A stretch of DNA of 64,000 nt from Paenibacillus graminis (GTDB lineage: Bacteria; Bacillota; Bacilli; Paenibacillales; Paenibacillaceae): positions 6,448,001 through 6,512,000 of the forward strand of contig NZ_CP009287.1 of the NCBI RefSeq assembly GCF_000758705.1, written 5' to 3'. Positions 1-64,000 of this stretch are shown in pieces (positions within the stretch are counted from its first letter, which is position 1; every line of letters starts with the position of its first letter). The notes under the pieces are model-generated. The model saw only the letters and a list, made by a program, of their open reading frames with translations, ran no database searches and was not told the DNA's origin. The position numbers were made by a program, and so were the translations under genes.

Positions 1-1030
<1,030 letters not shown>

Positions 1031-1122
1031 CTATATCCTGATTTATTACCGCATAGGCCCTCTCTTGACGGTTAGGTCAACAGAGGGCACGGTTCAATTA
1101 CATGAAATTAATCTGTATCTGA

Positions 1123-4100
1123 CTACTCTATTCCGACTTCTGCGCCTTCCAAGTTAAGGCTCAGCTTGTCGCCTGACGTCTCGTCCTCATCGTCCAGTTC
1201 TTTCATCTCAATCTCCTGCTCATCACCGCTGAGGATTTTGACATCCATACCGAGCGACTGCAGTTCTTTGATCAATACTTTGAACGCTTCAGGCACACCA
1301 GGTTCCGGCAAATTCTCGCCTTTGACGATGGATTCATACGTCTTCACACGGCCAACCACGTCATCGGATTTCACCGTCAAGATTTCCTGCAGTGTATAGG
1401 CCGCGCCGTAAGCTTCAAGCGCCCAAACTTCCATTTCCCCGAAACGTTGTCCACCAAACTGGGCTTTACCGCCGAGAGGCTGCTGGGTAACGAGTGAGTA
1501 AGGACCTGTGGAGCGGGCATGAATCTTATCATCAACCATGTGCGCCAGCTTGATCATGTGCATGACACCGACAGTTACTTCACGTTCGAAGCGTTCGCCT
1601 GTACGTCCGTCGTACAGCACAGTCTTACCATTGCGCTGCATACCGGCTTCTTCCATCGTATCAAAGACGTCATACTCGCGTGCACCGTCAAATACCGGAG
1701 TCGCTACATGAATGCCCAGACGAAGAGCAGCCATACCAATATGAACTTCCAGCACCTGTCCGATGTTCATACGAGATGGAACGCCCAGCGGGTTCAGTAC
1801 TACTTGTACCGGTGTACCATCCGGCAGGAACGGCATATCTTCCTCAGGAAGAATACGGGCAACGACACCCTTGTTACCGTGACGTCCGGCCATTTTGTCA
1901 CCCTCAGAGATTTTACGTTTCTGGGCGATGTAGACACGAACCAGTTGATTCACACCTGGAGGCAGCTCATCGCCGTTCTCACGTGTGAATACTTTGACGT
2001 CAACGATAATACCATCACTACCATGCGGAACACGCAAGGAAGTATCACGAACTTCACGTGCTTTTTCCCCGAAGATTGCATGGAGCAGACGTTCTTCGGC
2101 AGTCAATTCAGTTACACCCTTAGGAGTTACCTTACCTACTAGGATGTCACCGGCATTGATTTCCGCACCAATGCGGATGATACCGCGTTCGTCCAAATTG
2201 CGCAGCGCTTCTTCGCCGACATTTGGAATATCACGGGTGATTTCTTCAGGTCCCAGCTTCGTGTCACGAGCCTCGGATTCGTATTCTTCGATATGAATCG
2301 AAGTGTATACATCTTCCTTCACCAGCTTTTCACTCAGCAGGATCGCATCCTCATAGTTGTAACCTTCCCAAGTCATGAACGCAACAACCACGTTGCGGCC
2401 CAGGGCCAATTCGCCCATTTCCGTGGAAGGACCATCCGCAAGAATGTCACCCTTCTTCACAATGTCGCCTCTTTTTGCCAGCGGACGTTGATTTATGCAG
2501 GTCCCTTGGTTCGAACGCATAAATTTGTGTAATTTATATTTAACGATATCACCTTTAACTTCTTTGCCTTCAATCATTTCAACCCGGCGCAGCCAGATCT
2601 CATTGGCAGAAGAACGTTCAATAATACCGTCATATTTGGAGACAATACATACGCCGGAGTCCTTAGCGGATTTATGCTCCATTCCTGTACCGACAAGCGG
2701 AGCCTTCGGAATCAGAAGCGGAACGGCTTGGCGCTGCATGTTAGATCCCATCAGCGCGCGGTTGGAGTCATCGTTCTCCAGGAACGGAATGAGCGCCGTA
2801 GCGACCGAGACAACCTGTTTTGGCGAAACGTCCATGTAGTCAACACGGTTACTAGGCATGGTCGTGATGTTGTCTGAATCCTTGTTGTAACGGACGATAA
2901 CCATATCTTCCTTAAAGGTTCCATCTTCATCGATCTGCACATTTGCCTGCGCAACTACATAGTTGTCTTCTTCATCGGCGGTCAGATAATCGATATGCTC
3001 TGTGACCTTGCCAGTCTTCGGATCCACCCAACGGTACGGAGCTTCGATAAAGCCGTATTCATTGATGCGGGCAAAGGTGGACAAGGAGTTGATCAGACCA
3101 ATGTTCGGACCTTCCGGTGTTTCGATTGGACACATACGGCCGTAGTGGCTGTGATGAACGTCTCGAACTTCAAAGCCCGCGCGTTCACGAGTCAGACCGC
3201 CGGGTCCGAGTGCAGATAGACGGCGTTTATGCGTAAGTTCTGCCAACGGGTTCGTCTGGTCCATAAACTGTGACAGCTGGGAGCTACCGAAGAACTCTTT
3301 AATGGACGCGATAACCGGGCGAATATTAATCAGGGCCTGCGGAGTAATTGCATTCGCATCCTGAATAGACATTCTCTCCCGCACTACGCGTTCCATACGG
3401 GACAGCCCGATACGGAATTGGTTCTGCAGCAGTTCACCTACGGAACGCAGACGACGGTTACCCAAGTGGTCAATGTCATCCGTGTTGCCGATACCGTGCA
3501 GCAGATTAATAAAGTAGCTGATTGAGGATATAATATCAGCCTGGGTAATATGCTTAACGGATTTGTCGATATTGCCGTTGGCAATCAGCTTGATAACCCG
3601 GCCTTCCTCGATCGGCGAAAATACATCGACCGTTTGCAGCGGGATATCTTCACTGTCCAACACTCCGCCGGTAACACGGTAGGTCTTGGCGGCGACATCC
3701 TTCTCAAAATAAGGAATCAGCTCATCAAGAAGTCTGCGGTCAACCATTTGTCCGGATTCCGCCAGAATTTCTCCAGTCGATTCATCAACCAAAGGCTGTG
3801 CCAGACGCTGGTTAAACAACCGGTTCTTAATATGCAGCTTCTTATTGATTTTGTAACGGCCTACATTGGCCAAGTCATAGCGTTTTGGATCGAAGAAACG
3901 TGCAACCAAGAGGCTCTTGGCATTATCCAGTGTCGGTGGTTCGCCCGGACGCAGACGCTCATAGATTTCAATAAGCGCCTTTTCCGTGGAGTCCGTATTG
4001 TCCTTATCCAGCGTATTGCGAATATATTCATCATTACCAAGCAGTTCCAGAATTTCAGCATCACTACCGAAACCGAGAGCACGCAGAAGCACGGTAACTG

Positions 4101-4668
4101 GAATTTTACGGGTCCGGTCGATTCGGACATACATGATATCCTTAGCGTCGGTCTCCAGTTCAAGCCAGGCTCCGCGGTTTGGAATTACTGTGGCGGTGTA
4201 GGTTTTTTTGCCGTTCTTATCTACTTTTGTGCTGAAATAGACGCTTGGAGAGCGAACCAACTGGCTGACAATAACCCGTTCCGCACCATTGATAATAAAA
4301 GTGCCGGTCTCCGTCATCAGCGGGAAATCTCCCATGAACACTTCCTGCTCTTTGACCTCACCGGTCTCCTTATTGATGAGCCGCACCTTCACACGCAGAG
4401 GAGCCGCATATGTCACGTCCCGCTCTTTAGCGTCGTCAACCGTATACTTCGGTTCGCCTAGGCTGTAATCAATGAACTCAAGCACCAAATTCCCTGTGAA
4501 ATCCTGGATTGGCGAGATGTCCTGAAACATTTCACGCAAACCTTCCTCCAAAAACCAATCATACGATTTTTGTTGGATCTCGATCAGGTTAGGGACCTCG
4601 AGTACCTCTTTAATTCTCGCATAGCTCCGCCGAGTGCGTCGACCATACTGAACAAGATGTCCTGCCAA
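1123..4668 (-). CDS. rpoB: RNA polymerase beta subunit
   Basis: Beta subunit of RNA polymerase, 1181 residues, close to the usual Bacillota length. The start is a TTG ([19 protein letters not shown]) preceded by GGGGTGAG. The rifampicin-binding region, near residues 462-494, reads [20 protein letters not shown] with the conserved Q, D, H, R and S residues in their wild-type form, so no resistance mutation is seen. The GRHGNKGVV motif of the active-site region is present near residue 930. The C-terminus is acidic. It is followed by rpoC and preceded by a long untranslated leader with its own predicted promoter, so it may be transcribed partly independently of the rplJL unit. Confidence 0.98.
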
Positions 4669-5049
4669 CTTTACTCACCCCTCATGTCTACTCACTTAAA
4701 AATTGATTGCGAACCCTTGTTTGGACCCGTATAATGGAACCATAACATAAGGATTCAGCCATAAATAAAGAAAAGCCCTTATCGAAATCTTCGAAAAAAG
4801 AGCGCATCTTTTCCACGGCCAAAATACTCCTTATCCGTAGATTTGCCTAAAACGTAAGTATTATACGTCACCAAGCAACAGTTTATGCGCTATTATCTAT
4901 TGACCCGGCGACCTTCGCCGTGACAGGAACATAGAGAACTGAATTCGCAAAAACTTGCCGTACGGCCTGCGCTTACCGGGCGACAATATATTACTTGACA
5001 TTTCAGCAAACTAAAGACATGGAGCCTAGCTTAATACTGACATTTTATA
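4669..5049 (-). promoter_or_regulatory. long untranslated leader of rpoB
   Basis: About 375 bases lie between the predicted rpoB promoter and the rpoB start, with no convincing reading frame. Seen on the minus strand: a GGCG...CGCC hairpin near 4908-4920, a GCCGTACGGC palindrome near 4958-4967, and an AT-rich stem (GAAAAGA/TCTTTT) near 4796-4814 followed by Ts. No known leader family was recognised. Attenuation or RNA processing upstream of rpoB would fit, but is inference. Confidence 0.4.
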
Positions 5050-5078
5050 ATAATAACACTATCGACAACACATGTCAA
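5050..5078 (-). promoter_or_regulatory. predicted sigma-A promoter for rpoBC
   Basis: Minus strand shows TTGACA (5078-5073), a 17-base spacer and TATTAT (5055-5050). It lies immediately upstream of the methyltransferase stop codon, that is, between that gene and rpoB. Confidence 0.65.
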
Positions 5079-5092
5079 CATGTTATATATTT

Positions 5093-5689
5093 TTATTTCT
5101 GAGCTTTAATAATTCGATAGCCCTTATCTTTGCCCACTTCTTCTACATCCCCAAACAAACTCTCAAGCTTAGCTGCCGCCGATGGCGCTCCCTGTTTCTT
5201 CTGAATAACCACCCATAGCGTTCCGCCTTCATTCAAATGGGCGTAAGCCTCTTCAAAAATCTGATGCACGACTGCCTTGCCGGCACGGATCGGAGGGTTA
5301 GTTACAATCACATCAAACTTCTGTCCCTTCACTGCAGAGAGCACATCACTCTCCATAACAGTAACGTTGACAGTACCATTGTTTCTGGCGTTCTCGCGGG
5401 CAAGCTCTACCGCCCGGCTGTTGATATCAATCATCGTGACATGTCCCTTGGGCACCAGGTAAGCTGCACTAATCCCAATGGGGCCATATCCGCAACCCAC
5501 ATCAAGCACAGCCGATCCTTCCGGAATCTCCATAGCTTCAATCAGTACACGGCTGCCGTAATCAATGTCTCCCTTAGAGAACACACCGGCGTCGCTGGTA
5601 AAACGGAGGCTTTTTCCTCTCAGAACCGTCACAATGGTACGTCTGTCATGACGTGCATCCGGCTGCTGTGAGTAATAATGCTGCGACAT
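5093..5689 (-). CDS. ybxB: class I SAM-dependent methyltransferase, RsmC/YbxB-like
   Basis: A 198-residue methyltransferase of the type always found between rplL and rpoB in Bacilli (YbxB in B. subtilis). The SAM-binding motif I is visible as LDVGCGYGPIG near residue 62, motif II as MIDINSRAVE, and the NPP catalytic signature as VTNPPIRAGK near residue 130, which in the RsmC/RlmG family marks N2-guanine methylation of rRNA. The N-terminus (SQHYYSQQPDARHD) and the FTSDAGVFSKGDIDYGS segment match this subfamily. It is about the size of a single RsmC catalytic domain without the N-terminal pseudo-domain of the E. coli enzyme. The exact substrate is not shown by sequence; 16S rRNA is the family expectation. 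Confidence 0.88.
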   Translation of the reverse strand: MSQHYYSQQPDARHDRRTIVTVLRGKSLRFTSDAGVFSKGDIDYGSRVLIEAMEIPEGSAVLDVGCGYGPIGISAAYLVPKGHVTMIDINSRAVELARENARNNGTVNVTVMESDVLSAVKGQKFDVIVTNPPIRAGKAVVHQIFEEAYAHLNEGGTLWVVIQKKQGAPSAAAKLESLFGDVEEVGKDKGYRIIKAQK

Positions 5690-5737
5690 ATAATCCTCCC
5701 TTTCATTCTGCTCTTTCTAACGAGACATAACTTATAC

Positions 5738-5771
5738 AGCAACCCCCTTGAACAAGTTCAAGGGGGTTGCT
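5738..5771. repeat. perfect 16-bp inverted repeat between rplL and the methyltransferase gene
   Basis: The two arms AGCAACCCCCTTGAAC and GTTCAAGGGGGTTGCT are exact complements separated by two bases, giving a very stable GC-rich hairpin. It sits about 55 bases after the rplL stop. There is no T-run on either side, so a standard intrinsic terminator is unlikely. An attenuator, an RNA stabiliser or an RNase processing site at the ribosomal protein/RNA polymerase boundary is inferred. Confidence 0.8.
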
Positions 5772-5825
5772 AGAAGCCGGAAGTAAGCTGAACACCTGCT
5801 CCCGGGCCAAACCATAAAGCTTATA

Positions 5826-6188
5826 TTACTTCACTTCTACAGCTGCGCCTGCTTCTTCCAATTTCGCTTTCACAGCTTCTGCATCTTCTTTGCTTACTTT
5901 TTCTTTGATTGGTTTTGGAGCGTTGTCTACGAGGTCTTTAGCTTCTTTCAAGCCCAGGCCTGTGATTTCGCGAACGATTTTGATAACGTTGATTTTGGAA
6001 GCGCCAGCGCCTGTCAAAATTACGTCGAATTCGGATTGCTCTGCTTCTACAGCAACTGCAGCGCCTCCGCCCATTGCTACTGGAGCTGCAGCAGTTACGC
6101 CGAACTCTTCTTCGATTGCTTTAACCAGGTCGTTCAGTTCCAATACGCTCATGCCTTTAATTTCTTCCAAAATTGTTTCTTTACTCAT
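5826..6188 (-). CDS. rplL: ribosomal protein bL12 (L7/L12)
   Basis: The 120-residue stalk protein that recruits translation GTPases to the ribosome. The N-terminal dimerisation region (residues 1-32) is followed by an Ala/Gly-rich hinge ([17 protein letters not shown]) and the C-terminal factor-binding domain with [20 protein letters not shown] and the terminal [13 protein letters not shown]. Length and sequence are typical. It follows rplJ with a 65-base gap; together they form the L8 complex unit controlled by the L10 leader upstream. The AGGAGG-type site precedes the ATG. Confidence 0.98.
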
Positions 6189-6253
6189 GATTGAACCTCC
6201 ATTTTATATTTAAATTTGTTTGTGTTAAAGATTATAATGCTGGAAGCAAAGGC

Positions 6254-6757
6254 TTACGCGCTTTGTTCTTCCTTCTCAGCGACAGCTTTAACTGCAAGCG
6301 CGAAGTTGCGCATTGGAGCTTGAAGCACGCTAAGCAGCATGGACAGCAAACCTTCGCGGGAAGGAAGCTCAGCCAGTGCTTTCAGTTGGTCCGCATCGAT
6401 GACACGGCCTTCTACAACGCCACCCTTAAGTTTCAGAGCATCGTTCTTTTTAGCGAAATCGTTCAGAATCTTGGCTGCTACTACTGCGTCTGTTTCGCTG
6501 AAAGCGACCGCTGTAGGACCAGTCAGAACCGCATCGAGTTCAGTCAGTTCAGCCGCAGCTGTTGCGCGACGAACCAATGTGTTCTTCAGGACTTGAAAAT
6601 CAACCCCAGCTTCACGAAGCTGCTTGCGCAGTTCAGTCACTTGGGATACATTCAATCCGCGGTAGTCCGCAACAACAGTAGAAACACTGTTCTGCAGTTT
6701 GCCAGTTACAACATCAACCGCATCCTGTTTAGCTTGGATTACTTTTGCATTTGCCAA
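6254..6757 (-). CDS. rplJ: ribosomal protein uL10
   Basis: A 167-residue protein that anchors L7/L12 dimers on 23S rRNA and autoregulates its own operon. The N-terminus ([16 protein letters not shown]) and the [18 protein letters not shown] segment are diagnostic, with the L12-binding helix at the C-terminus ([20 protein letters not shown] end). An AGGAGG site lies just upstream of the ATG. It is preceded by a structured leader that L10(L12)4 is expected to bind, and followed by rplL. Confidence 0.98.
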
Positions 6758-7000
6758 TTGTATACACCTCCTGAAAATTATGTTACGACGATTCTTTCCG
6801 GGGAATGCTCGCCGTTCCTACGCAGGCATTAGAAAAGCCTCCGCAGATTCACGAAGGCTTGATAAAACGAAAGTGGTCAGGACAGCGCCATGCACTTCTT
6901 GTTTCTATCACAACACCTCGGTAGGAAATTAAGCCCTGCGGCACCTACTGTCTACGGTAAGCATATTCAAGTTCAAGAATGATCACCTTAAAGTTCACAA
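6758..7000 (-). ncRNA. L10 leader (autoregulatory mRNA structure)
   Basis: The transcribed region before rplJ carries the conserved L10-leader signature on the minus strand: GTAGACAGTAGGTGCCGC, then GGGCTTAATTTCCTACCGAG, which forms the L10 binding structure. Downstream is a hairpin with AGCCTTC (6859-6853) and GGAGGCT (6842-6836) followed by TTTTCT, the expected attenuator. Known in this family: free L10-L12 complex binds the leader and promotes premature termination. Confidence 0.85.
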
Positions 7001-7007
7001 CTGTTAC

Positions 7008-7036
7008 AGATTATCAAAGATGACTCTAAGAGTCAA
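7008..7036 (-). promoter_or_regulatory. predicted sigma-A promoter for rplJL
   Basis: Minus strand TTGACT (7036-7031), 17-base spacer, TAATCT (7013-7008). It lies between the rplA stop and the L10 leader, as expected for an internal promoter of the L10 operon. Confidence 0.55.
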
Positions 7037-7043
7037 CCTTTAT

Positions 7044-7736
7044 TTATCTGAAAGCAGTAGTATTCACACGAGCGCTTGGTCCCATAGTAGACGAAACTGC
7101 GATGCCTTTCAGGTACACACCTTTGGCAGCTGCTGGTTTCGCACGGTTAAGAGCGTCGATCAGAGCTTTAAGATTATCGTTCAATTGTTCAGCATTAAAA
7201 GACACTTTGCCGATTGGCGCGTGAATTTGGCCTGCTTTATCGAGACGGTATTCGATTTTACCGGCTTTAATTTCTTGAACAGCCTTGGTAACGTCGAAAG
7301 TAACTGTACCGGCTTTAGGGTTAGGCATGAGGCCTTTACCACCAAGCAGACGGCCAAGTTTACCGACTTCGCTCATCATATCAGGTGTAGCTACGCAGAC
7401 ATCGAATTCAAACCAGCCCTGTTGGATTTTGTTGATCATATCCTGATCGCCTACATAATCCGCGCCAGCAGCTTCTGCCTCTTTCGCTTTTTCACCTTTT
7501 GCAAATACAAGCACGCGTTGTGTTTTACCTGTGCCGTGAGGCAGGACGACAACACCACGAACAGCCTGATCTTGTTTACGCGGGTCTACACCCAGACGAA
7601 CTGCTGCTTCAACGGTTTCGTCAAATTTGGCAGTTGCTGCCTTTTTCACAAGCTCTACAGCTTCTGAAGGCTCGTAAGTTGCTTCGCTGTTAATCAGCTT
7701 AGCAGATTCCTGGTATTTCTTACCATGTTTAGCCAT
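7044..7736 (-). CDS. rplA: ribosomal protein uL1
   Basis: L1 stalk protein, 230 residues from the [15 protein letters not shown] start. The frame stays open further upstream, but this ATG has an AGGAGG site in front of it (TTCCTCC on the plus strand) and matches the usual N-terminus. Conserved segments include [31 protein letters not shown] and the [12 protein letters not shown] loop that contacts 23S rRNA. It lies directly behind rplK in the L11 operon. In many bacteria L1 represses this operon by binding its mRNA; no site was identified here. Confidence 0.98.
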
Positions 7737-7817
7737 GAAAATGTTCCTCCTTTGTGGTATTAGCGGAAATTCCTCCCACATATTGCGGTCATGCAAGACC
7801 GGTTCACCGAAAACATA

Positions 7818-8243
7818 TTAGTCTTCGATTGTGATTCCCATGCTGCGGGCAGTACCTTCAACCATACGCATTGCAGCTTCGATAGATGCAGCGTTCAGGT
7901 CAGGCATTTTTGTTTCAGCGATTTCACGAACCGCTGCGCGGCCCAGCTTCGCTACTTTTTTCTTGTTTGGTTCACCGGATCCTTTTTCTACTTTTGCAGC
8001 GATGCGAAGCAGAACGGCAGCCGGAGGAGTTTTGGTGATGAAGGTAAAGGAACGGTCTTCAAATACTGTAATTTCAACCGGGATGATCAGGCCAGCCTGG
8101 TCGGCAGTACGAGCGTTGAATTCCTTACAGAATGCCATGATGTTGACACCTGCTTGACCTAACGCCGGACCTACTGGAGGCGCTGGATTCGCTTTCCCTG
8201 CAGGAATCTGCAGTTTCACCATTTTGATAACTTTTTTAGCCAT
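7818..8243 (-). CDS. rplK: ribosomal protein uL11
   Basis: A 141-residue protein of the GTPase-associated centre, also required for RelA stringent response. The ATG chosen ([20 protein letters not shown]) is preceded by GGAGGTG, and the upstream extension of the frame is untranslated. The proline-rich switch [20 protein letters not shown] and the C-terminal RNA-binding domain ([10 protein letters not shown] end) are complete. It lies between nusG and rplA as in other Bacilli. Confidence 0.98.
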
Positions 8244-8318
8244 GAGTGACACCTCCTTGCGTAAATAGTGGTATTCGAACGCTGTATAGCGTTCTCCCAC
8301 AAGAAACCCTTGCGACTG

Positions 8319-8852
8319 TTATATTTTCTCCACTTGAGTGAAATCCAACTCCAGCGGGGTTTCCCGTCCAAACATGTTGACATGCACTTTAATCTTGCTC
8401 TTGTCAGCCAAAATCTCTTCCACGGAGCCCACAAAATTCGCAAAGGGACCAACCATAATACGTACGGATTCCTTGATTTCGAAATCAATCTTCGCTTTAG
8501 GTTCAACCATGCCCATATGCTTCAGAATTTGTTCAACTTCTTCCGGAAGCAGAGCGGTAGGTTTGGACCCGGAACCTGTCGAACCGACAAATCCGGTTAC
8601 GCCCGGCGTATTGCGGACTACGTACCATGAATCATCAGTCTGAACCATTTCGACCAAAACATAACCAGGGTAAACTTTACGCATAACGGTTTTTTTCTTT
8701 CCGTCTTTGTTTACCAGTTCTTCTTCCATAGGAACAAGAACACGGAATATTTTGTCTTCCATGCCCATGGACTCAACGCGTTTTTCCAAATTGGCCTTAA
8801 CCTTATTCTCATACCCGGAATAGGTATGAACAACATACCATCTTTTTTCCAT
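8319..8852 (-). CDS. nusG: transcription elongation/termination factor NusG
   Basis: A 177-residue NusG. The N-terminal NGN domain begins MEKRWYVVHTYSGYENKVKA and contains the RNA-polymerase-contacting region; the C-terminal KOW domain begins near residue 125 with KESVRIMVGPFANFVGSVEE and carries the conserved GxFAxF element. It binds the polymerase clamp and, in Bacillota, acts as a pause factor. It follows secE by about 20 bases and is followed by rplK. Confidence 0.98.
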   Translation of the reverse strand: MEKRWYVVHTYSGYENKVKANLEKRVESMGMEDKIFRVLVPMEEELVNKDGKKKTVMRKVYPGYVLVEMVQTDDSWYVVRNTPGVTGFVGSTGSGSKPTALLPEEVEQILKHMGMVEPKAKIDFEIKESVRIMVGPFANFVGSVEEILADKSKIKVHVNMFGRETPLELDFTQVEKI

Positions 8853-8873
8853 ATCAAGCCACCTGGGACCTCT

Positions 8874-9065
8874 CTAAATAATCGCTTCAATCACAGCGGA
8901 AATACCGATGTCCAGAACCCAGAAGTAAAGAGCGATCACTACAATTGTACCGAGAACGATCAATGTGTAGTTTTTCAATTCCTTACGGCTAGGCCAGCGA
9001 ACTTTTTTGAGTTCACTCCAGCTCTCAGTGAAAAAGGAAAACAAAGACTTGAAACTACGTTTCAC
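8874..9065 (-). CDS. secE: preprotein translocase subunit SecE
   Basis: A 63-residue single-span SecE. The cytoplasmic N-terminus contains the conserved amphipathic motif WSELKKVRWPSRKEL, followed by one transmembrane helix (residues about 36-56). This is the short Gram-positive form, one third of the E. coli protein. It is a component of the SecYEG channel. It sits between rpmG and nusG, the usual arrangement. Confidence 0.97.
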   Translation of the reverse strand: MKRSFKSLFSFFTESWSELKKVRWPSRKELKNYTLIVLGTIVVIALYFWVLDIGISAVIEAII

Positions 9066-9085
9066 GCCGACTACACCTCCAAAGA

Positions 9086-9235
9086 CTATCTGGTTTCGCG
9101 ATGAGGAGTTTGCTCGTTACAGAACTTGCAAAATTTCTTCATCTCCAAGCGGTCGGGGTGATTTCGCTTGTTTTTGGTTGTCGCATAGTTTCTTTGTTTG
9201 CAACTTGTACAAGCCAAAGTGATAATTACCCGCAT
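9086..9235 (-). CDS. rpmG: ribosomal protein bL33, zinc-binding type
   Basis: A 49-residue L33. The ATG chosen ([20 protein letters not shown]) follows GGAGGTG by about seven bases; a longer in-frame extension is not needed. Two CxxC pairs (CTSC and CKFC) make this the C+ zinc-containing paralogue. It heads the rpmG-secE-nusG group behind a predicted promoter. Confidence 0.96.
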
Positions 9236-9330
9236 GATGTGCACCTCCCGAAGACGTCCTTCTAATCTTAAAATTAGAAGACGCAAATATTGATCCTAAA
9301 AAAAGCCGCGAATTTAGGCCTACCTAAAAC

Positions 9331-9360
9331 ACTTTAGCATAATGTCAACTGCTGTGTCAA
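9331..9360 (-). promoter_or_regulatory. predicted promoter for rpmG-secE-nusG
   Basis: Minus strand TTGACA (9360-9355), 18-base spacer ending in an extended TG, and TAAAGT (9336-9331). About 95 bases upstream of the rpmG start. Confidence 0.55.
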
Positions 9361-9679
9361 CGAAAGAATTCCCCATCGCATTGGGTAATTTCGGGTGCTG
9401 TAGCCTAGCAGAGCGTGTTGTCTTTGGTCTTAATTTTTCACATCAATTGCTGTCTAGTAAGACCAGAATCCATAATTGCATGAACCCTTTTCAGATCCTC
9501 AAGGAGAATCTTCCGGTATAGTCTGCTGAAACGAAAGTTTTCCTTGGTTGTGCTGCGTTCGGCATGACTTATCCATCTCTACTTAACATTATGGAGCATT
9601 TGCACTGTGTGTAAACCTGCTGTCAACGGGACAACCTGCAATTCTCTTGTCAATTCAGTTGAAAAAGGCGCAAAACACT
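9361..9679. other. intergenic region between sigH and rpmG
   Basis: About 320 bases without a credible gene. On the minus strand there are two further TTGACA elements (near 9650 and 9629) and a TTTACA...TAATGT pair near 9590-9625 that could form an upstream promoter. No known RNA family was recognised. Confidence 0.4.
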
Positions 9680-9702
9680 AAAAAAGACTCGAGTCCCGAG
9701 CC
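9680..9702 (-). terminator. intrinsic terminator after sigH
   Basis: Minus strand hairpin GGCTCG-GGACT-CGAGTC (one G-U pair) followed by six Ts, about 20 bases past the sigH stop. Confidence 0.75.
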
Positions 9703-9721
9703 TTTCCTGTACATTATATCA

Positions 9722-10366
9722 TCAATTGTCACGCACTTCCAGATATCTTTCCAATTTACGTTTCACTCGCTGCAAGGCGTTGTCAATCGATTTCACATGC
9801 CGCTTCAAATCCTCTGCAATCTCCTGATAGGACCGTCCATCCAGATAGAGCATCAGAACCTTACGTTCCAGATCACTCAGAATTTCCGCCATCTTATCTT
9901 CCAGACCGATGAACTCCTCCTGGTTGATAATGAGCTCTTCGGGATCCAGCACCTGGGTTCCGCAAATGACATCCATCAGGGTCCGGTCGGAATCCTCATC
10001 ATAGATCGGCTTGTCCAAAGAAACATAGGAATTCAGCGGAATATGCTTCTGCCGGGTAGCCGTCTTAATGGCAGTTATAATCTGTCGGGTAATACAGAGT
10101 TCCGCAAAAGCCTTGAATGAAGAAAGCTTGTCGCCCTTAAAGTCACGAATTGCCTTATATAGGCCAATCATGCCTTCCTGGACAATATCTTCACGGTCTG
10201 CCCCAATCAAAAAATATGAACGGGCCTTGGCTCGGACAAAATTACGGTACTTGTTAATCAGATGCTCCAATGCGCCACTATCGCCACCACGGAAGATCTC
10301 GACAATTTCTTCATCACTTATGAAATCATACTCGGACAGCATTATTTCCTTGAGGTCGACACTCAC
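9722..10366 (-). CDS. sigH: RNA polymerase sigma-H factor (sporulation/stationary phase)
   Basis: Sigma-H, 214 residues from a GTG start (MSVDLKEIMLSEYDF); a TTG one codon earlier is equally possible, both behind a GGGGGG-type site. Region 2 is strongly conserved (YRNFVRAKARSYFLIGADRE, FAELCITRQIITAIKTATR) and region 4 carries the helix-turn-helix (LYLDGRSYQEIAEDLKRHVK). In endospore formers this factor turns on early sporulation genes such as spo0F and spoIIA. The neighbours (rae1 upstream, rpmG-secE downstream) are as in B. subtilis. A sigma-A type promoter lies upstream. Confidence 0.96.
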   Translation of the reverse strand: MSVDLKEIMLSEYDFISDEEIVEIFRGGDSGALEHLINKYRNFVRAKARSYFLIGADREDIVQEGMIGLYKAIRDFKGDKLSSFKAFAELCITRQIITAIKTATRQKHIPLNSYVSLDKPIYDEDSDRTLMDVICGTQVLDPEELIINQEEFIGLEDKMAEILSDLERKVLMLYLDGRSYQEIAEDLKRHVKSIDNALQRVKRKLERYLEVRDN

Positions 10367-10423
10367 CAAGAATCCCCCCGGCTGCAACGCAAGACACATC
10401 GTTACTTCGCGAAATATAGGATC

Positions 10424-10453
10424 AGTATATATTATGTTACCTTACAACGTCAA
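10424..10453 (-). promoter_or_regulatory. predicted promoter for sigH
   Basis: Minus strand TTGACG (10453-10448), 18-base spacer, TATACT (10429-10424), about 60 bases upstream of the start. Confidence 0.5.
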
Positions 10454-10529
10454 CCGCAGATTGACCAAAAACAATCTTCAATAGCATTTTATGGCATTTT
10501 AACCGAAAACGCTTCATTCTTGAGCCTTT

Positions 10530-11051
10530 TTACTGACGCCGCCAGTCTTCTAGACGTCTGCGGGTCTCTGGCGGCAGTTTGTCTTCCAGCGAATGCCTTG
10601 TGGAGCTGATGTTTCCGGGCTCGATCACCTTTTTGACCTGCTTCTGACTCTCTTCGATTTCAAGCCGCAGCTCCCTGGCCGACAGCCGCAATGCTCCTTG
10701 AGCAAAGATGACATGCTGCTCTACAAAATCACTGGTGGCCACGTAAATCTGCCGTCTGCGGTGACTGAACTCACCAACCAGCCGCTCAATGCATTCATCC
10801 GCCGTTTCTTTTTCCTTGGTGAAAAACACCTGCACTTTCCCCTGCACAAAAGACCTGCCCAGGCCCGGCACACGGTAAGCATCGAATACGGCAATGACGC
10901 GCAGCCCGGAAAACGCCTGATAATCTGCCAGCATATCCAGCAGCCTGTCCCGCGCTCCCTGCATTCCTGAGAGTGACAATTCGGCAAGATCGGGCCAGCC
11001 GCCAATCATGTTGTATCCATCCACAAGCAGAATATCGCGCCAGTCGGCCAT
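10530..11051 (-). CDS. rae1: ribosome-associated NYN-domain endonuclease Rae1 (YacP)
   Basis: A 173-residue YacP-family protein. The NYN/PIN-like nuclease fold shows its acidic residues in LLVDGYNMIGG near residue 10, in VIAVFDAYRVPG and in VATSDFVEQ. In B. subtilis this protein enters the ribosomal A site and cleaves mRNA in a translation-dependent way. It follows rlmB with essentially no gap, in the run rlmB-rae1-sigH seen across Bacilli. The C-terminal third is rich in charged residues (ELRLEIEESQKQVKKV). Confidence 0.93.
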   Translation of the reverse strand: MADWRDILLVDGYNMIGGWPDLAELSLSGMQGARDRLLDMLADYQAFSGLRVIAVFDAYRVPGLGRSFVQGKVQVFFTKEKETADECIERLVGEFSHRRRQIYVATSDFVEQHVIFAQGALRLSARELRLEIEESQKQVKKVIEPGNISSTRHSLEDKLPPETRRRLEDWRRQ

Positions 11052-11053
11052 AA

Positions 11054-11815
11054 CTATCCTTGCTGATGCCGGCGGCGCAGCACCTCGTACATGATGACGC
11101 CCGCAGCGACCGAAGCATTTAACGAATTGATTTTACCGGCCATAGGCAGCTTCAGCAGAACATCGCATTTCTCCCGGATCAGACGGCCCATCCCTTTATT
11201 CTCGTTCCCGATTACCACCGCTACCGGACCTGTAAATATATCCGATGCATACAGATTCTGATCGGTATCCACGTCGGTTCCTACTACCCAGACTCCCAGC
11301 TCTTTGAGGCGGTCAATGGTCTGCCCAAGGTTGGTTACACGTGCGACGGGCACATATTCAACAGCTCCTGCAGAGGTTTTGGACACAGTTGCTGTAATCT
11401 GCGCTGACCGTCTCTTTGGAACAATAACTCCATGCACACCCGTGCAATCGGCGGTCCGCAGAATAGAACCCAGGTTATGGGGGTCTTCAATTTCGTCCAG
11501 CAAAAGCAGAAAAGGAGGTTCTCCCTTGGCTTCTGCCGCTGCCAGAATATCCGCAACCTCTGCATACGCAAAAGGTGCAGCCTGTGCAACTACCCCTTGA
11601 TGCTGTACTCCGGGTGCAAGCTGGTCCAGCTTTCTTTTGTCCACATGCTGAATCACAATTCCCGCTTTGCGCGCTTCGGCAATAATGGGTGCGGTCAGAT
11701 GCTTTTGCGCCGTTTCGGCGATCCAAATCTTATTGAGTGTACGGCCGGCACGAAGCGCTTCAAGCACTGAATGCTTGCCGGCCAATACTTCCTCTTCTGT
11801 TTTCAATTCTTCCAT
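11054..11815 (-). CDS. rlmB: 23S rRNA 2'-O-ribose methyltransferase, TrmH/SpoU family
   Basis: A 253-residue SPOUT methyltransferase. The start MEELKTEEEVLAGKHSVLEA was chosen because it is seven bases after AGGAGG; an ATG two codons earlier is too close to that site. An N-terminal substrate-binding domain (residues 1-80) is followed by the SPOUT fold with motif 1 DEIEDPHNLGSILRTADCTG, motif 2 VIGNENKGMGR and motif 3 MAGKINSLNASVAAGVIMYE forming the SAM-binding knot. E. coli RlmB methylates G2251 of 23S rRNA; the same site is the family expectation. Confidence 0.94.
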   Translation of the reverse strand: MEELKTEEEVLAGKHSVLEALRAGRTLNKIWIAETAQKHLTAPIIAEARKAGIVIQHVDKRKLDQLAPGVQHQGVVAQAAPFAYAEVADILAAAEAKGEPPFLLLLDEIEDPHNLGSILRTADCTGVHGVIVPKRRSAQITATVSKTSAGAVEYVPVARVTNLGQTIDRLKELGVWVVGTDVDTDQNLYASDIFTGPVAVVIGNENKGMGRLIREKCDVLLKLPMAGKINSLNASVAAGVIMYEVLRRRHQQG

Positions 11816-11856
11816 GTTCATGCCTCCTGTTCTCAAAAATATATACGGGTGCAGCC

Positions 11857-12306
11857 TTACTTAGGCCGATTCATCATGAATTGTATGCTGCTGTCAACAA
11901 GCTCCCGGATTCTGGCCTGCTGGCCTGTGTAATACAAATGACCGATCAGGCATTCAAAAGCAGTAGCATGCCGGTACTCCAGCACATCCGCATTCTTGGG
12001 AATGGTTCCCGATTTGGCATTTCTTCCTTGCCGGGCGACATCCTTCTCCTCATCGGTAAGCTTTGGCTCCAGATAGGCCAGGATCGTGCTTTGCGCTTTG
12101 GCCGAGACCAGCCCTGTCGCTGTTCGGTGCAAATGATTCGGGCGGAGATTCGGCAGCGAGATTAAATACTGGCGTACCGCCACTTCATAGATAGCATCTC
12201 CGGCATATGCCAATACGAGCGGAGAGAGCAGCCGGGCCGGCTTGGAGGGCTCATAGGGAAACCAGGCACTCTCCAGATTAAACGGCCCGCTCATTTCCGC
12301 CGCCAC
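11857..12306 (-). CDS. mrnC: Mini-ribonuclease III
   Basis: A 149-residue RNase III-like nuclease lacking the double-stranded RNA-binding domain. The catalytic signature LAYAGDAIYEVAVRQYL is visible near residue 33, and a second acidic site lies in TAFECLIGHLYYTG. In B. subtilis it matures the ends of 23S rRNA. Annotated here from a GTG that follows AAGGA by five bases; an ATG four codons later overlaps the cysS stop as ATGA and is the alternative start. Always found next to cysS in Bacilli. Confidence 0.94.
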   Translation of the reverse strand: MAAEMSGPFNLESAWFPYEPSKPARLLSPLVLAYAGDAIYEVAVRQYLISLPNLRPNHLHRTATGLVSAKAQSTILAYLEPKLTDEEKDVARQGRNAKSGTIPKNADVLEYRHATAFECLIGHLYYTGQQARIRELVDSSIQFMMNRPK

Positions 12307-13697
12307 CGCATTCCTTGCGGAGTATCTTCAAGCAGAATACCCATAGCATTCAGCTGATCGCGGATCTCATCGGAGCGTCCCCAGTTTTTATTCTTGCGCG
12401 CTTCGGCCCGTTCAGCGATCAGCCTCTCCACTTCCTCGCCGGCAACCTCTTCCTCTGTCTCCGTGGTCAGGCGCAGCACTGCGTTCATCTCGGCAAAAGC
12501 CTGCAGCAGTGCCGAGAAATTTGCGGGCAGTGCTTCTGGATTCGCAAGTGTATTATTCGCAAGGCTTACCCAGTCAAACATGGCCGTAATAGCATCCGGA
12601 GTGTTGAAGTCATCCTGCATTTTGGCATGGAAGTTGGCTACAATTGCGGCCAAACGCTCCGTGATCTGTCCGCTCGCCTGGCCTGTGGCCCCTTGTGGAT
12701 CAAGCTCAAGACGGTGCTTAACATTGCGCTCCGCGAGTGCGATGCGCTCCGCGCTTTTTTCTGCGGACAGCATGGATTCTTCAGTGAAATTCAGCGGATT
12801 GCGGTAGTGGGTGGAGAGCATAAAATAACGGATGGCCCCCGCTTTGAAGCGCTGGCGGATATCTTTCACCAGCAGACCGTTGCCGAGCGATTTCGACATT
12901 TTTTCGTCACCGATATTAATGAACCCGTTATGCATCCAGTAGTTGGAGAGCGGTTTGCCGGTCAATGCTTCCGTCTGGGCGCATTCGCATTCATGGTGCG
13001 GGAACTGCAGATCCTGTCCGCCGCCATGAATATCAATAGTATCGCCAAGAAATTCACGGGCCATGGCCGAGCACTCAATATGCCAGCCGGGACGGCCTTC
13101 TCCCCATGGGCTGTGCCAGTGGACTTCTCCAGGCTTAGCTGCCTTCCAGAGGACAAAATCCTCGGGTTTTTCTTTGCGTGAATCCACTTCCACCCGGATG
13201 CCGAACTGCAGCTCATCCAGATTCTGGCGGGACAGCTTACCATAATCGGCAAATTTGGCTGTGCGGTAGTAGACGTCACCGCCATTCTCATAGGCATAGC
13301 CTTTATCTTCAAGCTCCTTGATGAATTCAATAATCAGCTCCATGCTCTGAGTAACACGCGGGTTCATCGTCGCTGATTTTACGCCAAGCCCCGCAAGATC
13401 TTCCTGATAGGCAGCGATAAAAATCTCCGCAACCTCAGCTACTGTAGTCTTCATCTCCTCGGCCTTGCGGATCAGCTTGTCATCCACATCCGTGAAGTTG
13501 GTCACATAATTCACTTCGTTCCCTATTTGCTCCAGGTAATTCCGGACCATGTCAAAAACAATCACGGGTCGGGCATTTCCGATATGCATGTAGCCATATA
13601 CGGTGGGTCCGCATACGTACATCTTCACCTTCCCTGATTCCTGCGGAACAAATGTTTCCTTGCTGCGTGTCATTGTGTTATAGATCTGCAAAGCCAT
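12291..13697 (-). CDS. cysS: cysteinyl-tRNA synthetase
   Basis: Class Ia synthetase of 468 residues, normal for Bacillota. The HIGH motif appears as PTVYGYMHIGNARPV near residue 36 and KMSKS as EKMSKSLGN near residue 270. Zinc-binding residues include the CGPTVYG cysteine and the HHECECAQ segment. The C-terminal anticodon-binding helical domain is complete. It lies downstream of cysE, and both are probably governed by the T-box that precedes cysE, coupling cysteine supply and charging. Confidence 0.97.
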   Translation of the reverse strand: MALQIYNTMTRSKETFVPQESGKVKMYVCGPTVYGYMHIGNARPVIVFDMVRNYLEQIGNEVNYVTNFTDVDDKLIRKAEEMKTTVAEVAEIFIAAYQEDLAGLGVKSATMNPRVTQSMELIIEFIKELEDKGYAYENGGDVYYRTAKFADYGKLSRQNLDELQFGIRVEVDSRKEKPEDFVLWKAAKPGEVHWHSPWGEGRPGWHIECSAMAREFLGDTIDIHGGGQDLQFPHHECECAQTEALTGKPLSNYWMHNGFINIGDEKMSKSLGNGLLVKDIRQRFKAGAIRYFMLSTHYRNPLNFTEESMLSAEKSAERIALAERNVKHRLELDPQGATGQASGQITERLAAIVANFHAKMQDDFNTPDAITAMFDWVSLANNTLANPEALPANFSALLQAFAEMNAVLRLTTETEEEVAGEEVERLIAERAEARKNKNWGRSDEIRDQLNAMGILLEDTPQGMRWRRK

Positions 13698-13753
13698 CTT
13701 GATTCCAACCCTTTCTGCGTGCTCCCGGTTTCTCCTGAAGAATCCCGGTATGC

Positions 13754-14446
13754 TTAAATTTCGTAATCACCGATATACTGCTGGCTTTCCAGCCGGCGCT
13801 GCTCTTTTTTTTGCTTGTCTTCCGTACCGAGCTGCTCCCTGATCTCCTCGATCTCTTTTTGCAGGAAACGGAGGGAATCGACAAGCGGGTCCGGCATCTT
13901 GGTATGGTCGAGCCTGTCGGATACCCGTTCCCCATTGCGCTTGACCACCCGTCCGGGGTTGCCTACCACCGTACTATTGCTTGGCACCTCACGGAGAACA
14001 ACCGCGTTGGAACCGATATTGCAATTATCGCCGATCTGGAACGATCCCAGTACTTTTGCACCGGAGCCAATGACAACGTTGTTGCCTACGGTCGGATGAC
14101 GTTTTCCTTTTTCTTTCCCTGTTCCCCCTAGCGTAACTCCCTGATAGATAATCACATCATCACCGATTTCACAGGTCTCTCCGATTACAATACCCATTCC
14201 ATGGTCAATGAACAGGCGGCTGCCGATCGTTGCCCCCGGATGAATTTCAACACCAGTCATGAATCTGCTGACCTGGGAAACGATACGCGCAAGTGTAAAC
14301 CATCGCCGCTTATAAAAAGAGTGGGCTATCCGGTGTGCCCAAATCGCATGAAGTCCGGCGTAAGTGAAGACAACCTCAAACCAGCTGCGGGCTGCAGGAT
14401 CGTTGTCGAATACTGCCCGAATGTCCGACTTGATATGCTTAAACAT
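13754..14446 (-). CDS. cysE: serine O-acetyltransferase
   Basis: First enzyme of cysteine synthesis: acetyl-CoA + L-serine to O-acetylserine. It has 230 residues from an ATG that follows AGGGG; a GTG one codon earlier is less likely. The left-handed beta-helix hexapeptide repeats run from about residue 65 (VEIHPGATIGSRLFIDHGMG) to 165, with the catalytic HGMG histidine and GVTLGGTGKEKGKRHPT loop. The charged C-terminal tail (residues 190-230, EKQEIE/KKEQRR-rich) is typical of Bacillales CysE. It is the first gene after a T-box riboswitch with features for tRNA-Cys. Confidence 0.97.
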   Translation of the reverse strand: MFKHIKSDIRAVFDNDPAARSWFEVVFTYAGLHAIWAHRIAHSFYKRRWFTLARIVSQVSRFMTGVEIHPGATIGSRLFIDHGMGIVIGETCEIGDDVIIYQGVTLGGTGKEKGKRHPTVGNNVVIGSGAKVLGSFQIGDNCNIGSNAVVLREVPSNSTVVGNPGRVVKRNGERVSDRLDHTKMPDPLVDSLRFLQKEIEEIREQLGTEDKQKKEQRRLESQQYIGDYEI

Positions 14447-14581
14447 CACGGTTCCCCTCTTCTTTGGCTTCCCGCCTCCTGTTTACAGGTACGCAAGGAA
14501 GGTATTGTCTGCAGCCTGCATTCTCTCTGTGTGTATGCTGTGGGCTTTGGCTTTCATGTACAACTCTCCCCATATTTCAAC

Positions 14582-14880
14582 AAAAAACGCCTCTGCAGCA
14601 TAAAGCTGCAGAGGCGTTTAACCGCGGTTCCACTCTGCTTGGACATGGTCTATTGTACTGGCCGGCATTTCCGGCCAGTAAGCGCCCTGTGTCCCTCTTG
14701 GCGTCTGTAACGGCAACGTTCCCGGCACGGTCTAACATTCCAGGCAGGAACGCTCAACCGTGCAGCTCACAGGCGCATGTTCTGCGGCAGACAAATGAAT
14801 AACTTCCAGCCTGCAAAGGAGATTCCTTAGCGGTTATTCTCTCTGGCAATTGTCTTTGTACGCGTACTTTTCCTGATCCC
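14582..14880 (-). ncRNA. T-box riboswitch, tRNA-Cys specific, upstream of cysE
   Basis: Minus strand, in order: Stem I with the AGAGAG bulge (near 14845), the candidate specifier TGC at 14777-14775 within GAACATGCGCC, the conserved TGAGCTG after it, the T-box sequence AGAGTGGAACCGCGG (14636-14622), then a terminator (AACGCCTCTGCAGC / GCTGCAGAGGCGTT, 14618-14586) followed by Ts. The T-box bulge reads TGGA, which pairs with the UCCA end expected of tRNA-Cys (discriminator U). Known mechanism: uncharged tRNA prevents termination. Confidence 0.93.
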
Positions 14881-14901
14881 AGCTATTATTATTATTCTTC
14901 T

Positions 14902-14930
14902 ATCTTAGCTAAAAGACAACGGACTGACAA
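14902..14930 (-). promoter_or_regulatory. predicted promoter of the cysE T-box transcript
   Basis: Minus strand TTGTCA (14930-14925), 17-base spacer, TAAGAT (14907-14902), just before the start of the T-box structure and after the gltX stop. Confidence 0.5.
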
Positions 14931-14956
14931 GGGGTTCTCCGCTTTGTTGTCCCCGC

Positions 14957-16420
14957 TTAAGCCCCTTTGATCTGCGATTTCAGGCGTTCAATGACCCGGC
15001 TTCGGCCAAGCAGCACTATGGTAGCGTTCAAATCACGGCCATGCGTTTGTCCGGTTAAAGCGACACGAATCGGCATAAACAGCGCTTTGCCCTTATGCCC
15101 GGTCTCTTTTTGTACTTCCTTGATCAGAACGGCCATGTTGCCGGCAGTAAAATCATCAGTGGCTTCCACTTTGGCCAGGAAAGCGGACAGGACCTCAGGA
15201 ACCTGGCCTTCGGCCAGAATCTGGGCAGCTTCCGTTTCAAGCTCTACATGGCTGCGGAAAAACAGCTCTGACAGCTCTACGATATTCGATGCCGAAGTCA
15301 TTTGTTCCTGATACAGCGCAACCAGACTTTCCGCCCAAGCCTGCTGTTCCGCACCCAGCGATTCCGGCAATCTTCCGGCTTTTTGCAGATGGGGAATGGC
15401 CAAAGCCGCGATCCGCTTCGGATCGGCATGTTTGATATAGTGGTTGTTCAAATGCGCAAGCTTATTCGTATCAAATACAGCCGGACTCTTGGAGAGACGG
15501 TTTGCGGTGAAGATGGAAATCAGCTCTTCCTTGCTGAAAATCTCCTCCTCGCCTTCCGGCGACCAGCCCAGCAGCGCAATGAAGTTGAACAGTGCTTCCG
15601 GCAAATAGCCGAGCTGATCATACTGCTCGATGAACTGAATAATGGATTCGTTGCGTTTGCTCAGCTTCTTGTGGTCATCCCCGACAATCAGTGTCATATG
15701 GCCAAACAGCGGCGCTTCCCAGCCAAGGGCTTCATAAATCATCAACTGGCGGGGGGTATTGGAGATGTGGTCTTCTCCGCGCAGGACATGGCTAATTTCC
15801 ATCAGATGGTCATCCACTGCCACAGCGAAATTATAGGTTGGTATTCCATCCTTCTTCACAATGACAAAGTCGCCCATTTCTTTGCTATTAAAGGAAATAC
15901 TGCCCTTTACGATATCATCAAAGGTATAAGTGCGGTCCTCCGGCACACGGAAACGGATGCTTGCAATACGTCCTTCCGCTTCATACGCCTTCTGCTGCTC
16001 CCCGGTCAGATTCCGGTGCTTGCCGGAATAACGCGGAGTCTCGCCGCGCGCAGCCTGCTCTTCACGTTCCGCTTCCAGCTCTTCTTCGGTGCAGTAGCAG
16101 CGGTATGCAAGACCGCGGTCAAGCAGATCCTGCCAGTATACGCGGTACAGATCCAAACGCTCAGTCTGGCGGTAAGGCCCGTATTCGCCGCCGACATCCA
16201 CGCTTTCATCCCAATCCATTCCCAGCCACTTCAAGTATTTGAGCTGGCTTTCTTCTCCCTCAGCTATGTTACGCTTTACGTCCGTATCTTCGATCCGGAT
16301 AATAAATTTGCCGCCCAGATTACGGGCGAACAGATAATTGAACAATGCCGTTCTGGCATTTCCGATATGTAAATGTCCCGTAGGGCTTGGTGCGTAACGC
16401 ACCCGGACTTGATCTGCCAT
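14957..16420 (-). CDS. gltX: glutamyl-tRNA synthetase
   Basis: Class I synthetase of 487 residues. The HIGH motif is [17 protein letters not shown] at residues 8-24 and the KMSKS equivalent is DHKKLSKR near residue 252. In Bacilli this enzyme is usually non-discriminating and also charges tRNA-Gln with glutamate. The C-terminal anticodon-binding domain is complete. Located between ispF and cysE as in B. subtilis. Confidence 0.97.
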
Positions 16421-16470
16421 GTCAATCCCTCCGCTTCATAATGGTTAAAATTAGGCAACGTGCAGCCATC

Positions 16471-16959
16471 TCAAGATGATATCACATCTTGGAGCAGACA
16501 GACAATAGATTGTGCCGCAATTCCTTCTCCTCGTCCGGTGAAGCCAAGCTGTTCAGTGGTGGTTGCTTTTACGTTCACCTTCGATGTCTCGGCACCCAGT
16601 ACATTCGCGATAATCTCGGTCATTTGCGGGATATAAGGTGCCATCTTCGGTTTCTGGGCTATAATCGTGGAGTCGATATTTCCGAGCCTGTAGCCGCGCT
16701 TACGGGCAAGTGCCCACACCTGCTCCAGCAGCTTCAGACTGTCCGCATCCTTAAAGGCCGGGTCGGTATCGGGAAAATGCCTGCCGATATCGCCAAGCCC
16801 CAGCGCGCCCAGAATGGCATCGCTCACCGCGTGCAGCAGCACATCGGCATCGGAATGTCCAAGCAATCCTTTTTCATAGGGAATGGTGACACCGCCAATA
16901 ATGCATGGCCTTCCTTCCACCAACTGGTGTACATCGAAACCTTGTCCTACAGCAATCAT
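16471..16959 (-). CDS. ispF: 2-C-methyl-D-erythritol 2,4-cyclodiphosphate synthase
   Basis: MEP-pathway enzyme of 162 residues that forms the cyclic diphosphate with release of CMP. The metal ligands are visible: Asp and His in [14 protein letters not shown] (residues 6-19) and His in [13 protein letters not shown] (near 43). The HFPDTDP loop and the C-terminal [16 protein letters not shown] segment are conserved. The start ATG overlaps the ispD stop by four bases (ATGA), so the two are translationally coupled. Confidence 0.97.
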
Positions 16960-17654
16960 GTTTGTACCTCTCCCCTGCTTCTTTGTGTAAATTCTGCGAA
17001 ATCAAGATCCTCCGGTGTGGTGATCTTAATGTTGGCGTAACTCCCCTCCACAACAGCAACCGGAATACCGCTGCGCTCCGCGAGACTGGAATCATCGGTG
17101 CCGAGAAATCCGTCACGCTCTGCCGACTCATACGCCACAAGCAGTTCGGACAGACGAAAAGTCTGCGGGGTCTGAATCGCCCACAGACTTCGCCGATCCG
17201 GGGTGGACAGCACTTTGCCTGCCTCGTCCACCTGTTTGATCGTATCTTTTACCGGTACAGCAAGCACTGAGGCACCAATCTCCTTGGCATGCTCGTAGCA
17301 GGCTGTGATTTCGTCGATCTGCACAAACGGACGGACCCCATCATGCACCATTACCCAGGTTGTCTTAAGGTGTCTCAGCCCCACATGCACAGAATGTTGG
17401 CGTTCGGAGCCCCCGGTTACTACAGATATCACTTTGTTGAGTCTGTAGGTCTTAACCCATTCCCGGCAGCGGTCCACATCTTCTTTACCCGTAACCAGTA
17501 CAATCTCAGAGATCAGCGGATGCCGCTGAAATACCTCCAGGGTATGCACGATAATAGGTTTCCCCTGCAGCAGCAAGTACTGCTTGCTCTCCACAGTCCC
17601 CATTCTTGTTCCTCTGCCTGCCGCCACGATCACGGCGCCTACACTGTTTGACAT
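16956..17654 (-). CDS. ispD: 2-C-methyl-D-erythritol 4-phosphate cytidylyltransferase
   Basis: MEP-pathway enzyme of 232 residues joining CTP and MEP. The CTP-binding signature [12 protein letters not shown] occupies residues 8-19. Further conserved segments are [25 protein letters not shown] and AVPVKDTIK. It precedes ispF in an overlapping pair, a common arrangement in Gram-positive bacteria. Confidence 0.97.
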
Positions 17655-17749
17655 TCTGCCCTTCTCCTGTCTGCACGTATACCCCCATCATAACGTGTTT
17701 GACGGTCATTTCCAACCCGCTGGAGCAGCTTTCGCAGTCCTGTAACCGT

Positions 17750-18850
17750 TTATTGCGCTTTTTCCATCAGTTTTGGCTTGGCAAAGATCATGCGTCCCGC
17801 TGAAGTTTGCAGCACGCTGGTTACCAGAACTTCCATAGTTGTACCGATATATTCACGTCCGCCCTCAACCACAATCATGGTTCCGTCATCCAAATAAGCA
17901 ACGCCTTGCCCATGCTCCTTGCCGTCTTTGATCACTTGCACGATAATCTCTTCACCAGGGAGAACCACCGGCTTCACCGCATTGGCCAGATCATTAATAT
18001 TAAGAACGGACACTCCCTGGAGTTCACATACTTTATTCAGGTTAAAATCATTGGTTACCACCTTGCCGCGCAGCACTTTTGCCAGCTTGACCAGCTTGCT
18101 GTCCACTTCGGAGATTTCTTCAAAATCACCTTCGTAGATCAGGACTTTCACATCCAGCTCTTTTTGAATTTTATTCAGGATATCCAGCCCGCGCCGTCCG
18201 CGGTTGCGTTTCAGCAGATCCGAAGAATCGGCAATATGCTGCAGCTCCTCCAGAACGAATTCCGGAATCACGATGGTCCCCTCAATAAATCCTGTTTTGC
18301 AGATATCGGCAATCCGTCCGTCAATAATGACGCTTGTATCCAGAATTTTATGTTCCTCCAACCCGCGGCCTTCCGGCTCCGGTGCTTGTCCCCAGCGGCC
18401 GGTTGTCCACAGCGAAGCCAGCTCATCTTTCTTTTCCAGCCCAATCCGCAGCCCCACATACCCGAACGTAAGCGTAGCAGCCACCTGAAGCAGTTCTCCT
18501 GCCTTTCCAAGCCAGGCCATTGCAGGATACAACAGCAGAGATAACAGAAGCCCTCCCGTAAGCCCAGCAGCACCTGCAGCCAATTCATTCATCGGTATGT
18601 GCGAATAATACTGCACCGTTTCCCGCAGTTTCGAACCTCCCCATTCCGCACATAAAGTCCCCGCAAACAAAAAAATAATGGCACCCAGCACCGCAAACAA
18701 AAGACTGCCCTGCACGGGCAAGCTGTCTCCCAGTTTATCCATTCCTGCCGGGAATCCTCTTTCTGCCGCATGGTATAGCGTATACCCTGACCAAGCTCCG
18801 CATAATGCGGCAAGCATTAAAGTTAATTTTTTCCACATAACCTTAGGCAC
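17750..18850 (-). CDS. membrane protein with PIN and TRAM domains (YacL family)
   Basis: A 366-residue YacL-type protein. Four transmembrane helices fill roughly residues 8-140. A PIN nuclease-like domain follows (residues 170-285), with acidic residues in LDTSVIIDGRIADI, EFVLEELQHIAD and VVTNDFNLNKV, then a C-terminal TRAM domain (GEEIIVQVIKDGKEHGQGVA). The conserved acidic triad suggests an active RNase, but the physiological substrate is not established for this family. Its place before ispD-ispF is conserved in Bacilli, where it often shares an operon with disA-radA. Confidence 0.9.
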   Translation of the reverse strand: MPKVMWKKLTLMLAALCGAWSGYTLYHAAERGFPAGMDKLGDSLPVQGSLLFAVLGAIIFLFAGTLCAEWGGSKLRETVQYYSHIPMNELAAGAAGLTGGLLLSLLLYPAMAWLGKAGELLQVAATLTFGYVGLRIGLEKKDELASLWTTGRWGQAPEPEGRGLEEHKILDTSVIIDGRIADICKTGFIEGTIVIPEFVLEELQHIADSSDLLKRNRGRRGLDILNKIQKELDVKVLIYEGDFEEISEVDSKLVKLAKVLRGKVVTNDFNLNKVCELQGVSVLNINDLANAVKPVVLPGEEIIVQVIKDGKEHGQGVAYLDDGTMIVVEGGREYIGTTMEVLVTSVLQTSAGRMIFAKPKLMEKAQ

Positions 18851-18988
18851 CTCCTTTTATTCATCCAAAATGATCTGTTCCTCACCAGTATGTTCCAATT
18901 TTTGGGACGATAATCCGTGAGCCTGTTATTTTTTCTGACAAGGGACTTCAACTGCAGCAAAAAGATAACCGGAAACTTCTATTATTGG

Positions 18989-19018
18989 TTGAAAACAGGG
19001 GAGGGCCTGACATATAAT
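18989..19018 (+). promoter_or_regulatory. predicted sigma-A promoter of the small plus-strand gene
   Basis: TTGAAA at 18989-18994, an 18-base spacer and a perfect TATAAT at 19013-19018, some 33 bases before the start codon. Confidence 0.65.
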
Positions 19019-19051
19019 GAACTCAATTACGAACCCAGGGGTGAATGGAAA

Positions 19052-19447
19052 ATGAGCGCACCAAGTTTACAGGCCTTCCAGGATCAAGTCTCCGAACTGC
19101 TGCTCCGTCACCGTAGTCTTCTGGATGTAATGTCCAAAAACGGGCAGAGCAGCGCTTCCGTCAATCGTGCAGTCGTCAAAGCCATTACCGAATGCGGCTG
19201 TATCCAGCTGCACGCCAAGAAGCAGGTATTTGAACCCGGTTTGGGGCTTGAACAAGCCAAGGAGCTTGCAGGCACTCATCTTCAAGGGGAACTGTGCGAG
19301 AACTGCCGTGAGGTGGTGGCCTCGGAGCTGGGGCGTGAGCTGTTCTATATGTCTGCTCTCTGCAATTTGCTTGATATTAATATGGACGAGGTTGTAGAAA
19401 AGGAATCGCAAAAATGCGCCACACTCGGTCTGTTTAATTTCTCCTGA
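19052..19447 (+). CDS. small conserved protein of unknown function
   Basis: A 131-residue protein, the only plus-strand gene in the first 35 kb. The frame is open for 45 codons upstream, but the ATG used here is seven bases after AGGGGTGA and lies downstream of a good promoter. The sequence is helical (LQAFQDQVSELLLRHRSLLD) with four Cys: C at ITECGCIQLHAKKQ and at LQGELCENCREVV, a possible metal site. The pattern resembles a family of small nucleotide-metabolism-like Bacillota proteins I recall only vaguely, so no function is assigned. It is monocistronic, with its own promoter and terminator. Confidence 0.8.
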   Translation: MSAPSLQAFQDQVSELLLRHRSLLDVMSKNGQSSASVNRAVVKAITECGCIQLHAKKQVFEPGLGLEQAKELAGTHLQGELCENCREVVASELGRELFYMSALCNLLDINMDEVVEKESQKCATLGLFNFS

Positions 19448-19481
19448 CCTGCCTGATGCGCTCTTTTCCTCCGCTTAATTC

Positions 19482-19530
19482 AAAAAGGCTTCGCCATCCA
19501 CTGATTCCCAGGGAACGGCAAAGCCTTTTT
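19482..19530. terminator. bidirectional terminator between the small gene and pssA
   Basis: AAAAAGGCTT at one end and AAGCCTTTTT at the other, with GCC/GGC extending the stem; T-run in both directions. It can serve the plus-strand gene and pssA, which converge here. Confidence 0.8.
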
Positions 19531-19592
19531 GTGTTGGCATATTTGTAAAACCCTAATAATAACTGTGAGCCTCTCTGCCTTGCAGCAGCGGA

Positions 19593-20330
19593 TTATCCAT
19601 TTTTGGATTGATATACTTTATCTTCTGCGCGGCGTCTGCGGCGGTGGCGGCGGCGAGCCGTCAACCGGTCGATATTTTGCTTAAATCCATACAGCGCATA
19701 TAACGCAAGCAGTACAAAAATCACCTTGGAGATTTGCTCCGGAAAAATCACGGCAACCGCAACCGCGATCACAATAACTACAGGGGAGCCTACCACTGCC
19801 TTTTTGGGCAAGCCAACCTTTTTGAAATTCGGATATTTAACCGTGCTGACCATGAGATAGGACAACAACAGCGTAGCCACAATCATAAATGGAGCCGATA
19901 CATCTTTATGAAAGAGCGCCAGTGTAGCCAGCACCCCGCCCGCAGCCGGAATCGGAAGCCCTACAAAATATCCCGGAATGCCGGGGCGGACATTGAAACG
20001 GGCCAAACGCAGCGCACCGAATACCGGAAAAATTGCCGTTACGGTCCAGCCTAATGCAGAATTCAAATCCTGCAAGCTTGTAATATACATGATTAGAGCC
20101 GGCGCTACTCCAAACGAAACGACATCGGATAAAGAGTCCAGCTCCTTGCCAAATTCACTTTCGCATTTCAGCGCACGCGCAACACGACCGTCCAGCCCGT
20201 CTAACAGCATAGCGATAATCACCATGATAGCGGCCATGCTCAGTTTACCGTCAAACGCCATCATGATACCAAACATTCCAAGCATTAGGTTACCAATGGT
20301 AAATAAACTCGGAATTGATTTTTGTATCAT
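19593..20330 (-). CDS. pssA: CDP-diacylglycerol--serine O-phosphatidyltransferase
   Basis: Membrane phosphatidylserine synthase of 245 residues, the first step to phosphatidylethanolamine. The CDP-alcohol phosphatidyltransferase motif is visible as LLDGLDGRVARALK followed by EFGKELDSLSD near residues 42-68, containing the four metal-binding aspartates and the DGxxAR core. About six to eight hydrophobic segments follow. The C-terminus is strikingly basic (TARRRHRRRRRAEDKVYQ). It lies between the disA promoter region and a convergent terminator. Confidence 0.93.
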   Translation of the reverse strand: MIQKSIPSLFTIGNLMLGMFGIMMAFDGKLSMAAIMVIIAMLLDGLDGRVARALKCESEFGKELDSLSDVVSFGVAPALIMYITSLQDLNSALGWTVTAIFPVFGALRLARFNVRPGIPGYFVGLPIPAAGGVLATLALFHKDVSAPFMIVATLLLSYLMVSTVKYPNFKKVGLPKKAVVGSPVVIVIAVAVAVIFPEQISKVIFVLLALYALYGFKQNIDRLTARRRHRRRRRAEDKVYQSKNG

Positions 20331-20394
20331 TTCTTCACCTCTGTTTTCTTACTTTGAGCCATAAAGTTTTCAATATTACGTGATTGTATGTTAT

Positions 20395-21462
20395 TTACAT
20401 TTGCCTGTCAATAAGAACTTGCTTCTGCAGCCGTTTCAGTCCGTCCTGAATATTGCGGGCACGCACTTCTCCGATGCCGTCCACCTCATCCAATTCGGCG
20501 ATGCTGGCCGTCATCAGGTTGGGCAGCATTTCAAACCGTTCAACTAGATTGTGGATGATCACATTCGGCAGCCGCGGAATTTTGTTCAGCAGGCGATATC
20601 CGCGCGGCGTCACCACTTCCTCTGAAGAAATCGCCGTAGAAGAATAGCCAAGCAAACGGGCAATATGATTGTCGTCCATCAGATCATCATCGCTGGTACG
20701 CTTGAGTCCGGCGATAATTTCGCGGATTTTGTCCTCCTGCTCCTCTCTGGCATAGTCTCTGTACAGAAGCCATGCTTCTTCCTCTGTATTTCCAACCAGT
20801 TCTTCCATTTGCATACTGATTAGACGCCCTTCATTGCCAAGCTCATTGATATAGCGCTTGATCTCCATCTTAATCCGCAGCACCATTTCCACACGCTGAA
20901 TCACTCCGACTACCTCAGCTACAGTAACAATCCCCTCATACTCCGAAGCCGAAAGATTAGTCAGACTCTGTGTAAGAACGGCTCTATACTTTTCCAGCGT
21001 TTGAATCGCCTGATTGGCCTTGGCCAGGATCGATCCGATTTCTTTGAGCGCATACCGGATGGAGCCCTGATAGAGCGTGATGATGTTCCGCCGCTGGGAG
21101 ATGGAAACTACAAGCTTGCCTGTCTGCTTGGCAACACGCTCGGCTGTCCGGTGCCGGATGCCTGTCTCGATGGAGGAGATGGAGGAATCAGGAATCAGCT
21201 GTGTATTCGCATAGAGAATCCGCTTCAAATCCTCGCTTAATATAATCGCGCCGTCCATTTTGGCCAGCTCATATAAGTAATTGGGCGAAAAATCACAGTT
21301 AATGGAAAAACCGCCATCTACAACTTCCATCACTTCAGGACTATATCCGACAACAATAAGCGCGCCTGTCTTCGCCCGAAGCACATTCTCCAGGCCTTCC
21401 CGGAAGGGTGTTCCCGGCGCCGCCATTCTGAGCAGATCATTCATATTTTCTAATTCCTTCAT
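20395..21462 (-). CDS. disA: DNA-integrity scanning diadenylate cyclase
   Basis: Makes cyclic di-AMP from two ATP and scans DNA for branched structures. It has 355 residues in the family order: N-terminal DAC domain with the catalytic [11 protein letters not shown] and the [18 protein letters not shown] motif (near residues 75 and 105), a helical spine (residues 150-280), and a C-terminal HhH DNA-binding domain ([20 protein letters not shown]). It lies 14 bases behind radA, whose product inhibits or partners DisA; radA-disA is a classic Bacillota pair. Confidence 0.97.
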
Positions 21463-21475
21463 TGTTCAGTGCCCC

Positions 21476-22843
21476 CTAATCTAACGCGACCGCTAGTGCA
21501 TCTGCTACGGTGCTGACGCCAATAATCTGGATATCCTGCGGATGCTTCCAGCCTTTCATGCTTTTTTCGGGCATTATGACTCTCCGGAAGCCCAGCTTAG
21601 CAGCCTCCTTGACGCGTGTCTCCGCACGGGAAACTCCCCTTACTTCTCCAGTAAGTCCAACTTCGCCAAAAAAAACATCATAAGGCTTTGTCGATATATC
21701 ACGAAAGCTGGAAGCGATACTGACGGCTACCGCCAGGTCAATGGCTGGCTCATCCAGCTTCACCCCGCCAGCAACATTGAGGTAAGCATCCTGATTCTGC
21801 AGAAACATCCCCATCCGCTTCTCGAGTACCGCAATAATAAGTGCCATTCTTTGATGATCCATTCCGGTGCACATCCGCCGCGGGGATGGGAAGTGGGTGG
21901 CGGCTACCAGCGCCTGAAGCTCGACAAGCACGGGTCTTGTTCCCTCCATACTGGCAACAACGGCTGATCCGGCTACCCCCAGCGGGCGCTCCGACAAAAA
22001 GAGCTCGGATGGATTCTCCACCTCGGTAAGCCCGATTTCCCCCATTTCAAAAATACCGATCTCATTAGTGGAACCAAACCGGTTTTTGACCGCACGCAGC
22101 AACCGGTACGTATGGTGCCGCTCACCTTCGAAATAGAGCACACAATCGACCATATGCTCCAGCATTCGCGGCCCTGCAATGGCCCCTTCTTTTGTTACAT
22201 GTCCAACCAGGACCGTGGCAATTCCGCGAATTTTGGCAATCCGCATGAATCTTGTTGTACATTCCCGAACCTGCGTCACACTGCCGGGTGCGCTTGTCAC
22301 TTCGGGCATAAATACGGTCTGAATAGAGTCAATGACAAGAAATTGGGGCTGGATTTGTTCAATGGCTTCTTCGATGCTCTCCATATTTGTCTCACACAGC
22401 ACATACAGCTCTGCGGACAACGCCCCGAGGCGGTCTGCACGCAGCTTCGTCTGCCGGACTGATTCTTCTCCTGAAATATACAGTACACGCAATCCCTGAG
22501 TGGTTAGTGCATGGGAGGTTTGCAGCAGGAGCGTCGATTTACCGATCCCTGGATCGCCGCCTACCAGCACCAGCGAGCCGGGTACAATTCCTCCCCCAAG
22601 CACACGGTTAAGCTCACCAATGCCTGTCAGGATACGCGGCTCCTTATCACTTTCTATATTTATGATCGATTGCGCCTTTTCTTTACTCTGAAAAATCGGT
22701 GCATTCATACCTTGTGTTTTAACTACGCTTTCCGTCTCTTCCACCATGGAATTCCATGCCTGGCAGCCGGGACATTTACCGAACCACTTCGGCGATTCGT
22801 AGCCGCATTCGGTGCAGAAAAATTTCGTTTTTGGTTTAGCCAT
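21476..22843 (-). CDS. radA: DNA repair protein RadA (Sms)
   Basis: RecA-like ATPase of 455 residues that drives branch migration in recombination. The N-terminal four-cysteine zinc finger is [18 protein letters not shown] (residues 10-27), Walker A is [13 protein letters not shown] near residue 94, and the RadA signature [15 protein letters not shown] is near residue 252. The C-terminal Lon-like domain with [16 protein letters not shown] is present. Upstream of disA in the same transcript, downstream of clpC's terminator. Confidence 0.97.
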
Positions 22844-23024
22844 GTGTGCTCCTATCAGTCCGAACTTACTAAAATTGCGGATAATTTACTCATACTCAAA
22901 GTTTACCATTTCTGCACACTGAACGGAAGGTCACTTACGATCTACTTTTACAATCTTCCTCATTAACGTGCCTGAAATACCGCTCAATTAAACATCGGTA
23001 TATAACGAGAATTATATTATATTC

Positions 23025-23064
23025 AAAAAAGCTCCCGCTCCTCTATACGGAGGAGCGGGAGCTT
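23025..23064 (-). terminator. intrinsic terminator of the ctsR-mcsA-mcsB-clpC operon
   Basis: Minus strand stem AAGCTCCCGCTCCTC / GAGGAGCGGGAGCTT, fully complementary with a 6-base loop, followed by six Ts; about 20 bases after the clpC stop. Confidence 0.92.
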
Positions 23065-23083
23065 TGTTTCAAGTATGCAGTTG

Positions 23084-25552
23084 TTATTCGGTTCCAACCT
23101 CTTTTTCCGGAGTGACTGCCACCGGCGCTTCCACTGTGGTTACCACAAGCTCACCGCTTACTTCATCAATTTTGAGGGAATCCCCCTTTTTGATGTTGCC
23201 TTTCAGCAGCTCTTCGGAAAGACGGTCTTCGATATGCTTTTGAATGGCCCGGCGCAGTGGACGGGCACCGAATGCCGGATCATAGCCTTCTTTGGCCAGG
23301 AAGGCTTTGGCACCATCCGTCAGCACAAAGTCCACATCATATTCACGCAGCCGCTTGCGCAGTTCCTCGGACATGAGGGTGACAATTTCGGCAATATGCT
23401 TTTCATCCAGAGAGTGGAAGACGATGATTTCGTCGATACGGTTCAGGAACTCAGGACGGAAGCTCTTCTTGAGCTCTTCCATAACTTTGCCCTTCATGTT
23501 GCTGTAATCCGCACCAGCATCCTGTACAGCTGTGAATCCCAGCGTCGAATTCTTCTTGATCGCCTGTGCCCCAACGTTGGAGGTCAGAATAATCAGAGTG
23601 TTGCGGAAGTCGACTACACGGCCTTTGGAATCGGTCAAACGGCCGTCTTCCAGCACCTGCAGCAGGATATTGAATACCTCCGGATGTGCCTTCTCAATTT
23701 CGTCCAGGAGCACAACAGAATATGGCTTCCGGCGAACCTTCTCGGTCAATTGTCCGCCTTCTTCATAACCGACATACCCTGGAGGGGCACCGACCAGACG
23801 GGAAGTGGAATGCTTCTCCATATACTCGGACATATCGATACGGACAACCGCATTTTCATCACCGAACATAGCTTCGGCCAGCGCTCGGGCCAGCTCGGTT
23901 TTACCAACCCCGGTTGGTCCGAGGAAGATGAAGGAACCCATTGGACGTTTAGGGTCTTTAAGACCTGCACGCGCACGGCGCAGTGCCCGGCTGACAGCCT
24001 TCACGGCTTCGTCCTGACCAATGACACGTTCATGGAGCAGGGCCTCCATATTCAGGAGCCGGTCTGTTTCTTCTTCCTTCAGCTTGCTGACAGGAATACC
24101 TGTCCAGCTGGCAACCACTTGAGCAATATCCTCTGGCGTTACTTGGGAATCGGTACGTCCCTGTTTTTCTTTCCATTGGTTTTTGGTAGTATCCAGTTCC
24201 TCACGGATTTTCTGCTCGGTATCGCGCAGTGCAGCTGCTTTCTCGAACTCTTGGCTCTGCACAGCGGAATCCTTTTCCTTGCGGATATCGTCCAGACGCA
24301 TTTCCAGTTCCTTCAGATTTGGCGGGATGGTGTAAGAGTTGAGTCTTACCTTGGAACCAGCTTCATCAATCAGGTCAATCGCCTTGTCCGGCAGAAAGCG
24401 GTCAGGAATGTAACGGTCGGAGAGCTTTACTGCCTCTACGATGGCTTCATCTGTGATCTTCACCCGGTGATGGGCTTCATAGCGGTCACGAAGACCGTAG
24501 AGAATTTGTACAGCTTCTTCCGGAGAAGGCTGATCCACCGTGATGGGCTGGAACCGGCGCTCGAGCGCTGCGTCCTTCTCAATGTATTTGCGGTATTCAT
24601 CCAACGTGGTAGCACCAATGCATTGCAGCTCTCCACGGGCGAGTGCAGGCTTCAGAATGTTGGAGGCGTCAATGGCACCTTCCGCACCGCCTGCGCCGAT
24701 CAGGGTGTGCAGCTCATCAATGAAGAGCACAATGTTCCCCGCCTGGCGAATCTCATCCATAATTTTTTTGAGGCGGTCTTCGAACTCGCCGCGGTATTTC
24801 GTACCGGCGACCACAGAACCCATATCAAGGGTCATTACGCGTTTGTCACGCAGAGTTTCCGGAATTTCGTTGTTAATAATCTTCTGTGCCAAACCTTCGG
24901 CGATGGCTGTTTTACCAACCCCAGGTTCACCAATCAGCACCGGATTGTTCTTGGTCCGGCGGCTGAGCACTTGAATTACACGCTCAATCTCCTTGCTGCG
25001 GCCAATGACCGGATCAAGGTTGCCGTCTTTGGCGTAAGCGGTCAAGTCACGGGCCAGACCATCCAGCGTAGGGGTGCTGACATTGGCGGGAGCACCGCTG
25101 TGGCTTGAAGTAGCTTCGCTGCTGCCCAGAAGCTGAAGAACCTGCTGGCGGGCTTTATTCAGGCTGATGCCGAGGTTATTGAGCACGCGGGCGGCTACAC
25201 CCTCGCCTTCACGGATCAGTCCGAGCAGAATATGCTCTGTTCCTACATAAGTGTGGCCCAGCTTACGGGCTTCATCCATTGACAGTTCGATAACCTTTTT
25301 GGCACGAGGAGTATAGGCAATGTTTGTAGGCTGTTCTTGTCCCCGGCCGATCAGTGTCTCCACTTCGTCCTGGATTTTTTCAAGACCCAGACCCAGACCA
25401 ATCAAAGCCTTGGCGGCAATGCCGTCTCCTTCACGAATCAGTCCGAGCAAAATATGTTCTGTCCCAATGTTGTTGTGTCCCAAACGAACGGCTTCTTCCT
25501 GCGCCAGTGCGAGCACCTTTTGTGCGCGTTCCGTAAATCTTCCAAACATCAT
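23084..25552 (-). CDS. clpC: ATP-dependent Clp protease ATP-binding subunit ClpC
   Basis: Class I AAA+ unfoldase of 822 residues that feeds ClpP. Two N-terminal repeats (residues 1-145, [15 protein letters not shown] twice) are followed by the first AAA+ module with [15 protein letters not shown] near residue 210. Next comes the UVR-like middle region ([21 protein letters not shown] near 420-450), which binds the adaptor MecA or McsB. The second AAA+ module has [16 protein letters not shown] near 555. The tail is short and acidic. Fourth gene of the CtsR operon, behind mcsB. Confidence 0.97.
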
Positions 25553-25588
25553 ATCCCCTGCACCTCCACGGATAATAAATATCTATAA

Positions 25589-26653
25589 TTAATGTTGTGA
25601 TCCCAGTGTCTCCCGGAGCAGCTTCGCCCGGTACATATCGCGTTCGGTGGCCGTCATCTCGTCTCCGAACATTTTTTGCAGAAAGCCCGGCTGTGTCTTC
25701 ACATTCAGCTCGTTGAGCACTGAAATCGACGGTCCTTCCAGAATCCCAAGATCAACTCCCAGCCTTAGGTCGGAGAGCCGCTGTGCGGACTCCTTCAGCT
25801 CCATCACGGCTGCATAAGACAAAATCCCGTAGGAACGTTTGATTCTGTCCGTAATCCGCAGAGCCGAATCGGCCAGCAGGCGCTCCCGTGCATTGCGCTC
25901 ATGTTCTATAATCTGGGTGACTACGCTGTGCAGATTCTCAATAATCTCATTTTCAGTCTGCCCAAGCGTAATTTGGTTGGAAATCTGAAAGATGTTCCCT
26001 ACTGCTTCGCTGCCTTCACCGTAAATTCCTCTTACTGTGAGTCCCACCTGATTCACTGCGGATAAAATCCGGTTGATCTGGTGAGTCATGACAAGTGCAG
26101 GTAAATGCACCATAACCGATGCGCGAAGCCCTGTGCCCACATTTGTGGGACAGCTGGTCAAATACCCTCTTCGATCATCAAAGGCGTAATTGACCGAGCC
26201 CTCAAAGATATCATCAATGGCTGTCGCCCTTACCCAAGCCTCTCTAACCTGCAGACCAGGGAACAGGCACTGAATGCGCAGATGGTCTTCTTCATTAATC
26301 ATGATGCTGACCGACTCATCCTCATTCAGGATAACCGCACCGCCCCGGGAGTCATTGGCCAGATTAGGGCTGATGAGGTGCTTCTCCACAAGCACTTTTT
26401 TGTCCAGCTCATCGAGCTCATCCAGCTTCAGCAGTTGAAAACTGCCGAAATTCGAAGCTGCTTCCCCCTGAAAAACAGGAGCAAGCTGCTTCAGCACCTC
26501 TTCCGACTGCTCTGCCGAAGCCAGTAAAGGGAAGGGAAGATGCTCCAGATTGCGGGCGATCCGCATCCGGCTGCTGATGACAATTTCGGAATGACTGCCG
26601 CCGCAGCGCATCCAGTCACTAAGGGCTTGTTCGGTAAACCGGAGACTTGACAT
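25589..26653 (-). CDS. mcsB: protein arginine kinase McsB
   Basis: Phosphagen-kinase-like enzyme of 354 residues that phosphorylates arginines, including those of CtsR and misfolded proteins, marking them for ClpCP. The ATP-binding SSRMRIARNLEHLPF segment is at residues 27-41, and the catalytic STxCPTNVGTGLRASVMVH region lies near 176-194 with the conserved Cys. It follows mcsA by 28 bases. Confidence 0.97.
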   Translation of the reverse strand: MSSLRFTEQALSDWMRCGGSHSEIVISSRMRIARNLEHLPFPLLASAEQSEEVLKQLAPVFQGEAASNFGSFQLLKLDELDELDKKVLVEKHLISPNLANDSRGGAVILNEDESVSIMINEEDHLRIQCLFPGLQVREAWVRATAIDDIFEGSVNYAFDDRRGYLTSCPTNVGTGLRASVMVHLPALVMTHQINRILSAVNQVGLTVRGIYGEGSEAVGNIFQISNQITLGQTENEIIENLHSVVTQIIEHERNARERLLADSALRITDRIKRSYGILSYAAVMELKESAQRLSDLRLGVDLGILEGPSISVLNELNVKTQPGFLQKMFGDEMTATERDMYRAKLLRETLGSQH

Positions 26654-26681
26654 GTCTTATCCCCCCTATATATCAAAGACT

Positions 26682-27206
26682 TTACTCTTGTGGCATTTCT
26701 TTTTCAAGTTTTCGGATCTGGTCCCTCAGCTCAGCTGCGGTCTCAAATTCCTCTTCTACGATACTTTGCTGGAGCTCCTGCTTCAGCTCATCAATCTTGC
26801 GTTTGCACATGATCTGCGCTCCCGCCCGTTTGGGAAGCTTGCCAACATGAGCGGTGCTGCCATGCACCCGTCTGAAGAGCGGGTCCAGCGTGCTGTCAAA
26901 GTATTTATAACAGGAGCTGCAGCCAAAACGCCCAAGCTTGCTGAACTGGGAATAAGTCATGCCGCAATTCTCACACCGCAGACCCTGTACAGTCTGGGCC
27001 GCTGCATTTTTTTCCTTGCCGGCTCCTTCCAGGTCCAAGAGACCCGACAGCAGGCTGTGGATAGAGAACCCTCCAGCCGTTCCCGGAATTAGCTCACCTT
27101 TCTCACGCGCACAGCTTTCACAAATATGAAACTCCGTCTTTTCCCCATTCACAATCTTGGTGAAATGAAGTGTCGCCGGTTTGACCCCGCATTCCTGGCA
27201 AAGCAT
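26682..27206 (-). CDS. mcsA: McsA, activator of the McsB arginine kinase
   Basis: A 174-residue zinc protein. The ATG (MLCQECGVKPATLHFTKIVN) was chosen because it is nine bases after AAGGAGGG; the ten preceding codons are not needed. Two pairs of CxxC form two zinc sites (CQEC...CESC and CENC...CSSC), followed by a UVR-like coiled region (LKQELQQSIVEEEFETAAEL) near residues 145-170. It stimulates McsB and modulates CtsR. It lies in the canonical ctsR-mcsA-mcsB-clpC order. Confidence 0.95.
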   Translation of the reverse strand: MLCQECGVKPATLHFTKIVNGEKTEFHICESCAREKGELIPGTAGGFSIHSLLSGLLDLEGAGKEKNAAAQTVQGLRCENCGMTYSQFSKLGRFGCSSCYKYFDSTLDPLFRRVHGSTAHVGKLPKRAGAQIMCKRKIDELKQELQQSIVEEEFETAAELRDQIRKLEKEMPQE

Positions 27207-27235
27207 AAGCGGTGTCCCTCCTTCAGATTTGACCA

Positions 27236-27697
27236 TTATTTGCCCAATAAGGAGATTAGCATGGCCTTCATTAGCTTGGCACGAATCTCATCCCGGTACG
27301 GCAGATTGACCGTCAGGCATTCCCGGGAAACAGCGGCGCGCAGGAGACACGCTTCACGCTTGGTTAGAAACCGGGCCTCCTCCAGCTGATAAATCAGTCC
27401 TTCGGCGGAATTTTGATCGATATCCTTTCCTATTGTAGAATTGAGATGGGCGTACAGTGCCACATTCTGCGGGAGCTCGAAACGCTGAATCCGAATGTAG
27501 CCGCCGCCGCCGCGCTTGCTCTCAACTACATAGCCCTTTTCCAAAGTAAAACGTGTACTGATGACATAATTGATCTGAGACGGTACGCATGAGAACTGGT
27601 CCGCCAGGTCATTACGCTGAATTTCCACCGTACCTTCGGGACTTTCATGCAAAATATTCTTCAGATATTGTTCGATAATATCAGAGATATTACGCAT
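27236..27697 (-). CDS. ctsR: class III stress gene repressor CtsR
   Basis: Repressor of the Clp genes, 153 residues from an ATG seven bases after GGAGG; a GTG one codon earlier is also possible. The N-terminal winged helix-turn-helix (LADQFSCVPSQINYVISTRF) ends in the glycine-rich wing VESKRGGGGYIRI near residue 65, which in B. subtilis senses heat. The C-terminal dimerisation domain includes arginines targeted by McsB. It heads the operon and autoregulates through the CtsR box in its promoter. Confidence 0.97.
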   Translation of the reverse strand: MRNISDIIEQYLKNILHESPEGTVEIQRNDLADQFSCVPSQINYVISTRFTLEKGYVVESKRGGGGYIRIQRFELPQNVALYAHLNSTIGKDIDQNSAEGLIYQLEEARFLTKREACLLRAAVSRECLTVNLPYRDEIRAKLMKAMLISLLGK

Positions 27698-27920
27698 CAC
27701 TCATCCTCCAGTGTTCAAAGCTTATAGTACCTCTTACCTGTGCTTCCGTCCGGTGATGATCTCTAAGAACTTAACCCAAGTGTATTAGCCCGAATCGGGG
27801 TGAACCCAGCATTAAGCTTCCTACAGCATCTAGCCGGAGATAAACCAAAAAAGCCATTCATGAAGAGCCTGCCGCCATTGTGTTGTTGCCTTTCATCAGA
27901 GACTGATTCCGAGCTGCGTT
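27698..27920 (-). promoter_or_regulatory. long ctsR leader
   Basis: About 220 bases separate the CtsR operator from ctsR. The minus strand keeps a 67-codon open frame through it (27966-27763), but that frame starts inside the promoter and has no fitting ribosome binding site, so it is not annotated. A short hairpin (CCCCGATTCGGGG-like) near 27792-27803 is visible. No known element recognised. Confidence 0.3.
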
Positions 27921-27945
27921 GACTTTGACTTTCTTTGACTTTTTT
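27921..27945 (-). promoter_or_regulatory. CtsR operator
   Basis: Minus strand AAGTCAAAGAAAGTCAAAG matches the CtsR heptad direct repeat (RGTCAAA-NAN-RGTCAAA), with a further GTCAA directly behind it. It covers the region just after the -10 box, so binding would block initiation. Confidence 0.92.
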
Positions 27946-27948
27946 CAT

Positions 27949-27976
27949 ATTATAACACATTCTCACTGAATTCCAA
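27949..27976 (-). promoter_or_regulatory. promoter of the ctsR operon
   Basis: Minus strand TTGGAA (27976-27971), 16-base spacer, TATAAT (27954-27949), directly upstream of the CtsR operator. Confidence 0.75.
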
Positions 27977-28081
27977 GGGGTTGCTTTTATTTTTTACTTT
28001 TTTGGCGTATTGTATTCCGTTCTTTCTCAACTAAGCGGCAAATTAATCGATCCGCAGGGGATTGTATTGGCTATAATTTGT

Positions 28082-28119
28082 AAAAAGCTCCCCCAGCTTC
28101 TTCACGAAGCCGGGAGAGC
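28082..28119 (-). terminator. intrinsic terminator of the acetyltransferase gene
   Basis: Minus strand GCTCTCCCGGCTTC / GAAGCTGGGGGAGC hairpin followed by TTTTT, 14 bases past the stop. Confidence 0.85.
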
Positions 28120-28133
28120 CCTACACTGCAGGA

Positions 28134-29306
28134 TCAGAAAAAATCAAACAATGCTGTTTTAGCTTGGGGAATAACCTCTTCCAGCCAATCTAAGCCAGAA
28201 GAGCTTGCATTAAGCTGTCCGTACTTTGCCAGTTCCGCAGGCCGCTTGTAACCCAGTAGTATAACTGTGAGTGCTCCAATGGTGCAGCTCAAATCAGCAG
28301 CGGCCTTCTCACTATCCAAACGCTCAAAAGTTGCCGCCCCCTCAGCATTCACACTCCATAACCACAATCCGTTATTCCAAGGGGCCTGCTCATCTTCAAT
28401 ATACAGAGTCCGGCTCTCAAGGCTGTTGAGGCTCTGGAAGGTAAAATTCTCTATAAAGGTCCGCGCATTCACAATCCGTGCCATAAAGTATGGATAATTC
28501 TCCTGCGGAATCCGCGGATCCGGGAGCAAATAAGGAAGGATATCATCAGAAGGCACCAGCTTGAGCGAAGCTCCGGTAATCATCGAGTCATGGTTGGCCA
28601 GAAACGTCCACAAGCCTTGCCGCGCCTGTTCGTTCAAATAGATAAATTCATCAATGATTAGTTCGTTCTGCACTATTTTATACAGCACATAGCCTTCCGG
28701 CTCACCAAGCTCTGAGTAAAAAACACCATGATGCGTTTCCGCATCCAATACTCTATGCTTCCACCACTCCTGATCGCGCTCAAGAGTGCCATTGTATTCC
28801 GTTGCGAAGCGGCTGTACAGCCTTTCCAGTATTTCGAGAGCGGCTGAGTCCCGCTTCACCCTGCCCTGAATTTCAGTTTTTCGCGGAAATTTGTCCACAG
28901 GAATAGAGTACTTCTTATACTCACAGTAGACTTCCCAGCCGAATTTACGGTAAAAGGGGATCAAAAACGGATGCAGAAAAGACAACGTCTGTCCCGACTC
29001 ATTCATCGTTTGCAGCGTATGTGATAAAAGCTTGGCCACAAGCCCCTGCCTGCGGTTCTCCGGCCATGTGGATACTCCGGCTATTCCACCCATAGGAAAT
29101 ACTTTGCCTTGTATGTAGACCTGAAGCGGAAGCAATGTCAATTGTGCACCCAGCACCCCGTCCTCAAAGACTCCCCATACTCTTTCCGGCCTGAACTTCT
29201 GCCTGGCTTCAACTCTGTCTTCGCCCGCAACCTTATATTTAAAAGCATATTCGGACAAGCTCAAGGCCGCTTCAAACTCCTCGGATTGCAATTGCCTGAT
29301 TTCCAC
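28134..29306 (-). CDS. Eis-like GNAT family N-acetyltransferase
   Basis: A 390-residue protein of the Eis type. An N-terminal GNAT domain (residues 1-150) carries the acetyl-CoA loop in AGVSTWPENRRQGLVAKLL and the FLHPFLIPFYRKFGWEVYC segment typical of this group. A second degenerate GNAT domain follows, and the C-terminal sterol-carrier-like domain (about 290-390) ends with the free carboxylate tail TALFDFF, which in Eis takes part in catalysis. Mycobacterial Eis acetylates aminoglycosides and other amines; the substrate here is unknown. Monocistronic between the rrn terminator and the ctsR operon. Confidence 0.88.
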   Translation of the reverse strand: MEIRQLQSEEFEAALSLSEYAFKYKVAGEDRVEARQKFRPERVWGVFEDGVLGAQLTLLPLQVYIQGKVFPMGGIAGVSTWPENRRQGLVAKLLSHTLQTMNESGQTLSFLHPFLIPFYRKFGWEVYCEYKKYSIPVDKFPRKTEIQGRVKRDSAALEILERLYSRFATEYNGTLERDQEWWKHRVLDAETHHGVFYSELGEPEGYVLYKIVQNELIIDEFIYLNEQARQGLWTFLANHDSMITGASLKLVPSDDILPYLLPDPRIPQENYPYFMARIVNARTFIENFTFQSLNSLESRTLYIEDEQAPWNNGLWLWSVNAEGAATFERLDSEKAAADLSCTIGALTVILLGYKRPAELAKYGQLNASSSGLDWLEEVIPQAKTALFDFF

Positions 29307-29408
29307 TTCCGCTCACCTCATCAAAGTTAGTATTAGTACTCTCTAGGTGAGTATAACAAGCAAAACGCCTCAGCGCTAATCCGCCAGAGAAATTCTAATC
29401 CCCACAAG

Positions 29409-29670
29409 TTATCCACAGATAAAAAACAAAACAATTCACGATCAAACGACTTTATATATCTACAAAATAGTTATCCACCATTTCCGGGACATTATCCACA
29501 TAATCCACTTTTTATCCACAAAAACCGTGAATTACTAGGGTTTCCGCTTGACTCATCCACATTCTTATGTATTTAAGCTGAGAATTGGTGTATAGATTGC
29601 TTGCTGCAATTGTATCCACATGTGTGCAACTTTTCTGAAGTTGCTGAAAATTATCCACAGCTTTTCCACA
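29409..29670 (+). promoter_or_regulatory. DnaA-box cluster
   Basis: Four exact TTATCCACA boxes (29409, 29492, 29512, 29651) and four with one mismatch: TTATCCACC (29471), TCATCCACA (29553), GTATCCACA (29612) and TTTTCCACA (29662). All lie on the plus strand, within 262 bases between the acetyltransferase gene and the rRNA operon terminator. Several spacings are near multiples of one helical turn (62, 21, 20, 41, 11). Clusters of this type near the origin titrate DnaA or regulate initiation in B. subtilis. No gene overlaps it. Confidence 0.85.
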
Positions 29671-29684
29671 ACCCTGCACAACGC

Positions 29685-29715
29685 AAAAAAGCCACTGTCA
29701 GTAACTCAACAGTGG
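29685..29715 (-). terminator. rRNA operon terminator
   Basis: Minus strand CCACTGT...ACAGTGG hairpin followed by CTTTTTT, a few bases after the 5S end. Confidence 0.85.
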
Positions 29716-29721
29716 TCATGT

Positions 29722-29838
29722 GCTTGGCGGCGTCCTACTCTCCCAGGACCCTTCGGTCCAAGTACCATCGGCGCTGGAGGGCTTAACGGTCGTGTTCGGG
29801 ATGGGTACGCGTGGAACCCCTCCGCTATCGCCACCAAA
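29722..29838 (-). rRNA. rrf: 5S ribosomal RNA
   Basis: About 117 bases starting TTTGGTGGCGATAGCGGAGG and containing the conserved CCCATCCCGAACACG loop and the GGGAGAGTAGGACGCCGCC tail, which pairs with the 5' end. It follows 23S and precedes the terminator. Confidence 0.95.
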
Positions 29839-29938
29839 CATGATTTTTGCGCTGATTTCACTTCCGCGTATTCGCTTCCGCAAAATATCAGTCCTTATAA
29901 AGGACATGCAGCTTAAAATCGTTCAGGTCTTGATCGCC

Positions 29939-29970
29939 TGAAAACTGAATCCGAAACGAATCTGCGTTTT
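29939..29970 (-). repeat. 23S processing stem, 3' arm
   Basis: TGAAAACTGAATCCGAAACG and the next bases to 29970 are nearly complementary to 32988-33020 upstream of 23S, so the precursor can fold into the stalk cut during 23S maturation (probably by Mini-RNase III, encoded by mrnC in this window). Confidence 0.8.
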
Positions 29971-29978
29971 ACTTTTTT

Positions 29979-32903
<2,925 letters not shown>

Positions 32904-32987
32904 ATGCGTTTTCCCGTAGGGAAAATCGCTGTATCAACTAATAACTATTTCAACTTGCTTACACAAGTTTCAGCTAAAAGATGTTCT

Positions 32988-33020
32988 AAAACGCATTTTC
33001 GTTTCGGTATCCAGTTTTCA
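32988..33020 (-). repeat. 23S processing stem, 5' arm, with a boxA-like element
   Basis: Partner of the arm at 29939-29970. The minus strand also carries CCTTGAAAACTGGATACC, which resembles the boxA antitermination element of the rrn leader. Confidence 0.75.
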
Positions 33021-33102
33021 AGGATCAAGGTGCTGTTTCTTAACGGGAACCCCCGTTAATCATAGCAGACATTCTAGACATAACAAAAAAGATGAAGTTT
33101 GT

Positions 33103-33178
33103 TGGTGGAGCCAAGCGGGATCGAACCGCTGACCTCCTGCTTGCAAGGCAGGCGCTCTCCCAGCTGAGCTATGGCCCC
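33103..33178 (-). tRNA. tRNA-Ala (anticodon TGC)
   Basis: 76 bases, GGGGCCATAGCTCAGCTGGG at the 5' end, anticodon loop CTTGCAA, TTCGATCC T-loop and an encoded CCA. It is the only tRNA in the 16S-23S spacer; tRNA-Ile, often paired with it, is absent. Confidence 0.97.
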
Positions 33179-33197
33179 GCAAATTCCATCAAAACCG

Positions 33198-33217
33198 AAC
33201 AAATGGATACGCGTTAA
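33198..33217 (-). repeat. 16S processing stem, 3' arm
   Basis: AACAAATGGATACGCGTTAA is complementary to 34902-34920 in the rrn leader (one inserted base), so the two can pair around 16S to form the RNase processing stalk. Confidence 0.8.
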
Positions 33218-33274
33218 GTATCCGGAAGTCAAGCTTCCGATTTGAATGTTTCCATTGCAGGAAACGATTCTCCA

Positions 33275-34834
<1,560 letters not shown>

Positions 34835-34920
34835 TTGGTATTTAGAAAGAGCGATTGCTCATTTTGAAACTGACGATTCATTATATGAATCTTTTAAAAA
34901 ATTAACGCGTTCCATTTGTT

Positions 34921-34936
34921 CAGTTTTCAAAGAACT
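34921..34936 (-). promoter_or_regulatory. boxA antitermination element of the rrn leader
   Basis: Minus strand AGTTCTTTGAAAACTG resembles B. subtilis rrn boxA, the NusB/NusE binding site. It lies between promoter P2 and 16S, next to the 16S processing arm (34902-34920). Confidence 0.7.
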
Positions 34937-34979
34937 TGCTCCTATCATCTCAACACTTCGTGTCAAGCACAGGAATTAG

Positions 34980-35009
34980 ATCATATCATATTTCCTTGTA
35001 ACCTGTCAA
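34980..35009 (-). promoter_or_regulatory. rrn promoter P2 (candidate)
   Basis: Minus strand TTGACA (35009-35004), 18-base spacer, TATGAT (34985-34980). Confidence 0.65.
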
Positions 35010-35064
35010 CTTATTTCTTCTTCGCTCACTAATTCAGCGTCGATGCCTCATAAGCACAAGAGAT

Positions 35065-35093
35065 AATATATCATGCCATTCTGATGTTTGCAA
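35065..35093 (-). promoter_or_regulatory. rrn promoter P1 (candidate)
   Basis: Minus strand TTGCAA (35093-35088), 17-base spacer, TATATT (35070-35065), preceded by an A/T-rich stretch (TTTATTTATAAAAAAAGC) that could act as an UP element. Confidence 0.6.
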
Positions 35094-35240
35094 GCTTTTT
35101 TTATAAATAAATGAACTGGCGTATAATTCGCAAGGTTAGGACACAAATTGATTTCCATAACCAAATATTTATGGCTAAAATAAAGCTTAATGAACGCCAG
35201 TATTTTCTCACATTAATAACCAGCTCGGAAAGGAGATCTG

Positions 35241-36497
35241 ATGAATAACAATTCTATACCGGCTACCCCAACAGTAATAAATGAAGAGAAGGATGCGCGC
35301 CATCTGCAGCAGGCTACCATATACCGTATTTTGCTGGCAGTCAGCTTTGTTCATTTATTTAATGATTCTATTCAAGCGCTGATTCCGGCAATGTTTCCTA
35401 TCCTGAAGGACAACATGCTGCTTTCTTATGCTCAAGTGGGGTGGATTGCTTTTGCTCTTAATATCACTTCTTCAGTCATTCAGCCTGTTATAGGTTATGC
35501 CGCTGACCGCAAACCACGGCCTATCCTGCTTCCGCTGGGGATGTGCTGCACTTTTGCCGGAGTGTTCCTGCTTGCTTTTGCCGGTAATTATGCGCTCGTG
35601 ATATTTTCAGTGATGCTCGTCGGATTCGGGTCGGCTGCGTTCCATCCAGAAGGGATGCGCGTGGCTCATATGGCTGCGGGACAGCGGAAGGGATTATCCC
35701 AATCCATCTTTCAGGTTGGCGGCAACGCCGGACAGTCCTTGGGTCCACTTTTGATGAAATGGGTATTTATCCCGTTTGGACAGGTGGGCGCGCTGGGGTT
35801 CACGGTCATTGCTGCGGCCGGCATAGCTGTTCAGGCCTATGTAGCCAAATGGTACCGGCAAATGCTGAACGAAGGATATACCTTCCGCAAAAAATCTGCT
35901 GCACGGACGATTGATCCTGCACGCAGCAGAAGCATTGTGACCGCCACTGTTATTCTGGTCTTCCTTGTATTTGTCCGTTCCTGGTACGGCGCCTCCATTG
36001 GAGGCTACTATGCCTTCTATTTAATGAAAAATTATGGGATGACAATTGATGATGCCCAGATCTATATATTTATGTACCTTGCTGCCGGTGCGGTTGGCAC
36101 ATTCTTTGGAGGGCCGCTTGCGGACCGCTTTGGACGGCGGAACCTGATCTTGCTCTCTATGGTGGGAACAGTCCCCTTTGCACTGGCGCTTCCTTTTGTC
36201 AATCAAGCCTGGGCGCTTGTCCTGCTGGTTATCTCGGGTTTCATCTTGTTGTCAAGCTTCTCCGTGACGGTGATCTATGCACAGATGCTATATCCGGGAA
36301 ATATCGGCACGGTCTCCGGCCTGATTACCGGACTTGCTTTTGGACTCGGCGGTATCGGTTCAGTTGTCATTGGTGAGCTCATTGACCGGATTGGCATTAT
36401 GACAGTGTTTGTGGCCTGTGGATTTCTCCCGTTGCTTGGCCTGCTTGCACTTTTGCTTCCCGGAGACAAAAAGCTGGAAGAATGGGCAGCTGAATAA
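35241..36497 (+). CDS. MFS transporter, fosmidomycin-resistance (Fsr) type
   Basis: A 418-residue membrane protein with about twelve hydrophobic segments. The first helix reads LLAVSFVHLFNDSIQALIPA, the hallmark of Fsr-type exporters, and the loop between helices 2 and 3 (GYAADRKPRP) plus the later GGPLADRFGRRN are the two MFS motif A copies. A GGAAAGGAGATCTG site precedes the ATG. The E. coli homologue exports fosmidomycin, an inhibitor of the MEP pathway used by this organism (ispD/ispF). The natural substrate is unknown. It is transcribed away from the rRNA operon and ends in its own terminator. Confidence 0.9.
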   Translation: MNNNSIPATPTVINEEKDARHLQQATIYRILLAVSFVHLFNDSIQALIPAMFPILKDNMLLSYAQVGWIAFALNITSSVIQPVIGYAADRKPRPILLPLGMCCTFAGVFLLAFAGNYALVIFSVMLVGFGSAAFHPEGMRVAHMAAGQRKGLSQSIFQVGGNAGQSLGPLLMKWVFIPFGQVGALGFTVIAAAGIAVQAYVAKWYRQMLNEGYTFRKKSAARTIDPARSRSIVTATVILVFLVFVRSWYGASIGGYYAFYLMKNYGMTIDDAQIYIFMYLAAGAVGTFFGGPLADRFGRRNLILLSMVGTVPFALALPFVNQAWALVLLVISGFILLSSFSVTVIYAQMLYPGNIGTVSGLITGLAFGLGGIGSVVIGELIDRIGIMTVFVACGFLPLLGLLALLLPGDKKLEEWAAE

Positions 36498-36537
36498 GCT
36501 CCTGAGCGCGAACTTCAAAGCCTCTTTGTAACCTGGT

Positions 36538-36573
36538 CCATCCTTCTCGGCTGTTGAGAACGATGGGCTTTTT
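36538..36573 (+). terminator. intrinsic terminator after the MFS gene
   Basis: CCATCCTTCTC / GAGAACGATGG hairpin (one C-C mismatch) followed by GCTTTTT. Confidence 0.75.
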
Positions 36574-36694
36574 GACGATTGTAATAGGCGGCAGCGGCTG
36601 CCAAAAGAGAATTATTCAACAGCTGATTTTTGCGGTACAATTAGTTAAAAGTTGAAGGATTCGTCATAGCATTAGACCTAGAGGAGGGACAGCA

Positions 36695-37969
36695 ATGGGG
36701 AAAGCTTTGGCTAGGCTTCGCAAAGGCTACGGAAAAAAACTGGTTTCCATTCACATGTGGAATGCTTGGCTGGTATTGTTTCTGGCCGTAAGCGGATTGC
36801 TGCTGGTTGGAGGTTTCTGGCGGGAGCTGCTTGGTGAAGGGAGAGTGTGGCTGAAGTGGGCGCATATCGCATTTGGGCTGGTGCTGCTAGTACCGGTCAT
36901 TTATTATTTGCTGCTTGCAGCCAAGCACTGGAAAAGGCTGAAGGGCAAGGGCCCGCAGAAGGCCAATGTGATTTTTGTGCTGATTCTGCTGATCGGCTGG
37001 ATTGTATCCGGGATTGTCCTCTGGCAGTTCAGACTTGCCGGACCGAGGGCGGCTAACAGCGCTCTGCTCATTCACGATCTGCTCACCTGGGTCGGACTTC
37101 CGGTCATCATCTACCATTCCATTACCAGAGTCAAATGGCTGAAGGAGCCCAAGAAGCGCTCCATTGTGCCGGAACCGGGTTTGGAGAGCAAGTACAAGAT
37201 TATAGGTGAGAGCCAAAAGTCTGCAGCAGCACAGGAGCCTCAGCCGATGTATTCACGCCGCGGGTTCATTAAAGTTGCTGTTGGCGCAGGGCTGGCTGTT
37301 ACGCTCGGCCCAACCTTCGTGCGCTGGATCGGTAGATCCCTTCAGCTTCCGGGTGCTGCCGAATATGCCGCAGGCAATGCCAATGCTCTGCTTCCCGATC
37401 CTGTACCGCTGCCCGATTCAGCGCCACCCATTGGAGGTGGAGCGGAAGGCAGCTTCCGGGTGTATACCGTTACGGATATCCCTGCGTTCGATAACAGCAA
37501 CTGGTCTTTTACCATCGATGGCCTGGTTGACCAAAAGTTCACTTGGAATTGGGAGGAGTTCGTCAAGCTGCAGCGTGAGGTGCAGGTCAGCGATTTTCAC
37601 TGCGTTACGGGCTGGTCGGTATATAAAAACACCTGGGAGGGGCTCCCCCTCGCAAAGCTGCTTGACATGGCCGGTGTACGCGAGCAAGCAACAATGGTAA
37701 AGTTCTATTCCGGCGATGGCGTTTACACCGATTCTCTGACGCTGGCTCAGGCGCGGATGGAGGATGTAATGGTCGCTGTGATGCATGACGGCAAACCTAT
37801 ACCGAACCAGCTCGGAGGCCCAGTACGCCTGGTGACCCCACAAATGTATGCCTATAAATCGGTGAAGTGGCTTAACCGGATTGAGCTCATAGAAGAGGAT
37901 CATGTAGGCTACTGGGAACAACGCGGATATGACAAGGATGCCTGGCTGCCAAGTGCGAAGAGGGTATAG
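36695..37969 (+). CDS. cytochrome b561-like domain fused to a sulfite-oxidase-type molybdopterin domain
   Basis: A 424-residue two-part protein. Residues 15-145 form about four transmembrane helices with His20, His57, His127 and His141, the arrangement expected for haem b ligation. A twin-arginine motif (MYSRRGFIKVAVGAG, residues 185-199) with a hydrophobic segment follows in mid-protein, then a sulfite-oxidase-fold domain (about 250-424) with the single Moco-ligating Cys303 in FHCVTGWSVYKNTWEGLPL. In E. coli the equivalent parts are two proteins, MsrP (soluble) and MsrQ (haem membrane anchor), which repair methionine sulfoxide. The fusion suggests quinol-driven electron delivery to the Moco site outside the cell. 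The substrate is not shown. Confidence 0.88.
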   Translation: MGKALARLRKGYGKKLVSIHMWNAWLVLFLAVSGLLLVGGFWRELLGEGRVWLKWAHIAFGLVLLVPVIYYLLLAAKHWKRLKGKGPQKANVIFVLILLIGWIVSGIVLWQFRLAGPRAANSALLIHDLLTWVGLPVIIYHSITRVKWLKEPKKRSIVPEPGLESKYKIIGESQKSAAAQEPQPMYSRRGFIKVAVGAGLAVTLGPTFVRWIGRSLQLPGAAEYAAGNANALLPDPVPLPDSAPPIGGGAEGSFRVYTVTDIPAFDNSNWSFTIDGLVDQKFTWNWEEFVKLQREVQVSDFHCVTGWSVYKNTWEGLPLAKLLDMAGVREQATMVKFYSGDGVYTDSLTLAQARMEDVMVAVMHDGKPIPNQLGGPVRLVTPQMYAYKSVKWLNRIELIEEDHVGYWEQRGYDKDAWLPSAKRV

Positions 37970-37982
37970 ATTGGCAGTACAT

Positions 37983-39854
37983 CTATCGCCTCGCGCTGGC
38001 ATACACTTTGTTCATCACAGCAGAAAATAATCCGGCCGCCTTTCCACTGCCGGCGGTCATGTAGTTATCCTTATCTGTACGGTCGAATCCCATCCAGACA
38101 GCTGCTGTTAAGTCCGGGGTATAACCGGCAAACCAGAGGTCGCGGTTGGCTTTGCCGGTGACACCCGGCAGACCGGCCTGGGTCGTGCCGGTCTTCCCGG
38201 CTACCGGAAGGTTCATGCGTGCCTTTGCCCCTGTCCCGTTATTAACGACGTTACGGAGCATAACGGTCATGCTTGCTGCGGTTCTCTGCGAGATAACCTG
38301 GCGGTGTGTAGGAGTATATGTGTACAATGTTCTACCCTCTGCATCAGCAATGCTTCTTACGGTATGGGCTTCGTGGAAAATCCCTCCACTCGCGAACACA
38401 CTGTAAGCCTGCGCCATCTTGAGCGGAGACACTCCGGTATGCAGTCCGCCAAGGGCAATTGACAGATTATTGTCTTCCGGCGGCAGCGCCACTCCGAGCT
38501 TGGCAGCGAAAGAACGGGCGCTGGGAATGCCCACCTGCTTAAGCAGCCAAACGGCCGGAGCATTAATGGACTGCTGCAGCGCCAGTGACATGTTGACTTG
38601 TCCCCGGTATATTCCATTCAGATTATCAGGACTATAATCTCCATACGTCTCCTTTCGGTCAGGGAGCATACTATCCGGTGTAAAACGTCCGCTCTCCAAA
38701 GCCGGTCCGTAATCAATCACCGGCTTAAAAGCAGAACCGGGCTGGCGCGCATCGATAATAGCCCGGTTAATACCGCCTAAGCTTGGCTGCCGCCCGCCAG
38801 TTAACGCCACGACATCACCGGTATGATGGTTGATTATAGCCATAGCAGCCTCCACTTGCTGCGTCGTCCCGTCCGGGGGAAAGAATTCAGGATTGCCAAA
38901 AGACTCTTCCAGCACCTGCTGGGCAGCGGGCTTCATTCCGGTCACTATGGTGTAGCCTCCTGTCCGCAATTCCTCAAGCGAATGTCCGGTCAGCCGTGAA
39001 GCTTCCTTAAGTGCAGCATCAATATAGGAATCGCCTATCCGCTTCGCCTTGGCACGCTCTACAGGTTGAAACTCCTTGTTCATCGCAGTAACCATTTCCT
39101 TATGGGTAATCAACCCCTGCTGCTGCATAATCTGCAGTACTAGGTCTCTTCTCCCCTTAGAACGCTCCCCTTCCGCCCCAGGGTTATATACAGAGGGGCC
39201 TTTGGGAATAGCCGCCAAGGCAGCAATTTGCCAGATCTCCAGTTCTTTCAGTTGAGTTATACCAAAATAATATTCCGCTGCTGACTTCACCCCATATTGA
39301 CCTTGGCCCATATAAATTTGGTTCAGATACAGCTGCAAAATCTCCTTTTTCGGCAGCCGCTTCTCCAAAGCCAGTGCGATGGAGGCCTCCTTCAGCTTGC
39401 GCAGCATATTTTTATCCCTGTTCAGATAAAGATTGCGGGCAAGCTGCTGCGTGATGCTGCTGCCTCCCTCTGAGGCGCTGAGCTGCAACGTATTGTGCAG
39501 CGCAGCACGAAGGATTCCCGGGTAATCCAGTCCCTGATGGCTGTAGAACCGCTGGTCCTCGACAGCTAAAAAGGTCTTGACCAGCAATTCCGGCATCTCT
39601 TCCAGCCGGGCCGTTACCCTGTAGCCTGATTCGGGAAGCGGGATTCTACGCAGTACTGACCCATCCGATGCAAGAATTACACTGGACTCCGGGAGCTTCA
39701 GCTTTTCGGGATAGCGGCCAAGTACAGCCCCCCCGTATTGATGAACATAAACCAGCATAGCGAGCAGCAGTATTGCTAAGACTACCGCAATATCAAAAGC
39801 AGTATAAAAGACATGCTGCAGCTTTCGTACGACTCTTGCATCCAGCCTGCTCAT
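37983..39854 (-). CDS. class A penicillin-binding protein (transglycosylase/transpeptidase)
   Basis: Bifunctional peptidoglycan synthase of 623 residues. One N-terminal membrane anchor (residues 18-38), then a GT51 transglycosylase domain with catalytic Glu99 in AVEDQRFYSHQG and the GGSSITQQLARNLYL and KRLPKKEILQLYLN motifs. The transpeptidase domain follows, with Ser374 in PGSAFKP, SIN as the SxN motif and GKTGTTQ near 560. It is compact, with no C-terminal extension. Its start overlaps the stop of the upstream sensor-like gene by four bases (ATGA). With the two-component genes upstream, this suggests a cell-wall stress unit (inference). Confidence 0.93.
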   Translation of the reverse strand: MSRLDARVVRKLQHVFYTAFDIAVVLAILLLAMLVYVHQYGGAVLGRYPEKLKLPESSVILASDGSVLRRIPLPESGYRVTARLEEMPELLVKTFLAVEDQRFYSHQGLDYPGILRAALHNTLQLSASEGGSSITQQLARNLYLNRDKNMLRKLKEASIALALEKRLPKKEILQLYLNQIYMGQGQYGVKSAAEYYFGITQLKELEIWQIAALAAIPKGPSVYNPGAEGERSKGRRDLVLQIMQQQGLITHKEMVTAMNKEFQPVERAKAKRIGDSYIDAALKEASRLTGHSLEELRTGGYTIVTGMKPAAQQVLEESFGNPEFFPPDGTTQQVEAAMAIINHHTGDVVALTGGRQPSLGGINRAIIDARQPGSAFKPVIDYGPALESGRFTPDSMLPDRKETYGDYSPDNLNGIYRGQVNMSLALQQSINAPAVWLLKQVGIPSARSFAAKLGVALPPEDNNLSIALGGLHTGVSPLKMAQAYSVFASGGIFHEAHTVRSIADAEGRTLYTYTPTHRQVISQRTAASMTVMLRNVVNNGTGAKARMNLPVAGKTGTTQAGLPGVTGKANRDLWFAGYTPDLTAAVWMGFDRTDKDNYMTAGSGKAAGLFSAVMNKVYASARR

Positions 39855-40474
39855 GACCGGGCCATCAGGTTCTCCAGGAACCCTTCCATCCCTATCGCCT
39901 CTCGCTGAGCCGCTTCTATCTTAGGAACCAGCCCTTCCTCCTGTTCCCCCTCTGCGGCTTCATGGAGCAAACGCAGCAGCGTTTTTGTTCTTAATATCAG
40001 AGCCATAAGCGCTTCGCTATCCAGCACCGGCTCTTCCTGCTGCCTCATCCTATAATCGTTCATTTCCTCCAGCTCCGCAGCGGCCGGTCTATTGATTCTG
40101 CGCAGATTAGCAGCCAACTGGCCCAGTTCGCCGCCGCTGTATACTTTCAGCTCCCCAAAGGAACCCCGGCTGGACATTGCTTCTGTAGCCCGCAGCAGGC
40201 TCTTGAGATCACCGGATATTTTCTGCGAACGCAGCAGAAAGATTCCGGTAAACAGGGCAGTGAACAGCAGCACCGCAAGCGGCCTCCTGCCGATATGATT
40301 CGTCATCCAGTGCAGGAGCTGAATCCAAAAAACTGTAGATTCCGCACCATAGTGCGAATACAGCAATACAACCATCCAATACGCGGCAGCGAGCAGCATC
40401 CCGCTGAGCAGCACACTTCCTCCAAAGATATACAGATAGCCGGAGCGTACTGTATTGAATTTTTTCAAATCCAT
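39851..40474 (-). CDS. membrane sensor-like protein: histidine-kinase paralogue without a kinase domain
   Basis: A 207-residue protein. Two transmembrane helices (residues 14-36 and 65-82) flank a short loop, followed by a HAMP-like stretch (residues 83-127) and a helical tail. Residues 52-127 line up without gaps with the same positions of the histidine kinase two genes away: both read NHIG at 59-62 and ELG-LA-N at 116-124. The H-box and ATPase domains are absent. The ATG is only two bases from AGGAGG; a TTG two codons on (MKKFNTVRS) is better spaced and may be the real start. It is coupled to the penicillin-binding protein gene by an ATGA overlap. Confidence 0.8.
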   Translation of the reverse strand: MDLKKFNTVRSGYLYIFGGSVLLSGMLLAAAYWMVVLLYSHYGAESTVFWIQLLHWMTNHIGRRPLAVLLFTALFTGIFLLRSQKISGDLKSLLRATEAMSSRGSFGELKVYSGGELGQLAANLRRINRPAAAELEEMNDYRMRQQEEPVLDSEALMALILRTKTLLRLLHEAAEGEQEEGLVPKIEAAQREAIGMEGFLENLMARS

Positions 40475-40507
40475 TCCCTCCTAGTCACACAGGCAATAAC
40501 CACCTAA

Positions 40508-40573
40508 TGTCAACTAGACTACCGGCCAATTCTTAAGAAGCAGCGGCCAAAATACTGAAGATTTTCTTAAGAA
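40508..40573 (-). promoter_or_regulatory. candidate regulated promoter: paired TTCTTAAGAA palindromes upstream of TTGACA
   Basis: Two identical palindromes TTCTTAAGAA (40573-40564 and 40539-40530), 34 bases apart start to start, lie just upstream of TTGACA (40513-40508). The expected -10 position reads GTGTGA, a poor match, which fits an activated promoter. They begin right after the histidine kinase stop and precede the sensor-like/PBP pair. Confidence 0.5.
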
Positions 40574-40576
40574 ATC

Positions 40577-41680
40577 TTAGGAGAGCGGGTAACGTGTAAT
40601 AAAATCTGTCCGGTACATGTCGCTTGCGGCTGAGATGACTCCCTTATGGCGTTCAACGATCCCCTTAGCAATAGCCAGGCCCAGCCCGGAGCCGCCGGTA
40701 TATTGGGAACGGGAGCGCTCAGCCCGGTAAAAGCGTTCAAAAATATGGGGAAGATCGCTTTCCGCAATCCGTTCACCAAAGTTGCTGATCCGTACCACAG
40801 CTTCATCACCTTCACGGGATAAGCCGATCTCCAGTCTCTTGCCCTCCCGACCATACCTTATTGCATTGGTAATCAGATTTTCGTAAGCCCGCAGCAGTTC
40901 ATAAGGAGCGGCCTGAATCCATAGCGAATCGGTCTCATCCACCAGTTCGTAGCTCATGCCTGCCCGGGCTAGCTCCGGAACCGCCTCTTCCGCCAACTGG
41001 CGCATAAAGGCCTTCAAATCCAGACGTTCCGGCACAAGCGGCAGCCCTCCGCTGCTGACACGGGTATACTCGAACAGATCATCAATGAGTTTTTGCAGAA
41101 CCAATGCTTTCTGGTAGGCAATATTCACGTAATAGCGCAGTTCCGTCTCTTCCCGGCAGCGGTCCTGCTCGATATATTCAAGATAACCAAGAACGGAAGT
41201 CAGCGGGGTACGCAAATCGTGGGATACGCCTGTAATCAGCTCGTTTTTGGCAGCGACCGTCTTGCGTTCTTCCAGGAGGGAGTGCTGGAGGCGTTCTGAC
41301 ATGATATTGATGTTCTCCGCCAGCAGACCCAGCTCATCCGCAGTCCGGACCTCGATCCGGTGCCACTCTCCCAGCTTCGTAATTTGCTGAATGCCGCGTG
41401 TGATCTCCTCTAGATACAGAACTATTTTCCGCGTATAGATAAAAAAGAAAAACAGAAAGCTCAGAATACCGGCGGCAGTCATTACGGGCACTGAGCCAAT
41501 ATGATTAATGATCCATCTCAGAAGCTGTGAATACGCCGCTGACGGCGGAGAAGGGTTCAAATAGACGAGAGAGTTCACCAACCGGTAACCTCCGATTAGT
41601 AGAATAGCTCCCGAAACAACGCTAAGTATAAACGCCCATATGAATTTCCAGCGGATCGTACTTACATATTTGGCATTCAA
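40577..41680 (-). CDS. sensor histidine kinase (OmpR-partner type)
   Basis: A 367-residue membrane kinase, starting at a TTG five bases after GAGGTGAG. Two transmembrane helices (14-36 and 64-82) with only a short outside loop, a HAMP segment, the H-box GVSHDLRTPLTSVLGYLE with His154, then N (NLITNAIRYG), F/G (HIFERFYRAERSR, GGSGLGLAIAKGIVERH) boxes. The small sensor loop suggests intramembrane sensing, as in cell-envelope stress kinases. It resembles VanS-like kinases in layout. Directly downstream of its response regulator. Confidence 0.93.
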   Translation of the reverse strand: MNAKYVSTIRWKFIWAFILSVVSGAILLIGGYRLVNSLVYLNPSPPSAAYSQLLRWIINHIGSVPVMTAAGILSFLFFFFIYTRKIVLYLEEITRGIQQITKLGEWHRIEVRTADELGLLAENINIMSERLQHSLLEERKTVAAKNELITGVSHDLRTPLTSVLGYLEYIEQDRCREETELRYYVNIAYQKALVLQKLIDDLFEYTRVSSGGLPLVPERLDLKAFMRQLAEEAVPELARAGMSYELVDETDSLWIQAAPYELLRAYENLITNAIRYGREGKRLEIGLSREGDEAVVRISNFGERIAESDLPHIFERFYRAERSRSQYTGGSGLGLAIAKGIVERHKGVISAASDMYRTDFITRYPLS

Positions 41681-41699
41681 CGATTCTCACCTCAGGCTT

Positions 41700-42407
41700 T
41701 CAGGACGGCCTGTCCAATTTGTATCCGATTCCCCACACGGTCTGTATATAGCAGGGGCGTTTCGGGTCAAGCTCTATTTTCTCGCGGATATTGCGGATAT
41801 GTACCATCACGGTATTGCCGCCATCCAGAAAAGGGTCACTCCAGACATTCGTATAAATCTGCTCCATGCTGAGTACCTGACCCTGATGTCTGGCCAGCAG
41901 CTCCAGAATAGAAAATTCCCGGGGGGTCAGCTTGATCTTACGGTTATCCACACTTACCTCATGCTTCCCAATGTCTATCACCAAATCTTCGAATATCAGT
42001 TCATTCTCACTAGGTTTCACCGGAGTATCCTTATTGAATCGATGATAGCGGCGCAGCTGGGATTTGGCCCGGGCCACCAGTTCCAGTGGATTAAACGGCT
42101 TCCCTAAGTAATCGTCGGCCCCTATACTCAGCCCGAGAATTTTGTCCATATCCGAATTTTTGGCGGACAGCATAATAATCGGCATGTTTTGTTCTTCACG
42201 GATCTCCATACAGGCGGCGATTCCATCCATTCTGGGCATCATTACATCCATAATAATCAGATCAACTGTCTCTTCTCTCAGGTAATCCAGCGCCTCCATC
42301 CCGTCATAAGCCTTGAGCAGCCGGTATCCCTCATTGCGGAAATAGATGTCCAGCAGATTTACAATCTCCTTCTCATCGTCAACCAGCAGGATTGTTTCTT
42401 GTTTCAT
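41700..42407 (-). CDS. OmpR/PhoB-family response regulator
   Basis: A 235-residue regulator from an ATG nine bases after AGAGGA; a TTG two codons earlier is the alternative. The receiver domain has the acidic pair in LLVDDEKEIV, the phospho-acceptor Asp in LIIMDVMMPRMDG (near 51) and the switch residues in IMLSAKNSD and GKPFNP. The C-terminal winged helix (residues 130-235) ends YIQTVWGIGYKLD. VanR-like overall. Forms a pair with the downstream kinase, likely controlling envelope genes including the nearby penicillin-binding protein (inference). Confidence 0.93.
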   Translation of the reverse strand: MKQETILLVDDEKEIVNLLDIYFRNEGYRLLKAYDGMEALDYLREETVDLIIMDVMMPRMDGIAACMEIREEQNMPIIMLSAKNSDMDKILGLSIGADDYLGKPFNPLELVARAKSQLRRYHRFNKDTPVKPSENELIFEDLVIDIGKHEVSVDNRKIKLTPREFSILELLARHQGQVLSMEQIYTNVWSDPFLDGGNTVMVHIRNIREKIELDPKRPCYIQTVWGIGYKLDRPS

Positions 42408-42473
42408 AGGCAAGTATCCTCTCTAATCCAAAAATACCATTCTCCATTAGTTTATATTAAAGATCGATATGAC

Positions 42474-42508
42474 AAAAAGCCCTGTATCCGATATTTTCGG
42501 GTCAGGGC
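42474..42508 (-). terminator. intrinsic terminator of the ligA transcript
   Basis: Minus strand GCCCTG...CAGGGC hairpin followed by TTTTT, about 45 bases past the ligA stop. Confidence 0.8.
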
Positions 42509-42551
42509 TTCAGGAATGCCTTTATTTTCAACTACAACGCCTATACAAAAC

Positions 42552-44624
<2,073 letters not shown>

Positions 44625-44639
44625 TTAATCGCAGCCGAA

Positions 44640-46991
44640 TTATTCGACTTTGGTAATGGGCGCAAAGCCCGCCAGCAGCCGTTTCACTCCCACCGGCGCC
44701 GGAAAAGCAATCTGCAGCTCCGTATCGTTGCCGCTGCCCTTCACGGACACAATGGTGCCGGTGCCCCATTTGCCGTGGGAGACCTTGTCGCCGGCCTTGA
44801 AGCCGCCCGGCTCCGCTGCCCCTGCGCCCGGAGCGCGCTGCGCGCCTCCGGTGGTCACGGTCACGCGGCTCGTACCGCCCGCTGCGGACGCCATGCTGCC
44901 GCCGAAGCCGGCGTTCCCGCCGCCTGCCGGCGCGTTCCCGGCAGCGCCGCTGCGGCTGCCGAAGTTCCCCCGGCTGCCGCTGCCAAAGCCCCTGCCGCCA
45001 TAGGCACCGCCTACCTCCGCGCCGCGGCGGAAGCGGTCCGATGCCCCGCCGGTATCTTCCTTCAGCTCCTCCGGAATCTCCTCCAGGAAGCGCGACGGCG
45101 GATTCGCCGTCGTCCGCCCGAACAGTGTGCGCATCCGTGCACAGCTGAGGAACAGCTGCTTCTCCGCACGGGTAATTCCTACGTACGCCAGCCGCCGTTC
45201 TTCCTCCAGCTCATCATTGTCCTGGAAGGCCCGGCTGTGCGGGAAGACGCCCTCCTCCATCCCGATAATGAAGACGGTCGGAAACTCCAGCCCCTTGGCG
45301 CTGTGCATGGTCATCAGCACCACAGCATCGCTGCGCTCCTCTTCATCATTCACGCTGTCGATGTCTGCGATCAGCGCCAGATCAGTCAGGAAGGATACCA
45401 GCGACTTATCCTCATTGTTCTTTTCAAATTCCATGGTTACCGACAGGAATTCGTCGATATTTTCCAGACGGGAGCGGGATTCCAGGGTATTCTCATTTTG
45501 CAGCTCCAGCCGGTATTGGGACAACTCCAGAATCTTCTCCGTCAGCTCCGTTACGGACAGGAATTCCACCATCCGGTGCAGCGCCTCGATCATATCGTAG
45601 AACTCTACGAGCGTATTGCGCGTCCGTCCCGCAAAACCTAGATCGTCCACCGTCTGCAGTGCCCGGAAGATAGACACGCCCTGTGAAGCAGCGGCTGCAG
45701 CCAGCTTGCCCACCGTCGTATCCCCCAGCCCCCGCTTGGGTACATTGATAATCCGCGTCAGGCTGATATCGTCATCGGGATTAGACAGAAGACGCAGATA
45801 CGCCAGCAGATCCTTAATTTCTTTGCGGTCATAGAACTTGATCCCGCCGACAATCTGGTAAGGAATATCCGATTTGATCAGGATTTCTTCTATTACACGC
45901 GACTGGGCATTGGTACGGTACAGAATGGCATGGTTCTGGTACGACTGCCCCTGCTTCACATTTTTACTGATTTCTCCAGTTACAAAATAACCCTCGTCAT
46001 GCTCAGAATCGCCGCGGAATACCTTGATCTTCGCGCCTTCCGCTGAATCGGTCCACAGCTTCTTGGGCTTGCGTCCGGTATTCAGCGCAATGACGCCGTT
46101 GGCCGCGTTCAGAATATTCGAGGTTGAGCGGTAGTTCTGCTCCAGCAGAATCGTCTTCGCTTCGGGATAATCCTCTTCGAAGTTCAGAATGTTCGTGATA
46201 TCCGCCCCGCGCCACCGGTAGATCGACTGGTCGCTGTCGCCGACCACACAAATGCGGTGATGGCTGTCCGCCAGCATCCGGCAGAGCATATACTGCGCCC
46301 TGTTCGTATCCTGATACTCATCGACATGGATGTATTTGAATTTCTTCTGGTAGAAATCCAGCACCTCCGGGACTTCCTTGAACAATTCAATCGTCTTCAT
46401 AATCAGGTCGTCAAAATCCAGCGAGTTATTGCTTTTGAGCCGCTTCTGGTACATCTTATACACTTTGGCCACCAGGCCTTCCAGATAATCGCCGATTTTC
46501 TGCTCATATTGCGCCGGTGTAATCAGTTCATTCTTGGCGGCGCTGATCATGGCCTGGACAGCCTTAGGCTCAAACTTCTTCGTATCGATATTCAGATCCT
46601 TCATGCAGTTGCGGATGACAGACAATTGATCCGTAGAATCCAGAATGGAAAAGTTGGAGGTGAAGCCAATCCGATCGATATCTTTGCGCAAAATCCGCAC
46701 ACTCATTGAGTGGAAGGTGGATACCCAAATATCCCGCCCCTCCGGCCCTACCAGCTTGGACACACGGTCCTGCATTTCCCGCGCAGCCTTGTTGGTGAAG
46801 GTAATCGCCAGAATGGCCCACGGCGGCGCTTTGCGGTTCGCAATCAGCCAGGCAATGCGGTGGGTAAGCACGCGTGTCTTACCGCTGCCTGCTCCGGCCA
46901 TAATAAGCAAAGGGCCTTCAGTAGTTTCTACAGCCTGACGCTGTGGAGGATTAAGCCGGCTTACGGCATCCTGTATGTTAACAAGTTGCAT
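44640..46991 (-). CDS. pcrA: ATP-dependent DNA helicase PcrA (UvrD/Rep family)
   Basis: Superfamily 1A helicase, 783 residues from [20 protein letters not shown], the ATG ten bases after AAGGAG. Motif I is [15 protein letters not shown] near residue 30, motif [11 protein letters not shown], motif [17 protein letters not shown], motif [15 protein letters not shown]. The C-terminal Tudor-like RNA-polymerase-binding domain ([20 protein letters not shown]) is separated from the helicase core by an unusually long Gly/Ala/Ser-rich linker (about residues 655-735). The DNA of that linker is locally very GC-rich. Essential for repair and for clearing polymerase from DNA. Confidence 0.96.
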
Positions 46992-47053
46992 GTGTAACAT
47001 GCTCCTTTCTAATATCACGAATTAAGCAGAAACGGCTTCGCCGTCCTTATATA

Positions 47054-47770
47054 TTACAATTCAATCTGCGGTGTTCTCTTCACCGCTTCTACGGTAAGCA
47101 GCGCCTGCTGCAAATCCTGGTAGATCACATTGCCGACCACTACAGTATCACACAGCGCAGCAGCCTGCCCGGCTTCAGCCACCCCTGTAATGCCCCCGCC
47201 ATAAAAAAGCTGGCTGTGCTCCACAGTCTCTCTTACTGTGCGCACCGTGTCCATATCGCCGAATACACCGCTATACTCCAGATAAACCACCGGCAGACTC
47301 ATCAGCTTGTCCGCAATTTGTGCGTAAGCTGCTGCCCCTTCCCCGCTCAGCGAGCTGTCAGCTCCTGTAAGGCGGGCTACGGACGAATCGCCGTTCAGTA
47401 CGATGTAACCTTCGGTTAGCAACTGTTCCCACGGAATCAGACTCCCATAGCGTTCAATTGCCCGGCGGTGATGGCCCAATATCCAGTCGGTATCTGGACT
47501 GTTCAGTACCATAGGAATCATATACAGATCAAAACCCGGGACCACCGCCTCTAAATCCGAGATTTCCAAGGCACAGGTCAGCCTATACTGACGCACTCTG
47601 GCTAACAAAGCAACCGTATTTTCATAAGTCACTCCGGTGGAGCCCCCGACCAGTATCGCATCCGTTCCCGACAGGCAGACCGCCTCCAGCTCACGGTCCC
47701 CTAGCTCACGGTCCGGATCCAGCTTGAATACATGCCTCCACGGCTGTATCATTTGCCGCATTTCTATCAT
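47054..47770 (-). CDS. pcrB: heptaprenylglyceryl phosphate synthase
   Basis: TIM-barrel enzyme of 238 residues that joins heptaprenyl diphosphate to glycerol-1-phosphate. The phosphate-binding region is visible in LFYGGGITGVAEAGQAA and VVGNVIY near the C-terminus, and the N-terminal HVFKLDPDRELGD and AILVGGSTGVTYENTV match the family. Upstream of pcrA, the usual neighbourhood. GAGGATG precedes the ATG. Confidence 0.94.
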   Translation of the reverse strand: MIEMRQMIQPWRHVFKLDPDRELGDRELEAVCLSGTDAILVGGSTGVTYENTVALLARVRQYRLTCALEISDLEAVVPGFDLYMIPMVLNSPDTDWILGHHRRAIERYGSLIPWEQLLTEGYIVLNGDSSVARLTGADSSLSGEGAAAYAQIADKLMSLPVVYLEYSGVFGDMDTVRTVRETVEHSQLFYGGGITGVAEAGQAAALCDTVVVGNVIYQDLQQALLTVEAVKRTPQIEL

Positions 47771-47952
47771 CTTCGTCCATCCTCATTATTCAACCGACAT
47801 AAGTTAAGGCACCTGTTGGCCCAGGCTAATATTTCATGCCAAAAACACTTCCGCTGCCGCAAAAGCTGTATCTCTAGTCTATGTCAGCACAGAGGGGGGT
47901 GTCAATTTAAAGAACGGAAAAATACGAACATTTTTTCGCCTTTTTCCGGGTT

Positions 47953-48819
47953 TTAACGAAGCCCCTTGAACGTGCTCAAATCTTCCTCGGAAACAAAGTC
48001 TGTATAGAAGCCGTCCACACCAAGGCGCGAGAGCTCCACGATTTCATTCTCCTCATTAACCGTATTCACATAGACGCGGACTCCGGCCTTTTTCAGCTTT
48101 TGCACAAAGCTCTTGGTGGCCCGGTCGGACGGCATGGTAATATCCACACCGCTCTCTTTTGCAAAATCGATTACCTGCTCATCGCTGTCCTGCGATTGGT
48201 AGAGGGTATACAGCACCTCCGGAAAAACATGGACCTTATTGATTACATCCAGCATGTCCTGACTGTAAATCTGCGGAACCACCCGTTCCAGCAAAGCCGG
48301 ATCAAGGCGCTCCGCAGCCTCGGTCAGCAGCGTAAACTGCTGTGTTACCAGCTCCGGCTTAATCTCCTTCGTATCCGTAACGATATAGGCATCCGGATAT
48401 GCCTGCATGAGATCAAGAATTTTCTCGATATCCAGCGGAGAATAAATGTCCAGGATAGGGCTGTTCATAAACTGGGCGTATTCCAGCACAGCGCCTTGTT
48501 TGGCGGCAGGCAGCACTGTTTGCTGTCCCAGCAGCCTGCTCATATTTTTGGACCACTCGTGGCGGGCTACCAGCTGATCATCGCTCGTAAGCATCAAATC
48601 GGCCTCAAACACACGGGTTCCCTGCTCATAATTGGCCACAAAAGCTTCAAGGGTATTTGTATACGCATGCCCATTGACGCCTCCCATAGCGTGGGCAACA
48701 ATCCGGTGGGACAGAAAGCCGGATGACGGCTCTTTATCCCGGTTATCCAGTGTGATCACCAGCAGAGAGAGCAAAGCGAAGATCATGACGACTGTGGCAA
48801 TAATCTTTGTGTTTTTCAT
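47953..48819 (-). CDS. glycerophosphodiester phosphodiesterase family protein, membrane-anchored
   Basis: A 288-residue protein, starting MKNTKIIATVVMIF ten bases after AAGGAAA; the frame upstream is open but lies in a terminator. One N-terminal anchor (residues 5-24) places the catalytic domain outside. The GDPD/PI-PLC TIM-barrel is recognisable: His43 in IVAHAMGGVNG, Glu72/Asp74 in RVFEADLMLTSDDQLV and His87 in ARHEWS. It diverges from classic GDPD (HAMGG for HRG, TNT for ENT, HE for HD). Related divergent forms occur near polysaccharide loci. Substrate unknown; teichoic-acid-like or phospholipid diesters are possible. Confidence 0.75.
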   Translation of the reverse strand: MKNTKIIATVVMIFALLSLLVITLDNRDKEPSSGFLSHRIVAHAMGGVNGHAYTNTLEAFVANYEQGTRVFEADLMLTSDDQLVARHEWSKNMSRLLGQQTVLPAAKQGAVLEYAQFMNSPILDIYSPLDIEKILDLMQAYPDAYIVTDTKEIKPELVTQQFTLLTEAAERLDPALLERVVPQIYSQDMLDVINKVHVFPEVLYTLYQSQDSDEQVIDFAKESGVDITMPSDRATKSFVQKLKKAGVRVYVNTVNEENEIVELSRLGVDGFYTDFVSEEDLSTFKGLR

Positions 48820-48855
48820 AGCTGCGGTTTCCTTTCCAACACTTGGAGTAGAAAC

Positions 48856-48903
48856 AAAAAGAAACGGCTGTGTCTTTCCCGTATTCAAGGAAGGCAACCG
48901 TTT
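48856..48903 (-). terminator. intrinsic terminator of the sugar transferase transcript
   Basis: Minus strand AAACGG...CCGTTT hairpin with further pairing inside, followed by CTTTTTG; between the sugar transferase stop and the GDPD start. Confidence 0.65.
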
Positions 48904-48937
48904 CAGGAGTCAAGATTATTAGGAAACAACCATAAGT

Positions 48938-50338
48938 TCAGTAAGCATTTTTGAATCCATTGCGGATGGTCTTGAAAATAATCCGGATATCGAACAGCAG
49001 CGACCAGTTTTCGATATAGAAAATATCATGCTTGATCCGCTCTTCAATAGAGGTGTCACCACGGAGCCCGTTGCTCTGTGCCCAGCCGGTAATACCCGGA
49101 CGCACATGATGCTTGACCATATATTTCGGAATTTCACCGCGGAACTGCTCCACAAAGTAGGGACGTTCCGGACGGGGACCGACTACACTCATCTGGCCAA
49201 ACAGCACGTTGAAAAACTGCGGCAGCTCATCCAGGCTGGTTCTGCGGATAAAGGTACCGAACTTGGTCCGCCGGGGATCGACCGGAGTACTCCAGCCCGT
49301 ATCTTCCTCCCCTTCTTGCTGCATCTTCATAGAGCGGAACTTATACATCATGAAATTGCGCCGGTTCAGTCCCACCCGCTCCTGCCTGAAAATGACCGGA
49401 CCCGGAGAAGTCAGACGTACCCCCAGCGCCACGATCACCATCACAGGTGACAACATAATAATGGCGAACAGCGAGAACAGAACATCAAAAGCGCGCTTGG
49501 CCAGCTTATTGCCGGTCATATCCAGCGGAATATCACGAACATTGATCATCGGCATGCCGGCAAAATTATCAAAGTACGGGCGGGCCGGCAAATAATCGAA
49601 GAAATCGGGAATAATCAGCGTCCGCACCCCAGCCTTTTCACAGGCGGCAATAATGGCCGGATACTTCGAATGGGCATCCAGGGGAAGGGCAAGAATCACC
49701 TCGTCCACCGGCAGCATTTCCAGCATCCCGGACAGCTCATCCACAGTTCCCAGAATCGGCTTGTAGCGCTGCGCTTCAATATCATCCCACGTGTGGAAAT
49801 CATCCAAAAAGCCGATGGTTTCATATCCCAGCTCCGGGTACTGCACCAGGTTGTTATAAAATCTTTTACCCAACGTACCGGCTCCTAGAATCAGGACGAA
49901 CTGGCGGTTAAGACCCTTTTCGCGCAGGGACTTCAGCATTTTCTTCAGCACATAGCGGTACAGCATAATAGAAAGGACGTTAAAACCCATATATATCGCA
50001 AGGTATTGCCGGGATACGTCAATTTCCTTCAGGAAAAACATTAAGCCAAGCAGCATAAAGACAGCCATGATATGGACCTGGAAAATCTTAAGGAATTCAT
50101 CGACGAAACGCTTCTTGCGCTTTGGCAGGTACAATGACAGGACAATCCCGATTAATACGGAGATCGCCCCATAGACAAAGCTCCAATACGCATAAGACTC
50201 TATAGGCAGTGTATTATACGATTCCAGTAGACCGCTTCGGAACTTAAACCACCAAGCTGCTAAAAAGGACAGTTGTATCACTAAAAAATCGGCAACCATA
50301 TAGAGCTGTGTTAAAAACCTCTGGTTACGGCGAATCAT
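48938..50338 (-). CDS. undecaprenyl-phosphate sugar-1-phosphate transferase (WcaJ/WbaP type)
   Basis: Polyprenyl-phosphate hexose-1-phosphate transferase of 466 residues that begins repeat-unit assembly. Four N-terminal transmembrane helices (about 10-130), a CoA-binding-like middle domain (LILGAGTLGKRFYNN near 150), a fifth helix region (residues 290-310) and the cytosolic catalytic domain with KLAKRAFDVLFSLFAI, RRTSLDELPQFFNVLFG, MSVVGPRPERPYFVEQ and HHVRPGITGWAQSNG. The full-length two-domain form matches enzymes loading glucose- or galactose-1-phosphate. It overlaps the upstream GT2 gene by four bases (ATGA), so both are coupled. Confidence 0.93.
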   Translation of the reverse strand: MIRRNQRFLTQLYMVADFLVIQLSFLAAWWFKFRSGLLESYNTLPIESYAYWSFVYGAISVLIGIVLSLYLPKRKKRFVDEFLKIFQVHIMAVFMLLGLMFFLKEIDVSRQYLAIYMGFNVLSIMLYRYVLKKMLKSLREKGLNRQFVLILGAGTLGKRFYNNLVQYPELGYETIGFLDDFHTWDDIEAQRYKPILGTVDELSGMLEMLPVDEVILALPLDAHSKYPAIIAACEKAGVRTLIIPDFFDYLPARPYFDNFAGMPMINVRDIPLDMTGNKLAKRAFDVLFSLFAIIMLSPVMVIVALGVRLTSPGPVIFRQERVGLNRRNFMMYKFRSMKMQQEGEEDTGWSTPVDPRRTKFGTFIRRTSLDELPQFFNVLFGQMSVVGPRPERPYFVEQFRGEIPKYMVKHHVRPGITGWAQSNGLRGDTSIEERIKHDIFYIENWSLLFDIRIIFKTIRNGFKNAY

Positions 50339-51288
50339 AATCTCACCTCAGCATTCGATTCCGTTCTTGGACCCGCTTCTGCGGTACTTGTAAGAGTCTG
50401 CGCCGGGGACAGTGCGATCCGGGGACGGATGAGAGCATTGCGCACCAGTGAGAGCACGAACTTCACGCCCACTCCGGTATAGACCGCTCCATTTATCATA
50501 CTGTTGTACCGCTTGCTATAATGCTTGCGGTGAAATAAAATCATCGCCCGATGAAACTCATAGACGATCTTGAACGGCCTGCGCCGCGCGCTGCCGCCCT
50601 TCAAATGTACGATGGATGTCTGCGGATAATAATAAATCCCCCAGCCGGCCTCTTTAATCCGGAAGCACCAGTCCAGATCCTCTCCGTACATAAAAAAGTC
50701 CTCATCCAATCCGCCCACCTGGTCAATCGTCTCCCGCCGCAGCAGCATAAACGCCCCGACCAGACAATCTACCGGATAATCCTGATCAGGATCAAGATAA
50801 CCTAACTGATAGCCATTGAATCTCGGCCGGTCCGGGAACAGCTTGCTGAAGCCAAAGGCATAATAGAAGGAAGCAGATGGTGTAGGAAACCCCCGTTTGC
50901 AGGCCTTATCCAAAGAACCATCCGGCAAAATCACCTTGCAGCCCGAAGCGCCAAGATCCGGCCGGCTGTCCATAAAGGAGATCATTATCTGCAGCGTGTC
51001 CTTCCGCACTACCGTATCCGAATTCAGCAGCAGCACATACCGGCCTGAAGCGACCTCCATCCCCTGATTATTGGCACGGGCATACCCGACATTCTCAGAG
51101 TTGGCGATCAGCATCACACCGGGAAATTCCCGGCTAATCCGCTCAACCGAGTCATCCCGCGAGTTATTATCTATCAGAATAATTTCATAGACAAAATTAG
51201 ATTCCGAATCATACACCGACCTCAGACAATCCATCGTCAGGCGGCATGTGTTGTAATTTAGCACAATAATACTGACATCTACACTCAC
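50335..51288 (-). CDS. GT2 glycosyltransferase, rhamnosyltransferase-like
   Basis: A 317-residue cytosolic GT-A transferase, from a GTG nine bases after AGGAG (MSVDVSIIVLNYNT). The nucleotide-sugar site shows in ILIDNNSRDDSVE, the DxD equivalent in LLLNSDTVV, and the acceptor region in DEDFFMYGEDLDWCFRIKEAG, a pattern typical of WbbL-type rhamnosyltransferases. It is translationally coupled to the sugar-phosphate transferase; with rfbB/rfbD nearby, dTDP-rhamnose is a reasonable donor (inference). Confidence 0.88.
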   Translation of the reverse strand: MSVDVSIIVLNYNTCRLTMDCLRSVYDSESNFVYEIILIDNNSRDDSVERISREFPGVMLIANSENVGYARANNQGMEVASGRYVLLLNSDTVVRKDTLQIMISFMDSRPDLGASGCKVILPDGSLDKACKRGFPTPSASFYYAFGFSKLFPDRPRFNGYQLGYLDPDQDYPVDCLVGAFMLLRRETIDQVGGLDEDFFMYGEDLDWCFRIKEAGWGIYYYPQTSIVHLKGGSARRRPFKIVYEFHRAMILFHRKHYSKRYNSMINGAVYTGVGVKFVLSLVRNALIRPRIALSPAQTLTSTAEAGPRTESNAEVRL

Positions 51289-51337
51289 TGCAATACTCTC
51301 CTGACAAATATAGTAATCTACCGACAACTATTATAAC

Positions 51338-51382
51338 ACAAAAACCTCCTTGATAGGCGTCGCCTGTTTGGGAGGTTTTTGT
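51338..51382. terminator. bidirectional-type terminator between the two GT2 genes
   Basis: ACAAAAACCTCC / GGAGGTTTTTGT, a 12-bp exact stem with T-runs in both directions. It ends the transcript of the upstream GT2 gene. The following 190 bases to that gene show no other feature. Confidence 0.85.
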
Positions 51383-51576
51383 AGAGGTATCTGTTAAGAA
51401 ACTATATATGCTAAACGCAAGATTGTACTATATAAACTGAACTTGTGACTTTTCTATTTTGGGATTAGTAGCTACTCCAGACAATGTTTGGTCTTCCTGG
51501 CCGCTAGCCGCCTCCAAACTTCCTGCTTGTCACTGCTGTTCACATTAACTTCTAAAATACTCTTCCATCTGCCTAT

Positions 51577-52623
51577 TTATATACCGTGACTAGTCTTGCC
51601 GGCTCTAAGGCTCTTAACCTTCGCTTGAATATACTTCCGTTTTTCCTTTAGATTCCTTCTTTGTGCAAAAAATGAGCTCCAAGCTTTAATTAACTTTGGT
51701 TCTTTTAATAGCATGTATCCATGCGCTGCGACCTCGTAAGGCAGAGAATAGAGTAGGGTCGAAAACAACGTGTGCGCAGGCTCGTTTTTATAGATCATTT
51801 TATAACGGTTAATATAGGATATTCTCCGGATGAACATCGGCTTGCTGTCCCGGACCGACGTTTTCCAGCCCCGCTCATGGTAGCCGACCGCCTCTGCATC
51901 ATAGTAAGCCAGCCAGCCAAATAGCTCTGCCCGCCATGCCACATCCACATCTTCCTTATACGCAAAAAAATCCGCATCAAAAAACTCGCCATTCACGCTG
52001 ATATCCTCAATCATCCGCCGGGAATACATCGCAGCCGCACCAGACACTCCAAACACTATCCCTGATTCCGGCCACTGCGCAGCAGGCTCTCCCGCACCGC
52101 GGTCAAACGCCCGACGTGCCCTGTTCATCCTCAGTCCTGTACTGTCTACGAGGGAGTGGTCCGCTTTTAACAAAAGCTTGCCTGTGGCACTGCCAATCCG
52201 GGGATCGGCCTCCATCCTCGCGATCAGGAGGGAGATATAATCAGGTTCCAGCGTCAGATCCGGGTTAAGGACCAGCACATAATCTGTATCCGTAGCGGAT
52301 ATGGCTTGATTGTGAGCGGGGGCGAAGCCGGTGTTGGTGGGATTTTGCAAAAGAGTCATTAAAGCAAATGGTACACCCGGTTTCAGGGTCCCCTCCGCAC
52401 CCGCCTCCTGCTGCTGAGATGAATGGGCTTGCGCGGCGGGTGTATCGCTGAACGCTCTCACCTTGCCCGCACAGCCATCTGCAGAGGCATTGTCTACGAC
52501 GACGATCTGCTCTACGGGGTATTCCTGGGCATACACTGCCGCCAGACAATCCGCAATGTCATCGGCGCTGTTATAAGTAACGATATGTACGCTTACTGTT
52601 TTGTTGTTAATATAGTTATTCAT
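51577..52623 (-). CDS. GT2 glycosyltransferase
   Basis: A 348-residue GT-A transferase. The donor site appears as SVHIVTYNSADDIADCLAA and IVVVDNASADG, the DxD equivalent in YVLVLNPDLTLEPD, and the acceptor side in FDADFFAYKEDVDVAWRAEL, again rhamnosyltransferase-like. There is a low-complexity insert (about residues 56-82, rich in A, Q, S and E) between the first two motifs. It is followed by a strong terminator and preceded by about 180 bases and the rfbD terminator, so it is probably transcribed alone. Confidence 0.87.
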   Translation of the reverse strand: MNNYINNKTVSVHIVTYNSADDIADCLAAVYAQEYPVEQIVVVDNASADGCAGKVRAFSDTPAAQAHSSQQQEAGAEGTLKPGVPFALMTLLQNPTNTGFAPAHNQAISATDTDYVLVLNPDLTLEPDYISLLIARMEADPRIGSATGKLLLKADHSLVDSTGLRMNRARRAFDRGAGEPAAQWPESGIVFGVSGAAAMYSRRMIEDISVNGEFFDADFFAYKEDVDVAWRAELFGWLAYYDAEAVGYHERGWKTSVRDSKPMFIRRISYINRYKMIYKNEPAHTLFSTLLYSLPYEVAAHGYMLLKEPKLIKAWSSFFAQRRNLKEKRKYIQAKVKSLRAGKTSHGI

Positions 52624-52802
52624 AAGTATCCTCAGTATCCTCGAATTCCGGCTTCTAACATCCTCCTCATTATACCGAAAACACGAACAAGCGGCTACGC
52701 CGTCCTACGGGAGAATATCCCCTGATTCATTGCTACAACTCGGATGATATTTTTCATTCTCTGCGGGGGCCGAGCCTCTTCTTGAGTAATACATACGCCC
52801 AC

Positions 52803-52837
52803 AAAAAACTCCCAACCCGCTAGTTGCGAGTCAGGAG
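52803..52837 (-). terminator. intrinsic terminator after rfbD
   Basis: Minus strand CTCCTGACTCGC / GCGGGTTGGGAG imperfect hairpin followed by six Ts, about 45 bases past the rfbD stop. Confidence 0.75.
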
Positions 52838-52882
52838 CCTGCAGAATCATTTGTGATGGTAATTACTTCGTTCTAGCTTCAG

Positions 52883-53752
52883 TTACTTCAGCTCAAGCAA
52901 AAAGTCTCTCAGTCCTTCACGCCACGGACGTATATCCTGAAAGCCGTTCGTGCGGATGGCCAGGTGCTCCATTACCGAATAACGTGGACGCGGCGCCGGC
53001 CGTGGAAATTGCTCCGTCGCACATGGCTCCAGCTTTGCGGTGAACTTCAGCCCCAGGATATCCTCTGCTTCAGCGAAGATCGCCTGTGTGAACTCATACC
53101 ACGTACAGGACTCCGTATTCGAGGCATGGTATACGCCATACTTCTCAGTCTGAATCAGCTCAAGCAGAAAATTGGCTAAATCAACGGTGTAAGTAGGTGA
53201 ACCTTTTTGGTCATCTACTACCTGCAGCAGCGGCTTCTCCTGTCCCAGCTTCAGCATAGTTTTCACAAAGTTGTTGCCATACTTGCCATATACCCAGGAA
53301 GTACGCACAATGAAGAACTTGGAGGACAGAGACTGTACCAAGACTTCTCCGGCACGCTTTGACTTGCCGTAAATGCTCTGCGGATCTGTGTTGTCATACT
53401 CGTGATATGGCTTGGTGCCCATACCGTCAAAAACATAATCTGTACTGATGTACGCCAGCTTCGCCCCTGCCTTCTCAGCAGCAAGCGCCACATTCCGGCT
53501 TCCAGTGGCATTAATCAGGTAAGCAGCATCGATGTCTGTCTCAGCAACATCTACCGCAGTATGAGCGGCACAGTGAATGACAGCATCCGGTGCGAATCCA
53601 CCAATGATCTCCACACATTGATCCAGATCAGTAATATCCATCTCCTGGCGGTCGCAGCCCAGAACCTCATGACCCTGTGCTTGAAGCAAAAGCACCAAAT
53701 CCTGCCCCAACTGCCCGGCTGAGCCTGTAACAAGCACCTTCATCTTTGGCAT
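52883..53752 (-). CDS. rfbD: dTDP-4-dehydrorhamnose reductase
   Basis: Last step of dTDP-L-rhamnose synthesis, 289 residues. Rossmann motif VLVTGSAGQLGQDLV at the N-terminus, the catalytic Thr/Tyr/Lys set in YISTDYVFDG and KSKRAGE (near 130-150), and the RPRYSVMEH segment near the C-terminus. Its ATG shares a base with the rfbB stop (TAATG), so the two are coupled. An ATG three codons on is an alternative start. Confidence 0.96.
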   Translation of the reverse strand: MPKMKVLVTGSAGQLGQDLVLLLQAQGHEVLGCDRQEMDITDLDQCVEIIGGFAPDAVIHCAAHTAVDVAETDIDAAYLINATGSRNVALAAEKAGAKLAYISTDYVFDGMGTKPYHEYDNTDPQSIYGKSKRAGEVLVQSLSSKFFIVRTSWVYGKYGNNFVKTMLKLGQEKPLLQVVDDQKGSPTYTVDLANFLLELIQTEKYGVYHASNTESCTWYEFTQAIFAEAEDILGLKFTAKLEPCATEQFPRPAPRPRYSVMEHLAIRTNGFQDIRPWREGLRDFLLELK

Positions 53753-54774
53753 TACAGAGAATCCCCCAGACGGCTGCCGTACTGGAGCTCAGCATATTTC
53801 TGGTATTCACCGGATTGTATGCGGGTCCACCATTCCTGGTTATTCAGATACCACTGAATCGTTTCCTTAATCCCCGTTTCAAAAGTGTGCTTAGGCTTCC
53901 AGCCCAGCTCTCTCGTGATTTTCGTTGGATCAATGCCATAGCGGCGGTCATGCCCAGGACGGTCCTGAACATAGGTAATCAGCGAATCTGGTTTGCCCAG
54001 CTCCTTCAGCACCGTGTTCACAATGTGCACATTCGTGCGCTCATTATTTCCGCCAATGTTGTACACCTCGCCATTCACACCTTCATGAATCACCAGATCA
54101 ATTGCACTGCAATGGTCCTCAACATACAGCCAGTCGCGGATATTCATTCCATCACCGTAGACCGGCAGCGCCTGATCCGCCAGCGCCCGTGAAATCATCA
54201 GCGGAATCAGCTTCTCAGGGAACTGGTAGGGACCGTAGTTATTCGAGCAGCGGGTGATATTCACTGGCAGACCAAAGGTCTCATGATAAGCACGCACCAG
54301 CAGATCCCCGCCCGCCTTGCTGGCGGAATATGGACTGTTCGGAGTAAGCGGCGTTTCTTCCGTGAACAGGCCCGTCGCACCAAGCGTTCCATATACTTCA
54401 TCCGTGGATACCTGGACAAACTTGGTAACGCTATATTTTTTCGCCGCATCCAAAAGCACTTGCGTCCCCAGTACATTCGTCTTCACAAACACATCCGGCT
54501 CCAAAATACTCCGGTCCACATGCGACTCCGCCGCAAAGTTGACCACCACATCAACACCTTGGCTGAACAGCGCATCCATCGCCTGTACATCAGTAATATC
54601 AGCCTTGGCAAAAGTATAATTCGGATGATTCTCAATCGACTTCAAATTCTCCAGATTGCCTGCATACGTCAAAGCATCCACATTCAAAATTTGGTAATCC
54701 GGGTGCTGCTGCAGCATGTAAATTACAAAGTTGCTGCCGATGAAGCCGGCTCCGCCGGTAACTAGCAGTTTCAT
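53752..54774 (-). CDS. rfbB: dTDP-glucose 4,6-dehydratase
   Basis: Second step of the rhamnose pathway, 340 residues from MKLLVTGGAGFIGSNFVIYM, the ATG eight bases after AGGTGG. NAD motif GGAGFIGSNF, catalytic STDEVYG(T) near 125, Tyr/Lys in PYSASKAGGDLLV and the substrate region RCSNNYGPYQFPEKLIPL are all present. It is coupled to rfbD, and is preceded by the remains of rfbC, so the normal rfbC-rfbB-rfbD order was broken by recombination. Confidence 0.96.
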   Translation of the reverse strand: MKLLVTGGAGFIGSNFVIYMLQQHPDYQILNVDALTYAGNLENLKSIENHPNYTFAKADITDVQAMDALFSQGVDVVVNFAAESHVDRSILEPDVFVKTNVLGTQVLLDAAKKYSVTKFVQVSTDEVYGTLGATGLFTEETPLTPNSPYSASKAGGDLLVRAYHETFGLPVNITRCSNNYGPYQFPEKLIPLMISRALADQALPVYGDGMNIRDWLYVEDHCSAIDLVIHEGVNGEVYNIGGNNERTNVHIVNTVLKELGKPDSLITYVQDRPGHDRRYGIDPTKITRELGWKPKHTFETGIKETIQWYLNNQEWWTRIQSGEYQKYAELQYGSRLGDSL

Positions 54775-54849
54775 GTGTGTACCCACCTTTTATTCATTGA
54801 AATATAATGCCCATAGTATCGCTATATTAATAAATGGGCTTGGTGTCCA

Positions 54850-55020
54850 TTACTGTTCAAAATTCAGTTCCGCATCCTTCAACAGCGGATGACGCTGATC
54901 TTTATCCGACAACACCGGACCAGACGCCGGCCAATCAATGCCAAGCGCCGGATCACTCCATAATATGCCGCGGTCATTCTCAGGGGAATAATATTCGTCC
55001 ACTTTGTATAAGACTTGGGT
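54850..55020 (-). pseudogene. rfbC: 3' remnant of dTDP-4-dehydrorhamnose 3,5-epimerase
   Basis: About 53 codons on the minus strand match the end of RfbC: LYKVDEYYSPENDRGILWSD, then GIDWPASGPVLSDKDQRHPL and the stop. The N-terminal two thirds, with the catalytic His and the cupin core, are missing. Upstream of VLYKV the frame turns into unrelated sequence, so the break is at about position 55015-55040, where the AT-rich block begins. A functional epimerase, if any, must lie elsewhere. Confidence 0.88.
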
Positions 55021-55041
55021 GGGGATCCAGAATCCCAACAA

Positions 55042-55533
55042 TAAATTATAAATTTATTTTGTTATAAAAATATACATGCAAAGTTAGTATATCAATGAAA
55101 TGCAGGATACACCAGAGCTTAAAAGAAAAATTATTTTTTAGTAATAAATTGCTTTATCCATCACGTTCAATTTATAACATTTACCAAACCATTTAACTTG
55201 TCAAATAAAGGAGGCCAAAGTAAGATTAAATAGAATGAGGAATAGACTTAAAATACAAGTAAATAGAATAATAATATTAGTTTTCATTAAAGAAATTTAT
55301 TTCACTTCATAATTCTTATTTGATCATAGCTTTTAACGATCCCTTCTACACTTCCTATTTTACGGATGGTCTTATAAAGTTTATTGCTAAGGAAGGGTGA
55401 CCAGCATCTATTGAAAACCAATATACCGAAAATCACTATAATACTATATTCAATTATACAATTACATTTAGTTGAATGTTAATATATACTTAGCAAGCAA
55501 TATCTGAATAGGAAGAGAAGGAGCGATAATCTT
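55042..55533. other. AT-rich intergenic block with possible gene remnants
   Basis: About 490 bases between the rfbC remnant and the next gene, markedly more AT-rich than the DNA to the left. Two open stretches are seen: a 25-codon plus-strand frame at 55235-55312 (MRNRLKIQVNRII...) behind AAAGGAGG, and a 43-codon minus-strand frame without start at 55432-55302 (ending NKLYKTIRKIGSVEG...QIRIMK). Either could be a decayed gene end, but neither is recognisable. Confidence 0.35.
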
Positions 55534-56550
55534 TTGGAAAGAAAAAGTGTTACACCAATTACTTTGGCACTCGTAATCCCCTGTTTTAATGAGGAGGATG
55601 TACTACCTGAAACTATTAAACGTCTAACGCTTATTTTAGATGAGTTAGTAAAATATAAAAATATCCATAGTGACAGCAAGATTATATTTGTAGATGATGG
55701 TAGTCGTGACAAAACGTGGGGTATTATTGAGGAAGCAAATATATTCAATAAGTATGTACAGGGACTGAAATTAGCTCGAAATGCTGGTCATCAGAACGCC
55801 CTTTTAGCTGGATTGAATTATGCAAAGGATTTTTCTGATTGTGTTATCTCTATAGATGCCGACCTTCAGGACGACCTAGCTGTAATCCCCAAATTCATTG
55901 AAGAGTTTAATAATGGGAATGATATCGTTTATGGTGTTAGAAGAGGTAGGTCAACCGATACTTTTTTTAAACGGACTACTGCCCAAGGCTTCTATAAGTT
56001 AATGAATTCTATGGGAGTTAACATTATCTATAACCATGCTGACTATCGATTAATGAGCAAGCGGGTTTTAGAACATTTAGGAGAGTTCAAAGAAGTCAAC
56101 CTCTTTTTAAGAGGACTCATTCCGCTTATTGGTTATAAATCTACTGAAGTATATTACGATCGAAATGAACGGTTTGCCGGAGAATCTAAATATCCTTTAA
56201 AGAAAATGTTAGCATTTGCGTTTGATGGAATAACCTCTTTTAGTGTAACTCCAATTCGTCTAATTTCTGCTATAGGCTTTTTAATGTTTCTTTTTAGTTT
56301 TTTTATGGCCATTTATATTTTAATCAATAAGTTTTTGGGCCATACGTCTTCTGGTTGGTCTTCATTAATGATATCTATATGGTTTATAGGTGGTATTCAG
56401 CTTGTTGCTTTAGGCTTTATAGGTGAGTATATAGGAAAAATTTACAGAGAAGTAAAGGCTCGTCCTAAGTATTTTATTGAGAAGTCTACTCTTAATTTGC
56501 CGGATCAAAGAAACAAAGAAATAAAGGAACTTGTAGGCACAACAAACTAA
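55534..56550 (+). CDS. GtrB-like polyprenyl-phosphate glycosyltransferase (GT2)
   Basis: A 338-residue membrane GT2 that would load a sugar, usually glucose, on undecaprenyl phosphate. TTG start about ten bases after GAAGGAG. Donor-site residues in LVIPCFNEEDVLPE and IIFVDDGSRDKTW, the DxD in VISIDADLQDDLAVIP (near 110), then HADYRLMSKRVLE, and two C-terminal transmembrane helices (about 240-262 and 276-300), the layout of GtrB/DPM1-type enzymes. It is the only plus-strand gene of the locus, convergent with the GtrII-like gene, its expected partner. No GtrA flippase is next to it. Confidence 0.9.
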   Translation: MERKSVTPITLALVIPCFNEEDVLPETIKRLTLILDELVKYKNIHSDSKIIFVDDGSRDKTWGIIEEANIFNKYVQGLKLARNAGHQNALLAGLNYAKDFSDCVISIDADLQDDLAVIPKFIEEFNNGNDIVYGVRRGRSTDTFFKRTTAQGFYKLMNSMGVNIIYNHADYRLMSKRVLEHLGEFKEVNLFLRGLIPLIGYKSTEVYYDRNERFAGESKYPLKKMLAFAFDGITSFSVTPIRLISAIGFLMFLFSFFMAIYILINKFLGHTSSGWSSLMISIWFIGGIQLVALGFIGEYIGKIYREVKARPKYFIEKSTLNLPDQRNKEIKELVGTTN

Positions 56551-56554
56551 TATT

Positions 56555-56596
56555 TTTTAAAAGACTCCCATTCTTAGGAAAGGGAGTCTTTTAAAA
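56555..56596. terminator. bidirectional terminator between the GtrB-like and GtrII-like genes
   Basis: TTTTAAAAGACTCCC / GGGAGTCTTTTAAAA, an exact 15-bp stem with T-runs on both strands, between two convergent genes. Confidence 0.92.
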
Positions 56597-56619
56597 GTTA
56601 ACAGTTTTTTGGGGAATTC

Positions 56620-58623
56620 TTAAAAAATAAGTTCAATATTTTTAATATTTAGTACTGAATTATCTGGAGGATCAATTCTAACTGCACTAATCTCTGTGAT
56701 TGCATCTGGGATTGTACAGTATATAACATTTTCACCAGACCGAATATTTTGAGTTCCGCTTAACACTTCACTATATTCTCCATTGGGTGGAAGTAAAAAA
56801 AGTTGCAGGTTTCCTTCAATATCAGAACTGAATTCTATTTTCACGAATTTATACGACTGATTTTGGGCATGTGGTGCAGTAGGAAAGGAAAAGTAAGGAT
56901 CCTCGCCTCTAGAGAAAGCACCAAGTGTTCCAGTTGTCTTCTTTGCTAATTCAACATTATGTGTGTCAAAGTTCACAGAGCTTATTGCTAGTTTATTAGA
57001 CTTATATTTCTCACCAAACGGTTGTATTTCTGAAATTTTCAATAGAGGTTTTCCTGTGCTACCCGAAAAATTAACTATTATCATATCCTCTTTTAAAGCG
57101 ATAGATCCCTTATGTGGCCACATCGGCATAGAGGCAGCTATCTGCTTAGCCCTCTCCTTCTGCACCTCGCTTGGAGATATGTACATATAACCCAATGATT
57201 GCATGAAGTCTCCAATTCTGAGTTGATTTCCCCCATCCCACTCAAAAAAAGAATATCCCAGTACTTCTTGTTTAATGATTCCATTCCTTATTTCTTGCTC
57301 ATGTTTGCCCACATACACAACAGGAAATGGGGGGGTTTCTCCTAAATCCATATTTGTGATTGCATACCCAATTTGATTAGCAAGTTTCACATCATCTTCA
57401 TACCTTTGGTAATCACTATAAAATAATTGTGCGATAGAGTTTGCTTGGTAGAAAGAGATTATACATATTACAAAAATTATAAACATTCGATATTGAACTT
57501 TTCTAACAAGCATAAACAAAAATAAACATGCAGAAGATGTAAATAAAGGCCAAACAAGGTTTCCTCTTACTGGAACAGGAGATCCCGAAATAAAGTAGAT
57601 TAAGAAGGGAATCAAGCAATAACCAATTAAAGTGAAAACGAGAATGCCAGCATTTCCTCTGTCCTTATTTATCAAAAACTTAACCAAGAAATAAGCAATT
57701 AAAAAAAGACTAATAAACATACTTGGTAAAAGCATTTTCGAACCATAAATCAGTTCTCCACTCAACAATTTTGAAAACGAGGATAATAAACCTAGAATTA
57801 TTTCACTGGTAGGTTTCTTACCCCACATTATGAAGTTTTCTATATATCCCGAAGAGGGTATAAAGAGTTGAACAATTTTATCTGCAATTTTATATAATGC
57901 TAAACTCACTCCTGAAACCAGTGTTATTTTAACCAAAATATAGAAATACAACTTAAGATTTAATTTAGTTTTTGATTCTTCTAAGTGTAATATATATATA
58001 ATTAGTTGTATGAAACACCCGATGATAAATACAGACAGAAAAGCTTGGTATATGGAGGTTGCGAATGAAACAAAAATTACTCCAAGCAGTAAAAATAATT
58101 TACTATTATTAGAAGAGATCGCCCATCTAGAAATAAAAATTGATGCGAGAGCAATAATTATCCAGCCTATGCCTAATTCAAAACTCATCATCGAAAAACC
58201 AATATTCTCGCTTAGAGCCGGAAAAGTGAGAAAAAGCAGAATAACTATACTGCCAGGAATATATTTTCCCTCTTTTCGAGGAGTTATGCTAGAAAAAGAA
58301 TATGCCCATAATATTCCGGATAAAGAAAATAATGACACAGCTAGAAATGTACTAGTTATAGAATTTGTATTCCAAAAGTTAAAAAGTGTTTTTAAGATAT
58401 CTATGCCAAACCGCCCTTGATTGCTCCAATTGTACTGATCACCAAGGGTCAAAGCAATCTCTTCGTCAATCGATAGTGTAAAATGTGTCATAGAAAACCC
58501 ATAAGCAAATAATGAAACAAAAACAGATATATAAACAAGAAACATGTTGTTCTTGAAAAAATGTAATATAGAAAAAAGTTCCTCTCTCATCGGACTATTT
58601 CCCGTCTTTATTTCATTCATCAT
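56620..58623 (-). CDS. GtrII-type membrane glucosyltransferase with C-terminal RIDP module
   Basis: A 667-residue protein with about ten to twelve transmembrane helices (residues 25-415). The N-terminal DEEIALTLGDQYNWSNQGRF (after helix 1) and ISGSPVPVRGN are typical of the GtrII glucosyltransferase family, which transfers glucose from polyprenyl phosphate to a surface glycan outside the cell. Residues 420-535 form a soluble region. The last 77 residues form an extra beta-rich module with GEYSE (near 616) and RIDP (649-652). That module also occurs in the two next genes and is not usual for GtrII. Preceded by no obvious promoter within the 70-base gap. Confidence 0.85.
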   Translation of the reverse strand: MMNEIKTGNSPMREELFSILHFFKNNMFLVYISVFVSLFAYGFSMTHFTLSIDEEIALTLGDQYNWSNQGRFGIDILKTLFNFWNTNSITSTFLAVSLFSLSGILWAYSFSSITPRKEGKYIPGSIVILLFLTFPALSENIGFSMMSFELGIGWIIIALASIFISRWAISSNNSKLFLLLGVIFVSFATSIYQAFLSVFIIGCFIQLIIYILHLEESKTKLNLKLYFYILVKITLVSGVSLALYKIADKIVQLFIPSSGYIENFIMWGKKPTSEIILGLLSSFSKLLSGELIYGSKMLLPSMFISLFLIAYFLVKFLINKDRGNAGILVFTLIGYCLIPFLIYFISGSPVPVRGNLVWPLFTSSACLFLFMLVRKVQYRMFIIFVICIISFYQANSIAQLFYSDYQRYEDDVKLANQIGYAITNMDLGETPPFPVVYVGKHEQEIRNGIIKQEVLGYSFFEWDGGNQLRIGDFMQSLGYMYISPSEVQKERAKQIAASMPMWPHKGSIALKEDMIIVNFSGSTGKPLLKISEIQPFGEKYKSNKLAISSVNFDTHNVELAKKTTGTLGAFSRGEDPYFSFPTAPHAQNQSYKFVKIEFSSDIEGNLQLFLLPPNGEYSEVLSGTQNIRSGENVIYCTIPDAITEISAVRIDPPDNSVLNIKNIELIF

Positions 58624-58694
58624 TTAACTCCTTAGTGATTCATTTTATATTTGTGAATATTAAATATTCTATACAAAAATTCAGTATCCTAACA

Positions 58695-60983
58695 TTATCT
58701 ATTCCTCACTACTGGTTCTCCAATAGAAAAATCCTCTTTAATCCTTGTCAAGTGAGGACTGTAGGCAGGATCATTCTCTAATAAGTGAGACCATTTTTTC
58801 TTCATAAAATTAATCTCTTTTAAAAAACGCTCCTGCTTCTCTGGAGTATCCTCATGTCCTCTACTTTTTGATTCATAATGGTATAGTTTAACATGAGGTA
58901 ACCAAAGATTTCTATATCCAGCGCTCCATACTTTTAGACAAAAATCCACGTCGTTAAAAGCTACTTGTAAGTCCTCTTCTAAGCCACCTACTGCAAGGAA
59001 GATATCTTTTTTTATCATTAAACACGCAGCAGTAACAGCCGTATAATTTGAAACGATTTTCAACCTGCGAAAGTAACCCGTATGTTCTGACGGGAAATAT
59101 TTATGACTATGACCCGCAACGCCACCAATTCCCAGTATTACACCACCATGCTGTAATGTATTATCTGGATAGTACAGACAAGCTCCAACCGCTCCTATCT
59201 GAGGACGAATGGCTTGTCCTACCATTTCATCCAGCCACTCTTCTGTAATGATTTCAACATCATTGTTCAATAATAGCAATAAATCACCATCAGCCTTGGA
59301 AACACCAAAGTTATTCAAACTAGAATAATTAAAGGGGATGTCTAAAACAAACATTTTAAATCTCTCTTTTTCCAAGTCGGTCCAATATCGATACAACTCA
59401 TGTACTGCCGGATCATTACTTCCGTTATCGATAATAATAATCTCAAAGTTTGAATACTTCGTTTTATTAAAAATAGAGTCTATACAATTCTTTACTATTT
59501 CGAAATTATTTTTTGAAGGAATAATAATAGAAACCTTAGGATTTCCTGTTGGTTTAAATCTTGTTAGATATACATTTGAATGATCATCAATAGACTCCAC
59601 TTCGGCATCATACCCTCTTCTCTCTATCGCATCCTGCACAGCTTTTAGTCCAGCCATATGAGTATAATCTTTAGAAGAGCCACTGGAGGCCGTCGAACTT
59701 TGAATCGCCCGCCAATGATAGAGAATTTTAGGAATATGATAAATATTACTTGTGAGCTCTGAAATTCTTAACATAAGGTCAAAATCTTGACTCCCCTCAT
59801 AACCGACGCGAAATCCCCCCACTTGGTCTACCAAACTTTTACGATAAAGTGATAGGTGGCAAGTATACATTTGGGATAACAATAAGTCGGGGGACCAATC
59901 CGGCTTAAAAAAGGGATCAAAACGATCGCCTTTTACAGAGAGTTTATCTTCATCGCTATAAATTATATCTGCTTCAGGGAAGCTGTTTAGTAATAATACA
60001 TTTTCATACAATGCATTTAATGCTAGTTCATCATCATGATCAAGCAGAGCAATATACTCTCCTTCTGCTATTTCAAGAGCAGAGTTTGATGATTTTGAGA
60101 TATGACCATTTTCATTTCTGAAAATCACTTTGATTCGCGGATCAAGTTCAACATACTCTTCTAGCACTCTCTTAATATATGTCTTGGTAGATGCATCATC
60201 AGAAATACACAATTCCCAATTAGGATAATACTGATCAATAACTGAATCAACACATTTTCTTAACCAAATTTCGTCAACATTATATACTGGGACAATGACA
60301 GATATTAATGGTTTGTAACTCAACGATTTAATTCTTTCTTTTATAACTAGCACATCTTTATCATTTAAGGCGTTATTTTCAATCCATACTTTGTAGTCAT
60401 CCACACTACTACTATATTGACCAATGTTTTGTTTAGCAATTACCCATAACGCTTTCATACCTCGAATTCTATAAATCTTAATTGCTTTTCTCAATATATC
60501 TCCAGACTGTCTTACACTCAGCCCCCTTTGCGAACTATATTTCTTTATGGCACTTATAAAAACGGAAAGTCTGCTTACTTTACGAATTTTCAAATTTCCG
60601 AATGTAAAATTCACTTCTTTTTCACCAGGATCTATTCTGATTTTTTTAGTATCGTCAGCAATATAGATTAATAATTTTTTTTTATTTTTCCCTTCTGAAA
60701 TCTCTCCAATTACAGCACTTCTATCCTCACTGAACCCATCCCCATTATCCCAGTAAATCTTAAGCGGGATATTCTCCTCAGAGACAGACTCCCAAAACAA
60801 TTCATTCCAACCGCTAATAACAGTACCCTCCACAATAAAATAAGGGTCTGACCCCACCGAGGACCACTGCTTTTTATTACCAAACAAGTCATTTGTGGGT
60901 ATCAAGTTCAATTTACTTCTAAATCCAAATGTACCGATTATTAAGTAAAAGAATTTTTTTATGCTATAAAACAAAAAGTGCAC
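58695..60983 (-). CDS. dual-domain GT2 glycosyltransferase with N-terminal RIDP module
   Basis: A 762-residue protein with three parts: an N-terminal beta-rich module (about 45-135, with GDGFSED near 81-87 and RIDP at 116-119), a first GT2 domain (from about 225, SVIVPVYNVDE, DxD in LLDHDDEL at 313-320) and a second GT2 domain (from about 482, VSIIIPSKNN, LLLLNNDVEI at 568-577). The second ends with a typical DVDFCLKVWSAGYRNLW acceptor helix. Such twin GT2 proteins often polymerise rhamnose-containing chains. GTG start with a weak site; a TTG three codons later has AGGTG before it. Lies 24 bases after the methyltransferase gene. Confidence 0.88.
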   Translation of the reverse strand: MHFLFYSIKKFFYLIIGTFGFRSKLNLIPTNDLFGNKKQWSSVGSDPYFIVEGTVISGWNELFWESVSEENIPLKIYWDNGDGFSEDRSAVIGEISEGKNKKKLLIYIADDTKKIRIDPGEKEVNFTFGNLKIRKVSRLSVFISAIKKYSSQRGLSVRQSGDILRKAIKIYRIRGMKALWVIAKQNIGQYSSSVDDYKVWIENNALNDKDVLVIKERIKSLSYKPLISVIVPVYNVDEIWLRKCVDSVIDQYYPNWELCISDDASTKTYIKRVLEEYVELDPRIKVIFRNENGHISKSSNSALEIAEGEYIALLDHDDELALNALYENVLLLNSFPEADIIYSDEDKLSVKGDRFDPFFKPDWSPDLLLSQMYTCHLSLYRKSLVDQVGGFRVGYEGSQDFDLMLRISELTSNIYHIPKILYHWRAIQSSTASSGSSKDYTHMAGLKAVQDAIERRGYDAEVESIDDHSNVYLTRFKPTGNPKVSIIIPSKNNFEIVKNCIDSIFNKTKYSNFEIIIIDNGSNDPAVHELYRYWTDLEKERFKMFVLDIPFNYSSLNNFGVSKADGDLLLLLNNDVEIITEEWLDEMVGQAIRPQIGAVGACLYYPDNTLQHGGVILGIGGVAGHSHKYFPSEHTGYFRRLKIVSNYTAVTAACLMIKKDIFLAVGGLEEDLQVAFNDVDFCLKVWSAGYRNLWLPHVKLYHYESKSRGHEDTPEKQERFLKEINFMKKKWSHLLENDPAYSPHLTRIKEDFSIGEPVVRNR

Positions 60984-61007
60984 CTACTTTCTTATTATTC
61001 CCCAGTT

Positions 61008-62597
61008 TTATTTCCCGAAAATTTTTTTGAGCTTTGTTAAGTATATCCAACCCTTGGACGAATAAATAGCATTTAGTTCATTATTATAATTTTCATTGGA
61101 TTGTTGTATCTTAATCAGTTTCTGATGTAATTCTTCTGTCTTTTCTTGATATAAAATATTAGAACGCTCGTAATTATTAATTGTAGACATCAGATCTTTA
61201 TTTTCACTTTCTAATATATCTATACGTTTTGAAGATTGTTCACTGATTAGTTGCATTTCCCCCTCAATATTCTCTTCTTTTTCTTTGGCTTCCTTTAATA
61301 GTTCTCTTACTGCATGTATCTCCTTCATATTAGCCTCATCTTTTAATTTAGCTTTCGCCAATTGCTTATCAAAATGTCCTATTGCAGAAATAAGAGCCTC
61401 TTCTTTTGATAAAGAAATAAGATCGAAACTTAAACTTTTCACGGATAATTGTGAAGCAAAATTCAATATAACAAATGGGTCGTCGTTAAAAAAAACAAAT
61501 GTATCTTCAAATCTCAAATTCCAGTTTCCATTCATTGAGAATTCTTCCATAGAAATAAGATCACCATGGGTAGCCGTTAAACGAATGTTATTAATTTCGA
61601 ATGTCCCCGTATAATTTGAAGGATCTATTCGTAGCGCTTTGATCATACCAGGCTCAAATTCTATATTAATATGCTGTCTATTATTTTGCAGTTCAACTTT
61701 AATACTGTTTAATTCTGAGTAACCATTTCCTTCATCCATAAAAATCTGCACAAAATCTTTTGGCGCATTATCATCCTCACTAATATTAAGATTAGCTAGC
61801 ACATAAAAACGTTCTTCTAAAATCTCCAGCATAAAAGAATGCTGTTTTCTGAGTTGCTCATTCGTTTCAATTGAGGGGAGTGAGATTAAATCTCTTTTTG
61901 TAGTGCCAATACAAATCTTCCTATACGAATTGTCCACAAAATCATTATCGAACATGTATTGATTATAGAATCTATCTATTTCATTTCTGTATATACCTAA
62001 TCTGGAATTTTGTGCAGCAATAAAATGGATTGTCATCATTTTTTCCCATATTTCCAAACTCCCGTGGCTCATTATCGTATAGTTGATGCCTCTCGAATCC
62101 AAATAAGCTGAAAGTTTTTTCAAATCTGGCAATCCATTAACCATATGTTCTTCCAACCAGATGAAATCCTTATTGAAAATAGACTTGTAAACAGCATTTA
62201 CTCTTCTTTCTGCTTCAACAACTTCACTTGAATGAAAAGGGGCAGTAATCACAAAAAATTCAGAACTCACTCTGTGAATTTCACTTATAAACTTCTCTCG
62301 ATTTTCTTCAGCAATATGCTCAAACACATCCAGTGCAACAACAATATCATAATATCCATCTGAAAAACCCATTGCTGTTGCATCCCCTAAAATATACTTA
62401 GGATTGTCCTTTAAACTATCTGGCAGTTGGATATCAAGATAAGTTATTTGATCAAGTGGCAAAAATTTCTCCAAATTCTGATGTTCATTAGCTCCTACTT
62501 CTAAAATGTTGAATGTCTGACCACTACTTCTCAAAGAGTTAATTATATTTGTAACGTTGTTATACCGTTGATATTGATCAAAGAGAATATCAATCAT
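61008..62597 (-). CDS. SAM methyltransferase with RIDP module and C-terminal coiled coil
   Basis: A 529-residue protein in three parts. Residues 25-200: class I methyltransferase, motif I NILEVGANEHQN, acidic motif II YLDIQLP, ALDVFEHI as motif IV. Residues 262-345: RIDP module (DEGNGYSELNS near 288-298, RIDP at 323-326). Residues 395-510: long coiled coil, ending in NAIYSSKGWIYLTKLKKIFG, a tail usually found just before a glycosyltransferase domain. In single-polypeptide relatives the methyltransferase, coiled coil and GT2 domains are joined; here they lie in separate genes. Likely methylates a sugar or regulates chain length. Start overlaps the wzt stop (ATGA). Confidence 0.82.
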   Translation of the reverse strand: MIDILFDQYQRYNNVTNIINSLRSSGQTFNILEVGANEHQNLEKFLPLDQITYLDIQLPDSLKDNPKYILGDATAMGFSDGYYDIVVALDVFEHIAEENREKFISEIHRVSSEFFVITAPFHSSEVVEAERRVNAVYKSIFNKDFIWLEEHMVNGLPDLKKLSAYLDSRGINYTIMSHGSLEIWEKMMTIHFIAAQNSRLGIYRNEIDRFYNQYMFDNDFVDNSYRKICIGTTKRDLISLPSIETNEQLRKQHSFMLEILEERFYVLANLNISEDDNAPKDFVQIFMDEGNGYSELNSIKVELQNNRQHINIEFEPGMIKALRIDPSNYTGTFEINNIRLTATHGDLISMEEFSMNGNWNLRFEDTFVFFNDDPFVILNFASQLSVKSLSFDLISLSKEEALISAIGHFDKQLAKAKLKDEANMKEIHAVRELLKEAKEKEENIEGEMQLISEQSSKRIDILESENKDLMSTINNYERSNILYQEKTEELHQKLIKIQQSNENYNNELNAIYSSKGWIYLTKLKKIFGK

Positions 62598-63814
62598 TTG
62601 AGCACCTCCCAGTTATGCTTAATGTATACTAACCCTTCGGAAAAATACTTATTGGTGATAACAAAAGATACTGCATTTTCTTTATAATGAATATTAACAA
62701 TTCCTTCGTTGTTAAAAAGTCCTACATCTAAACAAAATGTACCCCCAAGTAGAGGGAGTTGAGGTATACAATAATTCACTTTATGTCTGCCCAATCTATT
62801 TGGTATAGAAACTTTTTCCAAAAATGTATTAGGACCAAATATATAATCACGGTTCGGAGTATAAATAGCCGCACCTAATAATAAATCTTCTATTATCTCT
62901 TCGTAGATCTCATATTCTATCTCTACTATTACTTCTTCAAATGTCCTAAATGAAGTTTTATTAATTTTAACATCCGTGATAAGTCCTAACACATCTGGAT
63001 TCGCGGGCAAAACAAAATCCGAATCCATTTGAAGAACAGCCTCTGGTAATTGATTTTCAATTTCCCTTTCCGCTATTTCCACATCGTTTCTCATGAAGTC
63101 TTCGTATAAGTCTACGATTTCACTAGAGTCGCCTTGAGCTGCAACCTTTCCATCTTTAATCCAAACAGCTTTATTACAAAATCTTTTAACTTGTTCAGAT
63201 GCATGCGATACAAACAGTATAGTTGTTCCACTTTTTTTCAATTCTTTCATTTTATCTATACATTTTGTCTGAAACCTGGTATCTCCTACAGCTAATGCTT
63301 CGTCAACTATTAATATATCAGGTTCAACGTTTATAGAAACTGCAAATGCCAGTCTTGCAAACATCCCGCTGGAGTAGAGCTTGACTGGCTGATCAATAAA
63401 ATTACCTATATCTGCAAACTCTATAACTGAATCTATTTTTTCTTCCATTTTCTCTCTGCTATATCCCATCATAAGTCCATTTAGGTAAATATTTTCTTTA
63501 CCTGTATATTCAGGGTTAAATCCTGCTCCTAACTCTAGAATAGCTGATATTTTACCGTCAATATTTACGGTCCCGCTGGTAGGAGTTAACACCCCTGTAA
63601 TTATCTTTAATAAAGTAGATTTGCCTGATCCATTCCTCCCTAATATCCCAATGGCATCTCCCTTTTCCACAGAAAGTGTTATTCCATTTAACGCAACAAA
63701 TTCTTTATGATAGTTTTTTTTAAAAGGATGTATTGCTTCTTTAAATCGATCTGCAGGTTTATTGTAAAGTTTATAACTCTTAACTATATTATTAATTTCA
63801 ATTATTCTGTCCAT
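62594..63814 (-). CDS. wzt: polysaccharide ABC exporter ATPase (Wzt type)
   Basis: A 406-residue ATPase. Walker A GILGRNGSGKSTLLK (near 58-72), signature VKLYSSGMFARLAFA, Walker B DILIVDEALAVGD, and the H-loop FVSHASEQV. The extra C-terminal domain (about 260-406) resembles Wzt carbohydrate-binding domains that recognise the finished chain end. The ATG follows TAGGAG, which overlaps the wzm stop. Together with wzm it forms an ABC-dependent exporter for a finished lipid-linked glycan, distinct from the Wzx/Wzy route. Confidence 0.95.
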   Translation of the reverse strand: MDRIIEINNIVKSYKLYNKPADRFKEAIHPFKKNYHKEFVALNGITLSVEKGDAIGILGRNGSGKSTLLKIITGVLTPTSGTVNIDGKISAILELGAGFNPEYTGKENIYLNGLMMGYSREKMEEKIDSVIEFADIGNFIDQPVKLYSSGMFARLAFAVSINVEPDILIVDEALAVGDTRFQTKCIDKMKELKKSGTTILFVSHASEQVKRFCNKAVWIKDGKVAAQGDSSEIVDLYEDFMRNDVEIAEREIENQLPEAVLQMDSDFVLPANPDVLGLITDVKINKTSFRTFEEVIVEIEYEIYEEIIEDLLLGAAIYTPNRDYIFGPNTFLEKVSIPNRLGRHKVNYCIPQLPLLGGTFCLDVGLFNNEGIVNIHYKENAVSFVITNKYFSEGLVYIKHNWEVLK

Positions 63815-63826
63815 TAATTAACACTC

Positions 63827-64000
63827 CTATAGCACATCAGAAAAATGCGGTTTTAGTTTCTTAAATGTTTTAAGACCTACAGTAAACATCACGAGACAAA
63901 ACAACCAGAAGTAAGCCGTCTGATATGGACGATTGAAAAACAAAATATGATCGACCAAAGAGTCTCTATAACCCTGGACGATATAATACATTGGATTCAG
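63827..64000 (-). CDS. wzm: polysaccharide ABC exporter permease, C-terminal part (cut by window edge)
   Basis: The last 57 residues of an ABC-2 type permease: LNPMYYIVQGYRDSLVDHIL, a transmembrane helix (FWLFCLVMFTVGL) and the end KKLKPHFSDVL. The NPMYYIVQGYRD and HFSDVL ends are characteristic of Wzm/TagG-type permeases. Upstream of wzt by 12 bases. Confidence 0.92.
   Translation of the reverse strand: MNPMYYIVQGYRDSLVDHILFFNRPYQTAYFWLFCLVMFTVGLKTFKKLKPHFSDVL

Follow-up and report, generated by a model that had tools for sequence, protein, structure and literature searches.

A conserved, rigidly spaced array of DnaA boxes beside an rRNA operon of Paenibacillus graminis, a candidate DnaA sink

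Introduction

What does a dense group of DnaA boxes do far out on a chromosome arm of Paenibacillus graminis, straight behind an rRNA operon? In Bacillus subtilis, the joint removal of six DnaA-box clusters led to early initiation of replication (Okumura 2012, as related in reviews), and the importance of these clusters is doubted in one review. In Escherichia coli, datA follows the tRNA-Gly operon; read-through is described as lowering IHF binding at datA, and strong transcription through the site as cancelling its effect. The authors of the read-through study suggest that transcription-coupled control of the initiator may be general, and they name other bacteria with such clusters. A conserved region dense in boxes near oriC is also described in a 2025 E. 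coli study. Here we analyse the Paenibacillus locus, its counterparts in related genomes and the roles that it could play.

Results

Cluster A and its setting

The window is a stretch of 64,000 nucleotides, bases 6448001-6512000 of one 7,166,464-bp contig, and its coordinates are used for cluster A throughout. A box scan of the window confirmed what the initial annotation had claimed, namely eight TTATCCACA-like boxes on the + strand at 29409-29670, after an rRNA terminator. Four are exact (starts 29409, 29492, 29512 and 29651) and four have one mismatch (starts 29471, 29553, 29612 and 29662). We refer to this group as cluster A. The adjacent rRNA operon (16S-tRNA-Ala-23S-5S) lies on the - strand, with 21 bp between box 8 and its terminator stem (29692-29715). 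On the other side of the cluster follow a GNAT/SCP2 gene, whose 390-aa product is presumably Eis-like, then ctsR, a UVR-motif gene, a guanido-kinase-like gene and a ClpC-like gene.

The same contig starts with dnaA (ORF 88-1434, domain match from 415), which puts 689 kb of the left arm between cluster A and oriC. As the cluster adjoins neither dnaA nor dnaN, it was rightly held at the outset not to be oriC, and an ectopic origin was ruled out on the same ground. The region around dnaA carries additional DnaA boxes. The features of the locus are given below; bits stand for the variation per site, averaged over an alignment of 42 distinct Paenibacillus loci.

28134..29306, - strand: GNAT acetyltransferase with SCP2 domain, 390 aa, the downstream gene
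29350..29358, - strand: presumed GNAT promoter, a conserved extended -10, TGTTATACT (from the alignment; absent from the calls of a consensus promoter scan)
29409..29417, + strand: DnaA box 1, TTATCCACA, 0.03 bits over 42 loci
29471..29479, + strand: DnaA box 2, TTATCCACC, 0.26 bits
29492..29500, + strand: DnaA box 3, TTATCCACA, 0.15 bits
29512..29520, + strand: DnaA box 4, TTATCCACA, 0.17 bits
29526..29534, - strand: degenerate opposite-strand box, CGTGnATTA on the + strand, inside a conserved block
29548..29552, + strand: TTGAC motif, conserved (alignment)
29553..29561, + strand: fifth box of the initial annotation, TCATCCACA, 1.04 bits, spacer-like (spacers 1.08) and not conserved
29612..29620, + strand: DnaA box 6, GTATCCACA, half of a back-to-back inverted pair, 0.40 bits
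29621..29629, - strand: near-box adjoining box 6, two mismatches to TTATNCACA in this genome
29651..29659, + strand: DnaA box 7, TTATCCACA, 0.11 bits
29662..29670, + strand: DnaA box 8, TTTTCCACA, 0.10 bits, at most one mismatch to TTATNCACA in 35/42 loci
29692..29715, - strand: terminator stem-loop of the rRNA operon, a T run after it; 9 pairs in one scan and 8 in another, folding energy ordinary (z = -0.90)
29722..29838, - strand: 5S rRNA, last gene of the rRNA operon, which runs from 16S at 34836 to 5S at 29722

The boxes had been described as all facing one way, which is true here of TTATCCACA with at most one mismatch. Against TTATNCACA, the DnaA-box consensus used for B. subtilis (Smith and Grossman 2015, PMC4447404), opposite-strand near-boxes appear at 29621 and 29526. 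The first is within one mismatch of TTATNCACA in 24 of the 42 loci and within two in 41; the second, possibly a candidate low-affinity site, is within two mismatches in 34 loci and within one in none (0/42). Two-mismatch matches are frequent by chance, and it is conservation that speaks for these two near-boxes. Between 29548 and 29569, the + strand also shows an invariant TTGAC with TATG 13 bp later, partly conserved. A + strand promoter at this motif was discarded, as the promoter scan made no call there and its single promoter-like hit was at chance level.

Density of the boxes

Within the window, 34 sites have at most one mismatch to the box, compared with a mean of 14.95 in 100 shuffles (sd 3.67, maximum 25). 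The genome-wide count proposed as a check on the cluster gave 91 exact TTATCCACA boxes, while the reversed pattern used as a control occurs 40 times, and the density of cluster A proved exceptional. Only two places in the genome hold at least three exact boxes in a span of 300 bp: cluster A, which has four, and a place that we call cluster B, which has three. When 91 sites were placed at random, four fell within 251 bp in 0/20,000 trials and three in 12/20,000.

The exact boxes favour the - strand on the right arm (5+/35-) and the + strand on the left (37+/14-), and 72 of the 91 share one sense relative to the fork, both with the terminus assumed at 3.6 Mb. This bias may reflect coding bias.

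Conservation of cluster A in Paenibacillus

A search with the GNAT protein gave matches, near or distant, in 48/60 relatives, from which the best 30 places were taken, and a scan of named genomes gave 21 loci, every one of them Paenibacillus. With loci added later and with duplicates of identical sequence dropped, the set comprised 55 distinct GNAT upstream regions. The cluster had been expected at the same locus in related genomes, and it is present in 42 of these regions, each with 5-9 same-strand boxes and one with a single opposite box. P. jilunlii and P. helianthi are among the species that carry it. It is absent or unreadable in 13. One of the 13 (genome G022, locus L028) reads N and is not assessable, and a natural loss of the cluster there was dropped as an interpretation. 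In the 12 readable regions, the genes are at most 61% identical to the P. graminis GNAT gene, and five (L032, L129, L036, L038 and L039) have a 5S gene no more than about 1.1 kb away.

Over the 42 loci, the boxes average 0.28 bits and the spacers 1.08 bits, whereas box sets slid by at least 5 bases as controls gave 0.60 bits at the lowest. Hardly any variation is seen in seven of the boxes or in the distances between them, whereas the spacer sequence has diverged and the box at 29553 is not fixed; the eight boxes initially taken as one set are thus a conserved seven, without the fifth. Spacings read from the alignment columns are 62-65 bp between boxes 1 and 2 (40/42 loci), 20-21 bp between 2 and 3 (42/42), 20 bp between 3 and 4 (41/42), 99-102 bp between 4 and 6 (40/42), 38-40 bp between 6 and 7 (42/42) and 11 bp between 7 and 8 (42/42). 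In turns of 10.5 bp, the spacings of the seven boxes in P. graminis are 5.9, 2.0, 1.9, 9.5, 3.7 and 1.05. The proposal of whole helical turns, with binding on one face, therefore agrees with boxes 1-4 and 7-8 and fails for 4-6 and 6-7.

The surroundings are conserved as well. The 5S gene is located 414-447 bp from the GNAT start in 38 of the 42 loci, the remaining four contigs stopping at about that point, which bears out the suggestion that the position between the rRNA operon and the ctsR region is kept. The distance from box 1 to the conserved extended -10 is 57-63 bp in 37/41 loci.

A sequence profile of cluster A was built from 25 loci and applied at E <= 0.001. It matched 55 of 100 genomes of the genus, 50 of them over the full length at 82.8 bits or more and the other five weakly. 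Across the family, 86/245 genomes gave matches, and the 26 strong ones (at least 102 bits) all belong to Paenibacillus. In 59 genomes of other genera, the matches were weak only (20-38 bits), and cluster A was not found outside Paenibacillus by this profile search of 245 genomes of the family. With scores of up to 37.7 bits in other genera, a weak match does not by itself establish that two clusters are akin. Some of the weak matches are nearly full-length (for example G545:C1:5888975-5889235), and they may be instances of cluster B, origins or distant relatives of cluster A.

A look-alike on the right arm

Weak matches of the A profile on the right arm led to a further group, cluster C, at 826507-826690, on the 3' side of a second rRNA operon (5S at 826317-826433). 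Its match to the A profile, 20-39 bits, is weak by itself. Forty C places were inspected, chosen by an A-profile match or by guess, and one guess had no match. All 39 matched places have 3-6 boxes upstream of a gene that we take to be acyl-ACP-thioesterase-like, and in 37 of them a 5S gene lies at 216-1018 bp.

In the reverse direction, and among the matches listed, a profile of cluster C matches C in 51 of 100 genus genomes (32.5-109.6 bits), 39 of which were inspected at the locus. It also picks up cluster A in 47 of the 50 genomes with A (22.7-56.6 bits); 45 of these 47 matches exceed 25.4 bits, the score of the best other place among the matches listed. Two features are common to A and C: a pair of boxes 20-21 bp apart and the back-to-back pair TATCCACATGTGnrTAA. 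It is because of the reverse profile match and this shared pair that we regard A and C as akin, and common descent and convergence would both account for the likeness. The motif CCACATGTGNNYAANT has three genomic copies, in A, in C and just past the presumed dnaN, and its control has none (0). The boxes past the presumed dnaN (2788-2900) include an inverted pair, back to back and built like those of A and C, and it is possible that they are a further part of the origin region.

Among the matches listed, A and C occur together in 49 genomes, which are related and not independent. In one incomplete genome A is listed without C, and in two genomes C without A; in one of the latter the A locus reads N. 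At the thresholds used, neither cluster is present in about half of the genus. In P. graminis, two of the ten 5S flanks carry clusters, those of A and C, which rules out DnaA-box clusters as a shared property of rRNA operons.

Distance from oriC

The dnaA gene was located in 23 chosen genomes, three of which (G033, G113 and G115) consist of more than one contig. The position of C was taken from all 23 and that of A from 22, since G022 reads N at A. As a share of chromosome length, the distance from oriC is 8.4-10.5% for cluster A, on the left (22 genomes in which one contig of 6.1-8.5 Mb carries both dnaA and A), and 8.4-11.6% for cluster C, on the right (23 genomes). The distance of C is 0.83-1.26 times that of A in the 22 genomes with both. 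This mirror placement is weak evidence, because, of the six rRNA operons on the right arm, one would fit, and the constant position of A and its linkage to rRNA may be explicable by conserved gene order alone. In E. coli, datA and the DARS sites are described as keeping their relative distances.

Cluster B and other groups of boxes

Cluster B, with its three exact boxes, lies at 1327590-1327860 on the right arm, 3' of an ABC-F gene. A three-box pattern was found in 83 of 100 genus genomes, and cluster B represents its second recurrent form besides A; places of this form, identified by the pattern, are 15.1-18.5% from oriC in 20 genomes. At least seven boxes in the 500 bp past the ABC-F gene were counted in 25/27 loci of the family (eight of the 27 are in the genus) and in 6/20 loci outside it. 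The 17 genomes of other families were hand-picked, closed or nearly so, from 277 with a match, and loci L179 and L180 come from genomes already represented, G196 and G232. A separate recurrent three-box cluster with a sequence of its own was seen in one subgroup (G022:C1:6979142-6979219, and similar in G031, G036, G064 and G096); in G022 and G096 it is at most 500 bp away from the end of the contig.

Judged by its family, position and orientation, the ABC-F gene is presumably a ydiF orthologue, and cluster B appears to match the position of the gcp/ydiF DnaA-binding site of B. subtilis. That region, downstream of gcp and ydiF at 628 kb, is given as among the strongest, with ten sites and a Kd of 0.15 uM for ATP-DnaA in vitro (PMC4447404). 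The view that cluster A is the equivalent of the B. subtilis clusters can be kept as to kind, an extra-oriC cluster, and has to be given up as to locus: it is B, and not A, that matches gcp/ydiF, and A is found in 50 of 100 genus genomes.

Discussion

Cluster A is an array of DnaA-box sequences that is under selection and rigidly spaced, and that keeps nearly the same relative position, beside an rRNA operon. It is real and well conserved, and its kind is already known. Like the B. subtilis clusters, it lies away from oriC and packs several DnaA boxes into a short intergenic region. It differs from them in its seven conserved same-orientation boxes, its fixed spacing and its look-alike C. None of the 17 top binding regions of B. 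subtilis that we examined corresponds to the rrn-GNAT-ctsR locus or is described as lying beside an rRNA operon, and neither rrn nor rRNA occurs in the main text of that study (PMC4447404). A Streptomyces DnaA-box cluster, likewise outside oriC, is said to repress untimely initiation (Smulczyk-Krawczyszyn 2006, cited in PMC10950094).

By its arrangement, cluster A resembles datA: both are non-coding groups of DnaA boxes straight after a stable-RNA operon and its terminator. datA is described as needing IHF and promoting ATP hydrolysis. In E. coli, datA is placed at 94.7 min and oriC lies at about 84.6 min, which puts datA about 10% of the chromosome from oriC. We found no report of DnaA-box clusters in Paenibacillus, or of rRNA-linked pairs, among the papers listed in searches of the open-licence literature.

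Taken with these precedents, the sites and their geometry suggest that cluster A is probably a non-coding DnaA-binding element which, with C and B, restrains replication initiation. A and C are most likely DnaA sinks with this effect. DnaA would bind the seven conserved boxes, probably cooperatively, given the fixed geometry. At about 10% of the chromosome from oriC, cluster A would be duplicated early in each round, and the competing sites would double. The doubled sites could then compete with oriC for free DnaA and hinder re-initiation, as the B. subtilis clusters and datA lead us to suppose. In this, A would have two partners, the smaller cluster C on the opposite arm and cluster B.

The main rival is that cluster A is a DnaA-responsive control region of the GNAT gene, comparable to sda and ywlC in B. 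subtilis, with any effect on initiation secondary, and we regard it as a serious although rather unlikely alternative. Several B. subtilis genes are regulated by DnaA (PMC4447404), A is upstream of the GNAT gene with its box 1 at a near-constant distance from the extended -10, and C is also upstream of a gene. However, A and C have the rRNA operon in common and not the downstream gene, the boxes extend 364 bp upstream of the GNAT start with the farthest conserved like the nearest, and cluster B sits at a gene's 3' end. GNAT relatives beside a 5S gene that have no cluster also argue against this role, although they are the divergent ones noted above.

It is improbable that bound DnaA serves as a roadblock keeping rRNA read-through out of the downstream gene, or as a platform on which forks that emerge from the operon restart. 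Cluster A does follow the terminator stem closely, C is also behind a 5S gene, the fork reaches the rRNA operon before the cluster, and DnaA binding at datA is described as contributing to transcription attenuation; nevertheless, a terminator is already there, and the other eight 5S flanks of this genome have no cluster. Still less credible is a DARS-like element that would reactivate DnaA and promote initiation. The fixed spacing and the near-boxes on both strands would suit such an element, but seven spread boxes are unlike the compact DARS core, and we know of no DARS analogue in Bacillus. As for chance or compositional clustering, TTATCCACA is common and strand-biased in this genome, yet we give this explanation practically no weight: a chance origin was rejected because of the conservation and the genome-wide count, and the rigid spacing, the simulated density and the recurrence across the genus point the same way.

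For the preferred reading, that of a DnaA sink, the upstream rRNA operon raises a further, speculative prospect, namely that the operon may tune the sink, with read-through transcription disturbing the DnaA complex. This datA-like coupling is an attractive extension drawn from analogy. In its fullest form, which we offer as a tentative and on balance doubtful proposal, part of Paenibacillus would have two related DnaA sinks, one per arm at about 10% from oriC and both coupled to the rRNA operon behind which they lie, such that rRNA read-through would set the level of free DnaA; the pair would be an independently evolved, doubled counterpart of datA and its tRNA operon.

Finally, there is no settled view of how Gram-positive bacteria coordinate initiation with growth, and papers differ in the weight that they give to the B. 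subtilis clusters. The rRNA-linked pair, together with the older cluster B that appears to share its position with B. subtilis, provides three defined loci, and A, C and B would allow a direct test of whether transcription-coupled control of the initiator is general.
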